Of a DNA stretch of 64,000 nucleotides, positions 1-64,000 are shown piece after piece. Both the position numbers and the translations under genes were made by a program. The notes under the pieces are model-generated. The model was not told where the DNA came from and made no database searches. It saw only the letters and a list, made by a program, of their open reading frames with translations. The DNA comes from Hydrotalea sandarakina (GTDB lineage: Bacteria > Bacteroidota > Bacteroidia > Chitinophagales > Chitinophagaceae): NCBI RefSeq assembly GCF_003254115.1, contig NZ_QKZV01000003.1:248001-312000 (forward strand). Direction: 5' to 3'. Each line of letters opens with the position of its first letter. Position 1 is the first letter of the stretch.

Positions 1-5
1 ATAAT

Positions 6-13
6 TATATTTG
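6..13 (+). promoter_or_regulatory. possible Bacteroidota -7 promoter element before mutS
   Basis: The octamer TATATTTG matches the TAnnTTTG -7 element of the main Bacteroidota sigma factor. It lies only 5 bases before the mutS start codon, so a transcript from here would be nearly leaderless. The matching -33 element would be off the left edge and cannot be checked. Confidence 0.3.
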
Positions 14-18
14 TTGCC

Positions 19-2646
19 ATGCAAAAGTCAGCTTCCGATACCCCATTAATGCAACAGCACAATGCTATTAAGCAAAAGTACCCCGATGCTATTTTATTAT
101 TTAGGGTGGGCGATTTTTATGAAACTTTTGGCGCCGATGCCATTGTTGCTTCCAATGTACTGGGTATTACACTTACCAAGCGCAATAATGGCGCAGCTTC
201 ATCATCAGAACTGGCGGGTTTTCCACACCATGCTTTAGAAACATATTTACATAAATTGGTAAAGGCCGGTTATCGTGTAGCCATTTGCGACCAATTAGAA
301 GATCCTAAACAGGCAAAGGGTATTGTAAAAAGAGGTGTAACCGAATTAGTAACACCCGGCATTGCAACCAATGACAAATTATTAGAAAATAACAGTAATA
401 ATTTTTTAGCAGCCATTCACTTCAATAACAATATTGCAGGAGTTGCATTCTTGGATATTTCAACCGGAGAATTTTTCATTGCGGAAGGGAATACCGAATA
501 CGCCGATAAATTATTGCAAAGCTTAAAGCCTGCAGAAGTTATTTTTCAACGTAGTTATCAAAAGCAATTTAAAGAACTGTTTGGCAATAAATTCTATACT
601 TATACTTTAGAGTCATGGATTTTTGATGAAACCTATGCGCAGGAAAGTTTATTAAAACATTTTCAGTCGCATTCTTTAAAGGGATTTGGTATTGAACATT
701 TAAAAAACGGCATTATTGCCGCCGGTGCTATTTTACATTATTTAAAAGAAACCGAACATCCCAATCTGCAACACATTACCACTATTAAAAGAATTGAAAA
801 GGATGATTTTTTGTGGATGGATAGATTTACCATTCGTAATTTGGAATTAATTGGCAGTAGTGTTAATGAAGGAAAAGGTTTACTGCAAATTTTAGATAAT
901 ACTGTAAGTGCAATGGGTGCAAGGCTGCTACAACGTTGGCTTATCTTTCCTTTAAAAAACAAATTAGCCATTGAAGAAAGATTAGACGCAGTTGCTTTTT
1001 TAATTAAAGAAACCGACTTACGCCATAAGCTTGCACAAGCCATTAAACAATGCGGCGATGTGGAGCGACTGATTAGTAAAATTGCATCTAAAAAAATTTC
1101 ACCCCGCGAAGTTTTACAAATTGCTAAAGGCTTACAACAAACTGCCATTATAAAAAAACAACTGGATAATTGCACTAATAAGTACCTGCAACGATTAGCA
1201 GATGGATTGAATACGTGTAGTGTAATTACCGATAAAATTTTAAGTGAATTAAAAGATCCACCACCTATTACTGCTCAAAAAGGCGATTTAATTCAATCAG
1301 GTATCAACAAAGAATTAGATGAATTGCGAAGCATTGCTTCAGGTGGTAAATCATACTTACTAAACTTACAACAAAAAGAAGCTGATGCTACTGGCATTAC
1401 TTCATTAAAAATTGGGTTTAATAATGTGTTTGGTTATTATTTAGAAGTTACCAATGCACACAAAAACAAAGTGCCTAATCATTGGATTCGGAAACAAACT
1501 TTAACGAATGCTGAACGCTATATTACACCCGAACTAAAAGAATATGAAGAAAAAATTGTAGGGGCTGAAGAAAAGATGTTAGCACTAGAAACACAACTTT
1601 TTGATGCCTTACTCAATGCATTGCAAGATTATATAGCACCAATACAAGTAAATGGCACTACGTTAGCCATTATTGATTGCTTGATATGCTTTGCGGAAAA
1701 TGCATTAAAATATCATTACCACCAACCCATCATTCATGATGGATTGACATTACAATTATTAGATAGCAGACATCCGGTAATTGAAAGGAATTTACCTGCA
1801 GGTGAAACATACATACCTAATGATATTACGTTGGATCCCGATAATCAGCAAATAATTATATTAACGGGCCCCAACATGAGCGGTAAAAGTGCCATTTTAC
1901 GGCAAACAGCACTGATTACTTTAATGGCGCATATGGGCAGTTTTGTGCCTGCAACTGAAGCTTCCATACCATTAACCGATAAAATATTTACTCGTGTAGG
2001 CGCCAGCGATAATTTAAGTGGTGGTGAGTCAACTTTTATGGTTGAAATGAATGAAACAGCCAGCATTATCAATAATTTATCGGAACGTAGTTTGGTGTTA
2101 TTAGATGAAATTGGACGCGGTACATCTACCTATGATGGCATATCTATTGCTTGGAGCATGGTAGAATATTTGCACAATTCCGTCTATAAACCTAAAACCT
2201 TATTTGCTACCCACTATCATGAATTAAACGCATTAGAGCATCATTTACCGGGCGTAAAAAATTTCCATATTACCAATAGAGAAACCGGAAATAAAGTAAT
2301 TTTTTTAAGAAAATTAGCACCGGGTGGAAGTACACATAGTTTTGGTATTCATGTAGCAAAAATGGCGGGCATGCCACCTGAATTAATTGCACGTGCTAAC
2401 GAAATATTGCAACAATTAGAAGGAAAAGAATTACAACAGGAAACACAAATTTATCATAACAACCCATTACCAACTGTGCGGTCCGGGAAACCAAAGCCAA
2501 CAACTCAGTTACAACTGTCCATTTTTGATGCGCATACAGAAACATTTGAAGGCATAAGAAAAATGTTGGAAAATATTGATATTAATCGACTTACCCCTGT
2601 AGAAGCTTTAATGAAACTAAATGAAATAAAAAATATGCTTCATTAA
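19..2646 (+). CDS. mutS: DNA mismatch repair protein MutS
   Basis: This is the cytoplasmic mismatch-recognition ATPase that binds mispairs and recruits MutL. The 875-residue length is normal for MutS. The N-terminal mismatch-wedge motif FYE is at residues 33-35, the Walker A motif GPNMSGKS at 617-624 and the Walker B/DEIGRG segment near 695-701. The C-terminal helix-turn-helix region follows. The ATG at 19 starts the conserved N-terminal domain with no extra residues. The gene stands alone, followed by a hairpin at 2651-2683. The only nearby gene is a fasciclin gene on the other strand. The assignment is certain from sequence motifs along the whole length. Confidence 0.98.
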   Translation: MQKSASDTPLMQQHNAIKQKYPDAILLFRVGDFYETFGADAIVASNVLGITLTKRNNGAASSSELAGFPHHALETYLHKLVKAGYRVAICDQLEDPKQAKGIVKRGVTELVTPGIATNDKLLENNSNNFLAAIHFNNNIAGVAFLDISTGEFFIAEGNTEYADKLLQSLKPAEVIFQRSYQKQFKELFGNKFYTYTLESWIFDETYAQESLLKHFQSHSLKGFGIEHLKNGIIAAGAILHYLKETEHPNLQHITTIKRIEKDDFLWMDRFTIRNLELIGSSVNEGKGLLQILDNTVSAMGARLLQRWLIFPLKNKLAIEERLDAVAFLIKETDLRHKLAQAIKQCGDVERLISKIASKKISPREVLQIAKGLQQTAIIKKQLDNCTNKYLQRLADGLNTCSVITDKILSELKDPPPITAQKGDLIQSGINKELDELRSIASGGKSYLLNLQQKEADATGITSLKIGFNNVFGYYLEVTNAHKNKVPNHWIRKQTLTNAERYITPELKEYEEKIVGAEEKMLALETQLFDALLNALQDYIAPIQVNGTTLAIIDCLICFAENALKYHYHQPIIHDGLTLQLLDSRHPVIERNLPAGETYIPNDITLDPDNQQIIILTGPNMSGKSAILRQTALITLMAHMGSFVPATEASIPLTDKIFTRVGASDNLSGGESTFMVEMNETASIINNLSERSLVLLDEIGRGTSTYDGISIAWSMVEYLHNSVYKPKTLFATHYHELNALEHHLPGVKNFHITNRETGNKVIFLRKLAPGGSTHSFGIHVAKMAGMPPELIARANEILQQLEGKELQQETQIYHNNPLPTVRSGKPKPTTQLQLSIFDAHTETFEGIRKMLENIDINRLTPVEALMKLNEIKNMLH

Positions 2647-2650
2647 AAAG

Positions 2651-2683
2651 CAAAGCGGTTATGCATTTTACATAACCGCTTTG
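2651..2683 (+). terminator. hairpin after mutS
   Basis: A perfect 12-bp stem (AAAGCGGTTATG at 2652-2663 with CATAACCGCTTT at 2671-2682) encloses a 7-base loop just after the mutS stop. Only a weak T-run follows, so it may be a modest terminator or an RNA 3'-end stabiliser. Confidence 0.7.
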
Positions 2684-2790
2684 TAAGCTGTTTGCTTTAG
2701 TTAGAATATTGGAAGGGACAGTTTTTACAAAGAATATTGTTTGTTTTGGTTTTTCATAGGATAATTGTTCACCCCTCGATAGAAAATATT

Positions 2791-3336
2791 TTATGGAAGC
2801 AAAACAGTATCCACTACGTGTATTACACCATTACTTTGATTCACATCTGCAATAGTAACATAGCTTTTACCGCCTTTTGCATCTGTAATCACCAATTTAT
2901 TCCCTTCCATACTAGCCATTAAATTTTCACCTTCTACAGTTTTTAAAACAGCCTTACCATGTCCTGCTTTAATAAGCTTTGCTATATCTTTTGCATTATA
3001 CTTACCTGCCACAACATGGTAGGTCAATACTTTTGTAAGCATTGCTCTATTTTCAGGTTTTAATAAGTTATCAACTGTTCCTGCCGGTAATTTATTAAAT
3101 GCCTCATTGGTGGGTGCAAACACTGTAAAAGGCCCTGCACCTTGTAAAGTTTCAACCAAACCTGCAGCTTTTACAGCAGCCACTAACGTTGTATGATCGT
3201 TAGAATGAATGGCATTTTCTACAATGTTTTTACTTGGATACATAGGGGCACCACCCACTTCTACAGTTTTTTCATTTTGCGCCATAGCAACATGCATAAC
3301 AAATGCAGAAGCCATTAAAAGGAAAAGTTTTTTCAT
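2791..3336 (-). CDS. secreted single-domain fasciclin (FAS1) protein
   Basis: The 181-residue product has a signal peptide (residues 1-20, ending in VAMAQ) and one FAS1 domain filling the rest. The H1-type motif FTVFAPTNEAF, the YHVVAG H-box and the closing NGVIHVVDTVLLP are all visible. FAS1 domains mediate cell-surface or matrix adhesion; the ligand here is unknown. I chose the ATG at 3336 because upstream in-frame codons encode no domain and would bury the signal peptide. It is divergent from the trehalose operon with 135 bp between starts. A larger, two-domain FAS1 lipoprotein lies at 61604-62551. The family is sure, the role is not. Confidence 0.93.
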   Translation of the reverse strand: MKKLFLLMASAFVMHVAMAQNEKTVEVGGAPMYPSKNIVENAIHSNDHTTLVAAVKAAGLVETLQGAGPFTVFAPTNEAFNKLPAGTVDNLLKPENRAMLTKVLTYHVVAGKYNAKDIAKLIKAGHGKAVLKTVEGENLMASMEGNKLVITDAKGGKSYVTIADVNQSNGVIHVVDTVLLP

Positions 3337-3471
3337 AATATTCAATTTTGTTGTTCGTAATACATATACGGCACTTGTTTTACTTTGGATTGCGCTAAGT
3401 GCATTTTTTTTAAAAGATTTAGCCAATATGTTCTAAATTCACTTTTCAACCAACCACTAAACAAAAGCCAT

Positions 3472-4728
3472 ATGCATTATTGGAAAATTAAATTGTCCAT
3501 ATTTATTAACTATTTTGTTTTTGCCATTTTATTGAATAGTGTAGGCACGGTTATTTTACAAGTGCAAAACAATTATGGGGTAACACAAGGCGCAGCTGCT
3601 GTATTAGAGCCCTTTAAAGATTTAAGTATTGCAATTGTTTCATTTTTGGTTTCCTCATTTATTACAAAAATTGGATATAAAAAATCCATGCTAATTGCTC
3701 TGGCATTCATTTCAATTGTGTGTTTCATAATGCCATATACCCACAGCTTTTTAGCAACCAAATTATTGTTTGCTGCTATCGGTGCCAGTTTTGCGTTGAT
3801 TAAAATATCGGTTTACAGCACTATAGGCCTGGTAACACAATCAGAAAAACAACATATTAGTTTAATGAATTTTGTTGAATCTTTTTTTATGGTGGGTATT
3901 TTAGCAGGCTACTTTATATTTAGTTATTTCGTTAATGATAAAGACCCCCATTCTACATCGTGGCTAAAAGTATATACATGGTTGGGCGGTTTTACAACTG
4001 TTGCATTTTTATTGTTATTAACAGCAACACTTGACGAATCAAAAGCTCAACATGAAATACAAAAAGAAACATTGTTACAAAGTTTTATTGCAATGCTTCA
4101 ATTAATAGTATCACCTATTGTATTAATATTTATTGCCTGTGCATTTTTTTATGTATTAATTGAACAAAGCATTATGAGCTGGCTGCCCACTTTCAACAGT
4201 CAAGTATTAAAACTGCCCACTACTTTAAGTATAGAAATGGCCAGTATTTTAGCCGGTTCTACAGCAGCCGGACGTTTTGTGGCAGGGCTTTTATTGAAAA
4301 AACTAAATTGGTTTGTTATTCTTTTAATTTGTTTAATTTTAGCGGCTACGCTTGTATTAATAGCCATGCCGTTGGCAAAAAATAGTGATGGACATGAAAT
4401 TACCGGTTGGGGAAATGCTCCTTTAGCTGCTTTTGTTTTTCCGCTTATTGGTTTATTAATTGCACCAATTTATCCGGCAATTAATTCGGTAATATTAAGC
4501 ACTTTGTCGGTTGAGAAACAAGGTGTAATGGCCGGATTAATCATTATATTTTCTGCTTTAGGTGGCACAACAGGATCATTAATAACAGGAAATATTTTTC
4601 AATATTATGGCGGTTCAGCAGCCTTTTATTTTTCATTAGTTCCAATAACCATATTGGCCATTTGCTTATTCATTTTTAGAAGACTTCAATTGAAATATAA
4701 ACAAAGTAGCGCTGTGTTCAATTCATAA
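3472..4728 (+). CDS. MFS sugar transporter, probably for trehalose or another disaccharide
   Basis: The 418-residue protein is an inner-membrane transporter of the major facilitator superfamily with about 12 hydrophobic segments. It resembles the FucP/glucose-galactose branch, judged from the C-terminal GLIIIFSALGGTTGSLITG helix region. I start it at the ATG at 3472 (MHYWKIKLS), because the 29 upstream in-frame residues are polar, non-conserved looking and overlap the divergent promoter region. It is the first gene of a tight three-gene unit: trehalase begins 2 bases after its stop and a LacI regulator follows. That context suggests it imports the trehalase substrate. This is an inference, since substrate cannot be read from the sequence. 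Confidence 0.87.
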   Translation: MHYWKIKLSIFINYFVFAILLNSVGTVILQVQNNYGVTQGAAAVLEPFKDLSIAIVSFLVSSFITKIGYKKSMLIALAFISIVCFIMPYTHSFLATKLLFAAIGASFALIKISVYSTIGLVTQSEKQHISLMNFVESFFMVGILAGYFIFSYFVNDKDPHSTSWLKVYTWLGGFTTVAFLLLLTATLDESKAQHEIQKETLLQSFIAMLQLIVSPIVLIFIACAFFYVLIEQSIMSWLPTFNSQVLKLPTTLSIEMASILAGSTAAGRFVAGLLLKKLNWFVILLICLILAATLVLIAMPLAKNSDGHEITGWGNAPLAAFVFPLIGLLIAPIYPAINSVILSTLSVEKQGVMAGLIIIFSALGGTTGSLITGNIFQYYGGSAAFYFSLVPITILAICLFIFRRLQLKYKQSSAVFNS

Positions 4729-4730
4729 AC

Positions 4731-6254
4731 ATGAACCCTATGCAAATTAACCATCAATTGTTAAATATAGAAGAACTTGGATCATTGTATATAGCTGTTC
4801 AACAAAGCAACTTATTCAGCGATTCAAAATTTTTTGTAGATGCAATTCCTTTGCACCCAATAGAAGAAATTCAACAAGCATACCATCTTGAAAAAGATAA
4901 ACCTCATTTCAACTTATTGAATTTTATTAAGCAACATTTTAGTTTACCTGCAGAAAGCCATCAAGGGTATCAATCTAACAATAAACCTATTGATATACAC
5001 ATTTATGAATTGTGGAATGTACTAACCAGGCAACCGGATGAAGCGGCCGGCACACTTATTCCTTTACCTTATCCTTACATTGTACCAGGTGGCAGATTTA
5101 GAGAAATTTATTATTGGGATAGTTATTTTACCATGCTGGGTTTAAAGGAACACAACAGGTGGGACATCATTGAAAACATGATAAAAAACTTTGCTTATTT
5201 AATTGAAAAATTTGGACATATTCCTAATGGTAACCGCACTTATTACTTAAGCAGATCGCAGCCCCCATTTTTTGCACTTATGGTAAAATTATTAAGTGAA
5301 AAAAATGGATTACAAAGTTGTATTGAATACCTTCCAATAATTGAAAAAGAATATGCTTATTGGATGGATGGTGTTGAGACACTTAACCAACCCAATACAG
5401 CATATAGAAGAGTTGTAAAACTTTCTGAATCCTATATTTTAAACAGATACTGGGATGATAGTGATACACCCAGACCGGAGGCATATAAAGAGGATACCCA
5501 TTTAGCAAAAAATTTGTCGGATGACAATGCCCGATTATTGTACAGAAACATTAGAGCAGCTGCTGAATCGGGTTGGGATTTTTCAAGCCGTTGGTTTGCC
5601 AATGCCTATGACATGTCTACCATTGAGACAACCGATATTATTCCCATTGATTTAAACTGCATTTTATTCAGCGTTGAAAATATAATGGCAGAATTATATA
5701 CGTTTACCAATCAAACCGATAAAGCTAAAACAATGTTGGCCAAAGCAGAACAGCGTTCACAAGCCATTGAATATTTCTGCTGGAATGAGGAAAAAAATTT
5801 TTATTTCGATTATCATTTTATTCATCAACAACAAAAAGATACTTATTCATTGGCAGCTATGTATCCCCTATTTATCAAAATAACTAATAAGGATAAGGTT
5901 GAAAAGATAATTGAGGTTCTAACAAAGCAGTTGTTAACAACATCAGGCGGTGCACTAACTACCAACATTGAATCGGGACAACAGTGGGATGCACCTAACG
6001 GCTGGGCACCTTTACAATGGATAACTTACGTAGCATTAAAAAACTATTCACAAAACAAATTAGCCTTACAATTAAAACAAAATTGGATGGCTCAGAATGA
6101 AAATACTTACCAACAAACCGGTAAGCTAATGGAAAAATACAATGTAAAAAATACCAATATAAATGCTGGTGGTGGTGAATATCCTACGCAAGATGGTTTT
6201 GGATGGACAAATGGTGTTTATATTGCCATGCTAAATGACCAATTGATTTTTTAA
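4731..6254 (+). CDS. alpha,alpha-trehalase, GH37 family, cytoplasmic
   Basis: This enzyme hydrolyses trehalose to two glucoses. Both GH37 signatures are present: PGGRFREIYYWDSY starting at residue 119 and QWDAPNGWAPLQW starting at 418. By analogy with E. coli Tre37A, the general acid is D283 in SGWDFSSRW and the general base is probably E483 in GGGEYPTQDGFGWTNGV. No signal peptide is visible at the N-terminus, so it should act in the cytoplasm like TreF rather than in the periplasm like TreA. That fits with an upstream permease delivering intact disaccharide. At 507 residues it is slightly short for the family but complete. A second ATG three codons in is an alternative start. Confidence 0.95.
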   Translation: MNPMQINHQLLNIEELGSLYIAVQQSNLFSDSKFFVDAIPLHPIEEIQQAYHLEKDKPHFNLLNFIKQHFSLPAESHQGYQSNNKPIDIHIYELWNVLTRQPDEAAGTLIPLPYPYIVPGGRFREIYYWDSYFTMLGLKEHNRWDIIENMIKNFAYLIEKFGHIPNGNRTYYLSRSQPPFFALMVKLLSEKNGLQSCIEYLPIIEKEYAYWMDGVETLNQPNTAYRRVVKLSESYILNRYWDDSDTPRPEAYKEDTHLAKNLSDDNARLLYRNIRAAAESGWDFSSRWFANAYDMSTIETTDIIPIDLNCILFSVENIMAELYTFTNQTDKAKTMLAKAEQRSQAIEYFCWNEEKNFYFDYHFIHQQQKDTYSLAAMYPLFIKITNKDKVEKIIEVLTKQLLTTSGGALTTNIESGQQWDAPNGWAPLQWITYVALKNYSQNKLALQLKQNWMAQNENTYQQTGKLMEKYNVKNTNINAGGGEYPTQDGFGWTNGVYIAMLNDQLIF

Positions 6255-6265
6255 ATGATTTATCT

Positions 6266-7261
6266 ATGGCACAAACCAGTACATTAAAGCAACTGGCACA
6301 AATTTTAAACATGAGTATTTCTACGGTATCTCGTGCTTTAAAAAACCATCCGGACATTGCAGAGAAAACCAAGCAAAAAGTAAGAGAATTGGCCGCTTCG
6401 CTGGAATATGAACCCAATGCATATGCTATTCAATTGCGTACTAATGTAAGTAACGTACTGGGTATTATGATACCCACCATTACCAATTTCTTTTATGATA
6501 CTTTTATTGCTTCAGTTGAAGAAGAAGCGCGTAAAGCAGGCTACTCTTTACTCATTATGCAATCGGGTGAGAGTAGTGAGTTAGAATTAAATAATTTAAA
6601 ACTGTTGAAGAAAAATCGGATATCGGGACTGTTTGTTGCAGTAACTAAAGAAAACAATGATATATCAGCATTTGAAAAATTAGAAGAACAAAATATTCCG
6701 GTTGTATATATTGACAGAGTACCACATGCCGATAATTGTAATAAAATTTGTTTAGCAGATAAGGAAAGTGCAACAATGGCGGCACATGCACTCATTCAAC
6801 ACAACAAAAAAAACATATTGGCTTTATTTGGTTACCCCAACTTAACTATTACAGAAAAACGATTAGCAGCTTTTACCCAAACCATTAATGAGTATGCACC
6901 AAAAACAAAGGTTCATTGCCGTTTCCCCGATCAAACCAAAGCTGCCAAAAAAGAAACTTTACATTTTTTAAATGCGCAACAAAAACCGGATGCCATATTC
7001 TGTATGGGTGACCAGATTTTAATGGGTGCCATGCAAGCACTTTATGAAAAGCAAATTGACATTCCAAAACAAACAGCAGTAATCAGTATTAGCAATGGTT
7101 TCATTCCCACCTTATTTAAGCCTACCATTACTTATATAGAAACAAGCGGACAGAAACTTGGCAAATATGCTTTTAAACGTATGATGGAATGTTTGAATGG
7201 CGATGCTTCATTCAAAGAAATTGTAGTACCCTCTATTCTGGTACAAGGGCAATCACTTTAA
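6266..7261 (+). CDS. LacI-family transcriptional regulator
   Basis: The 331-residue protein has an N-terminal LacI helix-turn-helix and hinge (residues about 4-57, core SISTVSRALKNHPDIA). A periplasmic-binding-protein-like sugar sensor domain follows. It starts 11 bases after the trehalase stop and is co-transcribed with the trehalase and transporter. It is therefore probably the sugar-responsive regulator of this operon. I found no convincing palindromic operator in the short region before the transporter, so autoregulation is not shown. Its 3' end overlaps the convergent GDPD gene by 9 bases. Confidence 0.93.
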   Translation: MAQTSTLKQLAQILNMSISTVSRALKNHPDIAEKTKQKVRELAASLEYEPNAYAIQLRTNVSNVLGIMIPTITNFFYDTFIASVEEEARKAGYSLLIMQSGESSELELNNLKLLKKNRISGLFVAVTKENNDISAFEKLEEQNIPVVYIDRVPHADNCNKICLADKESATMAAHALIQHNKKNILALFGYPNLTITEKRLAAFTQTINEYAPKTKVHCRFPDQTKAAKKETLHFLNAQQKPDAIFCMGDQILMGAMQALYEKQIDIPKQTAVISISNGFIPTLFKPTITYIETSGQKLGKYAFKRMMECLNGDASFKEIVVPSILVQGQSL

Positions 7262-8155
7262 TTGTGCATACAAATTAGGGTAATCGCTAATTAACCCATT
7301 AACACCCATATTTTTCAATTTTTGCATAGTGGGTAAATCATCCACTGTCCATGGTATTAATGCAATACCCATATCATGACATTGTTTTACTAATAAGGGT
7401 GTAACCATTGTATAATCGGGGGAATATATGGTAGGTATAAATCCTAATTGTTTTAATTGCCCTGCAAAATTTAAAGTTACCGGTGGTTCAACCAAAAGTG
7501 CTGTTTTTATGGTTGGGTAATGCTCGTGCAAATATTGTAAAGTTCTTATATCAAAAGATTGAATGATGACCCTCGATGCAATTCCTTTTTGCTCAATAAC
7601 TTGCATAATTAATCGTACAAATGTTGCAGGATCGGGATGATAAATACCATCCGTTGAGTCGGTACTTTTGGTTTCAATATTATATTGTACAGGTGGTAAA
7701 TGATGCTGTTGAATGTATGCTTCCACTGAATCAATAACAGTACTTAATAAAGGCTTATGTACTTTTATTTTTTGTTGTTGTGGAAAGCGAGGATAGTACT
7801 TAGAACCCACATCGTATTGCTGTGTTTCAGCATACGTCATTTTATAAATATTCAATTGTTTTTGATCGGCCTTTGTTAAGTTTTGCCCATTCGGACCTAA
7901 TGAAAACTCGTAATTGATGTAGGGATCATGACTAATTAAAACTTGACTATCTTTTGTAATTACCGCATCCATTTCTAGTGTAGTAACACCTAAGTCAAGT
8001 GCTTTTAAAAAAGCAGGAATTGTGTTTTCGGGCATTAAACCGCGGCAGCCTCGGTGCCCTTCTTTATCAAAAGGCATAACGGTATGGGTTTGCTGTATTT
8101 TGGCAGATGTGCATGACATGAATAACAATAAAAAAAACCATCTATTTATTTTCAT
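7253..8155 (-). CDS. glycerophosphodiester phosphodiesterase, lipoprotein
   Basis: This GDPD-family TIM-barrel enzyme hydrolyses glycerophosphodiesters to glycerol-3-phosphate and an alcohol. The catalytic pattern is intact: GHRG with H34, PENT at 42-45, metal ligands E61 and D63, and H76 in SHDP. The N-terminus is a lipoprotein signal with lipobox FMSC (C15), so the enzyme is anchored in an envelope membrane. The 300-residue length is normal. It overlaps the end of the upstream PaiB-like gene by 14 bases, so the two are probably co-transcribed. It is tail-to-tail with lacI. Confidence 0.94.
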   Translation of the reverse strand: MKINRWFFLLLFMSCTSAKIQQTHTVMPFDKEGHRGCRGLMPENTIPAFLKALDLGVTTLEMDAVITKDSQVLISHDPYINYEFSLGPNGQNLTKADQKQLNIYKMTYAETQQYDVGSKYYPRFPQQQKIKVHKPLLSTVIDSVEAYIQQHHLPPVQYNIETKSTDSTDGIYHPDPATFVRLIMQVIEQKGIASRVIIQSFDIRTLQYLHEHYPTIKTALLVEPPVTLNFAGQLKQLGFIPTIYSPDYTMVTPLLVKQCHDMGIALIPWTVDDLPTMQKLKNMGVNGLISDYPNLYAQLK

Positions 8156-8780
8156 ACAAACGATTTCTATTTTGATCCATCATTTCCTTGGCCAATTGTT
8201 GTTGCTGAGGTGTTCCATTTTGTAAATGCTGCACTACTGAATGAAATGTTGCATCATCCTTATTCTGACTTAACTTAAATACATGTTCGTAAGCAGCTAT
8301 TTTAACTTCAAATGCAACAATGGCTTTCATGTTCGCTTTTAAATAATCATCAGGAATTTTTACCACATCATTAATACTATCGGCTTTACCCTCAAAAAAA
8401 CGTGTTTGCTGCAATAACACATTATACAATGCAGCCTCATCCAGCATTCGCATGTAGCCTGTGGCATGAACTGCCATATAATTCCATGTGCTTGCTTGCA
8501 ATGGCTGAGTGTACCAACTTGCACTCACATAACTATGTTCGCCTTGAAAAATAATCAATACCTTATTATTTTTTTCAAAAGCTTGTGTATGCATTTGCTT
8601 GCGCATTAAGTGGCCTGTAATAACAATATCTTCTTCATTATGATTGACCAAAACCGGCACCTGTGTGGCAACAGGCCAACCTTCATCAGTAACGCCACAA
8701 ATAGTAACAAAAGGATGCGTTTGCATAAAAGCAAGTACATCCTTTTGTTCTAACGCCTTAAAATAAGGTACATTGTACAT
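8142..8780 (-). CDS. PaiB-like FMN-binding protein
   Basis: The 212-residue protein matches the PaiB family (FMN-binding split barrel), recognisable from the opening MYNVPYFKALEQKDVLAFMQ and the central CGVTDEGWPVATQVPV and NYMAVHATG segments. PaiB of Bacillus is described as a negative regulator of sporulation and degradative enzyme genes. In other bacteria these proteins look more like flavin-dependent enzymes or regulators of unknown target. No DNA-binding motif is visible to me, so regulation is a family label and not evidence. It overlaps the GDPD gene downstream. Confidence 0.87.
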   Translation of the reverse strand: MYNVPYFKALEQKDVLAFMQTHPFVTICGVTDEGWPVATQVPVLVNHNEEDIVITGHLMRKQMHTQAFEKNNKVLIIFQGEHSYVSASWYTQPLQASTWNYMAVHATGYMRMLDEAALYNVLLQQTRFFEGKADSINDVVKIPDDYLKANMKAIVAFEVKIAAYEHVFKLSQNKDDATFHSVVQHLQNGTPQQQQLAKEMMDQNRNRLYENK

Positions 8781-8837
8781 ATAACAGAATTAATCACCCA
8801 TGCTTTCGTCAAGCATTGCAGCCGTTTGTAATTTCAT

Positions 8838-9920
8838 TTAAACAACGGCTGTTGCTGCTGCTTTAGCATTCTTAATGGCAATATTTCTAATGGCAATATT
8901 GGTAATATTTCTAAATGCTTCTTGTGTAATAGTATCATTGCTTACCATTGCGGGCAATCCGTTATCACCCCCTTCACGAATAGTTTGTACAATTGGAATT
9001 TGCCCTAAAAATGGCAGTTCATATTCTTCAGCCAATTTTTTTCCACCTTCCTTACCAAATAAATAGTATTTATTGTTAGGTAGTTCTGCCGGTGTAAAAT
9101 AGGCCATATTCTCAACTAAACCAATAATAGGCACATTTACCTGCGCTTGTGAAAACATAGCAATACCTTTTTTAGCATCGGCTAATGCTACGGTTTGTGG
9201 CGTAGTTACAATAACAACCCCGGTTACCGGTACGGTTTGTAATAACGTTAAATGTATATCGCCGGTTCCCGGTGGCATATCAATAACCAAATAATCTAAT
9301 TGCCCCCAATCAACATCAGTTACAAACTGCTTTATAGCACTACTAGCCATAGGGCCACGCCATACTACTGCATCTTTTTCGTCAATTAATAATCCAATAC
9401 TCATTAATTGTATGCCATATTTTTCCAAAGGAACAATCATTCCTTTGCCATTTACTTCGCGCATCATAGGACGTTGACCACGAACACCAAACATAATAGG
9501 TACACTAGGGCCATAAATATCAGCATCCATTAAACCCACTGCAGCACCATTTTCAGCCAGTGCTAAAGCCAGGTTGGCTGCAACTGTACTTTTACCAACG
9601 CCACCCTTGCCACTAACTACGGCAATAATATTTTTAACACCGGCCAATAATTGCATGGCATCTTTTCTATTTGAGGTGGTATGCGCATCAAAATCAATTT
9701 GCACCAAAGCATCCTTATTTACATGAGTATGAATGGCGTCTTCACAATTTTTTCGAAGCATTTCTTTTAAAGGGCAGGCAGGTGTAGTTAACACCAAGGT
9801 AAATCGAACATTATTCCCATCAATTGAAATGTTACGAATCATATTTAAGGTAACTAAATCTTTCCCCAAATCGGGTTCCTGCACATGGCTTAAGGCTTTT
9901 AAAATATCGGTTTCTTTCAT
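8838..9920 (-). CDS. Mrp/ApbC-type iron-sulfur cluster carrier ATPase
   Basis: The 360-residue protein combines an N-terminal MIP18/DUF59 domain (residues about 3-80, with the TTPACPLK motif) and a P-loop ATPase domain. The deviant Walker A GKGGVGKS is at 104-111, followed by DADIYGPS. The family carries and transfers Fe-S clusters in the cytoplasm. The CxxC cluster-ligand motif of E. coli/Salmonella ApbC is not present where expected: the region after VENMAYF reads TPAELPNNKYYLFG with no cysteine. I start at the ATG at 9920 because the nine upstream in-frame residues (MFFLTNTYV) are outside the domain. A hairpin overlaps its stop near 8819-8851. Confidence 0.94.
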   Translation of the reverse strand: MKETDILKALSHVQEPDLGKDLVTLNMIRNISIDGNNVRFTLVLTTPACPLKEMLRKNCEDAIHTHVNKDALVQIDFDAHTTSNRKDAMQLLAGVKNIIAVVSGKGGVGKSTVAANLALALAENGAAVGLMDADIYGPSVPIMFGVRGQRPMMREVNGKGMIVPLEKYGIQLMSIGLLIDEKDAVVWRGPMASSAIKQFVTDVDWGQLDYLVIDMPPGTGDIHLTLLQTVPVTGVVIVTTPQTVALADAKKGIAMFSQAQVNVPIIGLVENMAYFTPAELPNNKYYLFGKEGGKKLAEEYELPFLGQIPIVQTIREGGDNGLPAMVSNDTITQEAFRNITNIAIRNIAIKNAKAAATAVV

Positions 9921-10153
9921 CACGTAAGTATTTGTTAAAAAAAACAATGTTTTTGCAAAGTTAGCCCCCTTCCCCCTTACTTTGTTAGGAATTAAATGGC
10001 AACGTTTGGGTTATTCCCTGCTTTAAAGTATAAACATAAGCGCACTAAGGTTAAATTAAGCCTATACAATTGGTGAAGCAAAGCATAATTTATACTAAAT
10101 TGCAACATAGCTGAACGTATATTGCACCGAAAATTATTTACCAGATTTTTCGA

Positions 10154-10831
10154 ATGAAAAAAACTTTACAATATTTTTTGCTTGCCTTCGGGGCGTTATT
10201 GTTAATGCCAAAACTACATGCACAAATTAGTAAGGCACCCAAAGACTCCGTTATTCAACTTTATGGTGTGGTAATGACTTCAGATAGTTTAAAAGCTATT
10301 CCATCAACCAGCGTTATTGTAGATGGAAAAGGAAGAGGAACTATTACCAATTATGATGGTATATTTTCAATTGCAGTATTGAAAGGCGATAGAATTACCT
10401 TTTCGTCTATAGGTTATAAAGATAAAACCTACGAAATTCCCAGTAACTTAACCGATAATCAATACAGTTTAATTGTTCTTTTAGTTAGCGATACCAACTA
10501 TTTACCCGCCGCTATTTTAAAACCAAGGCCTACTCGTGAGCAATTTGAACGCGACTTTGTGAATACCGTAATTCCGGACGATCAGTATGAAATTGCCCGA
10601 CAAAATACGGATGAATCGAAACGACGTGCACTATTAGCAGCTTTACCTGCCGATGGGCGTGAAGCAGTGAATTATCAATTAAGGCAACAAGCTAACCGCT
10701 ATTACTATCAAGGTCAGTTACCCCCTCAAAACATATTTAATCCATTAGCCTGGGCCGATTTTATTAAGGCTTGGAAGCGAGGTGATTTTAAAAGCAAAAA
10801 GTCTTCTTCATCCGACTCGGGTAGCTATTAA
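10154..10831 (+). CDS. secreted protein with carboxypeptidase-regulatory-like domain
   Basis: The 225-residue product has a signal peptide (residues 1-23, MPKLHAQ at the end) and a CarboxypepD_reg-like beta-sandwich domain at about 35-110. The domain is recognised from the order LYGVVMTSDSLKAIPSTSVIV, GRGTITNYDGIFSI, ITFSSIGYK. A charged, Q- and R-rich C-terminal part ends in a serine-rich tail. In this phylum such domains usually sit at the front of TonB-dependent receptors; here it stands alone without a barrel. It is probably a periplasmic or outer-membrane-associated protein, function unknown. The 233 bp upstream hold no other gene. Confidence 0.8.
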   Translation: MKKTLQYFLLAFGALLLMPKLHAQISKAPKDSVIQLYGVVMTSDSLKAIPSTSVIVDGKGRGTITNYDGIFSIAVLKGDRITFSSIGYKDKTYEIPSNLTDNQYSLIVLLVSDTNYLPAAILKPRPTREQFERDFVNTVIPDDQYEIARQNTDESKRRALLAALPADGREAVNYQLRQQANRYYYQGQLPPQNIFNPLAWADFIKAWKRGDFKSKKSSSSDSGSY

Positions 10832-10859
10832 CTATAGGGAAGTATAAAACACGAACATT

Positions 10860-11750
10860 ATGGAAAATATATCAGTGATTGGCGCTGGCACCATGGGCAA
10901 TGGCATTGCACATGTGTTTGCACAGAATGGATTTAAAGTATCATTAATTGATGTACAACAAGCCCAACTGGATAAAGCATTAGCCACAATAGCCAAAAAT
11001 TTAGATCGCCAAATTGCTAAGGGAACTATCACAGATGCCACCAAAGCTGCAACACTTAGCAATATTTCCACTTTTACTTCAATAGAAAAAGGTATTGAAA
11101 ATGCAGCATTGGTTGTGGAAGCTGCTACTGAAAATATTGACATAAAACTCAAAATTTTTCAACAAATTGATGCGCATGCACCTGCAAATGCCATTTTAGC
11201 TTCCAACACTTCTTCTATTTCTATTACCAAAATTGCTTCGGTTACTAAACGCCCCGAAAAAGTAATTGGCATGCACTTTATGAATCCTGTACCGATAATG
11301 AAGTTGGTTGAAATTATTAATGGCTACAGTACCCATGCCGATGTTACGAATACTATTATTGCATTAAGTACCCAGTTGGGAAAAACACCCTGTGTAGTAA
11401 ACGATTATCCGGGATTCATAGCCAACCGCATTTTAATGCCCATGATTAATGAAGCTATCTATAGTTTGTATGAAGGTGTTGCAAATGTTGAATCTATTGA
11501 TACTATTATGAAATTGGGAATGGCTCACCCTATGGGCCCTTTACAATTAGCCGATTTTATTGGGTTAGACGTTTGTTTAAGTATTTTAGAAGTTTTACAT
11601 AAAGGATTAGGGAATCCCAAATATGCCCCTTGTCCATTATTAATTAATATGGTTACTGCCGGTAAGTTAGGGGTAAAATCGGGCGAAGGCTTTTATGTGT
11701 ACACACCGGGCAGTAAAGAATTGATTGTGAGCAATCGCTTTCGACATTAA
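10860..11750 (+). CDS. 3-hydroxybutyryl-CoA dehydrogenase family protein
   Basis: This NAD(P)-dependent enzyme oxidises (or in reverse forms) 3-hydroxyacyl-CoA. The dinucleotide-binding GAGTMG is at residues 8-13 and the catalytic histidine is H139 in GMHFMNPV. The C-terminal dimer domain carries NDYPGFIANRILMPMINEA. At 296 residues it is the single-function short type (Hbd/PaaH), not the fused FadB type. It starts 28 bases after the preceding gene and is followed by a clear terminator. The CoA-transferase pair at 37.2-38.6 kb could use the same metabolites, but that link is only by pathway. Confidence 0.93.
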   Translation: MENISVIGAGTMGNGIAHVFAQNGFKVSLIDVQQAQLDKALATIAKNLDRQIAKGTITDATKAATLSNISTFTSIEKGIENAALVVEAATENIDIKLKIFQQIDAHAPANAILASNTSSISITKIASVTKRPEKVIGMHFMNPVPIMKLVEIINGYSTHADVTNTIIALSTQLGKTPCVVNDYPGFIANRILMPMINEAIYSLYEGVANVESIDTIMKLGMAHPMGPLQLADFIGLDVCLSILEVLHKGLGNPKYAPCPLLINMVTAGKLGVKSGEGFYVYTPGSKELIVSNRFRH

Positions 11751-11770
11751 TACGAATTAAGCTTATATTT

Positions 11771-11797
11771 AAAACTACCTATTCAGGTAGTTTTTTT
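11771..11797 (+). terminator. rho-independent terminator
   Basis: A 7-bp stem (ACTACCT at 11774-11780 with AGGTAGT at 11785-11791) and a 4-base loop are followed by a run of seven T. It sits between the hydroxyacyl-CoA dehydrogenase and the YdcF gene on the same strand, so the two are probably separate transcripts. Confidence 0.85.
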
Positions 11798-11821
11798 ATT
11801 TTCAATCTTCATTCAAAAAGC

Positions 11822-12577
11822 ATGTTCTTCTTACTATCCAAACTCTTATACTTTTTACTTTCACCGCTAACCTGGTGTGTTATTGCAATACTTATATATT
11901 TTCTATCGAAAACACCACTTATTAGAAGGTGGGCAAAAATAATTGCAATTGTTATTTTTTTAATATTTAGTAATACCTACCTGTATAACCTTACAGAAAG
12001 ATACTGGCAAATAAACCCAATACCTTTACATCAGCACGTTGAAGCGGGAATTGTTTTAGGCGGATTGATAAGCTTTAATCAACAACACCAAGGATTTTTT
12101 AATGGTGCTGCTGAACGATATACTGCTGCATTACAATTATATGAAGCAGGTTATATAAAAAAGATTATTGTAAGCGGTGGCTCGGGCTTGTTACTTGATA
12201 CAACAGATAAAGAAGCAATATTTTTAAGACAACAGTTTTTGAATGCAGCTGTGCCTGATAATGCTATTTTGGTTGAAGATCATTCGCGGAATACCTATGA
12301 AAATGCATTGTTTACAAAAAAATTAATTGAACAAAATAAATTACAACCTCCCTTTGTTTTAATTACCTCAGCAGAACATATGCGAAGAGCTTTAGCCGTA
12401 TTCCATCAAGCAGGCATATCGGTTATTCCCTATCCGGTGAATTATAATGTATTACCTCATGGAAAAAATAACTGGTACGATTTCATCATCCCCAACTTGT
12501 GTAACTTTTATAAATGGCAAGATTTATGGAAAGAAATGATTGGCTATGCGGTTTATCACATTACACATAAATTGTAA
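11822..12577 (+). CDS. YdcF/SanA/ElyC-like DUF218 membrane protein
   Basis: The 251-residue protein has two N-terminal membrane helices (about 5-30 and 38-55), then a DUF218 domain. The characteristic sequence of blocks is GIVLGG, KKIIVSGGSG, VEDHSRNTYENA and LITSAEHMRRALAVF. Relatives such as ElyC and SanA in E. coli affect envelope integrity and lipid-carrier metabolism, but the biochemical activity is not settled. It ends back-to-back with yigZ: its TAA is directly followed by the reverse-strand stop. Confidence 0.88.
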   Translation: MFFLLSKLLYFLLSPLTWCVIAILIYFLSKTPLIRRWAKIIAIVIFLIFSNTYLYNLTERYWQINPIPLHQHVEAGIVLGGLISFNQQHQGFFNGAAERYTAALQLYEAGYIKKIIVSGGSGLLLDTTDKEAIFLRQQFLNAAVPDNAILVEDHSRNTYENALFTKKLIEQNKLQPPFVLITSAEHMRRALAVFHQAGISVIPYPVNYNVLPHGKNNWYDFIIPNLCNFYKWQDLWKEMIGYAVYHITHKL

Positions 12578-13186
12578 TTATAGAGCAGTTATTTCTACGC
12601 CTTGTAAATCATTCAATTTAAATAGCACTTCATTTTTTCTTACTTTAGGAATGCCCAACTGCATGTAGCAGAACAATTGAGTATCTTGTTGAATAATGCT
12701 GCAATTGTATTGTTTAACAATAAGCATTACATCATTCATTGCGGTATAATTAAAGTGCAAACTGTAGTTTTCTAAAACAGCACATTGAATAATGGGTACC
12801 ATTTGCAAAGCCAATGCTGCAGCGGATTTATACGCATTAATTAATCCGGGAATTCCCAACAAAGTACCACCAAAATAGCGCACCACCACCACCAACACAT
12901 TGGTTACTTGTTTACTGTCAATTTGGTTTAAAATTGGTTTACCTGCCGATCCCGAAGGCTCGCCATCGTCATTCACACGAAAATCATTTTTATCAAGCCC
13001 CAAACGATAGGCATAACAATAATGCACCGCTTTGGGATGTTCTTTTTTTAATTGAAGAAGATAATCTTTTACTTGTTCTTTATCTTTCAACGGATAGGCA
13101 AAAGCTAAAAACTTGCTACCACGATCTTTAAATTCGGCAGTAGCCGTTTGTTGAATAGTAAAATAAAAATCGGGTGAATCACTCAT
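12578..13186 (-). CDS. YigZ/IMPACT family protein
   Basis: The 202-residue protein belongs to the YigZ (UPF0029/Impact) family. The family core VNDDGEPSGSAGKPIL is near residues 68-83, followed by VVVVRYFGGTLLG. The bacterial role is uncertain; the eukaryotic homologue IMPACT regulates Gcn2. I chose ATG 13186 (MSDSPDFYF) because the longer frame to 13255 runs deep into ribD and adds unrelated residues. The chosen start overlaps the ribD stop by 8 bases, typical of translational coupling. Confidence 0.92.
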   Translation of the reverse strand: MSDSPDFYFTIQQTATAEFKDRGSKFLAFAYPLKDKEQVKDYLLQLKKEHPKAVHYCYAYRLGLDKNDFRVNDDGEPSGSAGKPILNQIDSKQVTNVLVVVVRYFGGTLLGIPGLINAYKSAAALALQMVPIIQCAVLENYSLHFNYTAMNDVMLIVKQYNCSIIQQDTQLFCYMQLGIPKVRKNEVLFKLNDLQGVEITAL

Positions 13187-14231
13187 GTTCTGCAGGGATA
13201 AAATATTCAATAAAATCGTTTTGCAAAATTTGGGAATAAATGTATTTAGCACCAATCAATGAGGGGGCTTTAAGCCCATCACTAATGCTAAGGGTAGTAT
13301 TGGTAATAATGCGTGCTTCATCCCATAAACCGGCATCAATCAATTGTTGTAACAAGTTAGTTCCACCTTCTACCAAAATACTTTGAATATTTTCTTGATA
13401 ACAAGCTTCCAAAATAGCGGCTAACGTTGGTTTTTTATTATCCCATTGTTTGAAATGTACATTATTTTCAGAAACTGTTTTGTGCTGATTCCATACCCAG
13501 GTAACCTGTCCATCATTCAACAATTGCAAGTGATTTGGTAAATTAGCATGTGCATCAATGACCATTCGTATAGGTTGAGGTTTACCGGGCCAATATCGAT
13601 TGGTTAATGCGGGATTATCTGCAATTGCCGTATTTCTTCCAACTAAAATGGCAGCTTCTTCACTACGCCACTCATGCACCATTCTATTCGTTAATTCGTT
13701 TGAAATATACATTCGATCCGAACTTTTGCCGGCAATAAAACCATTATTTGATTGTGCCCATTTCAAAATAATATATGGTCTTTTTTTTGTATGATAAGTA
13801 ATAAATCTTTTATTCAATGCCTTACACTCGTTTTCTAACACGCCTAGCACTATTTCAACACCGGCTTGTTTAAGCTGTTCAATTCCCTTTCCATTAACTG
13901 AAGCGAAGGGATCTTGCATACCAATTACCACTTTGGGAATTTTGTGTTGAATAATAAGCAAACTGCAAGGCGGCGTTTTACCATAATGGGCACAAGGTTC
14001 AAGCGATACATATAAAGTAGCTTGTTGAATGAGATGGCGATTTTCGGGCTTCACGCTATTAATACAATTTACTTCTGCATGAGGGCCACCATATTGCCGG
14101 TGAAATCCTTCACCAATTATTGTATCATCATACACCAAAACAGCGCCTACCATTGGATTGGGTTGCACCCGACCGGCACCCATTTTAGCCAATTGCAAAC
14201 AACGCTGCATATATGCCTCATTCCATTCCAT
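13179..14231 (-). CDS. ribD: bifunctional riboflavin deaminase/reductase RibD
   Basis: RibD catalyses two successive riboflavin biosynthesis steps: deamination of the pyrimidine and NADPH-dependent reduction of the ribosyl side chain. The N-terminal zinc deaminase domain has HAE at 51-53 and the PC-x8-C zinc ligands at C80 and C89. The C-terminal reductase domain (about 150-345) includes KWAQSNNGFIAG and SILVEGGTNLLQQ. The 350-residue length is standard. No FMN riboswitch can fit in the 50-bp gap to the divergent prmC, and other riboflavin genes are not in the window. Confidence 0.96.
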   Translation of the reverse strand: MEWNEAYMQRCLQLAKMGAGRVQPNPMVGAVLVYDDTIIGEGFHRQYGGPHAEVNCINSVKPENRHLIQQATLYVSLEPCAHYGKTPPCSLLIIQHKIPKVVIGMQDPFASVNGKGIEQLKQAGVEIVLGVLENECKALNKRFITYHTKKRPYIILKWAQSNNGFIAGKSSDRMYISNELTNRMVHEWRSEEAAILVGRNTAIADNPALTNRYWPGKPQPIRMVIDAHANLPNHLQLLNDGQVTWVWNQHKTVSENNVHFKQWDNKKPTLAAILEACYQENIQSILVEGGTNLLQQLIDAGLWDEARIITNTTLSISDGLKAPSLIGAKYIYSQILQNDFIEYFIPAEHE

Positions 14232-14281
14232 ATTCTAACACTAGTTGCGCAAATGTAGCAGAAATGGTGGTATTTTGCAGC

Positions 14282-15136
14282 ATGACTATTAAAACCGCCT
14301 ACCAACAATTGGTTTTGGCTTTATTTGAAATATATGATGACCGCGAGGCTGCAAACATTGCCAACTGGGTTATTGAAGCTGTAACAGGTTTCAATAAAAT
14401 AAACCGCATTATGCACCCCGAAATAAATTTAAGCAGCAGCCAGCAAAACTTATTAGAAAACTATACCGCCGAATTACTGCAACACAAACCGGTTCAATAT
14501 GTATTGAAGCAAGCTTGGTTTTGTGAATTGCAGTTTTATGTAAATGAATCAGTATTAATTCCAAGACCGGAAACTGAAGAATTAGTGGCATGGATATTAG
14601 AAGATACGAAAGGATTAAATGGCAATATTATAGATATTGGTACAGGCAGCGGCTGCATTGCCATTGCATTAAAAATACAAAATCCTGCACTAAATGTAAC
14701 AGCAATTGATATTAGTGAAAAAGCATTGGAAGTTGCAGAACAAAATGCAGAACAAAACCGAGCTGACGTTCAATTTAAAAAAATAAATATTTTAAATAAA
14801 GAAGAATGGGCTGCATTACCTGAATTTGATTGGATAGTTAGCAACCCACCCTATATAACTTTACACGAACAAAATGAAATGCCCATTAATGTGGTAAAAT
14901 ACGAACCCCATCAAGCACTATTTGTACCCGACAATGAGCCTTTAATATTTTATACTACAATTGCAGTTTTTGCCAAAAAACATTTGAAAAAAAATGGTTG
15001 TATTTTTTTTGAAGTACACGAACATTTTGCCAATGCAACTGAGCAAGCATGTATTAATATGGGTTTTAAAACTGTTTTAAGAAAAGATATGCAAGGAAAA
15101 AACCGCATGTTAAAAGCAATTAAATGTTTTGAATAG
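14282..15136 (+). CDS. prmC: peptide chain release factor N5-glutamine methyltransferase PrmC
   Basis: PrmC methylates the glutamine of the GGQ motif in release factors using S-adenosylmethionine. The SAM-binding motif DIGTGSGCIAIAL is at residues 118-130 and the catalytic NPPY at 188-191. The N-terminal helical domain leads into VLIPRPETEELV at 91-102. I use the ATG at 14282 (MTIKTAYQQ), because the longer frame from 14213 would overlap ribD and adds residues without domain character. The length of 284 residues fits the family. It is 30 bases upstream of an ABC transporter gene. Confidence 0.96.
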   Translation: MTIKTAYQQLVLALFEIYDDREAANIANWVIEAVTGFNKINRIMHPEINLSSSQQNLLENYTAELLQHKPVQYVLKQAWFCELQFYVNESVLIPRPETEELVAWILEDTKGLNGNIIDIGTGSGCIAIALKIQNPALNVTAIDISEKALEVAEQNAEQNRADVQFKKINILNKEEWAALPEFDWIVSNPPYITLHEQNEMPINVVKYEPHQALFVPDNEPLIFYTTIAVFAKKHLKKNGCIFFEVHEHFANATEQACINMGFKTVLRKDMQGKNRMLKAIKCFE

Positions 15137-15166
15137 AAAAAATAGTATATTACTGCAAATAATTGC

Positions 15167-16063
15167 ATGGAAAATATTCTTACTACAACCAATATTTCAA
15201 AAAGTTATGGCCCGGTAAAAGCACTCAACAATTTGAATATTGAAGTGCCGAAAGGTTCCATATTTGGCATTTTAGGACCAAATGGCAGTGGCAAAACAAC
15301 TACGCTAAGCATATTATTAGATGTATTAAAGCCCGATACCGGTACATATTGCTGGTTTAATAATCCTAATGATATTTATTATAGGAAAAAAATTGGCACT
15401 TTACTTGAAACGCCTAACTTCTACCATTATTTATCAGCAAAAGATAACCTAAAGATTACTGAAGCCATCAGCGGCAGAGGAAATGAAGCAGATATTGACA
15501 AAGCTATTGCAATGGTAGGATTGCATACAAGAAAACATGATAAATTCAGCACTTACAGTTTAGGCATGAAACAACGGTTAGCCATTGGTGCAGCATTATT
15601 AGGAAATGCGGATGTGCTTGTGTTAGACGAGCCTACCAATGGACTTGATCCGGTAGGAATTGTAGAAATTAGGAATCTGATAAAACAGTTAGGAGAACAA
15701 GGTAAAACCATTATTATGGCCAGCCATTTATTAGATGAAGTTGAAAAGGTTTGTACACATTTTTGCATATTGAAACATGGCAATTTACTTATTAGTGGTC
15801 CTGTAAAGGAAATTTTAAGAAATGAGGACATATTAGTGATTGAAACTGAAAATATGGCTGCTTTACAACAACTACTAACTACTTTACCTCATTTCATTGA
15901 ATTAAAACAACAAAAAAGTTTTTGTGAAATTTACTTTAAAAGCAATAGTATTTCACCCGCTGAATTTAATGCTTATTGTTTTAATAACGGTATAGTATTG
16001 TCGCATTTAGAAGTTAAAACTAAAAGCTTGGAAGAAAAATTCTTTGAATTAACTGAAAATTAG
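15167..16063 (+). CDS. ABC transporter ATP-binding protein (ABC-2 type exporter)
   Basis: The 298-residue ATPase has Walker A GPNGSGKT at 37-44, the ABC signature in YSLGMKQRLAIG near 130, and Walker B VLVLDEPTNGLDP near 152. The C-terminal extension of about 80 residues is typical of the NatA/CcmA/drug-exporter branch. It pairs with the permease that starts 16 bases later. The substrate is unknown. It is not obviously GldA of the gliding apparatus, because no GldFG-like partners follow. Confidence 0.92.
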   Translation: MENILTTTNISKSYGPVKALNNLNIEVPKGSIFGILGPNGSGKTTTLSILLDVLKPDTGTYCWFNNPNDIYYRKKIGTLLETPNFYHYLSAKDNLKITEAISGRGNEADIDKAIAMVGLHTRKHDKFSTYSLGMKQRLAIGAALLGNADVLVLDEPTNGLDPVGIVEIRNLIKQLGEQGKTIIMASHLLDEVEKVCTHFCILKHGNLLISGPVKEILRNEDILVIETENMAALQQLLTTLPHFIELKQQKSFCEIYFKSNSISPAEFNAYCFNNGIVLSHLEVKTKSLEEKFFELTEN

Positions 16064-16079
16064 GATTAAATAAAAACGA

Positions 16080-16907
16080 ATGAAACAATTATTACGAATT
16101 GAATGGTTAAAAATAAAGCACTATGCCGCATTTTGGTGGATGCTTGGTATTGTACTTTTTACCTACCCTGCCATTAATTTGCTATTTCAAAATATTTATC
16201 AAAACATTACCTCAAGAAAAGATATGGCCGGCAATGCGGCAAAGTTTCTATTAGGTAATCCATTTGCCTTTCCCGATGCATGGCATTCTATTGCTTATTT
16301 TTCTTCCTGGTTTTTACTGGTTCCTGCAATTCTAATTATAATGCTGATTACCAATGAATATCATTACAAAACACACCGGCAAAATATAATTGATGGTTGG
16401 ACGCGTAATCAATTTATTACTGCTAAACTTTTAGATGTAGTAATTATAGCATTCATTGTTACAATTGTATATACACTTGTCGCAGCTATTTTAGGTATCT
16501 ATTATTCTGATGCGGTTAATGCACAAAGATGGAGCGAGGAATTGTACTTTATACCATTATTTTTTTTAATGACTTTTGCTCAGCTAAGTATTGCTTTTTT
16601 TATAGGCTACCTAATAAAAAAAGCATTTATTGCCTTAGCCGTTTTCTTTTTTTATATGCTAATTGTAGAAAACCTTATTAAAGTGTACTTTGCCTATAAA
16701 AGTATTCCTCTAAATGCCTATTTACCCTTTGAAATTTCTAACCGATTAATCCCACGCCCTAATTTTTTGGGTAAAATTGATGAAGCCGCAAACAAAGCTT
16801 ATTTGGATAGTTTGGCCGCTATTCAATGGCATGTAATTTATACCTTAATTTTTACAGCTATCATTTGGTGGATTTGCTATCGTTTATTCAAAAAAGCTGA
16901 TATATAA
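16080..16907 (+). CDS. ABC-2 type transporter permease
   Basis: The 275-residue protein has about six hydrophobic segments (near 18-37, 70-93, 115-140, 155-180, 183-205 and 250-270) and no ATP-binding motif. It directly follows the ATPase gene and forms the membrane half of an exporter. The opening LLRIEWLKIKHYAAFW is typical of small ABC-2 permeases. The stop codon abuts that of the convergent epimerase gene in a TAATTA junction. Confidence 0.86.
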   Translation: MKQLLRIEWLKIKHYAAFWWMLGIVLFTYPAINLLFQNIYQNITSRKDMAGNAAKFLLGNPFAFPDAWHSIAYFSSWFLLVPAILIIMLITNEYHYKTHRQNIIDGWTRNQFITAKLLDVVIIAFIVTIVYTLVAAILGIYYSDAVNAQRWSEELYFIPLFFLMTFAQLSIAFFIGYLIKKAFIALAVFFFYMLIVENLIKVYFAYKSIPLNAYLPFEISNRLIPRPNFLGKIDEAANKAYLDSLAAIQWHVIYTLIFTAIIWWICYRLFKKADI

Positions 16908-17843
16908 TTATTCGGAATTTTTTAAATGACTTAATGCCGGCTCAATGGTTGGATACAAAAATGTAAACCCTGCATCACGAATTTTTTGATTATTAACGGT
17001 GGTACTTTTCAGTACTTCAATACTCATTTCACCCATTGCCACTTTTAAAAGTATAGAAGGAACATAAACAGGAATGTAGCGTTTACCGCGTTGTACTTTA
17101 GCCAATGTTAAAGTAAGTTCTTTATTTGTTACTGGAACATTTGCAACAGCATTATATACGCCATTTAAATGATTATTCTCAATAGCGAATAAAAACATTC
17201 TGCACAAATCTTCTATATGAATCCAACTTACCTTTTGAGAACCATTACCCAAAATAGCAGCAATACCCATTCTTAAGGGTTGTTTAAACGCAGTTAAGGC
17301 ACCCCCTGTGTTACTTAATACAATTCCAATTCTATATTTTACCAAGCGAATATTTAAATCAATTAAAGGGCTAATACTCTCTTCCCAAAGTTGGCAAGTC
17401 TTCCCTAAAAAATCATTATACGGCATATCTGTTTCAACAAAACCATTCAATTTACTTTCGGGTGTATCTGGTCCATACCAACCAATTGCAGAAGCACTGA
17501 TACAAGTTTGCACTTTATGATTGGGCAAATTTCTTAAGGCACTAACCAAAAGTTTACTACTCTCTATCCTACTTTGTTGAATTATTTTTTTTCTTTTGCC
17601 AGACCAACGTTTATCAGCCACTCCGGCACCTGCTAAATGTATTATTACATCAGCTTTTGCTAAAGCTTCTGTGTCAATTTCTCCATTATCAACATTCCAT
17701 GCTGCATATTGTAAATTATTCAACAACGGCTGTTTTGGTGGGTTTCTACTCAATACAATAACACTATAACCATTTTCCAATAATTTTTTTATAAGGTAAG
17801 TACCTACCATACCTGTGCCGCCTGTAATTAAAACTGTTTTCAT
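16908..17843 (-). CDS. TIGR01777 family NAD(P)-dependent epimerase-like protein
   Basis: The 311-residue short-chain dehydrogenase-like protein has the nucleotide-binding GGTGMVG at 8-14. It also has the family blocks IHLAGAGVADKRW and SASAIGWYG and a DUF1731-like C-terminus with ILKVAMGEMS. The YfcH/TIGR01777 family is widespread and of unproven substrate. It is on the same strand as the dcw cluster but separated from ftsZ by a strong terminator, so it is probably a separate transcript. Confidence 0.91.
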   Translation of the reverse strand: MKTVLITGGTGMVGTYLIKKLLENGYSVIVLSRNPPKQPLLNNLQYAAWNVDNGEIDTEALAKADVIIHLAGAGVADKRWSGKRKKIIQQSRIESSKLLVSALRNLPNHKVQTCISASAIGWYGPDTPESKLNGFVETDMPYNDFLGKTCQLWEESISPLIDLNIRLVKYRIGIVLSNTGGALTAFKQPLRMGIAAILGNGSQKVSWIHIEDLCRMFLFAIENNHLNGVYNAVANVPVTNKELTLTLAKVQRGKRYIPVYVPSILLKVAMGEMSIEVLKSTTVNNQKIRDAGFTFLYPTIEPALSHLKNSE

Positions 17844-17900
17844 TTTTGCTAAATGATTTCAATAAACAAATCAACAATAAAAGATAATAGTTTGTTGTAA

Positions 17901-17936
17901 AAAATAAACCCTTCGTTACCTAAAGCGAAGGGTTTT
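17901..17936 (-). terminator. rho-independent terminator ending the dcw cluster
   Basis: Reading the minus strand after the ftsZ stop, a 10-bp perfect stem (AAACCCTTCG at 17906-17915 on the plus strand with CGAAGGGTTT at 17926-17935) is followed by a T-rich run. It is the first strong hairpin terminator found downstream of mraZ, so the whole cluster could be read as one transcript. Confidence 0.9.
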
Positions 17937-17963
17937 ATGTATTCTACCAACTAAACCAAATAG

Positions 17964-19817
17964 TTAATCGGGCTTTTTACCGTCCAAAAAACTATTTAAG
18001 CTTGAAATTTGTGTTTTGTTATTATCGTCTTTTTCTACAGTAAGTTTGCTATAAAAATTTTCAACTGATGCCAATTGGTTATTGCCAAACAATTCCATTT
18101 TTTTACGTACATAAGCAGGCACTGTATCAAACTCATTGTTTGGATCATTAGAATTCATATTGAATGATAAATTTCTTAATCTATGAATTCTTTCTGCTGC
18201 ACGGCGACGTTGTTCTTCACTTTCGTCTACATCATTATTATATTGAAATAATGAAGGCTGTTCAGCTTGTGTACGTTCAGTAAAATGGCGGGGGTTATTT
18301 TCTGAAACTGTTTTTGATGCATCTATTACAGGAGGTTTAACATTACTTTGTGCAGGAGTTTCATTTACCTCATTGGTTGAATTGGCATTTAAAGTTTTTG
18401 AAGCATCCGGTTCAGCATAAATATTTACCGGTTTAGATAGTATAGAAAAGTTAAGAGGTTTTGCACATTCTTCAGGTTTTTCCGTTAGCTTCATCCCTGC
18501 AATATTTTCCTGAATAGCAGTTTGAAAATCACTTTCTTTTTTTACCTCTTCTTTTGGTGATACTACGTCTGTAATTTCTGTACTTAATTCAAATTGCAAT
18601 ATTTCGGTTTCACGTGCTTCCAACAACTCGTCATGATTAGACACAGAGACAATTTCTTCCTGCTGAGTTTCTTCTTTAATGTGGGGTGCATAAATATCCT
18701 GACCTGATGAAACTGATGTATCAGCAGTGTTAACAGTATTGTTAGTTGGAGTAGTACCGTTTGAATAATTTTCATGTGCATTTAAAGTAACTACAATTTT
18801 TTCAGGCTTTGTCTCTACCTTATGTGGCGCTGCAGGTTTCGCAAAGGGATTTTTATGTTCAAATCCGGTTGCAATCATAGTAATACCAATTTTCTTATCA
18901 AGCGAGTTATCATAACCCATACCGACAATTACATCAGTATTTTCGCCTGCTTGCATACGCAAATAGTTATTAATAATTTCAATTTCATCCATCGTAACCT
19001 CATGATCACCTTCGGCACTATTAATATTAATTAAAATCCACTTAGCACCTCTAATATCATTATCATTTAATAATGGTGAGTTCAATGCTTCTTCAATAGC
19101 ACGTTCAGCCCTATTTTCTCCTTCAACTTCTGCTTTTCCTAAAATGGCAACACCACCATTTTTCATAACTGTACATACATCGGCAAAGTCAACTATAATA
19201 TGTCCGCGACTATTAATAATATCGGTAATACATTTAGCAGCAGTAGCTAAAACATTATCGGCCTTACTAAAAGCTTCTTTCATTTTTAAGTTACCATATT
19301 GCATGCGTAACTTATCATTGCTAATTACCAGTAATGTATCTACATAAGGTTTCAATTGTTTAATGCCTTCTTCAGCCTGTGCCATACGCCGAGGGCCTTC
19401 AAAACCAAATGGTGTTGTAACAATACCAACAGTTAAAATACCCAAGTCTTTACATGTTTGTGCAACAATTGGTGCACCGCCTGTACCGGTTCCACCGCCC
19501 ATACCCGAGGTAATGAAAGCCATTTTGGTATTAACTTCTAAAATACTTTTTATTTCTTGTAAAGATTCTTCTGTAGCTTTTTTCCCAACTTCAGGATTGG
19601 CACCTGCACCCAGACCTTGTGTAAGATGGGGGCCTAATTGAATTTTATTAGGCACCTTGCTTTGCTCTAATGCTTTAGCATCAGTATTACAAATAATGAA
19701 ATCAACACCTTCAATGTTTTGTTCATACATAAAATTAACGGCATTGCTTCCACCGCCTCCAACACCAAGCACTTTGATGATGGAAGATTTTTGTTTAGGT
19801 AAATCGAAGTGAATCAT
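17964..19817 (-). CDS. ftsZ: cell division protein FtsZ
   Basis: FtsZ is the tubulin-like GTPase that forms the division ring. The tubulin signature GGGTGTGGAP is at residues 107-116 and the GTPase plus C-terminal core end near 320. At 617 residues it is much longer than the roughly 380 of E. coli because of a polar linker of about 240 residues. The usual FtsA/membrane-anchor binding peptide appears as VPAYVRKKMEL at 566-576. It is not terminal: about 40 more residues ending in NSFLDGKKPD follow. Such long tails are usual in this phylum. It is the last gene of the dcw cluster, 45 bases after ftsA. Confidence 0.98.
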   Translation of the reverse strand: MIHFDLPKQKSSIIKVLGVGGGGSNAVNFMYEQNIEGVDFIICNTDAKALEQSKVPNKIQLGPHLTQGLGAGANPEVGKKATEESLQEIKSILEVNTKMAFITSGMGGGTGTGGAPIVAQTCKDLGILTVGIVTTPFGFEGPRRMAQAEEGIKQLKPYVDTLLVISNDKLRMQYGNLKMKEAFSKADNVLATAAKCITDIINSRGHIIVDFADVCTVMKNGGVAILGKAEVEGENRAERAIEEALNSPLLNDNDIRGAKWILININSAEGDHEVTMDEIEIINNYLRMQAGENTDVIVGMGYDNSLDKKIGITMIATGFEHKNPFAKPAAPHKVETKPEKIVVTLNAHENYSNGTTPTNNTVNTADTSVSSGQDIYAPHIKEETQQEEIVSVSNHDELLEARETEILQFELSTEITDVVSPKEEVKKESDFQTAIQENIAGMKLTEKPEECAKPLNFSILSKPVNIYAEPDASKTLNANSTNEVNETPAQSNVKPPVIDASKTVSENNPRHFTERTQAEQPSLFQYNNDVDESEEQRRRAAERIHRLRNLSFNMNSNDPNNEFDTVPAYVRKKMELFGNNQLASVENFYSKLTVEKDDNNKTQISSLNSFLDGKKPD

Positions 19818-19862
19818 AATGTACGGTTTAATGGTTAGTTAGTAGAATAAACAGTTTTGAAT

Positions 19863-21293
19863 TTATTTAATTATTGGGTCATCTTCTTCCTTGAACAGTT
19901 CAATAATACTATTTTTAAATTTATCCCAGAATCTTGTACCTTCTTTTATTGTGCCGGGTTGTTGTCGTATTGCAGTATTTTCTTTAGAAACTTCAGTTTT
20001 TATCCCGCTAATCAATCCTTCCGGTACTTGTACAATATTTGTTTGTTTAGAGAACTCTTTTGATTTAGATTCATAATCATTGTAACCTTTTAAAATTAAT
20101 CCCAAACAGGTAGCATACATAGGCTGTCTTAATTCAGCAATTTGATTAGGCGCTAAATGCTCATTTGGATATCCAATCCGAGCATTTAAACGTGTAACAT
20201 ATTCTGTTAATAGTCTTAAATCTTTTAATTGCGAGCCGCCACCGGTTAGTATAATGCCACCATTAAGGGCTTTTTCATCTAAACCAATTTGTTTAATATG
20301 ATAACTAATGAATTCTAAAATTTCAGTCATTCTTGCCTGAATAATTTGGGCAAGATTACGCATACTAATTTCTTTTGCAGGCAACCCTTTCAATCCGGGA
20401 ATAGTTATGTACGTATTGGCCTTTGCTTCATCGGCAATAGCGCAACCAAATTGTACTTTAAGCGCTTCAGCTTGTTGTTTTAAAACACCAAGGCCCATCC
20501 GTATATCGTGGGTAATATTTTCACCGCCAAATGGTATTACCGCTGTATGCTTTAAAATCCCTTCATAAAATATAGCTAAATCGCTGGTACCGCCGCCAAT
20601 ATCCAAAATTGCTACCCCTGCTTCTAAATCTATATCACTCATTACTGCAGCAGCACTGGCTAAGGGTTGTAATACCAAATCTTTGGTATGCAAACCACTT
20701 TTCAATACTGCACGATTAATATTCCGAATGGCATTTTTATCGCCGGTAATTAAGTGGAAATTAGCACCCACTTTCACCCCATTATAACCTACCGGGTCTT
20801 TAATGTTTTGAATATTATCTACTTTAAAATCCTGCGGAATTACGTCAATAATTTCATCACTGGCCGGAATAAATGTTCTTCTTTGATCTGCAATCAGTTG
20901 ATCAATTTCTCTTTTCTGAATTTCGGTTTCAGCATCTTGACGAACAATATCACCACGAGTTTGTAGGCTTTTGATATGTTTACCGGCAATTCCTACATAT
21001 ACTTCTTCTATTAATAATTGAGGATTACTTTTTAAGCAGTTATGCAATGCTTGTTGTATTGACTTGATGGTTAAGTCAATATTCAACACATCGCCATGTT
21101 GCACACCATTGCTATTGGCTTTTCCAAAACCTAAAATCTCTAACTTTCCTTGTTCATTTTTTCTTCCTGCAATAACGGCAACCTTGGTGGTACCTATATC
21201 AAGACCAACAATAATTGGCGACTCCTGATTCTCTATAACACCCGTATTTGGCGTCGCCGACTCTTTGATATTTGGTTGATTTTGCTGCATCAT
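19863..21293 (-). CDS. ftsA: cell division protein FtsA
   Basis: FtsA is the actin-like ATPase that tethers FtsZ to the membrane. The ATP-binding blocks VGLDIGTTKVAVIAG (about 29-43) and AILDIGGGTSDLAIF (about 215-229) are clear, along with the SHS2 insert and ILTGGGSQLKDL. The C-terminus carries a positively charged, hydrophobic helix (WDKFKNSIIELFKEED), consistent with the membrane-targeting amphipathic helix. The 476-residue length is slightly long because of an extended tail. It lies between ftsQ and ftsZ. Confidence 0.97.
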   Translation of the reverse strand: MMQQNQPNIKESATPNTGVIENQESPIIVGLDIGTTKVAVIAGRKNEQGKLEILGFGKANSNGVQHGDVLNIDLTIKSIQQALHNCLKSNPQLLIEEVYVGIAGKHIKSLQTRGDIVRQDAETEIQKREIDQLIADQRRTFIPASDEIIDVIPQDFKVDNIQNIKDPVGYNGVKVGANFHLITGDKNAIRNINRAVLKSGLHTKDLVLQPLASAAAVMSDIDLEAGVAILDIGGGTSDLAIFYEGILKHTAVIPFGGENITHDIRMGLGVLKQQAEALKVQFGCAIADEAKANTYITIPGLKGLPAKEISMRNLAQIIQARMTEILEFISYHIKQIGLDEKALNGGIILTGGGSQLKDLRLLTEYVTRLNARIGYPNEHLAPNQIAELRQPMYATCLGLILKGYNDYESKSKEFSKQTNIVQVPEGLISGIKTEVSKENTAIRQQPGTIKEGTRFWDKFKNSIIELFKEEDDPIIK

Positions 21294-21328
21294 ACTAACT
21301 AGTTTTGTATAAGGTACGTTTTAAAATT

Positions 21329-22408
21329 TTATTGTTTTTTCATTACAGCTTTTGGAACATGATTGTTTTTTTTGTGTAAAGTGTTTTTTGTTCCTAATTT
21401 CTGATTAACTGATAACGTTGGTTTAGATGTTTTATTTTGTTTATCACTTATTTGTTTTTTTTCGCTCACAACATCAGTTTTATTAGAAGTGCCTTCCTTC
21501 AAATTTTGTACACCTAAAGGCTTATTTATTTGTTTAACATAGCCGGAATCACTTACCCATGATACCTCATTATTATTCATTGCTTTTGCAGAATCCGACA
21601 AAAGCTGTGCAGAATTATCTTTAACTCCTACAACCTGATTATTAAACCGTACATCAATTACTTTATAAGCACTCATGGAAACGTGTGGAAATATTTGCTG
21701 ATAAAATGCCAACAGATTATTAAACTTCTTTCCCAAACTATCCGCAGTACCGAAGTTTATAATATGGTTACCAATAGCCGGAACAATTTGAAATTCTGCA
21801 TTGGGTTCAATATTAATTTGCGCCACTTGCGCATTCCAAAACTTATTGGCATTAATGTACGCAGCCATCTGAACCATATTACGCAACAATAAGCTATCAG
21901 GTTTTGAAATTTTTGCAGCCATATTGCCCGGATAAGCTGTAAAAACAGGTACATGTGCCGCAAACTTATCACTAACCGGTAATTGCATAGCTGAACTATC
22001 AATATAAAATGTATTACCGTTAGTAGTAACTACTAAAGCAATCGGTATTCTTTCTTTAACTTTTACATGCAAAACATTTTGATTATCAAAATACAATGCA
22101 GCATCTTTCACCCACGCATTCTTTTTAACCAAAGACTCGTAATATTTTAAATGAATAGCCGAAAGAGGCTGATGATCAATGTTACCACCTTTCTTTAATA
22201 TATCTGCAATATCACTTTCATCTATAAATGCTTCCTGATAATCTTTATCCAATTCCACACTAATACCCGAGCAAAGTTGTTTATTTTGTCGCTGCATGGC
22301 TGCGGAAAAAAGTACAATTACACCAATACCCAAAGCAATCCAAAACAGCAATACTATACCGTTTTTTTGGAATAACTTTTTGGGCTGTATGTAATTTTTT
22401 AATGTCAT
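21329..22408 (-). CDS. ftsQ: cell division protein FtsQ/DivIB
   Basis: The 359-residue bitopic protein has one membrane helix at about 18-38 and a POTRA-like periplasmic domain at about 65-130. The latter includes WVKDAALYFDNQNVLHVKVKERIPIALV. In E. coli, FtsQ links early and late divisome proteins. The last 70 or so residues are a lysine-, serine- and threonine-rich low-complexity tail, which is extra compared with E. coli. The start ATG shares one base with the murC stop. Position between murC and ftsA supports the call where sequence conservation is weak. Confidence 0.9.
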   Translation of the reverse strand: MTLKNYIQPKKLFQKNGIVLLFWIALGIGVIVLFSAAMQRQNKQLCSGISVELDKDYQEAFIDESDIADILKKGGNIDHQPLSAIHLKYYESLVKKNAWVKDAALYFDNQNVLHVKVKERIPIALVVTTNGNTFYIDSSAMQLPVSDKFAAHVPVFTAYPGNMAAKISKPDSLLLRNMVQMAAYINANKFWNAQVAQINIEPNAEFQIVPAIGNHIINFGTADSLGKKFNNLLAFYQQIFPHVSMSAYKVIDVRFNNQVVGVKDNSAQLLSDSAKAMNNNEVSWVSDSGYVKQINKPLGVQNLKEGTSNKTDVVSEKKQISDKQNKTSKPTLSVNQKLGTKNTLHKKNNHVPKAVMKKQ

Positions 22409-23769
22409 TAATGTGTTAATATATTTTTTAAAGGTTCTACTAATTGGTCAATATCACCAGCTCCGGCAGTCACAATCAATTCCGGCTGATTTACATTTAC
22501 CCATTGCAATAATGCTTCTTTGTTCAAGAGCAAAGTTTTTTCAGCTGGCATTTTAGAGGCTAACCAAGCACTGTCTATACCTGGAATTGGTAATTCACGA
22601 GCCGGATATATTGGCAACAGTATAACCTGATCGGCTTTTTGTAAAACCGCAGCAAAATCATTTCCAAAATCTCTGGTTCTGGTAAACAAGTGCGGCTGAA
22701 ACACCAATACAAATTTTCTATTGGGAAACAATGTACGTACACCTTCAATTAAAGCATTTAGTTCTGCAGGGTGATGGGCATAGTCGTCAATTAGACTATG
22801 TTTATCTGTATTTACAATCATTTCAAACCTCCGCTTCACTCCTTTGAAAGATGCAATAGCTGCTTGAATTTTATAATTGTCAATACCCAACTGTTTGGCT
22901 ACCCATATGGCTGCTAAAGCATTTTCAATATTATGCATCCCCCCCATGTGTAATTGAAGATCAGCAATTAATCCCTTGGGGGTTTGTGCAGAAAAATGAA
23001 GAGCACCTTGCTGTACACTGATATTTGTTGCATACACATCGGCTTGTGTATTGTTTAAACTATAAGTAAAATTTTCTACTCCTTTATTCAATTGGTTGCC
23101 ACAATGTATAGAAGCATGATACAATAAACTACCTTCATTTTTAACTTGATGCGTAAACGCAACAAATGCTTCCTCAACTGCTGCAGCTGTACCATAAATA
23201 TCTAAATGGTCAGCGTCAACTGCTGTAACAATGGCCAAATTAGGATGTAATTTCAAAAAACTTCTATCATATTCATCTGCTTCAACCACCACAACATTAT
23301 TATCACTGCTCCAGAAATTCGTACCGTAATTGGCAGCAATTCCTCCCAAAAACGCACTACATCCAAACCCGGAATGCCTTAATATATGCGCTATCATAGT
23401 ACTGGTAGTAGTTTTACCGTGTGTGCCGCTAACGCAAATATTAAAACTGTTAGCGGTAATCCATTGTAAAACATCACTTCGCTTTACCAATAAAAAATTA
23501 TTTTCTTTACAATAAATAAACTCTTTATTATTTGTTGGAATTGCCGGTGTATAAACAACAACATCCGGATTAAGAGGAATTGATGTTACATCTTCTTCAT
23601 AATGCACACTAATACCTTCTTTATTCAACTGTTCGGTTAATGCCGTTTTTGTTTTATCATAACCACTAACGGTTGCCCCCTTTGCATGAAAATAACGAGC
23701 CAAAGCACTCATGCCAATGCCGCCAATGCCTATAAAATAAATGTTCGTTATGGTTTTAATATCAATCAT
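22408..23769 (-). CDS. murC: UDP-N-acetylmuramate--L-alanine ligase MurC
   Basis: MurC adds L-alanine to UDP-MurNAc, the first amino-acid step of peptidoglycan precursor synthesis. The Rossmann motif FIGIGGIGMSALA (12-24) and the ATP-binding GTHGKTT (115-121) are present. Downstream the substrate-domain blocks VVVEADEYDRSFL and DDYAHHPAEL also appear. The 453-residue length is typical. It overlaps murG by 4 bases, and its stop touches the ftsQ start. Confidence 0.98.
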   Translation of the reverse strand: MIDIKTITNIYFIGIGGIGMSALARYFHAKGATVSGYDKTKTALTEQLNKEGISVHYEEDVTSIPLNPDVVVYTPAIPTNNKEFIYCKENNFLLVKRSDVLQWITANSFNICVSGTHGKTTTSTMIAHILRHSGFGCSAFLGGIAANYGTNFWSSDNNVVVVEADEYDRSFLKLHPNLAIVTAVDADHLDIYGTAAAVEEAFVAFTHQVKNEGSLLYHASIHCGNQLNKGVENFTYSLNNTQADVYATNISVQQGALHFSAQTPKGLIADLQLHMGGMHNIENALAAIWVAKQLGIDNYKIQAAIASFKGVKRRFEMIVNTDKHSLIDDYAHHPAELNALIEGVRTLFPNRKFVLVFQPHLFTRTRDFGNDFAAVLQKADQVILLPIYPARELPIPGIDSAWLASKMPAEKTLLLNKEALLQWVNVNQPELIVTAGAGDIDQLVEPLKNILTH

Positions 23770-24860
23770 TGAATAGTATCTAAAATTTTTTCAGCAATGG
23801 TTTCTGCTGCATGTAATTGCGCCAAACCGGCAATATTTTGTGTAAACTTTTCTTGCATTATTTCATTGGTTAATAATGAAATAATAGTAGGGACCAACTG
23901 TTCTGCAGCGTTGGCATCTTTCACCATTAATGCAGCATCTTTATTTACTAGATATTGTGCATTAATTGTTTGATGATCTTCTGCCGCATATGGATAAGGC
24001 ACAAATACAACCGGCTTTTTAGCTACACATAATTCTGCAACCGACATGGCTCCTGCACGAGACACTACGATATCTGCTGCTGCATATGCCATTGCCATAT
24101 TTTCTATAAATGGCTTTATACAAACAAAACTGTATTCTTTAACCAAATTTTGATATTCACTATACAAAGCCGTACCCGTTTGCCAAATTATTTGCGCATC
24201 GGCTTCATTAATCAAATGCAAGTTTTTAGCTATAGCTGAATTAATACTTTTTGCACCTAAACTGCCGCCTAAAATCAAAATAGTTTTTTTATTTTCATTT
24301 AACTGAAAGTATTGTATTGCTTCTTTCTTGTTAATGTTATTATAGATAATTTCTTCACGAACAGGATTACCTGAAAATATAATTTTGTTGGCAGGAAAAT
24401 ACTTTTCCATTCCATCAAAAGCTACAAAAACAAAATTGGCTTTTTTGGCCAATAGCTTATTCGATTTGCCAGCCAAAGAATTGCTTTCATGAATAAATGT
24501 GGGGATATTTTTGCGTTGAGCAGAACGTAAAACCGGGAAAGTTGAATAACCGCCAACTCCAATGACAGCATTGGGTTTAAATTGTTGCAATATTTTATTT
24601 ACCTGCCAAAAACTTTTGATTAACTTAAATGGTAATGAAATATTTTTGAAAATATTGCTTCTATTATATCCTGCAATGTCAATTCCAATTATTTTATAAC
24701 CTGCCTTAGGAATTTTTTCCATTTCCATTTTGCCCTTTGCACCAACAAACAGCAAAGAAACAGCAGCTTTCTTTTCCAATGCTTTAGCAATGGCTAAAGC
24801 AGGAAAAATGTGGCCACCTGTACCACCACCAGCTATTAATATGTTCACTTTATTTTGCAT
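23766..24860 (-). CDS. murG: UDP-GlcNAc:lipid I N-acetylglucosaminyltransferase MurG
   Basis: MurG converts lipid I to lipid II at the inner face of the membrane. The glycosyltransferase-28 glycine loop GGGTGGHIFPALA is at residues 11-23, the second loop is ILGGSLGAKSIN near 198-209, and the donor-binding VSRAGAMSVAEL and PYPYAAEDHQTINA blocks follow. The 364-residue length matches the family. It sits between ftsW and murC with a 21-base gap upstream and a 4-base overlap downstream. Confidence 0.97.
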   Translation of the reverse strand: MQNKVNILIAGGGTGGHIFPALAIAKALEKKAAVSLLFVGAKGKMEMEKIPKAGYKIIGIDIAGYNRSNIFKNISLPFKLIKSFWQVNKILQQFKPNAVIGVGGYSTFPVLRSAQRKNIPTFIHESNSLAGKSNKLLAKKANFVFVAFDGMEKYFPANKIIFSGNPVREEIIYNNINKKEAIQYFQLNENKKTILILGGSLGAKSINSAIAKNLHLINEADAQIIWQTGTALYSEYQNLVKEYSFVCIKPFIENMAMAYAAADIVVSRAGAMSVAELCVAKKPVVFVPYPYAAEDHQTINAQYLVNKDAALMVKDANAAEQLVPTIISLLTNEIMQEKFTQNIAGLAQLHAAETIAEKILDTIQ

Positions 24861-24881
24861 TACTGTTTGTGTGTATAAGAA

Positions 24882-26192
24882 TTATGCATTCGCTACTGCT
24901 GCTGTTAAAGTTTCAGATTTATTATTTGTAACTTCTCCAATATCTTTTCCTTCTAATTGTTCCACATTGCGTGCTACACTTAAAATAATACCAATAGATG
25001 CACAAGTGAATAAGAAGGAACTACCACCCATGCTAATTAATGGAAGTGTAACACCGGTTACAGGAACAATATTTACGTTTACAGCCATATTGGCTAATGC
25101 TTGTATTGCCAATGTAAAGCTTAGTGCTAAAGCTAAAAATGCTCCAAATGCATAAGGACAACGTCGGAAAATGCTAATACATCTGTACAAGAAAAGCAAA
25201 TAAATAAAAATAATAAACCCGCCACCTAAAAGCCCATACTCCTCAATTATAATGGCGTATATAAAATCGTTATAAGCTTGCGGTAAATAATTGCGCTGGC
25301 GACTATTTCCGGGCCCAAGCCCCACCAATATACCACCGTTGGCAATCGCTATTTTAGCTTGTTGTACTTGGTAAGGCACATCGGTGCTGTTACTATAAAT
25401 AAAATCCTGCACCCGCTTTACCCAAGTAGTAAATCGGCCAACATGATTTAATTTTTCAATGCTGTTCGTTTTTTCTGCCACTTCAGACTTCACGGGTTTG
25501 TATGTTGAAACTGCCACTAATACAATAACCAATAATGGAATTGCTGCAATAGCAATAACCAATAATAAATGCTTAATACTTACCCTACCAATAAACATAA
25601 GCAGTAATGAAGTAGCAAATGTTAGTAAAGCATTAGAAAGATTGGCTGGTGCAATTAGCACACACACTAATGCAACGGGAATTATAATAGGTAAAAATCC
25701 TTCTTTGAAATTTTTAATAACTTGTTGCTTTTTGCTTAACATTTTTGACAAGTACATGAAAAGCGCAAGCTTAGCAAAATCGCTGGTTTGAAAGGACATA
25801 TTAATAATGGGTAAACGAATCCAACGACTACCATCATTAATACGTGTTCCAAAAAATAAAGTATATGCTAACAAGGGTATTGAAATATAAAATAGAAAAG
25901 TTGCTATTCTAGAAAAAATGGTATAGTTTATTTTATGTAAGAAATAGATAAGCAGCATACCCATTACCATAAATGCCAACTGCTTAAACAAATAAACTTC
26001 ATTGTTACCCTTGTTCATTTTGTATGCCAGCGATCCGGTAGCACTGTAAACTACCAATACCGATATCAAAGCCAACAAAATAACAATACCCCAAATAAAC
26101 TTGTCACCTTTTGTTTTTTTCAAAAGATTCCCCTTTACTTCTTCAATAGAAGAGAGTTGCGCAAATAGTGTATCGTTATTAAGTTGACTCAT
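24882..26192 (-). CDS. ftsW: lipid II polymerase/division protein FtsW
   Basis: FtsW is the SEDS-family peptidoglycan glycosyltransferase of the divisome. It has about ten membrane helices. The SEDS blocks visible are INDGSRWIRLP, FQTSDFAKLALFMYLSK, GLGPGNSRQRNYLPQAYNDFIYAIIIEEYG (two adjacent pieces) and the late TGVTLPLISMGGSS. The 436-residue length fits. Gene order between murD and murG supports FtsW rather than RodA. Confidence 0.96.
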   Translation of the reverse strand: MSQLNNDTLFAQLSSIEEVKGNLLKKTKGDKFIWGIVILLALISVLVVYSATGSLAYKMNKGNNEVYLFKQLAFMVMGMLLIYFLHKINYTIFSRIATFLFYISIPLLAYTLFFGTRINDGSRWIRLPIINMSFQTSDFAKLALFMYLSKMLSKKQQVIKNFKEGFLPIIIPVALVCVLIAPANLSNALLTFATSLLLMFIGRVSIKHLLLVIAIAAIPLLVIVLVAVSTYKPVKSEVAEKTNSIEKLNHVGRFTTWVKRVQDFIYSNSTDVPYQVQQAKIAIANGGILVGLGPGNSRQRNYLPQAYNDFIYAIIIEEYGLLGGGFIIFIYLLFLYRCISIFRRCPYAFGAFLALALSFTLAIQALANMAVNVNIVPVTGVTLPLISMGGSSFLFTCASIGIILSVARNVEQLEGKDIGEVTNNKSETLTAAVANA

Positions 26193-26194
26193 TT

Positions 26195-27577
26195 TTATAG
26201 ATCTTTAACAGCCAGTTTAAATTGGTTACCTCTATCTTCAAAATTTTTAAACAAATCGAAGCTTGCACAAGCAGGACTCAATAAAACCACATCGCCTTTT
26301 GCAGCTAACTTAAAGGATTGAGCTACAGCATCAGTAGCACTGGCAGTTTCAACAATTACCGGAACAACGTTTTTAAAAGCAGCAATGATTTTTTTATTAT
26401 CGGTGCCCATACAAACTATTGCTTTCACCTTTTCCTTTACTAAGTCAGTAATCAAGCTGTAGTCGTTTCCTTTATCAACGCCACCTAAAATTAAAATGGT
26501 AGGCTTGGTCATACTTTCTAAAGCAAACCAGGTACTATTAACGTTGGTAGCTTTACTGTCGTTAATAAAATCAACACCACGAACAGTAGCAACATATTCC
26601 ATTCTATGTGCCAAACTTTGAAAATCGTTCACCGCTTCGCGGATTTTTTCTTTTCTAATGCCAACTGTTGTTGCGGCAATGCATGCAGCCATAGTGTTGT
26701 AAGTGTTATGCTTTCCTTTTAAAGCGAAATCGTAAATACTCATACTTACGCGTTCTTCTTGAATGCGTAACATCATTTGGTCTCCTTTAAGGTAAGCTCC
26801 GTTTTTAATTTCGTGTTTCATAGAGAATGGTAGTGGGTTAGTATGTGTGATTGAAATATTTTTTAATTGTTGTTGAATTACCGGATCATCATCACAGTAA
26901 ATGAAATAATCTTCATTAGTCTGATTTTCAATAATTCTAAACTTACTGTTGATGTAGTTTTGAAAATTGTATTCATATCTGTCTAAATGATCCTCAGTAA
27001 TATTTAGCAATACTGCTATGTATGGTTTAAAGTTTACAATGTCGTCTAATTGAAAAGAACTTATTTCGGCAACATACCATTGCTTAGGATCTAATGCTAC
27101 TTGTTTTGCAAAAGAAATACCGATATTGCCTACCAAAGCCACATCAAAACCACCTTCATTTAAAATATGATAGGTTAATGCAGTTGTTGTACTTTTTCCA
27201 TTACTACCGGTTATGGCAATAATTTTACTTTCGCCGCAATATTGAAAAGCAAATTCAACTTCACTAATAACGGGTATCCCTTTCTGTTTAATTTTTTGAA
27301 TAATAATAGTGTTATTAGCTATACCGGGGCTTTTTACAACAAGAGCAGATTGTAAAATTTTATCTTCTGAATGCTGTTTTTCTTCAAAAGCAATTTCGTA
27401 CTTGTACAACTCATGTTTATATTTTTCGGCAATAGCATTAGCATCACTAACAAATACATTAAATCCTTTTTGTTTTGCCAAAATAGCTGCACCCACGCCA
27501 CTTTCACCGGCACCTATTATTATAAGAGGCAGGTTATTTGGTGAACTAAAGTTGATATGACTTAATATATTCATCAT
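26195..27577 (-). CDS. murD: UDP-N-acetylmuramoylalanine--D-glutamate ligase MurD
   Basis: MurD adds D-glutamate to UDP-MurNAc-L-Ala. It has an N-terminal Rossmann domain (IIGAGESGVGAAI near 20-32), the ATP-binding GSNGKS at 124-129, and the C-terminal blocks HRMEYVATVRGVDFINDSKATN and LILGGVDKGNDYS. It is 460 residues, normal. It lies 2 bases upstream of ftsW and 7 bases after mraY. Either of the first two Met codons could be used. Confidence 0.97.
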   Translation of the reverse strand: MMNILSHINFSSPNNLPLIIIGAGESGVGAAILAKQKGFNVFVSDANAIAEKYKHELYKYEIAFEEKQHSEDKILQSALVVKSPGIANNTIIIQKIKQKGIPVISEVEFAFQYCGESKIIAITGSNGKSTTTALTYHILNEGGFDVALVGNIGISFAKQVALDPKQWYVAEISSFQLDDIVNFKPYIAVLLNITEDHLDRYEYNFQNYINSKFRIIENQTNEDYFIYCDDDPVIQQQLKNISITHTNPLPFSMKHEIKNGAYLKGDQMMLRIQEERVSMSIYDFALKGKHNTYNTMAACIAATTVGIRKEKIREAVNDFQSLAHRMEYVATVRGVDFINDSKATNVNSTWFALESMTKPTILILGGVDKGNDYSLITDLVKEKVKAIVCMGTDNKKIIAAFKNVVPVIVETASATDAVAQSFKLAAKGDVVLLSPACASFDLFKNFEDRGNQFKLAVKDL

Positions 27578-27584
27578 ACTATCA

Positions 27585-28898
27585 CTATCGAATTTTTAAG
27601 GTTACAATTGAAAGCAATACACAAAAAATGGTAATTATCCAAAACCGAACTGCAATTTTGCTTTCATGAAAACCCTTTTTTTGAAAGTGGTGGTGCAATG
27701 GACTCATTAAAAAAACTCTTCGTCCCTCGCCATATTTCTTTTTGGTGTATTTAAAATAACTAACTTGAATAATTACACTTAATTCTTCAATTAAAAACAC
27801 TCCGCAAAAAATAGGAATTAAAAGTTCTTTACGTACAATAATAGCCAATGAAGCAATAATGCCACCTAAAGCAAGACTACCGGTATCTCCCATAAATACT
27901 TGTGCAGGATATGCATTATACCATAAAAAACCAATACATGCTCCAACAAAAGCACCAACAAAAATGGACAACTCACCCAAGTTAGGGATGTACATAATAT
28001 TTAAATATTCAGCAAATTTTAAATTGCCACTAACATATACGAATATGCCGATTCCAGCTCCAATTATAGCACTTACACCTGCAGCTAAGCCATCTAAGCC
28101 ATCGGTAATATTGGCACCATTTGATACTGCTGCAATAATAAATGTTACAATTAGTATATAGATTATCCAAGTATATCGATCAGCACCTTCACCTATCCAA
28201 CTGATTAATTTGCTATAATTAAATTCATGGTTCTTGGTAAATGGAATAGTTGTTATTGGTGTTTTTACTTCAACAAATTTTCTGTTTTCACCTTCAATAT
28301 TTCTTGTAACTACATTTGAACCTTTAGCTACAATTTCACCGGGATGCAATGATTTGTTTACTTCTTTTGTAATCACTTCTCTTTCCACAGTTACATTACT
28401 ATTGAAATATAAGGTTGCACCAATAATAATTCCTAAACCAACCTGACCAATTATTTTGCTAACTCCCGCTAATCCATCACTATCTTTCTTTTTATATTGT
28501 TCACCGCGTTGAGTAGCCAATTTTCTTGCCTTTATTTTAAAGTAGTCATCTAAAAAGCCAATAATTCCTAACCAAACTGTACACAACAACATGAGTCGGA
28601 TATATACTTTATTTAAATCTGCAAATAATAAAGTAGGGATAATAATGGCCAATAAAATAATAATACCGCCCATTGTTGGTGTACCTTTCTTTTGTTGTTC
28701 ACCTGCCAATCCTAAATCGCGAACAGTTTCACCTAATTGTTTATTTTTTAAAAACTGAATCAATTTTTTTCCATAAACAGTAGTTATAATTAACGATAAT
28801 AATATAGCCATGGCTGCACGGAAAGTCAGGTATTGAAATAACCCGGATCCCATGATATTATAATGTTGTTTCAGCCAGCTAAATAATTCGTATAACAT
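27585..28898 (-). CDS. mraY: phospho-N-acetylmuramoyl-pentapeptide-transferase MraY
   Basis: MraY makes lipid I from UDP-MurNAc-pentapeptide and undecaprenyl phosphate. It is a multi-helix membrane enzyme with the catalytic Asp motifs GFLDDYFK (near 115), [10 protein letters not shown] and [11 protein letters not shown], plus the [11 protein letters not shown] loop. At 437 residues it is about 75 longer than E. coli MraY. The extra stretch is a hydrophilic insert at about 170-235, between two membrane helices. Such an insert is usual in Bacteroidota MraY. It is between murE and murD. Confidence 0.97.
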
Positions 28899-28931
28899 GA
28901 TTTATATTATTATCGGTTATTGTAATGTTTA

Positions 28932-30386
28932 CTACAGGTTAAAAAAATGATTCAAAACTTCTTTATCATCAAATGGATGTTTTACGCCATTTATTTCCTG
29001 ATACTTTTCATGTCCTTTTCCGGCTATTAGAATTATATCCCCTTCATTTGCCAATTTCACGGCTTGCTCAATGGCATTTCTTCTATCGGGAATTACAATG
29101 TATTTTTTCTTTGCTGCCGTAGTTAAACCTTTTTCCATATCGGCTAATATATCCATTGGATTTTCGGTGCGGGGGTTATCGCTTGTAAAAATGGCTTTAT
29201 TACTGTAATCGCAAGCTGCTTGCGCCATTAATGGACGTTTTGTTTTATCCCTATCACCACCACAACCAACTACGGTAATAATGTTTTGGTAATCTTTTTT
29301 TAATTTCTTTAAAGTGGTTAGTACATTTTCCAATGCATCAGGTGTATGTGCATAATCTACAATACCAATCACATTTTTATTGCTAATAATATAATCGAAT
29401 CTGCCTTCAGCACCTGTTAACCCACTAAGTGTTGTTAATACTTTTGTAGGTTCTTCATGCAAACAAACTGCAGCGCCATAAACTGCCAACAAATTATAAG
29501 CATTGAATTCGCCAATGAGTCTGAAATGCACATCTGTATTATTAATTTGCATTTGCAAACCGGTTAATGAATCGTCTAAAATTTTACCTTTAAAATCAGC
29601 AGAGGTTTTTAAACTATAATAATATTTTTTTGCTTTTGTATTTTGCAACATTACCTCACCACGCTTATCATCTTTATTTGAAATTGCAAATGCAGTTTCA
29701 GGTAAATTATCGAAGAAACTTTTTTTAGCTTTTAAATATGCTTCAAATGTTTTGTGATAGTCTAAATGGTCAAGTGTAATATTCGTAAACAAAGCACCGG
29801 TAAAATTCAACCCTGTTATTCTATGCTGATGAATGGCAATACTACTGCACTCCATAAAGGCATGTGTACAATTTTCATTTACCATTTTATGCAATAATGC
29901 ATTTAAGCTAATAGCATCCGGTGTTGTTAATGACGCAGGAATTACAGTTTGTTGAATTTTATTTTCAACGGTACTAATTAATCCGCATGAATATCCCAAA
30001 GCTGAAAATAATTTGTACAACAATGTGGCTACCGTTGTTTTTCCATTAGTACCCGTAACACCTACTAATTTTAATTTTTCAGAAGGACAATCATAAAAAT
30101 AATGAGCCATATAAGCTGCTGCCTCATGAGAATTAGCAACTTTAATATATGTTACACCTTCCACCTTATTTTCCGGCAACTCTTCTGCAACAATAATTGC
30201 AGCACCTTTATTAATTGCAGCAGCAATAAATGTATGACCATCAACTACAGTACCTTTTATAGCAATAAAAGCAGAGTTTTTTTCAACTTTACGAGAATCA
30301 ATACATAAAGCTGCAACCGGTACATTAGTGGATCCATGTACTTCGAGTAACTTTATTTTATACAATATGTCCTGCAATAATTTCAT
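28932..30386 (-). CDS. murE: UDP-MurNAc-tripeptide ligase MurE (meso-diaminopimelate type)
   Basis: MurE adds the third amino acid of the stem peptide. ATP-binding GTNGKTT is at residues 112-118. The selectivity motif DNPR (near 403-406, in TSDNPRTENP) is the form found in enzymes that add meso-diaminopimelate rather than lysine. The 484-residue length is standard. It begins 5 bases after the PBP gene. MurF, the next enzyme of the pathway, is not in this cluster. Confidence 0.97.
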   Translation of the reverse strand: MKLLQDILYKIKLLEVHGSTNVPVAALCIDSRKVEKNSAFIAIKGTVVDGHTFIAAAINKGAAIIVAEELPENKVEGVTYIKVANSHEAAAYMAHYFYDCPSEKLKLVGVTGTNGKTTVATLLYKLFSALGYSCGLISTVENKIQQTVIPASLTTPDAISLNALLHKMVNENCTHAFMECSSIAIHQHRITGLNFTGALFTNITLDHLDYHKTFEAYLKAKKSFFDNLPETAFAISNKDDKRGEVMLQNTKAKKYYYSLKTSADFKGKILDDSLTGLQMQINNTDVHFRLIGEFNAYNLLAVYGAAVCLHEEPTKVLTTLSGLTGAEGRFDYIISNKNVIGIVDYAHTPDALENVLTTLKKLKKDYQNIITVVGCGGDRDKTKRPLMAQAACDYSNKAIFTSDNPRTENPMDILADMEKGLTTAAKKKYIVIPDRRNAIEQAVKLANEGDIILIAGKGHEKYQEINGVKHPFDDKEVLNHFFNL

Positions 30387-30391
30387 CGCAA

Positions 30392-32500
30392 TTAATTTAA
30401 TGTTACCGATACAACCATTCCTTTTGAAATGGATTCTCCCGGCATTACTGATTGATTGATTACTTTACCTACACCTTTTACATTTACTTTTAAACCCATA
30501 TTGCCACATAAATACATTACATCTTTTAACCCCATACCGGTTAAGGCGGGCATTTTATTCAATTGCACACTTTTAGAATATAACTTTGCACCTGCTTTTG
30601 TTCCTGCAATTCCAACCCAGTCATCAACAATATTCGCTGAATCCTTTGTTTTTATTTTCAATGATTGTACCAAGGTTAATGCATCATTTTTATATCCTAT
30701 ATAATTAAAATAGCTACTGTCAATTGCAGAAGCAAACATTTGCGTATTATTTTGCTTTACGTATAAAGTATATAACCTGTCGGCAATTTCTTTGAATACA
30801 ACACCTGCCACATCTGCACCATAAAAAACTTTAGCAAATGGTTTGTTTTTTATTACCACTATACAAGTGTATTGTGGATGATTAGCCGGGAAATAACCGG
30901 CAAAAGAAGACTGATATACTTTATTGGCATATCCCTTATTTCCCTCGGCCACAAGTGCAGTTCCGGTTTTTCCTGCAACGGGATAGGGTGAGTTTTTAAA
31001 TAATTTTTTAGCTGTGCCATTAATGCAAACCCCTTCTAAACTTTCTTTTACTTGTTTTAAAGTACTGTTGCTGCAAATCTTATTAATCAAAACTTCCGGT
31101 TCAATTTTTTTCAATACTCTCCCTTCCTCAGTTATTGCATTCACCAAATAGGGTTTCATCATTTTACCATTATTGGCAATGGCATTGTATAATGTAAGTG
31201 TTTGCAATGGTGTAACCTCAACATTATAGCCAAAAGCCATCCATGGCAAAGTGGTAGCACTCCAATTTTTACTACCGGGCTTAATAATGGTTGAATTACG
31301 TTCACCTACTAAATCAATTCCGGTTTTTTCGTCTAATCGAAAATTGTGTAATTGTTTAATGAAAGCGGATGGATTATTCCTATAAGCTTCTAAAGCCATT
31401 TCGGCCATACCAACATTCGAACTTAATTCAAAAGCTTGCTTAGCAGTAACTTCATAATTCCCATGTTGCTCGGCATCTAAAACTGTTCTGTCTGCAATTT
31501 TGAGAGTTCCACCATGCAAGTTCACCGTTTGATTGAGGGTTATTTTTTTATCTTCCAACAAAGCCATCAGGGTGGCCAACTTAAATGTTGAACCGGGCTC
31601 AGATGCATTTATGGCATAATTATAATTTTCATAATAATTACCATCTTGCCCTTTTCCCAGATTAGCCATTGCTTTTATTTTGCCTGTACTTGTTTCCATT
31701 ACAATAGCGCAACCATGCTCAGCATCATTTTGAACCAACATTTTCAATAATGCATTCTCGGTAATTTCTTGGATTAGAACATCTATATTGGTAATAATAT
31801 CTTTCCCATTAACTGCTTCCGACTCATATGCGCCATCAACAGGAACACCCACGCCACCGGCAATAAAACGAACCAACCTTGTTCCTGATTTACCTTTTAA
31901 AATGCTGTCGTAGCTTAATTCCAAGCCCACCTTAAATGAATCTCTATCTAAACCAATGGTTCTAAAAGCCAACATTTTATATGGATTTAACCGAATACTT
32001 TTATCATCGGCAATAAAACCACTTTTATTTTTACCTAACCGAACAAGCGGAAAACTTTTCATGGCTGTATATTGCTCGTATGAAATATTTTTTTTCAGCA
32101 AATAATACCTGAATTTTTCTTTATAGCCTTTTATCAAAATGCGCTTGTATTCTGCAGCAGATGCATCTTTAAACAAATTAGCCAAAGCAATGCTTAAAGA
32201 ATCAATGTTTTCTCTAAACCTTTTACCATTTTTTTCCCTTAATCCTTCTGCACCAAAATCAACATAAATATCAAACTGAGGAATACTTGTACTTAACATT
32301 TCACCATCTTCACTGTAAATGGTACCTCTTTCTGCATCTGTTTCTACATAACGTTCATGTAAACTGTCACTTAAGCTTTTCCAGTACTTCCCTTGCACTT
32401 GTTGAATGTAAACAGCTTTGCCAAAAATGAAGACACCTGCCACTACTACTAAAATGTAGATTAGGTAAACTCTCCATAATATGTCGTTTTTTACATTCAC
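30392..32500 (-). CDS. division transpeptidase PBP (FtsI/SpoVD-like) with C-terminal PASTA domain
   Basis: This monofunctional class B penicillin-binding protein cross-links septal peptidoglycan. It has a single N-terminal membrane helix (about 10-30), a PBP dimer domain, and a transpeptidase domain with SxxK at about 304-307 (STFK), SSN at about 359-361 and KTG near 511. A PASTA domain follows at about 640-702. At 702 residues it is longer than E. coli FtsI, which lacks PASTA. Its location right after the FtsL-like gene makes it the FtsI of this organism. Confidence 0.96.
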   Translation of the reverse strand: MNVKNDILWRVYLIYILVVVAGVFIFGKAVYIQQVQGKYWKSLSDSLHERYVETDAERGTIYSEDGEMLSTSIPQFDIYVDFGAEGLREKNGKRFRENIDSLSIALANLFKDASAAEYKRILIKGYKEKFRYYLLKKNISYEQYTAMKSFPLVRLGKNKSGFIADDKSIRLNPYKMLAFRTIGLDRDSFKVGLELSYDSILKGKSGTRLVRFIAGGVGVPVDGAYESEAVNGKDIITNIDVLIQEITENALLKMLVQNDAEHGCAIVMETSTGKIKAMANLGKGQDGNYYENYNYAINASEPGSTFKLATLMALLEDKKITLNQTVNLHGGTLKIADRTVLDAEQHGNYEVTAKQAFELSSNVGMAEMALEAYRNNPSAFIKQLHNFRLDEKTGIDLVGERNSTIIKPGSKNWSATTLPWMAFGYNVEVTPLQTLTLYNAIANNGKMMKPYLVNAITEEGRVLKKIEPEVLINKICSNSTLKQVKESLEGVCINGTAKKLFKNSPYPVAGKTGTALVAEGNKGYANKVYQSSFAGYFPANHPQYTCIVVIKNKPFAKVFYGADVAGVVFKEIADRLYTLYVKQNNTQMFASAIDSSYFNYIGYKNDALTLVQSLKIKTKDSANIVDDWVGIAGTKAGAKLYSKSVQLNKMPALTGMGLKDVMYLCGNMGLKVNVKGVGKVINQSVMPGESISKGMVVSVTLN

Positions 32501-32509
32501 TTGTATTCT

Positions 32510-32836
32510 TTATTTTTTGTTGATATAAATTTTAACAGGCAGTTCTTTATTTATTTGTAAACCCATTGGTTGTACTTGTTTTAAAATTTCCGATTCCTCG
32601 GTTTTGTACATAACCTCACTTTTTAAAGTTTTGTACTGATACTGTAAATCAGTTATTTCATTTTTTGTTTTACTTATGTCACGAATGGTTTTGTCAGCTA
32701 TATGTCCGTTAGCTATGTATAACACAATTAAAAAGCTTACAAACAGAATAAATACCAGGTTATTGGTTATCCATTCCGACTTAAAAAGTTTATTCAACTT
32801 TTTGTTTTTTTTATTTTTAGATTGACCAGACACCAT
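32510..32836 (-). CDS. FtsL-like division protein
   Basis: The 108-residue protein has a basic N-terminus, one membrane helix at about 26-43 and a periplasmic coiled-coil-like stretch (about 48-85). That is the FtsL/DivIC architecture. Sequence conservation in this family is poor, so the call rests on topology and on position between rsmH and the PBP gene, where ftsL is usually found. FtsL joins FtsB and FtsQ in E. coli. Confidence 0.85.
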   Translation of the reverse strand: MVSGQSKNKKNKKLNKLFKSEWITNNLVFILFVSFLIVLYIANGHIADKTIRDISKTKNEITDLQYQYKTLKSEVMYKTEESEILKQVQPMGLQINKELPVKIYINKK

Positions 32837-32848
32837 TCTATCTTCATT

Positions 32849-33751
32849 TTAAATTTTTTCAGCAACGCGCAATTTGGCGCTTCTGCTACGTGTATTCAAT
32901 TTCATTTCTGCTTCACCGGGCACTATGGGCTTTTTGGTAATTAATTTAAATTTGGGTTGAAAAGAACTATTTCCAAAAGGATTATTTTCTTCTTCATCCA
33001 TAACACCTTTAAAACTGTTTTTCACCAACCTATCTTCCAGCGAATGAAATGTAATTATCACTGCTCTTCCCCCTGACACTAGCACATCGGGTAATTGCTT
33101 CAGCAAATCAGTTAATGCCCCTAATTCATCATTCACAGCTATACGCAACGCCTGAAAAACTTGAGCAAAATATTTATTAGGATTACCCTTAACCATGTTG
33201 GCAATAGCAGATTTAAATTGTGCTATTGTACTAACGTGGGTGTGCTGACGAAACTGAATTATATGCTTTGCCAGTGTTCTGGAATTGGTAACCTCACCAT
33301 ACTTTTCAAATAACTGATGCAATTTTTGCTCTGAATATGTTTCAATAATCTTTTCAGCCGTTAATTCATTTCTATTATCCATCCTCATATCCAATGGACC
33401 ATCAAATCGAATTGAAAATCCACGTGATGGCTCATTGAACTGATAACTACTTACACCCAAATCTGCCAGCACACCGTTTACCTGATTAATACCATAAAGC
33501 TTTAAAAAACGAGCTAAATGACGAAAGTTTTCAGGAATGAATACAACCCTTTCATCAGCCTTAAAATTTTTAAAAGCATCCGCATCCTGGTCAAAAACAA
33601 ACAAACGCCCTTCATTATTTAACTTTTGCAGAATAGCGGCTGAATGCCCCCCACCACCAAAAGTGCAATCAACATAAATACCATTAGGTTGTATGTTTAA
33701 CATATCAATGGCTTCATTAAGCATTACGGGTATATGGTAAGCAGCGTTCAT
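32849..33751 (-). CDS. rsmH: 16S rRNA (cytosine(1402)-N4)-methyltransferase RsmH (MraW)
   Basis: RsmH methylates C1402 of 16S rRNA using SAM. The opening YHIPVMLNEAIDML, the SAM motif DCTFGGGGHSAAIL (about 29-42), LADLGVSSYQF and VITFHSLEDRLVK blocks are diagnostic. It is 300 residues. It follows mraZ with 27 bases between and precedes the FtsL-like gene, the standard head of dcw clusters. Confidence 0.98.
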   Translation of the reverse strand: MNAAYHIPVMLNEAIDMLNIQPNGIYVDCTFGGGGHSAAILQKLNNEGRLFVFDQDADAFKNFKADERVVFIPENFRHLARFLKLYGINQVNGVLADLGVSSYQFNEPSRGFSIRFDGPLDMRMDNRNELTAEKIIETYSEQKLHQLFEKYGEVTNSRTLAKHIIQFRQHTHVSTIAQFKSAIANMVKGNPNKYFAQVFQALRIAVNDELGALTDLLKQLPDVLVSGGRAVIITFHSLEDRLVKNSFKGVMDEEENNPFGNSSFQPKFKLITKKPIVPGEAEMKLNTRSRSAKLRVAEKI

Positions 33752-33778
33752 TATATATTATTTAAAATAAATACCAAT

Positions 33779-34240
33779 TTATTGCCTGCTATCCTCTAAC
33801 CCACCCATAACATCTTTAGCCAAATTGCTGAAATCTTCAGGTGAAAAATCTTCAAAGAGCTGTTTATATTTAACAGCATCCCAAATCTCAAACCTATCTA
33901 TGGCGGCAGCTAATACAATATCTTTTTGTAACGATGCATATTCTTTTAAAGAAGCAGGCAACAACAAGCGTCCTGCAGTATCCAATTCAACTTCGGTAGC
34001 ACCACCTAAAAACTGGCGGCGGAATTGCCTTACTTTTGGGTCAAAATCATTTAACCGATTAATTTTTGCAATGATGGTTTCCCAACTTTTCATGGTGTAC
34101 AGGGTAAGGCATTTTTCAAAACCACGACTTACAATAAAACGAGATTCTCCCTCCGGCAACTGCTTTTTTAAGCCACCGGGCAACAGGAAGCGACCTTTCG
34201 CATCAACTGTAGCCTCATATTCGCCGTGAAATCCGTTCAT
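33779..34240 (-). CDS. mraZ: transcriptional regulator MraZ
   Basis: The 153-residue protein has two AbrB-like SpoVT/MraZ repeats. The first opens with GEYEATVDAKGRFLLPGGLK and the second with ATEVELDTAGRLLLPASLKEY. MraZ represses the dcw cluster in E. coli by binding TGGGN repeats ahead of its own gene. It is the first gene of the cluster and is divergent from queA across a 339-bp gap. A GTGGGAAA sequence about 50 bases upstream is a possible operator part. Confidence 0.97.
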   Translation of the reverse strand: MNGFHGEYEATVDAKGRFLLPGGLKKQLPEGESRFIVSRGFEKCLTLYTMKSWETIIAKINRLNDFDPKVRQFRRQFLGGATEVELDTAGRLLLPASLKEYASLQKDIVLAAAIDRFEIWDAVKYKQLFEDFSPEDFSNLAKDVMGGLEDSRQ

Positions 34241-34286
34241 GTTATTGTTTGTGGTTTAAAATTACCATTTATTTACACAAAATAAC

Positions 34287-34302
34287 ACTTTTTCCCACTT
34301 TA
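34287..34302 (-). promoter_or_regulatory. possible MraZ operator
   Basis: On the minus strand the sequence GTGGGAAAAAGTG lies about 50 bases upstream of mraZ and contains a TGGGA unit like those bound by E. coli MraZ. Only one clear copy is seen here, whereas E. coli uses spaced repeats, so this is a guess from position and core. Confidence 0.3.
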
Positions 34303-34326
34303 AATGCAAATTTTGGGCTTTTCAAT

Positions 34327-34335
34327 TTATCCACA
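34327..34335 (+). promoter_or_regulatory. perfect DnaA box
   Basis: TTATCCACA, identical to the consensus DnaA-binding 9-mer. Confidence 0.65.
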
Positions 34336-34417
34336 GATGAAAATGAACGAAAAGCCTTATTCAGCCTATATTTGCTGCGAAAAACGAAACAAAACCCATT
34401 AATAAAATGTTAATTAG

Positions 34418-34426
34418 TGTGGATAA
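34418..34426 (-). promoter_or_regulatory. perfect DnaA box, opposite orientation
   Basis: TGTGGATAA on the plus strand reads TTATCCACA on the minus strand. It is 82 bases from the first perfect box and is preceded by an AT-only stretch. Confidence 0.65.
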
Positions 34427-34450
34427 GCAATCAAAATTTGTGAATTAACA

Positions 34451-34459
34451 TGTGAATAA
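34451..34459 (-). promoter_or_regulatory. near-perfect DnaA box
   Basis: TGTGAATAA reads TTATTCACA on the minus strand, one mismatch from consensus and within the accepted TTWTNCACA pattern. It has the same orientation as the box at 34418, with 24 bases between them. Confidence 0.5.
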
Positions 34460-34579
34460 GGAAGAAAACTGCCTAAAATTCAAACAACAACTCGCAGGTT
34501 CAATGAAAAAGGCCAATATGGAAAGAAAAACTTTTGATTGTATAATGCGGCGTAACCTCATACCAAAAAACCAAAGTGC

Positions 34580-35827
34580 ATGAAACCCATCCCTTATATA
34601 GAAATAAAAGATTACCAATATGAACTACCTGAAAAGGCAATTGCCAAATATCCTTTACCGGAGCGAGATGCCAGCAAACTTTTAGTTTATAAAAATGGGA
34701 AAATTGAAACCAGTCAGTATAAATTTTTAGCTGAGTTTTTACCCGAAAATGCCACTTTGGTATTTAATAATACGAAAGTAGTTGAAGCACGTTTACAATT
34801 TTCAAAGCCAACTGGAGGCCAAATAGAAATTTTTTGCTTGGAACCTTTTGATGAAAATGAAGATATTATTGTGGCCATGCAAACTACCGGAAAAGTGAAT
34901 TGGAAATGTTTAATTGGCGGTGCCAAAAAATGGAAAAGCGGAAACTTAGAAAAAAATATTGCTACGCCCAACGGTAATGTATTGCTGCAAGCCTGTAAAA
35001 AAGAACAAAGTAACGAAACAGGTGTTTATGTTATTGAATTTATATGGAATAATGATTCGTTAAGTTTCGCAGAAATTTTGCACTATGCAGGTATTATACC
35101 TTTGCCACCTTATTTAAATAGAGAAACAGAAAAGGAAGATGCCGTTCGCTATCAAACCGTTTATGCACAAAAAGATGGTTCAGTAGCAGCACCCACTGCG
35201 GGCTTGCATTTCACTACCCGTTTAATGAACGAATTGCAACAAAAAGGCATAAAGGAAGTTTACATTACGCTGCATGTTGGTGCGGGTACCTTTAAACCCG
35301 TTAAAGCAAATAACATTGCCCAACATGAAATGCATGCTGAATTTATTGATGTTCAAAAAAATACAATTGTTCATCTTTTACAACAAATAAATGCACCCAT
35401 TGTAGCAGTAGGTACTACCTCTTTGCGCACATTAGAGTCGTTGTATTGGATTGGAGTTAAAATTCATGAATGGTTTCAAATACACCGAAATTACAATGAG
35501 TTAAATGATTTGCATGTGGAACAATGGGCACCTTACCAATTGAACAACAATTCCATTACCGCAAGCGAAGCATTGCAAGCTATTTTATACTGGATGGATG
35601 CAAAGGGAACTGAGCGGCTGATAACCAAAACCAGTATTATTATTGTACCGGGATATACATTTAAAATTATAAAGGGCCTCATTACCAACTTTCACCAACC
35701 ACAATCAACTTTACTATTGCTCATTGCCGCAATTATTGGCAGCGAATGGAAAAAGGTTTATCAATTTGCACTGAACAACAATTTTAGATTTTTGAGTTAT
35801 GGTGATGGCAGCTTATTGTGGCTGTAA
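34580..35827 (+). CDS. S-adenosylmethionine:tRNA ribosyltransferase-isomerase (QueA family)
   Basis: QueA transfers and isomerises the ribosyl part of SAM onto preQ1-tRNA to make epoxyqueuosine. The diagnostic blocks are ATLVFNNTKVVEARL near 55-69, VAAPTAGLHFTTRL near 201-214, THVGAGTF-like LHVGAGTFKPV, and GLITNFHQPQSTLLLLIAA near the end. At 415 residues it is 50-60 longer than the common form, with extra sequence mainly in the C-terminal half (around 295-345). That longer type occurs in Bacteroidota. It begins 339 bases from the divergent mraZ. Confidence 0.92.
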   Translation: MKPIPYIEIKDYQYELPEKAIAKYPLPERDASKLLVYKNGKIETSQYKFLAEFLPENATLVFNNTKVVEARLQFSKPTGGQIEIFCLEPFDENEDIIVAMQTTGKVNWKCLIGGAKKWKSGNLEKNIATPNGNVLLQACKKEQSNETGVYVIEFIWNNDSLSFAEILHYAGIIPLPPYLNRETEKEDAVRYQTVYAQKDGSVAAPTAGLHFTTRLMNELQQKGIKEVYITLHVGAGTFKPVKANNIAQHEMHAEFIDVQKNTIVHLLQQINAPIVAVGTTSLRTLESLYWIGVKIHEWFQIHRNYNELNDLHVEQWAPYQLNNNSITASEALQAILYWMDAKGTERLITKTSIIIVPGYTFKIIKGLITNFHQPQSTLLLLIAAIIGSEWKKVYQFALNNNFRFLSYGDGSLLWL

Positions 35828-35831
35828 TTAA

Positions 35832-37160
35832 CTATGCATTATTCATAGGCATTTCAATAGTAAAAGTGGTTCCTTTACCCAGAGTGCTATCAACTTTTAT
35901 TTTGCCTTTATGTGCGTCAATAACTGTTTTAACATAGCTCATACCTAACCCAAATCCCTTTACGTTATGCACGTTACCTGTATGAGCCCTATAAAATTTT
36001 TCAAACACACGTCTAACGGTTTCTTTACTCATGCCAATACCATTGTCTTCAATTTGAATTATGAAGTTTTTACTTGCGTTTTGTGTAGTAATTTTAATTA
36101 TCGGCTGTTCTTGAGAATACTTGATGGCATTGTCGACCAGATTGGATAATAAGTTGGAAAAATGTACCTCATCAACTACCAATAAATCATTTTTAGCATT
36201 GAGTTGAAGAATGACTTTCGCATTTTTTTCATTGAGCTGCAACTGGTAATTATCTATTACTTTTCTAATTAAATCGTGCACATGTATTTGTACTTTTTTC
36301 AATTGCAATTCCTGTTTCTCCGTAATAGCAGCCTGTAAAATAGTTTCCACATGTTTATTCATGCGTTTATTTTCTTCTTTAATAATGCCGCTGAAATAGT
36401 TTAATTTTTCTTTGTCAGATTGTACTTTTTCGTTGCGAATAGCATCAACAGCCAAAGAGATAGTTGCCAAAGGCGTTTTAAACTCATGCGTCATATTATT
36501 GATAAAATCACTTTTTATTTCACTTAATTTTTTCTGATTAATAAGGGTACGAACAGTAACATAAAAAGCTGCTAATATTACTAACATGAATATGGCAGCG
36601 CCAACTATTATCCACTTCAAAGAATCCCAAACTTGATGTTGAAAATCGGGTACAACTATTATTAAGTTTTCATATGGTCCTATTCCTTCTAAATCACTTC
36701 CACTTTCAGGCATTACCGGAACAAAAATTCTACGATTGTGCAGTGTGTCCCAAAATTCTTTTTCGAAGCCCGGTGACTTCATCTCTATTTCATCATTGTT
36801 GTTGGTAATGGCAAACTCAAAATTTAAATCTTTAATATTCGACTTATGAAATGCAGATCTTAATTTTTGATCAATATCCTGTTGAGAAAATCGGTCGCTT
36901 ATGGCGGGTGGCTTTATTAAACTTAAAAAATCATTGGCAATTCTAAAACCGGGGCGTTTTGGAAAACGAAGTGATGGTGTATAATGCATGCTTTTACTTA
37001 AATCAACAGCTACATTAATACAAGCCTCTTTTACATTACGCTGTAGTTGCTCCTGCCTAACTGCCAGTAAGTTTTTTAACCAGGAAGCCTGTAATAAAAA
37101 TAACCCGACAAGCGATAGAGATATTAAAACAACAATTAATGGAAAAGTTTTCTTCATCAT
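35832..37160 (-). CDS. membrane sensor histidine kinase, no adjacent response regulator
   Basis: The 442-residue kinase has an N-terminal membrane helix (about 8-26), a periplasmic sensor region of about 155 residues, and a second helix (about 185-207). A HisKA domain with phospho-acceptor H225 in NNMTHEFKTPLATISL follows, then a HATPase domain with N box (LLSNLVDNAIKYS), G1 (DNGIGM) and G2 (GFGLGMSYV). It will autophosphorylate in response to an unknown envelope signal. No receiver-domain gene lies on either side, so its partner is elsewhere. ATG at 37157 is an equally likely start. Confidence 0.93.
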   Translation of the reverse strand: MMKKTFPLIVVLISLSLVGLFLLQASWLKNLLAVRQEQLQRNVKEACINVAVDLSKSMHYTPSLRFPKRPGFRIANDFLSLIKPPAISDRFSQQDIDQKLRSAFHKSNIKDLNFEFAITNNNDEIEMKSPGFEKEFWDTLHNRRIFVPVMPESGSDLEGIGPYENLIIVVPDFQHQVWDSLKWIIVGAAIFMLVILAAFYVTVRTLINQKKLSEIKSDFINNMTHEFKTPLATISLAVDAIRNEKVQSDKEKLNYFSGIIKEENKRMNKHVETILQAAITEKQELQLKKVQIHVHDLIRKVIDNYQLQLNEKNAKVILQLNAKNDLLVVDEVHFSNLLSNLVDNAIKYSQEQPIIKITTQNASKNFIIQIEDNGIGMSKETVRRVFEKFYRAHTGNVHNVKGFGLGMSYVKTVIDAHKGKIKVDSTLGKGTTFTIEMPMNNA

Positions 37161-37245
37161 TTACATCAAATATAATGTACCTGCTCTTAGCATAGGCAAA
37201 GGTTAAAGTTTTATAAAGCCTTTAACTTATTAAAATTATTAGTGA

Positions 37246-37902
37246 TTAAAGTTCTATGTCAGGCACATTATCAGGGCAAATCAGCTTTCCCAAAGTTTTT
37301 CTTTTAATTTCTTCAACAGTAACTCCGGGTGCTTTCTCTTTTAACAGAAAACCATCTGGGGTAATTTCTAAAACAGCCAAGTCGGTAATTACCTTTTTTA
37401 CACATCGCAATCCTGTTAATGGTAATGTGCAAGCCGGTAATAACTTACTTTCTCCTTTTGGATTTGTATGCATCATGGCAACGATAATATTTTTTGCACT
37501 GGCCACTAAATCCATAGCGCCGCCCATTCCTTTAACCATTTTACCGGGAATTTTCCAGTTAGCTATATCGCCTTGTTCACTAACCTCCATAGCACCTAGT
37601 ACAGTTAAATCAATTTTTCCGGCTCTTATCATTCCAAAACTTTCTGCACTGTCAAATAAAGCAGCGCCTTTAATAAGCGTTACAGTTTCTTTTCCGGCAT
37701 TAATTAAATCGGCATCTACTTCTTCTTCAGTCGGATAAGGCCCCATTCCCAAAATGCCATTTTCAGATTGAAATATAATGGTCATATTTTCAGGAACATA
37801 ATTTGCTACTAAAGTAGGTATGCCAATACCTAAATTAACATACATGCCATCTTTCAGTTCTTTGGCAATCCGTTTAGCTATCCCAAATTTATCTAATGCC
37901 AT
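37246..37902 (-). CDS. 3-oxoacid CoA-transferase subunit B
   Basis: The 218-residue subunit carries the catalytic glutamate E47 in the SENGILGMG motif of family I CoA-transferases. The VNLGIGIPTLVANYV and GAMDLVASAKNIIVAM blocks are also present. With subunit A it moves CoA between succinyl-CoA and acetoacetate or related acids. Which acid cannot be told from the sequence. It is 25 bases downstream of the subunit A gene. Confidence 0.95.
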   Translation of the reverse strand: MALDKFGIAKRIAKELKDGMYVNLGIGIPTLVANYVPENMTIIFQSENGILGMGPYPTEEEVDADLINAGKETVTLIKGAALFDSAESFGMIRAGKIDLTVLGAMEVSEQGDIANWKIPGKMVKGMGGAMDLVASAKNIIVAMMHTNPKGESKLLPACTLPLTGLRCVKKVITDLAVLEITPDGFLLKEKAPGVTVEEIKRKTLGKLICPDNVPDIEL

Positions 37903-37927
37903 AAATATGTGTATTAAAATAAATAAA

Positions 37928-38629
37928 TTATTTATTAACTATTTTAACAGTGCGCTTTTCTATTCGTTTTTCGTAATTAACTCCTTGAAAAATTTTATGT
38001 ACATATATACCTGCAACATGTACATCATCGGGGTCAATTTCACCGGGCTGTACTAAATGCTCTACTTCTGCAATTGTAATATTACCGGCTTTTGCCATTG
38101 AAGTAGAAAAGTTGCGGGTAGTTTTCCTAAATACAAGGTTTCCCATTGTATCTCCTTTCCAAGCTTTTACAATAGCAAAATCGGCATGCAATGCCAGTTC
38201 CATTAAATAAGGTTTATTATTAAAATAGCGGACCTCTTTACCAAAAGCCACCTCGGTTCCGAATCCGGCGGGTGTATAAAAAGCAGGAATACCCATGGCT
38301 GCCATTTGAATACGAGTAGCTAAAGTTCCTTGAGGAATTAAATCAACTTCTAATTCACCATTCAACAACTGTCGTTCAAATTCTGCATTCTCACCAACAT
38401 AACTGCTAATCATTTTTTTTATTTGTTTTTTTTGCAACAACAATCCTAATCCAAAATCGTCAACCCCTGCATTGTTCGATATGCAAGTCAATTGATTAAT
38501 TCCTTTTTGTACTAATGCCGCAATACAATTTTCAGGAATGCCATTTAAACCAAAACCACCCAACATTATTGTTGAACCACTTTCAATTGGTTGGATGGCT
38601 TCTTGGGCATTTGATACTACCTTATTCAT
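37928..38629 (-). CDS. 3-oxoacid CoA-transferase subunit A
   Basis: The 233-residue subunit has the family glycine-rich start IESGSTIMLGGFGLNGIPENCI (seen in two pieces). The SYVGENAEFERQLLNGELEVDL and GIPAFYTPAGFGT blocks follow. It forms the CoA-binding half of the enzyme with the next gene. The pair is the SCOT/AtoDA type and is expected to be cytoplasmic. It starts the transcript; the 127 bases upstream hold no gene. Confidence 0.95.
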   Translation of the reverse strand: MNKVVSNAQEAIQPIESGSTIMLGGFGLNGIPENCIAALVQKGINQLTCISNNAGVDDFGLGLLLQKKQIKKMISSYVGENAEFERQLLNGELEVDLIPQGTLATRIQMAAMGIPAFYTPAGFGTEVAFGKEVRYFNNKPYLMELALHADFAIVKAWKGDTMGNLVFRKTTRNFSTSMAKAGNITIAEVEHLVQPGEIDPDDVHVAGIYVHKIFQGVNYEKRIEKRTVKIVNK

Positions 38630-38756
38630 ACTTTATTTTAAGTTGATTTTAGAAAAATGAAAATTACCACAATCGCTAAAACTAACAATTGTTCACTTGC
38701 AATTTAATACAAATATTCTTAGCATGAGGAATAAAAAATAGCGTAGAACTTTCAGG

Positions 38757-39119
38757 CTATTTGTTTAATTTAAGAGAATCAACCGGTTGCATGGTAATAC
38801 GTTTGCCATATGCCGAAAGTGAGTCAATTAATTTTTTCATTTTATCGGGATGCTGTTCGTAATAGGACAAACTATGGTAAAAGCTGCTTTTAGTAATATG
38901 GTGCCAATAAAAAACCTGTTCAAATTGTTTTCGATCATCTCTCATTTTTCTAAACACGGTATCCTGCCCTGCCTTCATGTTATTCCATTCATTAGCATTC
39001 AACAAATCCCACATTACCACTTTCATAGTATCGAAATTAAGTATGGGCATTTCAGATTTATGATGGTTACATGCAGTTAGTGCGATAAAAAAACAAATCA
39101 GGATTAAAAATTTCTTCAT
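38757..39119 (-). CDS. DUF4296-like lipoprotein
   Basis: The 120-residue product has a lipoprotein signal (lipobox LTAC, C17) and a small charged domain with the pattern VMWDLLNANEW, FYWHHITKSSFYHSLSYYEQHPDKM (in two pieces) and LIDSLSAYGKR. That pattern matches the DUF4296 family of Bacteroidota. Function is unknown. It is 30 bases downstream of the DUF4835 gene and probably in the same transcript. Confidence 0.8.
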   Translation of the reverse strand: MKKFLILICFFIALTACNHHKSEMPILNFDTMKVVMWDLLNANEWNNMKAGQDTVFRKMRDDRKQFEQVFYWHHITKSSFYHSLSYYEQHPDKMKKLIDSLSAYGKRITMQPVDSLKLNK

Positions 39120-39149
39120 TTTATATTTAGAAAATAATAATATATTAAA

Positions 39150-40076
39150 TTACAGTTGCAATTGTTCTTTGTATTTTGTTGCATTACCTACATCTAAATT
39201 GGTGAAAACATCAAGTGCTTTCATTTTCTCATCAGCATTTGCTTTTACAAATAAGCCAATTAATTCCTGCACTTTTGTTTGCATAAAAAATTGAACGAAC
39301 ATGGTATTAGGGTGTTCCCGATTAAATGATTGTAATAAATTTAATGCTTGCAATACACCTGAACGGCCTTGTTGCTCATTATCATACATATTATCTAAGC
39401 CTAAACGATAGTAATCATAAATAACAGTATGCAAAATATTGTTGGCATTGTTTGTTAAATTATCAACTAACCAATATCGGTTTCGTAAACCATCAAATGC
39501 GCGCCAGCCACTAATACTGGCATCTTCGGGTGCATTATTAACAATATTTTGCGCTTTTAAAAAATAGGGCTGACCTGCTTTTGGCGCAAACGAATCATAA
39601 TCCAAACCAATAATAACATAAGCATAATATGCTAATACAGCAGTTAAATTGGCTACCAAGGGATCGCTTCCCTGTACTCTATTATCATTAAATTCAATTG
39701 GTTGAAATTCAATATATTTAAATGTTACATCCGGATCTTGAAAATTTACCAATGCCGCCTGATAGGTACTATTATAAACTGGCCTGGCTGCCTGAATTAT
39801 TAAAGAAGAAGTAAACACATTGGTTTGTGGCATTGATTCAATATTGAACAAGAAACTACAAACAATTTTTTCGGCAGGGTTGAATTGATCGTCAGTCCAC
39901 TTACGACTATTTAAAAAATTGGTTAATTGTGACTGTAGTGTTGTAAAAATTTTTTTATCAATAGTAGTATTTACCCTGCTTGCATTAATAGTTACCTTGG
40001 CTTGCAACTCTTGGGCAAAACCAAAATGAACCAATGAAAAAGAAAAGACAAGTAATATAATAAAAAAATTACGCAT
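39150..40076 (-). CDS. DUF4835 family secreted protein
   Basis: The 308-residue protein has a signal peptide (1-22, ending in HFGFAQ) and is DUF4835 throughout. The recognisable blocks are INASRVNTTIDKKIFTTLQ, NDNRVQGSDPLVANLTAVLAYYAY and LGLDYDSFAPKAGQPY-like sequence. Some databases connect this family with the type IX secretion system (PorD), but nothing in the window tests that. It overlaps coaBC by 8 bases, an arrangement that recurs in this phylum. Confidence 0.88.
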   Translation of the reverse strand: MRNFFIILLVFSFSLVHFGFAQELQAKVTINASRVNTTIDKKIFTTLQSQLTNFLNSRKWTDDQFNPAEKIVCSFLFNIESMPQTNVFTSSLIIQAARPVYNSTYQAALVNFQDPDVTFKYIEFQPIEFNDNRVQGSDPLVANLTAVLAYYAYVIIGLDYDSFAPKAGQPYFLKAQNIVNNAPEDASISGWRAFDGLRNRYWLVDNLTNNANNILHTVIYDYYRLGLDNMYDNEQQGRSGVLQALNLLQSFNREHPNTMFVQFFMQTKVQELIGLFVKANADEKMKALDVFTNLDVGNATKYKEQLQL

Positions 40077-41271
40077 TTATTTCTTTACTTATAAAAACAA
40101 CAATTTCTTTTGCCACTTCGGTTTTAGATTTTAATGGTACAACCTCTTGATTACCGTTTTTTGAAATAATGGTAACTTGGTTGGTATCGAAACCAAAACC
40201 TGCATGTGCATTATTGAGTGAATTTAGGACAATACTATCAATTTTTTTTGCATTTAATTTTTCTAAGGAATTTTTAAGTTCATTTTCTGTTTCTAAGGCA
40301 AAGCCCATAACATATTGATGCGGAAGCTTACTATGACCTAATAAAGCTAATATATCAGTTGTTTTAACTAAAGTCAACTGCCATTCCGATTCTGATTTTT
40401 CTTTTTTAATTTTCTGTGTTGCTTGCTGAACAGGAGTAAAATCAGCTACCGCCGCATTCATTATGATAATATCTGCTGTTGGTGCTTCAGTTTTGCATTG
40501 TTCCAACATTTCATTGGCAGTAGTAATATTTATGCGCTTTATTTCATCATAGTTCAGTTTTTCAGAGGAAGGACCTGCAACTAAAACTACATCAGCACCT
40601 TGCAAAAAACAAGCTTCAGCAATTGCAAAACCCATTTTTCCCGATGAATGATTGCCAACAAAACGAACCGGATCGATGGGTTCATAAGTAGGGCCGGCAG
40701 TTACCAGTACTTTTTTATGTTGCAATAAGTGTCCTCTAAAAAAATGAGCAACCAAAAAATTAATGATATTTTCAGGTTCGGCCAAACGCCCCTCACCGAC
40801 TAAACCGCTGGCTAATTCACCATAACCAACAGGCATTACGGCAACTCCATCTTGTTCAAGCAATTTCAAATTACGTTTTGTTGAAGGATGTTTCCACATA
40901 TCTTCATCCATTGCAGGGGCAACGGCTACGGGACATGTGGCGGAGAAGTAAACAGCCAACAATAAATTTTCGCAAATGCCATTGGCCATCTTAGCCAATG
41001 TGTTTGCACTTAAAGGGGCTATCAAAAAAACATCGGCCCAACGTCCAAGCTCTACATGGTTTGCCCAAGTAGATGCACTGGATAAGTTTTGCAATACCAC
41101 ATTTTTGCTAAGTGTTTCCAAAACCAAAGGACTAACAAACTTTGTAGCAGATGGTGTCATAATTACTTTTACTTCCGCACCCTGTTTTGTTAGCATCCTT
41201 ACCAGACCTATTATTTTATATGCTGCAATACTGCCAGTAATACCAATTAAAATTTTCTTATTTTGAAGCAT
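40069..41271 (-). CDS. coaBC: bifunctional phosphopantothenoylcysteine decarboxylase/phosphopantothenate--cysteine ligase
   Basis: CoaBC performs two steps of coenzyme A synthesis. The N-terminal flavoprotein decarboxylase has GSIAAYK (12-18), SANTLAKMANGICENLLL and the active-site PAMDEDMW. The C-terminal ligase has the dinucleotide-binding TAGPTYEPIDPVRFVGNHSSGKMG in two pieces and a KIKK loop. The 400-residue length is standard. It is downstream of rpoZ but separated from it by a hairpin terminator at 41301-41326. Confidence 0.96.
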   Translation of the reverse strand: MLQNKKILIGITGSIAAYKIIGLVRMLTKQGAEVKVIMTPSATKFVSPLVLETLSKNVVLQNLSSASTWANHVELGRWADVFLIAPLSANTLAKMANGICENLLLAVYFSATCPVAVAPAMDEDMWKHPSTKRNLKLLEQDGVAVMPVGYGELASGLVGEGRLAEPENIINFLVAHFFRGHLLQHKKVLVTAGPTYEPIDPVRFVGNHSSGKMGFAIAEACFLQGADVVLVAGPSSEKLNYDEIKRINITTANEMLEQCKTEAPTADIIIMNAAVADFTPVQQATQKIKKEKSESEWQLTLVKTTDILALLGHSKLPHQYVMGFALETENELKNSLEKLNAKKIDSIVLNSLNNAHAGFGFDTNQVTIISKNGNQEVVPLKSKTEVAKEIVVFISKEINA

Positions 41272-41300
41272 ATATTGAAATTTATTTCAATTAATAAAAC

Positions 41301-41326
41301 AGGCAGTATAAAAATATATACTGCCT
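41301..41326 (-). terminator. terminator after rpoZ
   Basis: A 10-bp stem (AGGCAGTATA at 41301-41310 with TATACTGCCT at 41317-41326) encloses a 6-base loop. On the minus strand it is followed by GTTTTA. It lies between rpoZ and coaBC, so coaBC probably has its own promoter or depends on read-through. Confidence 0.75.
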
Positions 41327-41359
41327 ATTTTTTATTAATTATAAAGATATTTAAAACTA

Positions 41360-41704
41360 TTAGCGAAACAAGTCGTTGTCAGTATTTAATCTGTAATAAA
41401 TTTTTCCTTCCATAAATTCATTTAATGCCAATATTGCGGGATTAGGCATTTTTTCATAAGCACGAGAAATTTCAATTTGTTCTTTGTTTTCATGAATTTC
41501 TTCCAAGCTATCCGTGTGACTGGCGAATTCATCTAACTTATTGTGCAACTCTTCACGAAGCGTAATATTAATTTGATTGGCACGACGTGCAACTATGGCA
41601 ATAGATTCGTAAAGATTGCCGGTAATTTCTTTAATATCTTTCAAACTTTTAGGCTCAACAGAGCTAGGTATATTAGCGCTGAGCTGTCTTCTTAGCTTGC
41701 TCAT
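41360..41704 (-). CDS. rpoZ: RNA polymerase omega subunit (Bacteroidota type)
   Basis: The 114-residue protein matches the RPB6/omega family. The core NLYESIAIVARRANQIN at about 30-46 is the conserved omega motif, followed by a charged helix (KLDEFASHTDSLEEIHENKE) and KMPNPAILALNEF. Omega helps assemble the RNA polymerase core. Its start lies inside the end of bamD (32-base overlap), which argues for translational coupling. Confidence 0.92.
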   Translation of the reverse strand: MSKLRRQLSANIPSSVEPKSLKDIKEITGNLYESIAIVARRANQINITLREELHNKLDEFASHTDSLEEIHENKEQIEISRAYEKMPNPAILALNEFMEGKIYYRLNTDNDLFR

Positions 41705-42527
41705 TTTGTATGTTTTTTATTAAGTTATTTGTTTCTGTTTTTATTTTTTGTATTTCGTTGGTGTATTTGCTTCCTTGAAAACGATCCATGAATTCAGAAC
41801 AATCGGCTTTTACCTTCTCATAACGTTCTAATTGTTTGTCCGGATAACTCATTTCAGCATATTTAAAATAAGAAAGCACTGCTTGATATTTGTATAAATC
41901 ACCATTCTTTGAATCAGGATAATTGTCCAAAACACCCGAAAAAGTAATGGCAGCAGCTTTATAATAGCCTAAGTTATAATACAATTGAGCATTCAAATAA
42001 TCTTTGGTTTCCAGCTTTTCTCTGCATAAATCAATAATATGGTTGGCCTCATTTACTTTAGGTGAACCGGGGTGCATATTGATAAAGGCCTGCATTAAAC
42101 CAATGGCTTTATTGGTATTGGTTTGGTCTAATTCAGGTTTGGGTGATTGTTTATAAAAAGTATAAGCACGCATATATTCACATTCTTCCGATTTTACGCT
42201 GGAAGGGAATGTTTCTGTGAATGTTTTAAAATAATTTTCTGCGTTCAAATAATCTTTTTGATAGTAATAGCAATAAGCCAATTTATAGTACATATCCTCG
42301 TACCTATCAGTACCTTTCACGTACGGAAATAAATCTTCAAAGAGCTGCTGAGCAAAGTTGTATTTCTTGTTTACATAAAATTGTTCAGCCATTTTAAACT
42401 TGTAATCTATGTCTTTACTTTTTAATATTTGCGAAAAGCGATGGCTTCTTTGAAGCCTAACCCCTTTGCGCGAACAGGCAGTAAATCCAACTATTATCAC
42501 TAATGAAAACAATACAAGTTTCTTCAT
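41673..42527 (-). CDS. bamD: outer membrane assembly lipoprotein BamD
   Basis: The 284-residue lipoprotein (lipobox GFTAC, C18) is made of TPR-like repeats. FYVNKKYNFAQQLFEDLFPYV is the first (two pieces), followed by YCYYYQKDYLNAENYFKTF. BamD is an essential partner of BamA in inserting beta-barrels into the outer membrane. I use the ATG at 42527 (MKKLVLFSLV), since the longer frame to 42557 hides the lipoprotein signal. It overlaps rpoZ by 32 bases. Confidence 0.93.
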   Translation of the reverse strand: MKKLVLFSLVIIVGFTACSRKGVRLQRSHRFSQILKSKDIDYKFKMAEQFYVNKKYNFAQQLFEDLFPYVKGTDRYEDMYYKLAYCYYYQKDYLNAENYFKTFTETFPSSVKSEECEYMRAYTFYKQSPKPELDQTNTNKAIGLMQAFINMHPGSPKVNEANHIIDLCREKLETKDYLNAQLYYNLGYYKAAAITFSGVLDNYPDSKNGDLYKYQAVLSYFKYAEMSYPDKQLERYEKVKADCSEFMDRFQGSKYTNEIQKIKTETNNLIKNIQNEQAKKTAQR

Positions 42528-42665
42528 ACAAGTTTGCGAAGGTAAATAATTTTGCAATATAACTATGCAGCTTTTAAGTATACGTTAATTTTTGCTATTT
42601 TTTTTAAATCTACGCAAATATTTATCATTGATTGAAAGGTATATTGTAGACAGGTTAAATAACTG

Positions 42666-42691
42666 AAAAAAGCCCCAAAATGGGGCTTTTT
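42666..42691 (-). terminator. strong terminator after the OmpA-family gene
   Basis: On the minus strand GAAAAAGCCCC and GGGGCTTTTTT form a stem around a 5-base loop, ending in a T-run. It is 24 bases after the stop of the OmpA-family gene. The A-rich other side could also stop plus-strand transcription. Confidence 0.9.
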
Positions 42692-42714
42692 CAAGTAAGA
42701 AAACTATTATTTAA

Positions 42715-44229
42715 TTAGTTTCTGCTTCTTAAGTTTGGATGAGGAGCAGGAACTGTATTTGGACCATCTTCAGTAGTTCCTTGTAAGTCAATAGTATTAG
42801 CATCGCCTGAACCACCATCGTATGAGAAGATGAATCTGCTTTCAGAAATACCTTGTTTATCAACTAAGTATTTAATTACGGCATTTACTCTTTCCCAAGC
42901 CATTTGTTGAGCGGCTTTGCTGGCAGCAGGATGGCCAATAACTTTTACTTTACAATCAGGATTTGCTTTAATGCTGGCAGCTGCTGCATCTAATAATTGC
43001 ATAGCTTCTTTGCTCAGTTTACTTCCTTTTTTAAACTGTACACTGGGTAAGCTATTGATATTACATACCGGAGCTTTTTGCATATTAGCAATCATATCTC
43101 TTAACTCTTTGCAACATGCTGGTTCTGGGCAAGTACCAACACCGTCGGCATTAACAGGGAAACAGCTTTGTGGAGTTAAGATTTCTTTATCTCTATAGTC
43201 AGGAACACCATCACCATCGGTATCTTTTGCTCTACCATGAGAGTCAACAGGTGCACCGGCAGGTGTGTTGGGCTCTAAGTCAAATTGGTCAGTTACACCA
43301 TCACCATCAGCATCAGGCAATACAACTTTAGGCATTTTCATGTGCTTGGGGCTGTTCAACTCATTGTATTCATAGTTGTAGGGGTTAATCCACCATAAGG
43401 GTTGAACTCTTTTAGCAGTTTTACCTAAGTTAATGTTTAAATGAGCAGTTGAGAAGCTGTATTGATCGCCAGAGTTACCTAACTTATTACCATCTAAATA
43501 ATCGTTACCGAACATAGGAACAGTAAATCTTTGTTCAATACCAATGTTAACTCTGTTGCTTATTTTGTAAGAGATACCGGCACCATAGCTTAAACCATGC
43601 ATTAATGCCCAAGTATGACGACCGTTTACAGCAGGTACATCGTTAGGGAAATTAGAAGTACCGATTAAGTTTGTTTGAGGATAATATAAGTTGTGCAATG
43701 AACCACCTTGGTTAGTCATTACTCTTGTATAAATTAAAGAGTAACCACCAAATACATAAATATCCCATTTAGGATTACCTCTGTAGTGACTCATAGAATT
43801 TAAAGATGCAATCGCATCAATTGATCCCATATGGGTATAATTTTTTGCCCATACAAAGCCGCTAGCATTGCTAGGGATAGAAACGATTGATCCGTTGTAT
43901 GCACCTCTTAATGAGAAAACATGGCTAAGTGATTTGCGAAGCGAAATGCCACCAACAATACCACCATTGTAACCACCGGTTAAAATTGCTCTGTCGCCCA
44001 AAATGAATGAGCTACCGGCACTTAAACCTAATTCCCACTGATCGCGAGGTTTAGCAGGATAAGGGTATTGGTTGTTTAAAAACTCATTGTATTGAGGAAT
44101 TCTTTTGGTGGGAATTTTGGAACTATCTTTCCAATCCCATCCCCAATCTGTTGATGTTTGCGCAAAACCAATGCTCTGAAACAGAACAAACATTGCCGCA
44201 AATAACGAAATGTACTTTTTGCTTGCCAT
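42715..44229 (-). CDS. OmpA-family outer membrane protein with thrombospondin type 3 repeats
   Basis: The 504-residue protein has a signal peptide (1-24), an N-terminal beta-barrel (about 50-290), and calcium-binding type 3 repeats (DADGDGVTDQFD and DTDGDGVPDYRD, about 310-350). A Cys-rich spacer follows, then a C-terminal OmpA peptidoglycan-binding domain (about 385-485, with SVQFKKGSKLSKEAMQLLD and ERVNAVIKYLV). It should span the outer membrane and bind peptidoglycan. It stands alone with a strong phylum-type promoter and a strong terminator, so it is probably abundant. Confidence 0.92.
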   Translation of the reverse strand: MASKKYISLFAAMFVLFQSIGFAQTSTDWGWDWKDSSKIPTKRIPQYNEFLNNQYPYPAKPRDQWELGLSAGSSFILGDRAILTGGYNGGIVGGISLRKSLSHVFSLRGAYNGSIVSIPSNASGFVWAKNYTHMGSIDAIASLNSMSHYRGNPKWDIYVFGGYSLIYTRVMTNQGGSLHNLYYPQTNLIGTSNFPNDVPAVNGRHTWALMHGLSYGAGISYKISNRVNIGIEQRFTVPMFGNDYLDGNKLGNSGDQYSFSTAHLNINLGKTAKRVQPLWWINPYNYEYNELNSPKHMKMPKVVLPDADGDGVTDQFDLEPNTPAGAPVDSHGRAKDTDGDGVPDYRDKEILTPQSCFPVNADGVGTCPEPACCKELRDMIANMQKAPVCNINSLPSVQFKKGSKLSKEAMQLLDAAAASIKANPDCKVKVIGHPAASKAAQQMAWERVNAVIKYLVDKQGISESRFIFSYDGGSGDANTIDLQGTTEDGPNTVPAPHPNLRSRN

Positions 44230-44263
44230 AGCTTATGTTTAATGTTGATGATAAAATTCCCGA

Positions 44264-44295
44264 CAAAAGTATTGTAATCGGAATGAACAATCAAA
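44264..44295 (-). promoter_or_regulatory. Bacteroidota-type promoter for the OmpA-family gene
   Basis: On the minus strand a -33 TTTG (plus-strand CAAA at 44292-44295) and a -7 TACTTTTG (plus-strand CAAAAGTA at 44264-44271) are 20 bases apart. This fits TTTG-N19-21-TAnnTTTG. The -7 element is about 35 bases before the start codon. Confidence 0.65.
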
Positions 44296-44314
44296 TTTTA
44301 TATTATGTTTTTAC

Positions 44315-44338
44315 ATAACTGCCTGAAAAGACAGTTAT
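44315..44338. repeat. ATAACTG inverted repeat upstream of the OmpA-family gene
   Basis: ATAACTG (44315-44321) and CAGTTAT (44332-44338) form a perfect 7-bp inverted repeat around a 10-base spacer. It is just upstream of the -33 element, in the gap shared with the polyprenyl synthase gene. A related palindrome lies before the FAS1 lipoprotein gene at 61543-61560. It could be an operator for an activator. Confidence 0.4.
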
Positions 44339-44446
44339 TTCCCCAAAAACGTTGCATTTATAAAATTATTGTACAACTTTTGGTTTTAACATACTGTTAT
44401 CTGCTGGTTAGAATGTTTATATTGCAGCACTTTATATAAAATAGGC

Positions 44447-45409
44447 ATGGATTTAGCGCTTCAGGTAATTAAAAATGAATTAGATGCTTTTGAAAAGCAT
44501 TTTAAAACAGCTGTTCAGAGCAGGGTACCCCTTCTAGATAGGATAATGCAATACATTGTAAAAAGAAAAGGGAAGCAATTACGACCCATGTTTGTTTTAC
44601 TTTCAGCTAAATTAGGAGCCCCCGTTAATGAAAGTACCTACCGGGCTGCTTCATTAGTTGAATTATTACATACCGCCACATTGGTACATGATGATGTGGT
44701 TGATGAAGCCATGGAACGGCGGGGATTCTTTTCAATTAATGCCCTTTGGAAAAATAAAGTAGCGGTTTTAGTAGGTGATTATTTGCTTTCAAAAGGATTA
44801 TTATTATCACTCAACAATAACGATTTCAACATTTTAAAAATATTATCCGAAGCAGTAAAACAAATGAGTGAAGGTGAATTACTGCAAATGGAAAAAGCCA
44901 GAAGTTTAAATATTAACGAAAGTACTTATTACGAAATTATTAAAGGCAAAACTGCTTCATTACTGGCATCAGCTTGTGCAGCAGGTGCTGCTACAACTTT
45001 TCAAAATGAACAACAAGTTGAACAAATGCGACTATTTGGGGAAAAAGTAGGTATGGCATTTCAAATTAAAGATGATTTGTTTGACTATGGAAGCAATAAT
45101 GTTGGGAAACCCACAGGCAATGACATTAAAGAAAAAAAATTAACCCTACCCTTAATTTATACGCTCAATAATTGCTCAAACAAACAAAAACGAGAAATTA
45201 TTTATATCTTAAAAAATGAAAACAAGAATAAAACAAAAGTGCAACAGGTAATAAATTGGGTAAATGATAGTGGGGGAATTGAATACACCGTTTCCGTTAT
45301 GAATCAATTTAGAGATGAGGCACTCGCTATTTTATTTGGATTTCCTCAATCGGAAACACGTGATGCCTTGGAAGAAATGGTGCGATACACTACGGATAGA
45401 AAATATTAG
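44447..45409 (+). CDS. trans-polyprenyl diphosphate synthase
   Basis: The 320-residue enzyme elongates isoprenoid diphosphates. The first Asp-rich motif DDVVD is at 82-86 and the second is KDDLFD at about 207-212. GKQLRPMFVLLSAKLG and KGKTASLLASACAAGA are typical of long-chain octaprenyl/solanesyl synthases. In this phylum these supply the menaquinone side chain. Chain length cannot be read from the sequence. It is the first of two plus-strand genes. Confidence 0.93.
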   Translation: MDLALQVIKNELDAFEKHFKTAVQSRVPLLDRIMQYIVKRKGKQLRPMFVLLSAKLGAPVNESTYRAASLVELLHTATLVHDDVVDEAMERRGFFSINALWKNKVAVLVGDYLLSKGLLLSLNNNDFNILKILSEAVKQMSEGELLQMEKARSLNINESTYYEIIKGKTASLLASACAAGAATTFQNEQQVEQMRLFGEKVGMAFQIKDDLFDYGSNNVGKPTGNDIKEKKLTLPLIYTLNNCSNKQKREIIYILKNENKNKTKVQQVINWVNDSGGIEYTVSVMNQFRDEALAILFGFPQSETRDALEEMVRYTTDRKY

Positions 45410-45520
45410 GCAATAATAATTTCGAATACTAAATTCACTTACCGCATAAAAATCATTCTTGGAAAATTTTATTGAATTAACCAATATCTTCACCATAAAA
45501 AAACTATTCATTTTCACTAC

Positions 45521-47269
45521 ATGGAAAAACGCTGGACTCTACCGGAATGGGATGAAAATAAAGTATTGCAATTGCAGGCTTCACTAAAAGTGAACCGGGT
45601 AATTTGCCAAATTTTAGTACAACGCGGTATTGATAGTTATGATAAAGCTAAACAATTTTTTCGCCCCCAACTTTCGGATTTGCATAGCCCATGGTTAATG
45701 AAAGATATGGATAAAGCAGTTGCTAGAATAATGCTGGCATTTGAAAATAATGAAAAAATATTGGTGTATGGTGATTATGATGTGGATGGAACAACTTCAG
45801 TTGCTTGTCTATTTCAATTTTTACAAAGCATATACCCTCATGTAGGTTTCTACATTCCTCACAGATATAAAGAAGGATATGGTATTAGCCAACTGGGTAT
45901 AGATTATGCCAATGAAAACAACTATAGCTTAATTATTTCATTAGATTGCGGCATTAAAAGTGTTGAATTAATTCAATACGCCAAGAATTTAAACATTGAT
46001 TTCATTGTATGCGATCACCACTTACCCGATAAGATACTTCCACCGGCAGTTGCTATTTTAAATCCCAAACAAAGCAATTGCAATTATCCTTATAAAGATT
46101 TATGCGGCTGTGGTGTGGGTTTTAAATTAATAACAGCCTTATCGGAAAAATTACAACTTCCGGAATCGGCCCCATTTGAATATCTAGACTTGGTTGCTTG
46201 TGCCATTGCAGCAGATATAGTGCCCATTACAGGCGAAAACAGGGTTTTAGCTTACTACGGTTTAAAAAAAGTAAATGAAAAGCCTTGTGCAGGCATCAAA
46301 GCTTTATTACAACTGGCCGGCATGCAAAAGGAAGTTCGTATTAATAACCTGGTATTTATTATAGCACCCAGGGTAAATGCTGCAGGCAGAATGGATGATG
46401 CTAAAAAAGCCGTACAGCTATTTATAGAAAAGGATATAACAACAGCTTTGCAATTAGCTGAAATGCTGCACAATGACAATACAGACAGAAAGGAAGCTGA
46501 TTCCAGCATAACCGCAGAGGCATTGGCCTTAATTGAAGAAGATAAAAATCATATACACAAATGCTCTACCGTTGTTTATAAAGAACACTGGCATAAAGGA
46601 GTTGTAGGCATTGTAGCCAGCCGTTTAATTGAAAAACATTATAAACCTACTATTGTATTAACCAAAAGCGGTGATTACATTACCGGAAGTGCCCGAAGCG
46701 TTGCGGGCTTTAACTTATACGAGGCTATATATGCATGCAAGGATTATTTAATTGGATATGGCGGTCATTTTGCTGCTGCTGGTTTAACATTAAAAGCCGA
46801 AAATTTACATGCATTTTCAAATGCATTTGAAAATGTTGTTAAAGAAACTATTCATCCTAATTTACTAATACCTGAAATTATTATAGATGCCATCATTGAG
46901 TTGAAAGATATTACTCAGGGATTTTATAACATTATTAACCAAATGGAACCCTTTGGCCCTGATAACATGCAGCCGGTTTTCATGCTGAAGGAAGTAACCG
47001 ATACGGGTTATTCCAAGATTGTAAAAAATGAACATATACGCTTCGTAATAAAACAAGATAAATTATCCATTACCGGCATTGGGTTTAATATGGCACATCA
47101 ATTTCATTTATTAGCCAATCAAAATCCTGTAAACCTGGTTTGTACAATAGATGAAAATGAATATATGGGCGAGAAAAACTTACAAATTCGGGTAATTGAT
47201 ATGAAGCCCGCACATAAAAATATATCTGAGAATGGCATAACATATCGTCAAAAAAATGTACAGGCATAA
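45521..47269 (+). CDS. recJ: single-stranded-DNA-specific exonuclease RecJ
   Basis: RecJ is a 5'-3' exonuclease for recombination and mismatch repair. The DHH phosphoesterase motifs are intact: GDYDVDGTTSVA (D85, D87, D89), LDCGIKS near 141-147, and DHH at 165-167. The DHHA1 domain has HKGVVGIVASRLIE, GSARSVAGFNL and GGHFAAAGLTL. A C-terminal OB domain completes the 582 residues, the usual length. mutS, another mismatch-repair gene, is also in the window but far away. Confidence 0.97.
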   Translation: MEKRWTLPEWDENKVLQLQASLKVNRVICQILVQRGIDSYDKAKQFFRPQLSDLHSPWLMKDMDKAVARIMLAFENNEKILVYGDYDVDGTTSVACLFQFLQSIYPHVGFYIPHRYKEGYGISQLGIDYANENNYSLIISLDCGIKSVELIQYAKNLNIDFIVCDHHLPDKILPPAVAILNPKQSNCNYPYKDLCGCGVGFKLITALSEKLQLPESAPFEYLDLVACAIAADIVPITGENRVLAYYGLKKVNEKPCAGIKALLQLAGMQKEVRINNLVFIIAPRVNAAGRMDDAKKAVQLFIEKDITTALQLAEMLHNDNTDRKEADSSITAEALALIEEDKNHIHKCSTVVYKEHWHKGVVGIVASRLIEKHYKPTIVLTKSGDYITGSARSVAGFNLYEAIYACKDYLIGYGGHFAAAGLTLKAENLHAFSNAFENVVKETIHPNLLIPEIIIDAIIELKDITQGFYNIINQMEPFGPDNMQPVFMLKEVTDTGYSKIVKNEHIRFVIKQDKLSITGIGFNMAHQFHLLANQNPVNLVCTIDENEYMGEKNLQIRVIDMKPAHKNISENGITYRQKNVQA

Positions 47270-47321
47270 GCAATTGAAACAGAATAAATAGTTTTACTAT
47301 TTATTATAGTTTATGTTTATT

Positions 47322-47358
47322 AAACAGGCCAATCCATTTTATGAATTGGCCTGTTTTT
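47322..47358. terminator. bidirectional terminator between recJ and htpG
   Basis: AAACAGGCCAAT (47322-47333) pairs perfectly with ATTGGCCTGTTT (47345-47356) around an 11-base loop. It is flanked by T-runs on the plus strand and A-runs that read as T on the minus strand. It stops both convergent genes. Confidence 0.92.
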
Positions 47359-47377
47359 AAAAAAATAAAAAAATTAT

Positions 47378-49264
47378 TTATGCCTTTTCTGCTACTTGTT
47401 GGTGCATTAATTCAATATTGCGGTTAATGAAACCTGTTAAATAATTGCCTTTTAACAATCCTTGAGAAAGCAATGCCAAATCGGCCAAATTCCTTACTTG
47501 CTTTTCTTGTTGATCTTTATCTTCCATTTTTAATATTTTTTGAAAGATTGGATGATTACCATTAATAGTTAATGTTACTTCATCGGGCATCTGAGCATAA
47601 AATGCTGCCATTCCACCACCTATTGCCCCCATATCTTTCATACGACGCATAAATTCCGGACGAGTAGCAACTACCGGTGTAGCATCGGGAGTTAAGCCTT
47701 TTACTTCAACAGTAACATGTAAATCATTAATAGAAAAATTAAATAAATTTTTCAAGGCCTCCTGTTCATCTTTCGATAATACTATGTCGTTGTGTTCTTG
47801 TTTGTCAATTAAATTATCAACAATATCTGCATCTACCCTAACAAAATGTACATTTTCCCATTTCATTTCCATGGTGTTAATAAAAGCAGCATCAATTAGG
47901 GTTTCCATTTTTACAACTTTGAAACCCTTTTCGTTGCATGCTTTTATAAATGCATGTTGTTGAACAGGCTGGGTTGTATATAAAATTACATGTTTACCTT
48001 CTTTGTTTTTTTGTAAAGCGCTTGTTTCATTTTTATATTCATCTAATGTAAAAAACTTGGGTTTATTTTCCGGGTTTGTATCATCGGCCAACGCTTCTTC
48101 CATAATTAAAAACTTGTTGGCTTTTTCTAAAAATTTGTCATCAGTCATCATACCATACTTCACAAATAAACCTAAGCTCTCCCATTTTTCTTCAAAAGAA
48201 GCCCTATCATTATTGAAAATTTCTTCTAATTTATCTGCTACTTTTTTAGTAATATGATTATTGATTTTACGGACATTTGGATCGCCCTGTAAATAACTTC
48301 GGCTAACATTCAATGGAATATCAGGGCTATCAATTACACCATGCAAAAGCATTAAAAATTCAGGTACAATATCTTTTACCTCGTCGGTAACAAATACCTG
48401 ATTACAATAAAGCTGTATTTTATCCTTTTGAATTTCGTGGCTTTGTTTAATTTTTGGGAAGTAAAGAATACCGGTTAAATTAAATGGATAATCAACATTC
48501 AAATGAATCCAAAATAATGGAGTTTCGCCAAAAGGATATAATTCTCTATAAAATTTTTCGTAATCCTCTTTTGTTAATTCGCTGGGCTTTTTTATCCAAA
48601 TAGGTGCAACGTTATTAATTGGAGTTGGGGCTTCATCCCCTTTCTTTTCTTCAGCTGCATCTTTAAAATAAATGGGTACCGGTAAAAACTTGCAGAATTT
48701 TTCTAAAATTCCCTTTAACCTATGGCCATCTAAAAACTCTTTACTGTCTTCAGCAACATGTAAAATTATTTTTGTACCTCTATTTCGTTTTTCAACTTCG
48801 TACAATTCAAACTCCGGACTACCATCACAACTCCAGTAAACTGTTGCCGCATCAGCATTATGGCTTTGTGTAAGTAATTCAACTTTTTCAGCCACCATGA
48901 ATGAACTGTAAAAACCTAAACCAAAATGACCAATAATATTTGCATCCTTATATTTTGACAAAAATTCTTCCGCTCCACTAAATGCCACTTGATTTAAATA
49001 TTTATCAACTTCTTCTTTAGTCATTCCCACACCGTTATCTGTTATGGTAATGGTTTTTTCTTTAGCATCTAATGCAACTTCAATATTTAAATCACCCAGT
49101 TCACCTTTAAATTCACCAATTGATGACAATGTTTTTAACTTTTGAACAGCATCAACCGCATTACTTACCAATTCGCGCAGAAAAATTTCATGATCACTAT
49201 ATAAAAACTTTTTGATAATAGGAAAAATGTTCTCAGTTTGAACCCTAATTTGTCCTTTTTGCAT
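47378..49264 (-). CDS. htpG: Hsp90-family chaperone HtpG
   Basis: The 628-residue ATP-dependent chaperone has the GHKL ATPase motifs FLRELVSNAVDAVQKL (about 24-39), DNGVGMTKEEV and IGHFGLGFYSSFMVA. The middle and C-terminal dimerisation domains follow. The opening QKGQIRVQTENIFPIIKKFLY is typical. It is cytoplasmic and aids folding of client proteins under stress. It stands alone, with the bidirectional terminator downstream. No CIRCE element is seen upstream. Confidence 0.97.
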   Translation of the reverse strand: MQKGQIRVQTENIFPIIKKFLYSDHEIFLRELVSNAVDAVQKLKTLSSIGEFKGELGDLNIEVALDAKEKTITITDNGVGMTKEEVDKYLNQVAFSGAEEFLSKYKDANIIGHFGLGFYSSFMVAEKVELLTQSHNADAATVYWSCDGSPEFELYEVEKRNRGTKIILHVAEDSKEFLDGHRLKGILEKFCKFLPVPIYFKDAAEEKKGDEAPTPINNVAPIWIKKPSELTKEDYEKFYRELYPFGETPLFWIHLNVDYPFNLTGILYFPKIKQSHEIQKDKIQLYCNQVFVTDEVKDIVPEFLMLLHGVIDSPDIPLNVSRSYLQGDPNVRKINNHITKKVADKLEEIFNNDRASFEEKWESLGLFVKYGMMTDDKFLEKANKFLIMEEALADDTNPENKPKFFTLDEYKNETSALQKNKEGKHVILYTTQPVQQHAFIKACNEKGFKVVKMETLIDAAFINTMEMKWENVHFVRVDADIVDNLIDKQEHNDIVLSKDEQEALKNLFNFSINDLHVTVEVKGLTPDATPVVATRPEFMRRMKDMGAIGGGMAAFYAQMPDEVTLTINGNHPIFQKILKMEDKDQQEKQVRNLADLALLSQGLLKGNYLTGFINRNIELMHQQVAEKA

Positions 49265-49403
49265 ATAGATAGCAGTTTATATTGAATAATTGAAAAATTG
49301 TCAGGTAAGTTAATCGAAACATTATGGATATAATGTCTTTTTTAACTTCAACAATTTTTAGCAAAATAAATACCATATTCAAAAAACTGACAAGCTGACA
49401 ATT

Positions 49404-51482
49404 TTAATTATCCCAGCTTATTATAAGATCATCTATTGCTGAAACAGGCCGGCTACCGCTTCCACTCGTGGTTGTTTTGGTAACTATACGAATCCAAATT
49501 TCACTACTAATATTATTCAATAAATTATTGAAATTAACAAGAACTTGTTGTGAACCAAATTGACTGTTTCCGGTAATCAAATTACCTGTTACGGGCACCT
49601 GATTGAATAGGGATGGTGTTTCGCCTAATCCATATTCTATTACCCAACTAGCCGTTCTGGCACTATTAACATCTAACGATTGTAGTTGAAACGAAATTTG
49701 TAAATTTTTTTTACCTATGGTATTGGCTAAATGTAAAACAAAAGCTGCTCCAGGATCAAAGCCACCTGTTGAGGTTTGACGCAAAGCAATTGCTCTATTG
49801 CTTGCATTATCTTGCTGCGCGGTAGTAGCTGATGATGACATACCTAAAGCAGAAGCGCAATTTTTAAAACCACCTGATGTGTTACCCCAACTTGTTTTAG
49901 TTACATTAAATGCAGCAACAGTTCCCAAACTATTATTGGTTGCATTAGTATATACAAAACAACCTGTAGGAAGCCCATTTCCAATATCATTAAAATTAAA
50001 TACCAGTGGCGAAGCATTTAAATAAATAGCATTATTTACATTTGAGTTATTGGCGGGTAATAATTCAACATCATTTAAATTTCGAATGTATAAAACAGGC
50101 AATGTATCCATAAAACTTAACCAACCGGTTATAGTTTTAATAGGTTGTACGGACAAATGAACATTGTAAAAGCTGGCAGACAATAGGGTACTACAATTTA
50201 TTGAACCGGTAGCATCAGAAATTGTCATATGCTCATTCCAAATATTACCATTTAAAATGGGATAGTGAATTTGAATTAAAGTGCTTTCTAACAGCTTAGC
50301 ATTTAATTTAAGTTGTTGAATGGTCATTTGCTTTGCCTCAATGGCTTTTGCGTAAGAATTTATTTGTATAACACTACTATCTATATTCTTTAACACTAAA
50401 ACACCATTTTCTTTGCTTAAAATTCCATTTTTTAAAAAAATGGATAATGAATCACCTTGCTTATAATGATGTAATGTTTTTAAACGAACAACAATACCCG
50501 CACCATTATTACTTTCCTGTACAACTATATCGTTAGGAGCAATATTTCCATTAACTGCATCTGTAATTACATTACCTGTAATTAATTTATTATCGTTCAA
50601 AACCAATGGCGTACCGTTGTACATGTTTCTAAGTTCGGATATTGTAATTTTAGTAAACCCTGGGTTCCCGCATCGGGAATTGTAAAAATTTACATCAGCC
50701 GTGTCACGAATAAATAGTTGTTTTGCATTGCCGAATATGGAATAAACAGCAACTAATTTTCCATTGCCATTGGGCACTTTAATAGAAGCAAAATTTGCAT
50801 ATCCGCTGGTTCGCAATGAAATAGTATTTCCTGAACAATTTTTAATGGTTAAATTCAAAGCTTGCTTATTCAAAGCATCGGCATAAGTTTTATCTAAATC
50901 AGATATTGAAAATTCAACATTTTCTAATTGAATTAATGTGCTTTGTAATGTATCTTGTAGGTTTGTAGTAAAGGCATTTATGTTTACTGATTTAGGTGCT
51001 AACATATTATTGAATGTGCCTTTAATAATATATTTATCGAACAATGACATTGGTATAGGCATTAAGGTTGGATTATTGGGATCCGCATTATCAATGCCCA
51101 TTCCTAATTGAATAACTCCTCCATAATCGCCTAAATACAAATCTTTCAATTTAATGGCAACCTTCCTGCCAACCGGGAAGTTGGCATATAAGTTATTAGC
51201 ATCCATTCTAACTACAATTCCGCCACTTTCATCTTGAATAATAATTTGCTTATACCAATTACCGCTTTTATCATTTGCAATAACAATTCCCTGAATAATT
51301 AATTCATCTGCTATTTTTTCAAAATTATTCTTTATATGAAGCTGTTTAACATTCCTTATTGTAGTATTGGCATTAGGCAATGCAATATTATTTTCAGGAG
51401 GTGCATCAAAAGGTTTTGTACAACAATTGAATAGAACAAATGAAAAAACAAACCAGATGCAAATAGTAAACTTGTTCATCAT
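49404..51482 (-). CDS. multi-domain DUF5689-type surface lipoprotein
   Basis: The 692-residue protein has a lipoprotein signal (lipobox LFNC, C20). Two OB-like DUF5689 units follow, one near 60-140 (GIVIANDKSGNWYKQIIIQD) and one near 290-370 (GNVITDAVNGNIAPNDIVVQ). A third, weaker unit lies around 415-475. A C-terminal beta-sandwich (about 500-692) ends in AIDDLIISWDN. This C-terminal type also occurs on secreted nucleases in the phylum. It begins 10 bases after the TonB receptor gene, so it is probably the outer-membrane partner of that receptor. The ligand is unknown; nucleic acid or phosphoester is suggested by the neighbouring nuclease. Confidence 0.78.
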   Translation of the reverse strand: MMNKFTICIWFVFSFVLFNCCTKPFDAPPENNIALPNANTTIRNVKQLHIKNNFEKIADELIIQGIVIANDKSGNWYKQIIIQDESGGIVVRMDANNLYANFPVGRKVAIKLKDLYLGDYGGVIQLGMGIDNADPNNPTLMPIPMSLFDKYIIKGTFNNMLAPKSVNINAFTTNLQDTLQSTLIQLENVEFSISDLDKTYADALNKQALNLTIKNCSGNTISLRTSGYANFASIKVPNGNGKLVAVYSIFGNAKQLFIRDTADVNFYNSRCGNPGFTKITISELRNMYNGTPLVLNDNKLITGNVITDAVNGNIAPNDIVVQESNNGAGIVVRLKTLHHYKQGDSLSIFLKNGILSKENGVLVLKNIDSSVIQINSYAKAIEAKQMTIQQLKLNAKLLESTLIQIHYPILNGNIWNEHMTISDATGSINCSTLLSASFYNVHLSVQPIKTITGWLSFMDTLPVLYIRNLNDVELLPANNSNVNNAIYLNASPLVFNFNDIGNGLPTGCFVYTNATNNSLGTVAAFNVTKTSWGNTSGGFKNCASALGMSSSATTAQQDNASNRAIALRQTSTGGFDPGAAFVLHLANTIGKKNLQISFQLQSLDVNSARTASWVIEYGLGETPSLFNQVPVTGNLITGNSQFGSQQVLVNFNNLLNNISSEIWIRIVTKTTTSGSGSRPVSAIDDLIISWDN

Positions 51483-51492
51483 AGTATTGATT

Positions 51493-54048
51493 TTAAAATT
51501 TTATACTTGTACTGATAAAAAATTGTGTACCATATGCTGAAAAATATTTAGGAGCAAATTTTGAAATATCTTGAGAAGCAAAATCAAATCGCATTTGCTC
51601 ATAAGCACTACTGAACATTTGCTGGTTGTTCAATAAATTAGTTACACCTGTACTTATCCAAATAGGCTTTAATTTTATAATATTGCTTTTAGGAACATTT
51701 AGTTGAAAAGCAGCAAAAAGATTAACAAACAGGTATTTCGGAAGCTCACCGGGTTGAATAACATTAGCAAAAGCTATACTTTTTGCATCTAACCCTTGCA
51801 CTGCTCTTGAGGTTCTTCTAATGGGATTGAGCTGCATCCAATTATCACTTAAATAATTTGTTGAAACACTCATATACGCATTACGCAATGGCCTATACGT
51901 TATAGAAAAATTAGCAGCTTTTTGAGGTGAACCCGGAACTTTAAAATTTTTCCAATAAACTATATCTTTCTGAATAATAGCAGCAGTATTCTCTACTCTT
52001 AAGGTAGCTTTAGCACGGTTGGTATAGCTATAATCGCCCAAAACAAATGCAGTAGAAAATTGCCATTTGTCATTGTATCGCCATTCTGCACCAAATTCTA
52101 TACCCATATGCCTTTGTGCTATGTTAGTTAATTCATTATTTATGAATGAAAAAATATCGTCATCGTAATAGGTGTATATTTTAGAAAGATTGTTGATTGC
52201 TGTATAAAATCCGGTAATTCTTAACTTTAAAGTGTTTGTATTTTTATAATAATTGAATTCGGCTGACTTATATTGCACAGAGCGAATATCTTCCTGCATA
52301 AACGAATTGAATTTTGGTGAAATAAATACATCGAAAAAATTTGGTGGTAATGACTGCTGCAATAAATTAAGATTGAAATAATTTTTACCGTTTTGCTTAT
52401 AAGTAACACCTAATTTCATTCCATAATTCAAAAAAGTTAATTGCTTTGACATTCCAAAAGAATTATCGGGAAATAGTCCGTTTTGTACCCTTCCATTCCG
52501 TTGAAGTTGAGTGTAGCCAATACATTCAGCTATATTAATGTCAACTTTTTTAAACTGCTTAACTACTTGTAGAAACCTCGATAACTTAAATACGGACGCA
52601 TCAAAATCATAGCCATACTTGCCGCCTTCTTTTATTAACTGATTAGGTTGTAACAAATTATATTGAATACTATTTGAATTATTATTGTTTGTAGCAATGG
52701 CAAATTGATTCCAGTTTACCCAAAAGTCGCCACCCAATAAATCATTTACCGATTGAAAATAATGACTCTGTTGATATTGTATTTGCGCACCTATATTTAA
52801 TTGCCAATTATTTGTAAATACTTTTTGATAAATTGTACTTGCGGCGAAATGAATTGTGTTTATATGATTATCTCTTAGTATATATCTGCTTCTTAAACCG
52901 GTAAAACTTTCATTAGTATTACCATTAACATTGAATATTGTTTCTTTATTATTACTGTTTACGGTGTATAGATTGCTCCAATTAATTTGTAAAGCGTCCG
53001 GGTGCTTTATTAAATAATTTTGAATGGCATTTCGTAAAACAGAATCAGCTTGAAATGAGGGCAAATACTTATAATAGTCCGGACGAGGGTCAGGAACATT
53101 ATTCCAATCGAAACCGCTTTGCTTTTGTAAGCTTATTCCTGCTAAAAGCCCAATTTTAAAAGAACTAAGGGCATCCATTTGCCAATGGTAATTCATAAGC
53201 GCAATGGGTTGAATTGTTCTTCTGACAACCGCATTTCTCTTCTTCCCGTTTTGATATCCCCAATTAGCATTATAATATCTGCTATTGCTTAGCAACATTA
53301 ATTCTTCTGTTGCAGGTGCTGCCATATTGTTACTATTATAATTTCCCAAAAAATTAAATGTGAAAAAATGTTTATTATTCAAACTTTTTTCTGCAGAGAA
53401 GAATGAAGCAAAATTTTTCATACCGGTACCCGGTACATAATTTTCATTTGCCCACTGCCATGCTGCACTGTAAACGAATGCCCACCCATTATTTAATTTT
53501 CCTGTATAGTGAGTTAATGCATTCCTGTTAGCATATGCTCTATTAGAAAAAGCAACATTAATTATGTTTTGCTTGGATTGAGTATTGGGTTTAACAACTA
53601 TATTCACCACAGTTCCTAAATTGCCAAAAGAAAAATTATTTTGTTGCAATCCTAATACAAGTTCTCTATTCTTAAAAACATCGGTTAATCCATTCCACAA
53701 ATTGACAAGGTTACCTCCATTAATTAAATTATCAAGCGGCACTCCATTAAAATAGGTAGAAAACAAATTTTTAGAATATCCACGCATTGAAAATCGTGCT
53801 ATATTCCAATTAAATGCTGCGGCATTATATAACACGTCTTTTCCGGCATTTAATAATGAAGCATAGGCATTAAAATTTTCATCCGCCAGTTCAGCATCAT
53901 CTAAAGCAATCAAGCCTATTTCATCACTGGTTTGTTGTTGTAATTGACGCCAATTTTCCCAAAGTACTTTATTGGTTGTATCATTAACTGTTTGGGCATA
54001 AGCACAATTTAACGTTAATAGTAGCAGAATAAGCCAGGTATAGTGCAT
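51493..54048 (-). CDS. TonB-dependent outer membrane receptor
   Basis: The 851-residue protein has a signal peptide (1-18), a plug domain (about 60-160, with FNWNIARFSMRGYSKNLFST and LGTVVNIVVKP), and a large beta-barrel ending in a terminal phenylalanine (FFISTSIKF). It lacks the carboxypeptidase-like N-terminal domain of SusC-type receptors. The pairing with a downstream lipoprotein resembles a SusCD arrangement, but the partner is DUF5689 and not SusD. It imports a ligand that cannot be named from the sequence. Confidence 0.88.
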   Translation of the reverse strand: MHYTWLILLLLTLNCAYAQTVNDTTNKVLWENWRQLQQQTSDEIGLIALDDAELADENFNAYASLLNAGKDVLYNAAAFNWNIARFSMRGYSKNLFSTYFNGVPLDNLINGGNLVNLWNGLTDVFKNRELVLGLQQNNFSFGNLGTVVNIVVKPNTQSKQNIINVAFSNRAYANRNALTHYTGKLNNGWAFVYSAAWQWANENYVPGTGMKNFASFFSAEKSLNNKHFFTFNFLGNYNSNNMAAPATEELMLLSNSRYYNANWGYQNGKKRNAVVRRTIQPIALMNYHWQMDALSSFKIGLLAGISLQKQSGFDWNNVPDPRPDYYKYLPSFQADSVLRNAIQNYLIKHPDALQINWSNLYTVNSNNKETIFNVNGNTNESFTGLRSRYILRDNHINTIHFAASTIYQKVFTNNWQLNIGAQIQYQQSHYFQSVNDLLGGDFWVNWNQFAIATNNNNSNSIQYNLLQPNQLIKEGGKYGYDFDASVFKLSRFLQVVKQFKKVDINIAECIGYTQLQRNGRVQNGLFPDNSFGMSKQLTFLNYGMKLGVTYKQNGKNYFNLNLLQQSLPPNFFDVFISPKFNSFMQEDIRSVQYKSAEFNYYKNTNTLKLRITGFYTAINNLSKIYTYYDDDIFSFINNELTNIAQRHMGIEFGAEWRYNDKWQFSTAFVLGDYSYTNRAKATLRVENTAAIIQKDIVYWKNFKVPGSPQKAANFSITYRPLRNAYMSVSTNYLSDNWMQLNPIRRTSRAVQGLDAKSIAFANVIQPGELPKYLFVNLFAAFQLNVPKSNIIKLKPIWISTGVTNLLNNQQMFSSAYEQMRFDFASQDISKFAPKYFSAYGTQFFISTSIKF

Positions 54049-54200
54049 ATGGATATTGTTTTCAAAACTTTAGCCTGCTTATTAATTTTTACAATCATGC
54101 CCTTTACCCACAAGTATAGCAGGATTATAAAAATAAATTTAATACATTTTTTAATTACTTTAATCATTTTTTAATATTTTTATTTTATAAGATATTTGCT

Positions 54201-55241
54201 ATGAAAAACATATTATTTTTTCTGCTATTCATAGCCGGCATAAGCTATGCTCAAAAAAAGAATATTTATAAATCGGCTATCATAGCATTTTATAATGTTG
54301 AAAATTTTTATGATACCATTGCAAGTAACAAATACAGAGATGAAGAATTTACCCCTAAAGGAATGAGGAATTATACAAGTACAAATTATTACTCAAAGCT
54401 GAATAACATTGCGTATGTAATTGCGGGAATTGGAAAAGATGCATTTGCCAACCAAGTAATATTGCCGGCACTAATAGGTTTGGCTGAAATTGAGAATGAG
54501 TTAGTGTTAAACGACTTAATTAATCATTCATACTTACGAAGTGGTAATTATTCATATATACACTTTGACAGTAAAGATTTGAGAGGCATTGACGTTGCTT
54601 TGTTATATCAGCCCAATTATTTCAAAATATTGCAAAGTAGGCCAATATCCGTTATATTATCAGGAAAAAGCAAAGAAAGCAAGTTTACGAGAGATATTTT
54701 ATGGGTGGAAGGTTGGTTAGATGGTGAATTAGTTGATGTTTATGTGAACCATTGGCCTTCAAGATATGGAGGTACCCAACATAGTGAAGCTGCCCGTTTA
54801 GAAGTAGCACAAATTTTAAAAAATCATATAGATAGTATTAAAAGAATAGATTATAAAAGAAAGATACTGGTAATGGGCGATTTCAATGATAATCCAAACA
54901 ATACCAGCATTTACAATATTTTAGACGCCAAAGAAGTTAAGTATGAAAGGTATAATGGTTTGTACAACCCATTTTTTAACATGTTTAAAAATGGCAATGG
55001 AACTTTAGCTTTCCAAGATGCATGGTCATTATTTGATCAAATCATCCTATCAACCGAATGGATTGATAAACAACAATCGGGTTTTTATTTTTATAAAAGC
55101 AGTATTTATAATGCACCTTATTTATTAGAATCTTCAGGTAAATACAAAGGTTATCCTATGCGTTCATGGGAAGGAATGCAATTTAAAAATGGTTACAGTG
55201 ATCATCTTCCAGCATATATCATTCTATTAAAAAATTTATAA
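54201..55241 (+). CDS. secreted endonuclease/exonuclease/phosphatase family protein
   Basis: The 346-residue protein has a signal peptide (1-18, ending in GISYAQ) and a full EEP domain. The active-site pattern is visible as AFYNVENFYD, GLAEIENELV (metal-binding Glu), VNHWPSRYGG, VMGDFNDNP and YSDHLPAYI. The family cleaves phosphodiester bonds in nucleic acids or phospholipid headgroups. The export signal places it outside the cytoplasm. It is divergent from the TonB receptor, 152 bp away, and its stop is back-to-back with the convergent kinase gene. Confidence 0.92.
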   Translation: MKNILFFLLFIAGISYAQKKNIYKSAIIAFYNVENFYDTIASNKYRDEEFTPKGMRNYTSTNYYSKLNNIAYVIAGIGKDAFANQVILPALIGLAEIENELVLNDLINHSYLRSGNYSYIHFDSKDLRGIDVALLYQPNYFKILQSRPISVILSGKSKESKFTRDILWVEGWLDGELVDVYVNHWPSRYGGTQHSEAARLEVAQILKNHIDSIKRIDYKRKILVMGDFNDNPNNTSIYNILDAKEVKYERYNGLYNPFFNMFKNGNGTLAFQDAWSLFDQIILSTEWIDKQQSGFYFYKSSIYNAPYLLESSGKYKGYPMRSWEGMQFKNGYSDHLPAYIILLKNL

Positions 55242-57137
55242 TCTTTCATCATCATTTTCAATTAAAATACTTGCATGTAATGTACAACCGTTCCCGGGTG
55301 ATGAATCGATGTACATTTTACCATTATTTAATAATAAACGGTTAGCTATATTTCGCAAGCCAATTCCCTTTGGCTTTGCAGAAGTATCAAACCCTTGACC
55401 ATTATCTTTTAAGGTTAAATACACATAGCCATTTTCCGAATTAAGTTCAATTACTGCTTCGGTAGCTTTTGCATGCTTTAAAATATTATTCATTTGTTCT
55501 TGAATAATTCTATACAAAACAAGCTTAATATTTTTGCTTAAACCTTCTTCTATAAAATTATCAAATACAAATTTGAACTTCACCACACCATTATTATTAA
55601 GGGTATTTACCAAATCTTTTACCAAAAGTTGTAAACTGTCTTCTTCCAATGATGGTGCAACTAACATTTTGCTGATTTTTCTGATTTCCTGTATGGCCTT
55701 ATCTAAAATATCCATGCTTTTATACATTAAATCATGACTCATGGATGCATTTTTAATAGCCATGTCTAAATATATTTTTGCACCGGCTAATAATTGATTA
55801 ATGTTATCGTGCAACTCGCGGCCCATTTCTTCACGCTGTTCTTCCTGGCTTTGAATAATTGCCTCTGTAATTAGTTGTTGTTCTTTAATTTGTTGGTTTT
55901 GAATTTGTTTTTCTAACTGTTTCTTTTCTGTAATATCGCTAAAAGTGCAAATAATTTGTTGAAGATTATGATTCTCATCAAAAACGGGTATGGCATCAAC
56001 TAAAAGCCAAATCCAATCATGATAAAGAGGTCTGTACATGCCCATGGTACAATTGTGCACAGGTTGTAATGTTTCTACAACAATTGGAACCGGAAATTCA
56101 TTACCCGGCATAAATGTGCCATCATCACGAATTACTTTCCAATCGGTATCATAAGCTGATTTACCTAATAATTGCTCGGAAGAATAACCCAATAAATTAG
56201 ATGCTGCTTTATTAAACATTAAAATTTTTGCATGTTCATCCATTACCAATAATCCAACCTGTAAATCTTCAATTAAATTCTTAAACTTGGCTTCACTTTG
56301 TTGTAACGCATATTGGGTTTGCTTTAGTTCGGAAATATTTACAATCCCTGTTAAAAAAAGTGATTCGCCATTCATTTCAACAACATCACCAGAGGCATAG
56401 CAAGTAACAAGTTGATTGTTTGCTTTTTTAAGCGCCACTTCCATATTTCTTACTTTTCCAAACTGTTTAATGGAAGTAACATATTTTTTTTGGTCAGCTT
56501 TATCGGCTAGAAAATAAGCAACTGATTTGCCTACAATTTTTTTGGAAGGCAAACCAATTAATTGCTCAACCGCGCGGTTTACCATTATAATTTCCTCATT
56601 CTCTGTATTGGAAAGCAAAAGCCCCACAGGTGAAGAATTAAAAATTTTTTGAAGGCTTTCTTCACTCGCCTTTAGTCGTAAACTATTTTCCTTCTGCAGG
56701 GTAATATCCTGATGTTGAATAATTACATTTTCCAATTCTCCATTTTCATTCAAAACCGGATAGGCCGTATTCGAAAACCACTTTGTTACCGGCAAAGCAA
56801 TGGGAATGTTTTGTGATTTTGAGGCGTTATCAATGTTAAAAAATACCTCCCATTGTTCAATTGACTTTTCAGTATATACTTTTTTTAATAATTTATCAAT
56901 ACCATGCTTTTTAATTTCTGCATCTTGAAAAATATTATACTTCTTACCTTCTATATCTTCAGGTAAAACACCGAATATTTCAGACAATTTTTTATTAATG
57001 CGTACACACCACCCTTCTTTATCCAGAATTTGTGTGCTTACGGTGGATTGCAAGAAAATTTCTTCAAAAATATTTTTGGGAGTTTGAGGAATATTTTTAG
57101 AAAGTTTTGAATTACTTAACATGTTTTTTGAGCGCAT
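55236..57137 (-). CDS. PAS-domain sensor histidine kinase (NarL type), orphan
   Basis: The 633-residue protein has no membrane helix. Three PAS domains follow one another (about 25-145, 160-275 and 285-405), each opening a ligand- or redox-sensing fold. A HisKA_3 dimerisation/phosphoacceptor segment (EEMGRELHDNINQLLAGAK, about 435-455) and a HATPase domain (DNGQGFDTSAKPKGIGLRNI) complete it. Kinases of this type act on NarL/LuxR-like regulators, but no such gene is beside it. It should be cytoplasmic. Start at ATG 57122 (MLSNSK) is also possible. Confidence 0.92.
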   Translation of the reverse strand: MRSKNMLSNSKLSKNIPQTPKNIFEEIFLQSTVSTQILDKEGWCVRINKKLSEIFGVLPEDIEGKKYNIFQDAEIKKHGIDKLLKKVYTEKSIEQWEVFFNIDNASKSQNIPIALPVTKWFSNTAYPVLNENGELENVIIQHQDITLQKENSLRLKASEESLQKIFNSSPVGLLLSNTENEEIIMVNRAVEQLIGLPSKKIVGKSVAYFLADKADQKKYVTSIKQFGKVRNMEVALKKANNQLVTCYASGDVVEMNGESLFLTGIVNISELKQTQYALQQSEAKFKNLIEDLQVGLLVMDEHAKILMFNKAASNLLGYSSEQLLGKSAYDTDWKVIRDDGTFMPGNEFPVPIVVETLQPVHNCTMGMYRPLYHDWIWLLVDAIPVFDENHNLQQIICTFSDITEKKQLEKQIQNQQIKEQQLITEAIIQSQEEQREEMGRELHDNINQLLAGAKIYLDMAIKNASMSHDLMYKSMDILDKAIQEIRKISKMLVAPSLEEDSLQLLVKDLVNTLNNNGVVKFKFVFDNFIEEGLSKNIKLVLYRIIQEQMNNILKHAKATEAVIELNSENGYVYLTLKDNGQGFDTSAKPKGIGLRNIANRLLLNNGKMYIDSSPGNGCTLHASILIENDDERL

Positions 57138-57259
57138 AAAAATTTATTTGCATATACATGAACAGTCAAAATTGCTATTTTTAAAGTTACTGTGCAATAA
57201 GAGTTTATGAAAGTTACATGTAGGAAAACATAAACTAAAAAATAAACAAAATCAAAATG

Positions 57260-58225
57260 TTATACACTTCGCTTTTTAATCATACCTCCTTTTGTATCTT
57301 TCACACTGCTCATCACTACAAATGCATTGGAATCTATCCGCTCAATTTCCGCATTTAGCTTATTTAGTTCAAGCCTTGTAACAACAGTATAAATAATATC
57401 CACTTCTTTGGTTTCACCATTTTTCCCGAAGCCTCTTTTACCACTGTAAACAGTAACGCCCCTACCCATTTTATGTATAATCATTTGTCGAATAGTTTCA
57501 TGGTGTGGTGAAATAATGGTTACACCTATATATTCATCAATACCTTCAACTATAAAATCAAGCGTTTTTGATGCAGCCAAATAGGTTATTAAAGAATACA
57601 TTGCAGCTTCAATAGATAATAAATAAGCTGCTGCAGAAAAGATAATAAGGTTAATTACTACAATAATATCGCCAATAGTAGTACGTAATTTTTTACTTAA
57701 GAAAATAGCCAAAATTTCAGTACCATCAATAACAGCACCCCCACGTACCGAAAGCCCAATTCCGGCACCAAGGAAGAATCCGCCAAACACAGCTACCAAC
57801 AAATGATCATTAGTGATTACCGGAAAATTTAATAAGGCTAAACTAATTGCCAACCCTGCAATAGCTAACGTTGACTTAATAGCAAATACTTGATTAATGA
57901 CTCGAAATGCCAATAAGATGAATGGAATATTTATTATGATAATGTAAACATAAATTGGCAAGTGGGTTAATGCAGCCATTAACAAAGAAATTCCGGTAAC
58001 ACCGCCATCAATAAACTTATTAGGCAACAAAAACCCTTTTAAACCAAAAGCAGCAGATAGAATACCACCAACCAGCAAAACAACATCTTTCAAAAACCTA
58101 TAAAACAGTAATTTAAAAAAACGAAATCCTTTGGCTTTTTTATAATTAGAATCTGTTTTTTCAATAACAACACTTTTCTTTCGTAAAATTTGATGATATA
58201 TAAATTGCGACCAAAATGGATTCAT
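57260..58225 (-). CDS. YitT family membrane protein
   Basis: The 321-residue protein has five to six membrane helices in its first two thirds (YitT/DUF161, with GILSAAFGLKGFLLPNKFIDGG and FFLGAGIGLSVRGGAVIDGTEI in pieces). A cytoplasmic DUF2179 domain follows (about 235-315). Function is unknown; some relatives are linked to transport. I prefer the start at 58225 over the in-frame ATG at 58279, because that earlier ATG is only a few bases beyond the terminator at 58281-58309 and would leave no leader. The remaining 55 bases can hold a promoter and leader only with the shorter start. Confidence 0.82.
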   Translation of the reverse strand: MNPFWSQFIYHQILRKKSVVIEKTDSNYKKAKGFRFFKLLFYRFLKDVVLLVGGILSAAFGLKGFLLPNKFIDGGVTGISLLMAALTHLPIYVYIIIINIPFILLAFRVINQVFAIKSTLAIAGLAISLALLNFPVITNDHLLVAVFGGFFLGAGIGLSVRGGAVIDGTEILAIFLSKKLRTTIGDIIVVINLIIFSAAAYLLSIEAAMYSLITYLAASKTLDFIVEGIDEYIGVTIISPHHETIRQMIIHKMGRGVTVYSGKRGFGKNGETKEVDIIYTVVTRLELNKLNAEIERIDSNAFVVMSSVKDTKGGMIKKRSV

Positions 58226-58280
58226 TTTTTTATGAACAATATACAAAAAATTATTTGATTGCTGAAGATAACATTCCATT

Positions 58281-58309
58281 AAAAAGCCCGTTATCTAACG
58301 GGCTTTATT
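58281..58309 (-). terminator. terminator after the M14 peptidase gene
   Basis: An 11-bp stem (AAAGCCCGTTA at 58283-58293 with TAACGGGCTTT at 58296-58306) has a 2-base loop and a T-run on the minus strand. It separates the M14 peptidase gene from yitT. Confidence 0.9.
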
Positions 58310-58332
58310 ACATATACATTTTTTAGCATTTA

Positions 58333-60834
58333 TTATTGCACCATAAAAATGGCATTCGCTAACATTAATTTCCCGTTCTCCCAAAACATTCTAAATATAG
58401 GGTCATCAGCCATAAATACGTAATTACCTTTTCCAAACTTCAGTGCACCAAATAGTACACCGTTGTTCAGCTTATTTTTTATTTTACTGCCAACAAATCC
58501 GGCAACATAATTATTACCTGCAATGGTACCAACATTCCAACCTTTATTTAATAATTCATATACATCTGTATTTTGCTTTAGTGTATAATAAATTTTATCA
58601 TATCCATATGCAAGTGGATGCGTATTATCTAATTGCACGCTATAAATACTTCCCGGTATAGAAAAAGATAGGTCTTTTCTCTCAGACTCATTGTAAACCG
58701 GAAGCTGGCGAATATTTATTGTGTCTTCTGTATTTATTTCTTTTTGCTTTAATCCAAAAATATTGGTACCAATTAAAGCGGTAGCATTTTGAATAGTAAT
58801 TAATTTTCCACCTGCGGTTACAAAACTTTTTAGTTTGTCTGCCACAGATTTATCATTAAAAACCTTATAATATCCATCGGGTACAATAATTACATTATAG
58901 GTATTCAAATTCAACCGATAAATATCAGTTGCATTTAATAATGTAACAGGATACTCCAAGGCCTTATCAAAATAATTCCAAACTTCACCGGCATCGGTTG
59001 CTGAGCTTTGCTCACCTGTAATTAATGCAACCTTAGGCACATTTATTACGGAAATATCAGGACTACCAAAATCAGGACCTTTTTGCATTAAACCTGTAGT
59101 TACCTCTACGGGTAAAATATTGTACTTAACGGCTGCATTTTTTACCAACGATACCCAATTTACGTATTCATTACTCGTTTTTAATACCAATAAAGTACCA
59201 ACAGGATAAGTTATATTATTGTATGTAATAGGCTTAGCTGTAACCCTAACTTTTACATGATTATTGGTTAAATAAGCTAACAAACGGGCAGCGTTGAAAG
59301 ACTGATAAGGGATAATGTAACCATAAGTACTTGTAGGAATACTATTTGCATTGATTACATTGGCTACAAATGGTTTTAAATTAAGTTTATCATTTAAAGC
59401 ATATGCATCTACTCCAAATGTATAGGGTATACTCCAAGCTGTAATATCATAAGTGGCACTATCAGAGAGTTTTGAGGCAGGTTCAAACAAAACTCTGGCT
59501 AAGCTGCTTTTGGGCTGGAACATGGATACTGCTAGTTGATATTTTTGTAACTGAACATTTTCAACAGCATTTGTAGAATAGTGAAAACCTTTTAAATTAT
59601 TTGCTTCCACAATACCATACTCAATATTATTTTTATCTAGCAACTCTTTAACTGCATTTATCTTGTTAGCATCATTACTGGTAACAATGTATGTCTTATA
59701 AATGTTATTAACTGCATTATTGTTATTATCGAAATATTTTTTAAAATTATCTACTAATTGTTGGTGTTGTTCAGCACTTACCTGAACAGTAGAAATTCCG
59801 GTAGTGAAATGATGCAATACTCTATCGCGCAGAGTTAAAGTATCACCATCATCATTAATTACACCAAGACCTGCACGTATGCCGCCTTGTTCAAATGTCA
59901 TTCCTATGGCACCATCATAAATTGGATAGGTATCGCCATAGGATGGATAAAATAAATCGAAACGTTCTTTGGTGAAATACAACCAACCATTTTTATCGAA
60001 ATAAGATGCATTATTTTTCCCAATCAATTGTTGAAAATCGCGTTGCCATTGAGTAATTACTTCGTGATAGGGTTCAGCTGCAGGTGCAAAATAATAGGGC
60101 TCATTAAAACCTTGTTCATGGTAATCAACATGCACTTCTGGCATCCATTGTTGGTATAGCTTTAAACGTTGTTGTGTTTCTACTTGTGTTTGCCAAGCCC
60201 AATCTCTGTTTAAGTCAAAATTATAATGATTGGTTCTTCCGCCCGGCCAAGGTTCCATGTGCTCGCGAGATTGTATATCAACATTCATTTGTGCCCCTAC
60301 TACACTATTATACCAGTTGATATATCTATCACGCCCGTCAGGGTTTATACATGGATCCATAATGACTACTTCATTTTGTAACCATTTCTGTGCTTCAGTA
60401 TTATCGGGCTTCACCAATGTATAAAGCGTTAACATAGCCGCTTCACTTGATGCCGCTTCATTTCCATGCACATTATAACTTAGCCAAACAATGGGTACTG
60501 CATTAGTTGTATTTGCTGCTATACCGTCTTTCAACATACCGGTTATCCGTAAATTATTTTTGCGTATATCTTCAATTCTTTGAAGATTATTCGGGGTTGC
60601 TATAACCGCTACCAGCAATTCACGTCCTTCATTTGTTTTACCATAGGGTATTATTTTAACCCAATCAGGGCGTTGTTTAGCAACTAATTTAAAATAATCA
60701 ACTATTTGATGATGCCTGGAAAATTTATTACCGACTGTATATCCTAAAAATTCGTCGGGGCTGGTAACTTCTTGTTGAGAAAAGCTTACTAAAGAAAATT
60801 GCAATAGCAACAAAAACAACATCCATTTACGCAT
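58333..60834 (-). CDS. secreted M14-family zinc carboxypeptidase
   Basis: The 833-residue protein has a signal peptide (1-20) and an M14 domain. The zinc motif HGNE gives H123 and E126, the third ligand is probably H239 in VDYHEQG, and the catalytic Glu is in MTFEQGG. The long C-terminal part (about 380-833) resembles a glutamine-amidotransferase-like fold and other beta-rich parts, and may be a regulatory or binding region. I use the ATG at 60834, because the longer frame to 60897 runs into the hairpin terminator of the next gene. It cuts C-terminal residues or peptide cross-links outside the cytoplasm; the substrate is unknown. Confidence 0.92.
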   Translation of the reverse strand: MRKWMLFLLLLQFSLVSFSQQEVTSPDEFLGYTVGNKFSRHHQIVDYFKLVAKQRPDWVKIIPYGKTNEGRELLVAVIATPNNLQRIEDIRKNNLRITGMLKDGIAANTTNAVPIVWLSYNVHGNEAASSEAAMLTLYTLVKPDNTEAQKWLQNEVVIMDPCINPDGRDRYINWYNSVVGAQMNVDIQSREHMEPWPGGRTNHYNFDLNRDWAWQTQVETQQRLKLYQQWMPEVHVDYHEQGFNEPYYFAPAAEPYHEVITQWQRDFQQLIGKNNASYFDKNGWLYFTKERFDLFYPSYGDTYPIYDGAIGMTFEQGGIRAGLGVINDDGDTLTLRDRVLHHFTTGISTVQVSAEQHQQLVDNFKKYFDNNNNAVNNIYKTYIVTSNDANKINAVKELLDKNNIEYGIVEANNLKGFHYSTNAVENVQLQKYQLAVSMFQPKSSLARVLFEPASKLSDSATYDITAWSIPYTFGVDAYALNDKLNLKPFVANVINANSIPTSTYGYIIPYQSFNAARLLAYLTNNHVKVRVTAKPITYNNITYPVGTLLVLKTSNEYVNWVSLVKNAAVKYNILPVEVTTGLMQKGPDFGSPDISVINVPKVALITGEQSSATDAGEVWNYFDKALEYPVTLLNATDIYRLNLNTYNVIIVPDGYYKVFNDKSVADKLKSFVTAGGKLITIQNATALIGTNIFGLKQKEINTEDTINIRQLPVYNESERKDLSFSIPGSIYSVQLDNTHPLAYGYDKIYYTLKQNTDVYELLNKGWNVGTIAGNNYVAGFVGSKIKNKLNNGVLFGALKFGKGNYVFMADDPIFRMFWENGKLMLANAIFMVQ

Positions 60835-60894
60835 AATGTAGAATTTATTAACAATGATTGAGTGTATAACAATTAAAGCGTGAATATAATTAAA

Positions 60895-60921
60895 CAAAAA
60901 AAGCAGTCCAAAAGAACTGCC
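60895..60921 (-). terminator. terminator after the small unknown gene
   Basis: On the minus strand GGCAGTTC, a short loop and GACTGC form a small bulged stem followed by seven T. It is about 35 bases after the stop at 60958 and before the M14 gene. Confidence 0.7.
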
Positions 60922-60957
60922 TTTATTTATGATGAGTGGAAATGATTGAAATATTTA

Positions 60958-61362
60958 TTACATAGGTTCTGTAGTCAAATGAATTTTAGTCATGTCACTA
61001 TAATGATTTTGGAGTTGATGTATAAAGTGTACATTAGGATGATAGCGCCTGTCTTCTCTATACCATAAATCGATGGCAGAAAAATCACCATCACCGGGAA
61101 TTAGCATTCTAAAAGCACCTTTGCTATATTTGACGGACCCATCAGGCATTTGTTCTTTCTTGAACTTTAAACGTTGCAACTGTTCATCATTTAAAGGTAA
61201 TGGATCAAGCGCATCAGGTGAATACCAAAACTCCTGCACTTCCGTAGCCACACAAACCTGTTTTTCATCATTGTTCAAATCAGTTACTTCGCCATCCCAT
61301 TGTTTTCCATTATAGGTGCATTTAACATAATTACCTACTTTAAGTTCGTGAAACGGTATCAT
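60958..61362 (-). CDS. small protein of unknown function, phage/Bacteroidota-type family
   Basis: The 134-residue protein starts with FHELKVGNYVKCTYNGK, a short beta-barrel-like domain. A middle PLPLNDEQLQRLKFKK segment and an end VHFIHQLQNHY follow. This order resembles a family widespread in Bacteroidota genomes and their phages, where the consensus ends in HxLQNLYFALTG; I recognise the pattern by memory and cannot confirm it here. No signal peptide or membrane helix is seen. I use the ATG at 61362, because the earlier in-frame start adds a hydrophobic stretch not in the pattern. Function unknown. Confidence 0.72.
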   Translation of the reverse strand: MIPFHELKVGNYVKCTYNGKQWDGEVTDLNNDEKQVCVATEVQEFWYSPDALDPLPLNDEQLQRLKFKKEQMPDGSVKYSKGAFRMLIPGDGDFSAIDLWYREDRRYHPNVHFIHQLQNHYSDMTKIHLTTEPM

Positions 61363-61542
61363 ATTGGTAAGTTTTAGAACATGAATATAAAAAAAATATG
61401 CCAATAAAATTTAGCATTCATTTTTTTCAAAAAACATTATAGGCATTTTAATAAGCTTCTTTTTTAGTTACATCTTTTGGGTGTGTAATTGTGAAAATTT
61501 ACTCAAAAAAAACAATTCAGCCATTAAAATATACAGTTCAGT

Positions 61543-61560
61543 AACAGTTGCATAACTGTT
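61543..61560. repeat. AACAGTT-GCAT-AACTGTT palindrome upstream of the FAS1 lipoprotein gene
   Basis: A perfect 7-bp inverted repeat with a 4-base spacer lies 43 bases before the start codon at 61604. It has the size of a transcription-factor operator. A partial direct copy (CAGTTCAGTAACAGTT) precedes it. Confidence 0.45.
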
Positions 61561-61603
61561 GTTTGAGATTGATGTTATAAAAATTAAACAAAATGTTACC
61601 GTT

Positions 61604-62551
61604 ATGAAAAAAATATTATTCAAAACAGTTGCAATGGGTTTATTGGCGTCGGCCATAATATTGGTTGGAACTGCCTGCAAGAAAAGCTCAAATAATCCAT
61701 CAACTAATCAGCAAACTATTACTACCATTGTTTCTAACAATTCAAACTTTAGTTTATTGAAAAGCGCAGTGGTAAAAGCCAATTTAGCAACCACATTAAA
61801 CGGACCGGGTCCCTTTACTGTTTTTGCGCCCAGCGACACTGCATTTGCCGGAAGTGGAATTACTGCTTCTACCATTAATGCATTGACACCCAGCCAGCTA
61901 AGCACCTTATTATTATATCACACAATTCCAGCCAACATACCGGCAGCTAATGTACCTGCAGGACCAAATGCGAAAGTAATTACGGCCAGTGGCGATTCTG
62001 TTTTTGTTACTAAGAATGCTAATGGTGTTTTTGTAAATGGTATTCCGGTAACCCAAGCCGATATAATGGCCAGTAACGGTGTTATTCATGCCATTGCAAG
62101 AGTATTGATTCCCCCAATTGGCAATATTGTTCAGGTAGCTCAAAGCGATACTAGTTTTAGTTATTTAGTTGCAGCAGTACTTCGTGCCAGTCAGGGTTCA
62201 GTGAATGTAGCAGCTGTACTTTCAGGTCCCGGTCCGTTTACCGTATTTGCACCTACCAATGCAGCATTTCGAGCAGCAGGTTTTGCTACCGTTAATGATA
62301 TAAACAATGCCGACCCTGCTACTTTAACTTCAATACTCACTTACCATGTTATTGCGGGCAGGGTATTTTCATCTGACTTAACACAGGGTGCCCAACCCAC
62401 TACTTTAAATTCTGAAAAACTAACAATTTCCTTAATGGGCGGTGCAACCGTTAAGGGTAACGGTAACACCACTGCCTCTAATATTATAGCAACAAACATA
62501 ATGGCTACCAATGGTGTAGTGCATGTAATTGATCGGGTTTTGCTACCCTAA
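61604..62551 (+). CDS. fasciclin lipoprotein with two FAS1 domains
   Basis: The 315-residue lipoprotein (lipobox GTAC, C25) has two tandem FAS1 domains (about 45-175 and 185-315). Each has the H1-type motif (GPGPFTVFAPSDTAF and GPGPFTVFAPTNAAF) and the ending (NGVIHAIARVLIP and NGVVHVIDRVLLP). It is predicted to be a surface-anchored adhesion-type protein. The start at 61604 places the signal correctly. A strong terminator follows and a palindrome precedes it. It is related to the single-domain secreted protein at 2791-3336. Confidence 0.93.
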   Translation: MKKILFKTVAMGLLASAIILVGTACKKSSNNPSTNQQTITTIVSNNSNFSLLKSAVVKANLATTLNGPGPFTVFAPSDTAFAGSGITASTINALTPSQLSTLLLYHTIPANIPAANVPAGPNAKVITASGDSVFVTKNANGVFVNGIPVTQADIMASNGVIHAIARVLIPPIGNIVQVAQSDTSFSYLVAAVLRASQGSVNVAAVLSGPGPFTVFAPTNAAFRAAGFATVNDINNADPATLTSILTYHVIAGRVFSSDLTQGAQPTTLNSEKLTISLMGGATVKGNGNTTASNIIATNIMATNGVVHVIDRVLLP

Positions 62552-62585
62552 AGATTCAATTGTAATACTCAAATATAACTTATGT

Positions 62586-62624
62586 AAAAAGCCTTTCACT
62601 AACTCCCATTGTGAAAGGCTTTTT
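62586..62624 (+). terminator. terminator after the FAS1 lipoprotein gene
   Basis: GCCTTTCAC (62591-62599) pairs perfectly with GTGAAAGGC (62611-62619) around an 11-base loop. It is flanked by an A-run and followed by five T. The remaining 208 bases before the LytTR gene hold no other gene. Confidence 0.9.
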
Positions 62625-62832
62625 CATATTTATGTTATTACATTAAAAAATGTTCAAACATTAAACTATAATAGAAAGTCAATACTGCAGTAAAAGTTTT
62701 ATAATATGAACCAATATGAAAGATTAACTGTTATAATGAAACTTAATATAATTTGTTGTTAGAAATATTTTAAAGTACACTTTAGTATTTAGCAAATGGA
62801 CTTTACACAAACAATTCACTAATTTATTTGCT

Positions 62833-63564
62833 ATGCAGGTACTAATTATAGAAAAAGATATTTTAAGCGCGAAACGCTTGAAACAACTATTGCATCATAT
62901 GCATTCCAACATAGTTGTTGAATTGTTGGTTTGTGAAATAAATGAAGCGTACCAATGGTTTGCAACTCATCAATTGCCTGACGCTATTTTCATGAATGTA
63001 GAATTAAAAGGTGGTAATGCATTTGAACTTTTAGGTAAGCAAAATTTTAAATGCCCTATTATTTTTATGGGAACACAAGCTGCTTATTCTTTAGATATAT
63101 TTAATTATTTTAGCATACATTATTTATTAAAGCCAATTACTAAAAAACATTTAAAAATTGCTTTAGATAAACTACAACTGATTAAACAATTTAAAGAATA
63201 TCCGGAAGAAAGCAGAAATGGATACATGAAGCAATTTTGGGGAAGACTGGGTAGCAAACAATATTTAATACCCATCAGTGACATTTCATTTTTTAAATCA
63301 GAAAATAAGTTAGTGAATCTTTTTAGCCATTCAGGGCAAAAATTTTTAATTAATTATAATTTAGATGAACTTGAAACACAACTTAATCCTGCAGAATTTT
63401 TCAGAATTAATCGCAGCTATATCATACACCAGAAAAGTATCAACTATATTAAACCCTTCATCAATCAACGCCTAAAAACCTTTCTAAAATTTGGTGAGCA
63501 TTTAGAAGAAGCAATTGTGAGCAGACCAAAAGCCATAAAATTTAAAGGTTGGGCAATGGTATGA
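62833..63564 (+). CDS. LytTR-type response regulator with a non-canonical receiver
   Basis: The 243-residue protein has a receiver-like domain (about 1-120) and a LytTR DNA-binding domain (about 135-240, with ISDISFFKSENKLVNLFS and FFRINRSYIIHQKSINYI). LytTR domains bind direct repeats in promoters. The usual phosphorylated Asp is Asn (N55 in IFMNVELKG), and the acidic pair near position 8 reads EKD, so phosphorylation is unlikely. K100 in LLKPI is kept. No histidine kinase gene is adjacent. It stands alone, upstream of a convergent hmgA fragment. Its targets are unknown. Confidence 0.9.
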   Translation: MQVLIIEKDILSAKRLKQLLHHMHSNIVVELLVCEINEAYQWFATHQLPDAIFMNVELKGGNAFELLGKQNFKCPIIFMGTQAAYSLDIFNYFSIHYLLKPITKKHLKIALDKLQLIKQFKEYPEESRNGYMKQFWGRLGSKQYLIPISDISFFKSENKLVNLFSHSGQKFLINYNLDELETQLNPAEFFRINRSYIIHQKSINYIKPFINQRLKTFLKFGEHLEEAIVSRPKAIKFKGWAMV

Positions 63565-63641
63565 TTTAATTTTTCAAGCAATAATAATTTTTAATTATTT
63601 TAATTTATAATATAAAATTTCAACACTTGAATTTTGACATT

Positions 63642-63673
63642 AAAAAAGCTGCTACGCTAATTGGGTAACAGCT
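63642..63673 (-). terminator. terminator after hmgA
   Basis: On the minus strand AGCTGTTAC and GTAGCAGCT form a 9-bp stem (one G-T pair) with a T-run. It is about 40 bases past the hmgA stop. Confidence 0.75.
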
Positions 63674-63714
63674 CTTCATTTCAATGATAATTGTTTTAAG
63701 CAATTATGTAATCA

Positions 63715-64000
63715 TTATTCTGCCCAACTCATAATATAATCTTTATTTTCAATTCCCAAAACGGTTTTAGTTAATTGTAAAGGATGAAACGTATCCACCA
63801 TTACAGCTAGCTCTTGTGTTTCTTTTTTTCCGATACTTTTTTCAACTGCACCGGGATGAGGTCCATGAGGAATACCCGCAGGATGCAAAGTAATCATTCC
63901 CCTTGTTACATTTTTTCTGCTCATAAAATCACCATCAACATAATACAATACTTCATCACTATCAATATTACTGTGATTATAAGGTGCAGGAATAGCTAAT
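63715..64000 (-). CDS. hmgA: homogentisate 1,2-dioxygenase, 3' part only
   Basis: The reading frame stays open past the right edge, giving 94 C-terminal residues. They include LAIPAPYNHSNIDSDEVLYY at the edge, then MITLHPAGIPHGPHPGA and TQELAVMVDTFHPLQLTK. This matches the C-terminus of homogentisate dioxygenase, the ring-cleaving Fe(II) enzyme of tyrosine and phenylalanine breakdown. The H of PHGPHPG is among the metal-site residues in the family. The start lies outside this window. Confidence 0.9.
   Translation of the reverse strand, partial: LAIPAPYNHSNIDSDEVLYYVDGDFMSRKNVTRGMITLHPAGIPHGPHPGAVEKSIGKKETQELAVMVDTFHPLQLTKTVLGIENKDYIMSWAE

Follow-up and report, generated by a model that had tools for sequence, protein, structure and literature searches.

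The gap between mraZ and queA holds a cluster of sequences that resemble DnaA boxes, which raises the question of whether it serves as the chromosomal origin of replication (oriC) or as a DnaA-controlled promoter of the dcw (division, cell wall) genes. Here we analyse the window, a stretch of 64,000 nucleotides (contig C3, positions 248001–312000, of genome G000, which places the gap at 282.3 kb on C3), in the context of 79 genomes of the family. Comparison of these sequences points, as the best reading, to a regulatory element of several parts that belongs to the mraZ (dcw) promoter and is probably linked to DnaA. Table 1 lists its parts; the names of mraZ, queA and the dcw genes are presumptive assignments that we made from sequence and gene order. 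The closest named matches of queA come from Terrimonas, Parafilimonas and other Chitinophagaceae, at no more than 55% identity, which makes Chitinophagaceae the probable family of this DNA.

Table 1. The element upstream of mraZ and its flanking genes, in window coordinates
Feature	Start	End	Strand	Description
mraZ	33779	34240	-	First gene of the leftward dcw (division, cell wall) cluster; ORF of 153 aa; matched in 78 of 79 family genomes
MraZ-type operator	34264	34299	-	CAC at 34276, 34286 and 34296 and CAT at 34266; 10-bp period; GTGGGaaaaaGTGTTattttGTGTAaataaATGGT on the mraZ strand
Box 1	34327	34335	+	TTATCCACA; far end 95 bp from the mraZ start
Spacer	34336	34407	.	Weakly conserved; sets the distance from box 1 to the array, 91 bp start to start here
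Array unit a	34408	34416	-	Degenerate, TGTTAATTA on +; family consensus TGTGaAT at the same place
Array unit b	34418	34426	-	Exact TTATCCACA; 34 of 78 genomes have an exact TTATCCACA in the array window
Array unit c	34439	34447	-	TAATTCACA, two mismatches; direct reading
Array unit d	34451	34459	-	TTATTCACA, fits TTWTNCACA
queA	34580	35827	+	ORF; divergent neighbour; element does not need queA

A clustered pair of boxes

The window contains two exact copies of TTATCCACA, box 1 and array unit b, and both lie in the gap. An earlier note on this DNA had placed them, in opposite orientation, at 34327 and 34418; direct reading reproduced these coordinates and strands, and also found TTATTCACA at 34451, the weaker TAATTCACA at 34439 and the A/T-only stretch beside the second box (11 bp, 34398–34408) where the note had them. 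In the rest of the window the note, by a scan that it called non-exhaustive, had noticed only single 8-of-9 matches near 30871 and 36605; this proved too low, as 17 one-mismatch matches fall outside the gap cluster. In total, the window has 20 one-mismatch matches compared with 23.1 expected, and 72 of 100 shuffles reach 20; this total is at chance level, so it is the clustering of the boxes, and not their number, that carries the signal. Genome-wide (3.27 Mb; 3,268,305 bases in 30 contigs), there are 28 exact copies of TTATCCACA versus 56 of its reversed control, and the pair in the gap is the sole instance of two exact boxes less than 1 kb apart. At the genome rate, the probability of at least two exact boxes in 339 bp is about 4 × 10−6 (by hand arithmetic, for a single place fixed in advance). 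The clustered pair is not due to chance.

Conservation upstream of mraZ

We scanned 79 genomes of the family and matched mraZ in 78 of them, representing 77 genera (the exception is G012). The upstream sequence of mraZ was examined in each of the 78 genomes, a set that replaced a first look at 27 gaps from which 12 queA loci with no mraZ in reach had been left out. Box 1 was scored as TTWTCCACA on the strand opposite to mraZ with its start 65–95 bp before the gene, and an array site as TTATNCACA or TTTTCCACA on the other strand 120–259 bp before it, both windows having been chosen after the 78 regions had been viewed. By these strict patterns, box 1 is present in 60 of the 78 genomes (missing in 18) and never on the wrong strand, an array site in 52 (missing in 26; one genome with a site on the wrong strand), both in 41 and neither in 7, counts that are not independent because all 78 genomes belong to one family. 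The corresponding means in 300 first-order Markov resamples were 0.08 genomes for box 1, 0.57 for the array and 0.00 for both, with maxima of 2, 5 and 0. Sites in the array window number 71 on the array strand (−) versus 1 on the + strand, and 140-bp windows farther upstream (260–819 bp; 77 or 78 genomes) hold 3, 0, 0 and 0 on the array strand and 1, 0, 1 and 1 on the other. When one mismatch to TTATCCACA is allowed, box 1 and an array site are each found in 67 of the 78 genomes (wrong strand, 0 and 3, respectively).

The commonest form of box 1 is TTTTCCACA (36 genomes), a sequence other than the strongest E. coli-type box; TTATCCACA itself occupies the position in 24. Both the place and the strand of the boxes are as expected of a DnaA-controlled promoter, for which consensus boxes (TTWTNCACA being the DnaA-box consensus) are kept upstream at a conserved position, and the arrangement at the dcw promoter is apparently under selection. 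The earlier note had named loss of the boxes in close relatives as one of several joint signs against its reading; most genomes of the family retain them.

The most conserved block in the family alignments is the MraZ-type operator, which consists of four GTG repeats with a period of 10 upstream of mraZ, the fourth being ATGG in this gene; a strict regular expression for its core matched 53 of 78 genomes. Read in window orientation, the family consensus runs from this operator, CACAAAATAACACtTTTTCCCACt, to TTTtTCCACA, a weakly conserved spacer and then TGTGaAT...tGTGgAtAA.ctgTgaAtaa.

The arrangement is also specific to this place. The opposed pair TTWTCCACA-N60..90-TGTGGAWAA, a pattern designed after inspection of the 27 gaps, matched 18 of 79 genomes, once in each and in all 18 directly upstream of mraZ (by comparison of coordinates); the strict pattern had no match in the other 61, and its reversed control had none in any of the 79. 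A tandem pattern, TGTGNATNNNTGTGGAWAA, was found at 5 places in 11 genomes, all 5 upstream of mraZ (control, 0), and had no match in 6 of the 11, including the present genome (array unit a is degenerate here).

Spacing and helical phase

The distances from box 1 to the array units cluster near 81, 91–93, 101–103, 112 and 124 bp, with a best period of 10.5 bp (vector strength 0.64; 98 distances in 54 genomes). In a jitter control in which the array of each genome was moved by −5 to 5 bp, the mean vector strength was 0.13 and the maximum 0.37, and 0 of 1,000 trials were as strong. Box 1 and the array are thus held in helical phase, and the conserved position, strand and phasing next to mraZ support the second option of the earlier note, a dcw promoter that would be linked to DnaA.

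The main rival is that box 1 and the outer array are extra sites for MraZ or for another regulator, and that they look like DnaA boxes through a shared GTGG core. It is the main rival because MraZ of E. coli is reported, in the available passages of PMC4446571, to bind a site that overlaps the DnaA box of mioC; furthermore, both arrays at mraZ consist of GTG repeats spaced by roughly one turn of the helix. The spacing separates them. CAC-to-CAC spacing in the MraZ-type operator is 10 in 133 of 141 intervals, whereas the 122 intervals between units of the outer array include 30 of 10, 36 of 11 and 23 of 21 bp, a distribution that fails a strict 10-bp period when the array is tested as an MraZ operator; a spacing of mainly 10 or 11 as opposed to a strict 10 indicates two different kinds of array. 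Sequence variants give a divided answer, in counts that are inflated by the shared ancestry of the genomes: among one-mismatch variants, 40 of 43 at box 1 fit TTWTNCACA and only 3 of 43 vary outside positions 3 and 5, but 26 of 60 in the array lie outside the degeneracy of DnaA boxes and 34 of 60 fit (at random, 4 of the 27 possible changes would fit). Box 1 also lacks the AAA that precedes GTG in the Mollicutes MraZ site as given in the accessible part of PMC8475190 (AAAGTG[T/G]), and the same 9-mer forms a cluster at an origin-like locus in genome G018 (see below). We consider sites for MraZ or another factor an unlikely account of box 1 and the array.

Linkage to mraZ

mraZ and queA lie within 4 kb of each other in 50 genomes and do not in 25; the remaining 3 have no mapped full-length queA. 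Where the genes are together, box 1 is present in 40, the array in 34 and both in 26 of the 50 genomes. Where they are apart, box 1 and the array are each present in 17 of 25 and both in 14, although in 20 of these 25 cases the genes are on different contigs and some may be assembly breaks; in the 5 genomes in which they are apart on one contig, box 1 and the array are each found in 4. Upstream regions of lone queA genes carry no box in 5 of 6 cases and one box in the sixth. Because the element is usually retained at mraZ in genomes whose queA lies elsewhere, it belongs to mraZ, as would be expected of a promoter element that follows the gene it regulates.

This linkage bears on a further alternative, which we regard as rather improbable: that the site is a locus for DnaA titration or reactivation (of the datA, DARS or Bacillus DnaA-box cluster type) that merely happens to be at mraZ and affects the timing of initiation and not dcw transcription. 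Opposed boxes with an array would suit a DnaA complex, and box clusters are few per genome; in G018, at least 3 exact boxes per 250 bp occur at only two places, the nadA locus described below and the region upstream of mraZ. However, the element travels with mraZ at a conserved distance from the start of that gene, a constraint that titration would not require. Its separation from nadA is variable: 388 kb in G018, about 600 kb in G022 and about 3 Mb in G055.

Beyond the family, we surveyed 52 loci comprising the best mraZ matches only, with weaker matches left out. Of 26 loci from the order's other families, 8 have box 1 (TTWTCCACA, 65–95 bp), namely L246–L250, L259, L260 and L265, at 74–92 bp. 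Of the other 26 loci, from outside the order, L273 alone has it, at 78 bp. Sites of the array pattern occur in 2 of 26 loci in each group, none of which has box 1. Only the family has so far yielded the full element.

Likely location of the origin

A cluster of boxes in an AT-rich gap (GC 0.31) is what suggested an origin at this place, and cumulative skew has a local minimum there within the 3-kb stretch that was profiled. The wider skew speaks against it. Each of the 27 samples of 10 kb taken from contig C3 between 30 and 425 kb, on both sides of the gap, has negative GC skew (the first 30 kb of the contig are mixed), so that the skew minimum that the earlier note proposed as a check does not appear as a sign switch in the sampled skew. 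Third-codon-position skew on C3, averaged over the genes of both strands, is negative in 12 of 12 computable stretches from 60 kb on, with the genes of the two strands differing in sign in several stretches and two stretches having too few genes of one strand.

Two single-contig genomes allow the skew to be followed along the chromosome. In G022, sampled skew stays below zero over the stretch that starts at 2.31 Mb, passes the contig end and reaches 0.64 Mb, and it is above zero between 0.64 and 2.15 Mb (+0.001 at 0.69 Mb); mraZ–queA (41 kb) is inside the negative arm, with negative skew on both sides, and the switch at about 640 kb coincides with nadA (639 kb). In G018, sampled skew is negative to 2.386 Mb and positive from 2.40 Mb, and five exact boxes, accompanied by further one-mismatch boxes, lie within 208 bp at 2,375,680, adjoining nadA and about 2 kb from mnmG (genes that we take to be nadA and mnmG from their sequences). 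Two features of G018 favour an origin at mraZ: the lasting switch falls 10–25 kb past the nadA cluster and not exactly on it, and skew near mraZ (2.763 Mb) averages −0.020 over the 20 kb to the left and +0.087 over the 20 kb to the right. Skew is already positive at 2.40, 2.45, 2.55 and 2.70 Mb, before mraZ, however, and the sign change at mraZ sits inside an otherwise positive arm; such local dips would be an effect of the divergent genes. The nadA cluster in G018 is built from the same 9-mer as the boxes in the gap and is larger than the cluster at mraZ, whereas in the present genome the exact-box pair is unique to the mraZ gap.

The present genome has nadA at 306.9 kb on contig C4, where skew goes from −0.030 to +0.031 (6.8 kb were sampled beyond it, to the contig end), and the region upstream of nadA contains TTATCCACA, TAATCCACA and two copies of TTATTCACA, that is, four box-like sites of which one is exact. 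No origin could be placed from the skew of G055 or of two samples of G066, where noise was too great, and a clear switch was absent from G004. We reject the gap as oriC, an assignment that is now very improbable, because skew keeps its sign there and an origin-like locus sits upstream of nadA. The nadA region is likely to be the origin of the family, and the candidate stretches (C4, about 306480–306800, L216, in G000; 9636–9952 of L196 in G018) are AT-rich, contain DnaA boxes, have a skew switch at or near them and are not beside dnaA; this region is a place to seek oriC in the family. An objection to an origin in the gap that the earlier note had raised, namely that genes to its right would run head-on to a fork, falls away once the gap is not oriC; by the usual skew rule, these leftward genes would run with the fork.

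The mraZ element resembles E. coli-type oriC arrays in layout. The E. coli origin has head-to-tail boxes with 1–2-bp gaps and an opposed box, and the element likewise has head-to-tail boxes with such gaps that face an opposed box; unlike those arrays, it has no skew switch and there is a separate origin-like locus at nadA. The neighbourhood of dnaA was also considered and rejected as the place of the origin: dnaA is on another contig, C2, in this genome, and among 11 dnaA loci, TTWTNCACA is absent from 6 and TTATNCACA from 9, with such boxes present in L063 and L064. The distance between dnaA and mraZ is about 18–20 kb in L062 (G055) and L063 (G068), and the two are far apart in other genomes, such as G018 and G022. 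Another close pair of exact boxes, 34 bp apart, lies at 672148 and 672182 on C1 of G022, about 32 kb from nadA. The strand of TTATCCACA is biased: in G018, most copies that precede the nadA locus are on + and most that follow it are on −, and on C1 of the present genome 10 of 10 are on +; the 9-mer may track the direction of replication.

Least credible of all is that chance boxes persist through shared ancestry of the intergenic sequence: the 78 genomes are of a single family, but they span 77 genera, most positions of the gap that are not in a motif have low information content whereas the boxes carry more, and the genome-wide pattern scans matched only the place upstream of mraZ.

Proposed regulation of the dcw cluster

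With a promoter element as the preferred reading, ftsL and mraZ of B. subtilis are relevant because they share an operon, and binding at ftsL in ChIP may be a precedent. DnaA is placed at division-gene promoters in the available passages of a review (PMC8203912), at ftsZ of Caulobacter and, by ChIP, at ftsL of B. subtilis; the review has no occurrence of the name mraZ, and the main text of PMC4447404 names none of mraZ, yllB and ftsL. The mraZ element is like these cases in that DnaA would act at a division-gene promoter, and unlike them in its target, the head of dcw, in its occurrence across a Bacteroidota-type family and in its fixed layout of box and array beside a MraZ-type operator. DnaA-controlled promoters are already a known kind, of which the element would be a variant. 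By analogy, the three DnaA boxes upstream of ftsZ in E. coli, which the same passages of the review describe as irrelevant to ftsZ transcription, are a real caution for a DnaA reading.

The inner repeats resemble the autoregulatory operators of MraZ (E. coli, Mollicutes and Burkholderia cenocepacia), in that four GTG with a period of 10 closely precede mraZ, an arrangement shared with B. cenocepacia, for which the accessible part of PMC7761207 gives 7-nt repeats and 3-nt spacers. The outer array differs from such operators in its spacing, mainly 10 or 11, in being on the other strand and in lying about 100–170 bp farther upstream. The E. coli mioC promoter is alike in bringing together DnaA and MraZ sites at a gene tied to division (PMC4446571, in the passages available; the sites at mraZ are predicted). 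It differs in that mioC adjoins oriC and its sites overlap, whereas those at mraZ are separate and far from the origin-like locus. The passages of PMC10081379 on the mraZ–ftsZ operon of E. coli mention no DnaA site, and among the titles and abstract openings listed, which in one case were 15 of 22,113 records and came from a collection that leaves out most subscription papers, we found no description of DnaA control of mraZ in Bacteroidota.

These comparisons suggest the following mechanism. MraZ would repress from the four-repeat operator beside its own start codon. DnaA would bind the single strong box 1 just upstream of this operator, and also the head-to-tail array about 80–125 bp beyond, which faces box 1 in a fixed helical phase; on both, it would probably form a small filament and loop the short spacer. 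Transcription of dcw could then be set by the amount or nucleotide state of free DnaA, which would couple the production of division and wall proteins to the initiation of replication. Activation by DnaA is slightly favoured over repression because box 1 lies clear of the MraZ-type operator and on the upstream side of the presumed promoter. In its full form, as a two-input switch in which a DnaA filament and loop on the phased array would act together with MraZ at its operator to set transcription of the entire division and cell-wall cluster across the Bacteroidota-type family, the proposal is a tentative one, to which we give somewhat less than even credence. If true, the switch would be a direct wire from replication initiation to cytokinesis. 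More generally, conservation of the element next to mraZ suggests a possible direct link between replication initiation and the synthesis of division proteins, and the element, which dozens of genera have at the dcw promoter, could be mutated to test that link.

Further features of the gap

Within the spacer, an inverted repeat at 34344–34375 is visible by eye in some relatives (for example, L004 and L039). A conserved spacer hairpin is not supported, as family-wide inverted-repeat scores are little above those of shuffled sequence (mean best score 4.95 versus 4.25; at least 9 in 2 of 78 genomes). Between the MraZ-type operator and box 1, at 34307–34314, lies a conserved CAAATTTT (AAAATTTG on the mraZ strand), which may be part of the mraZ promoter.
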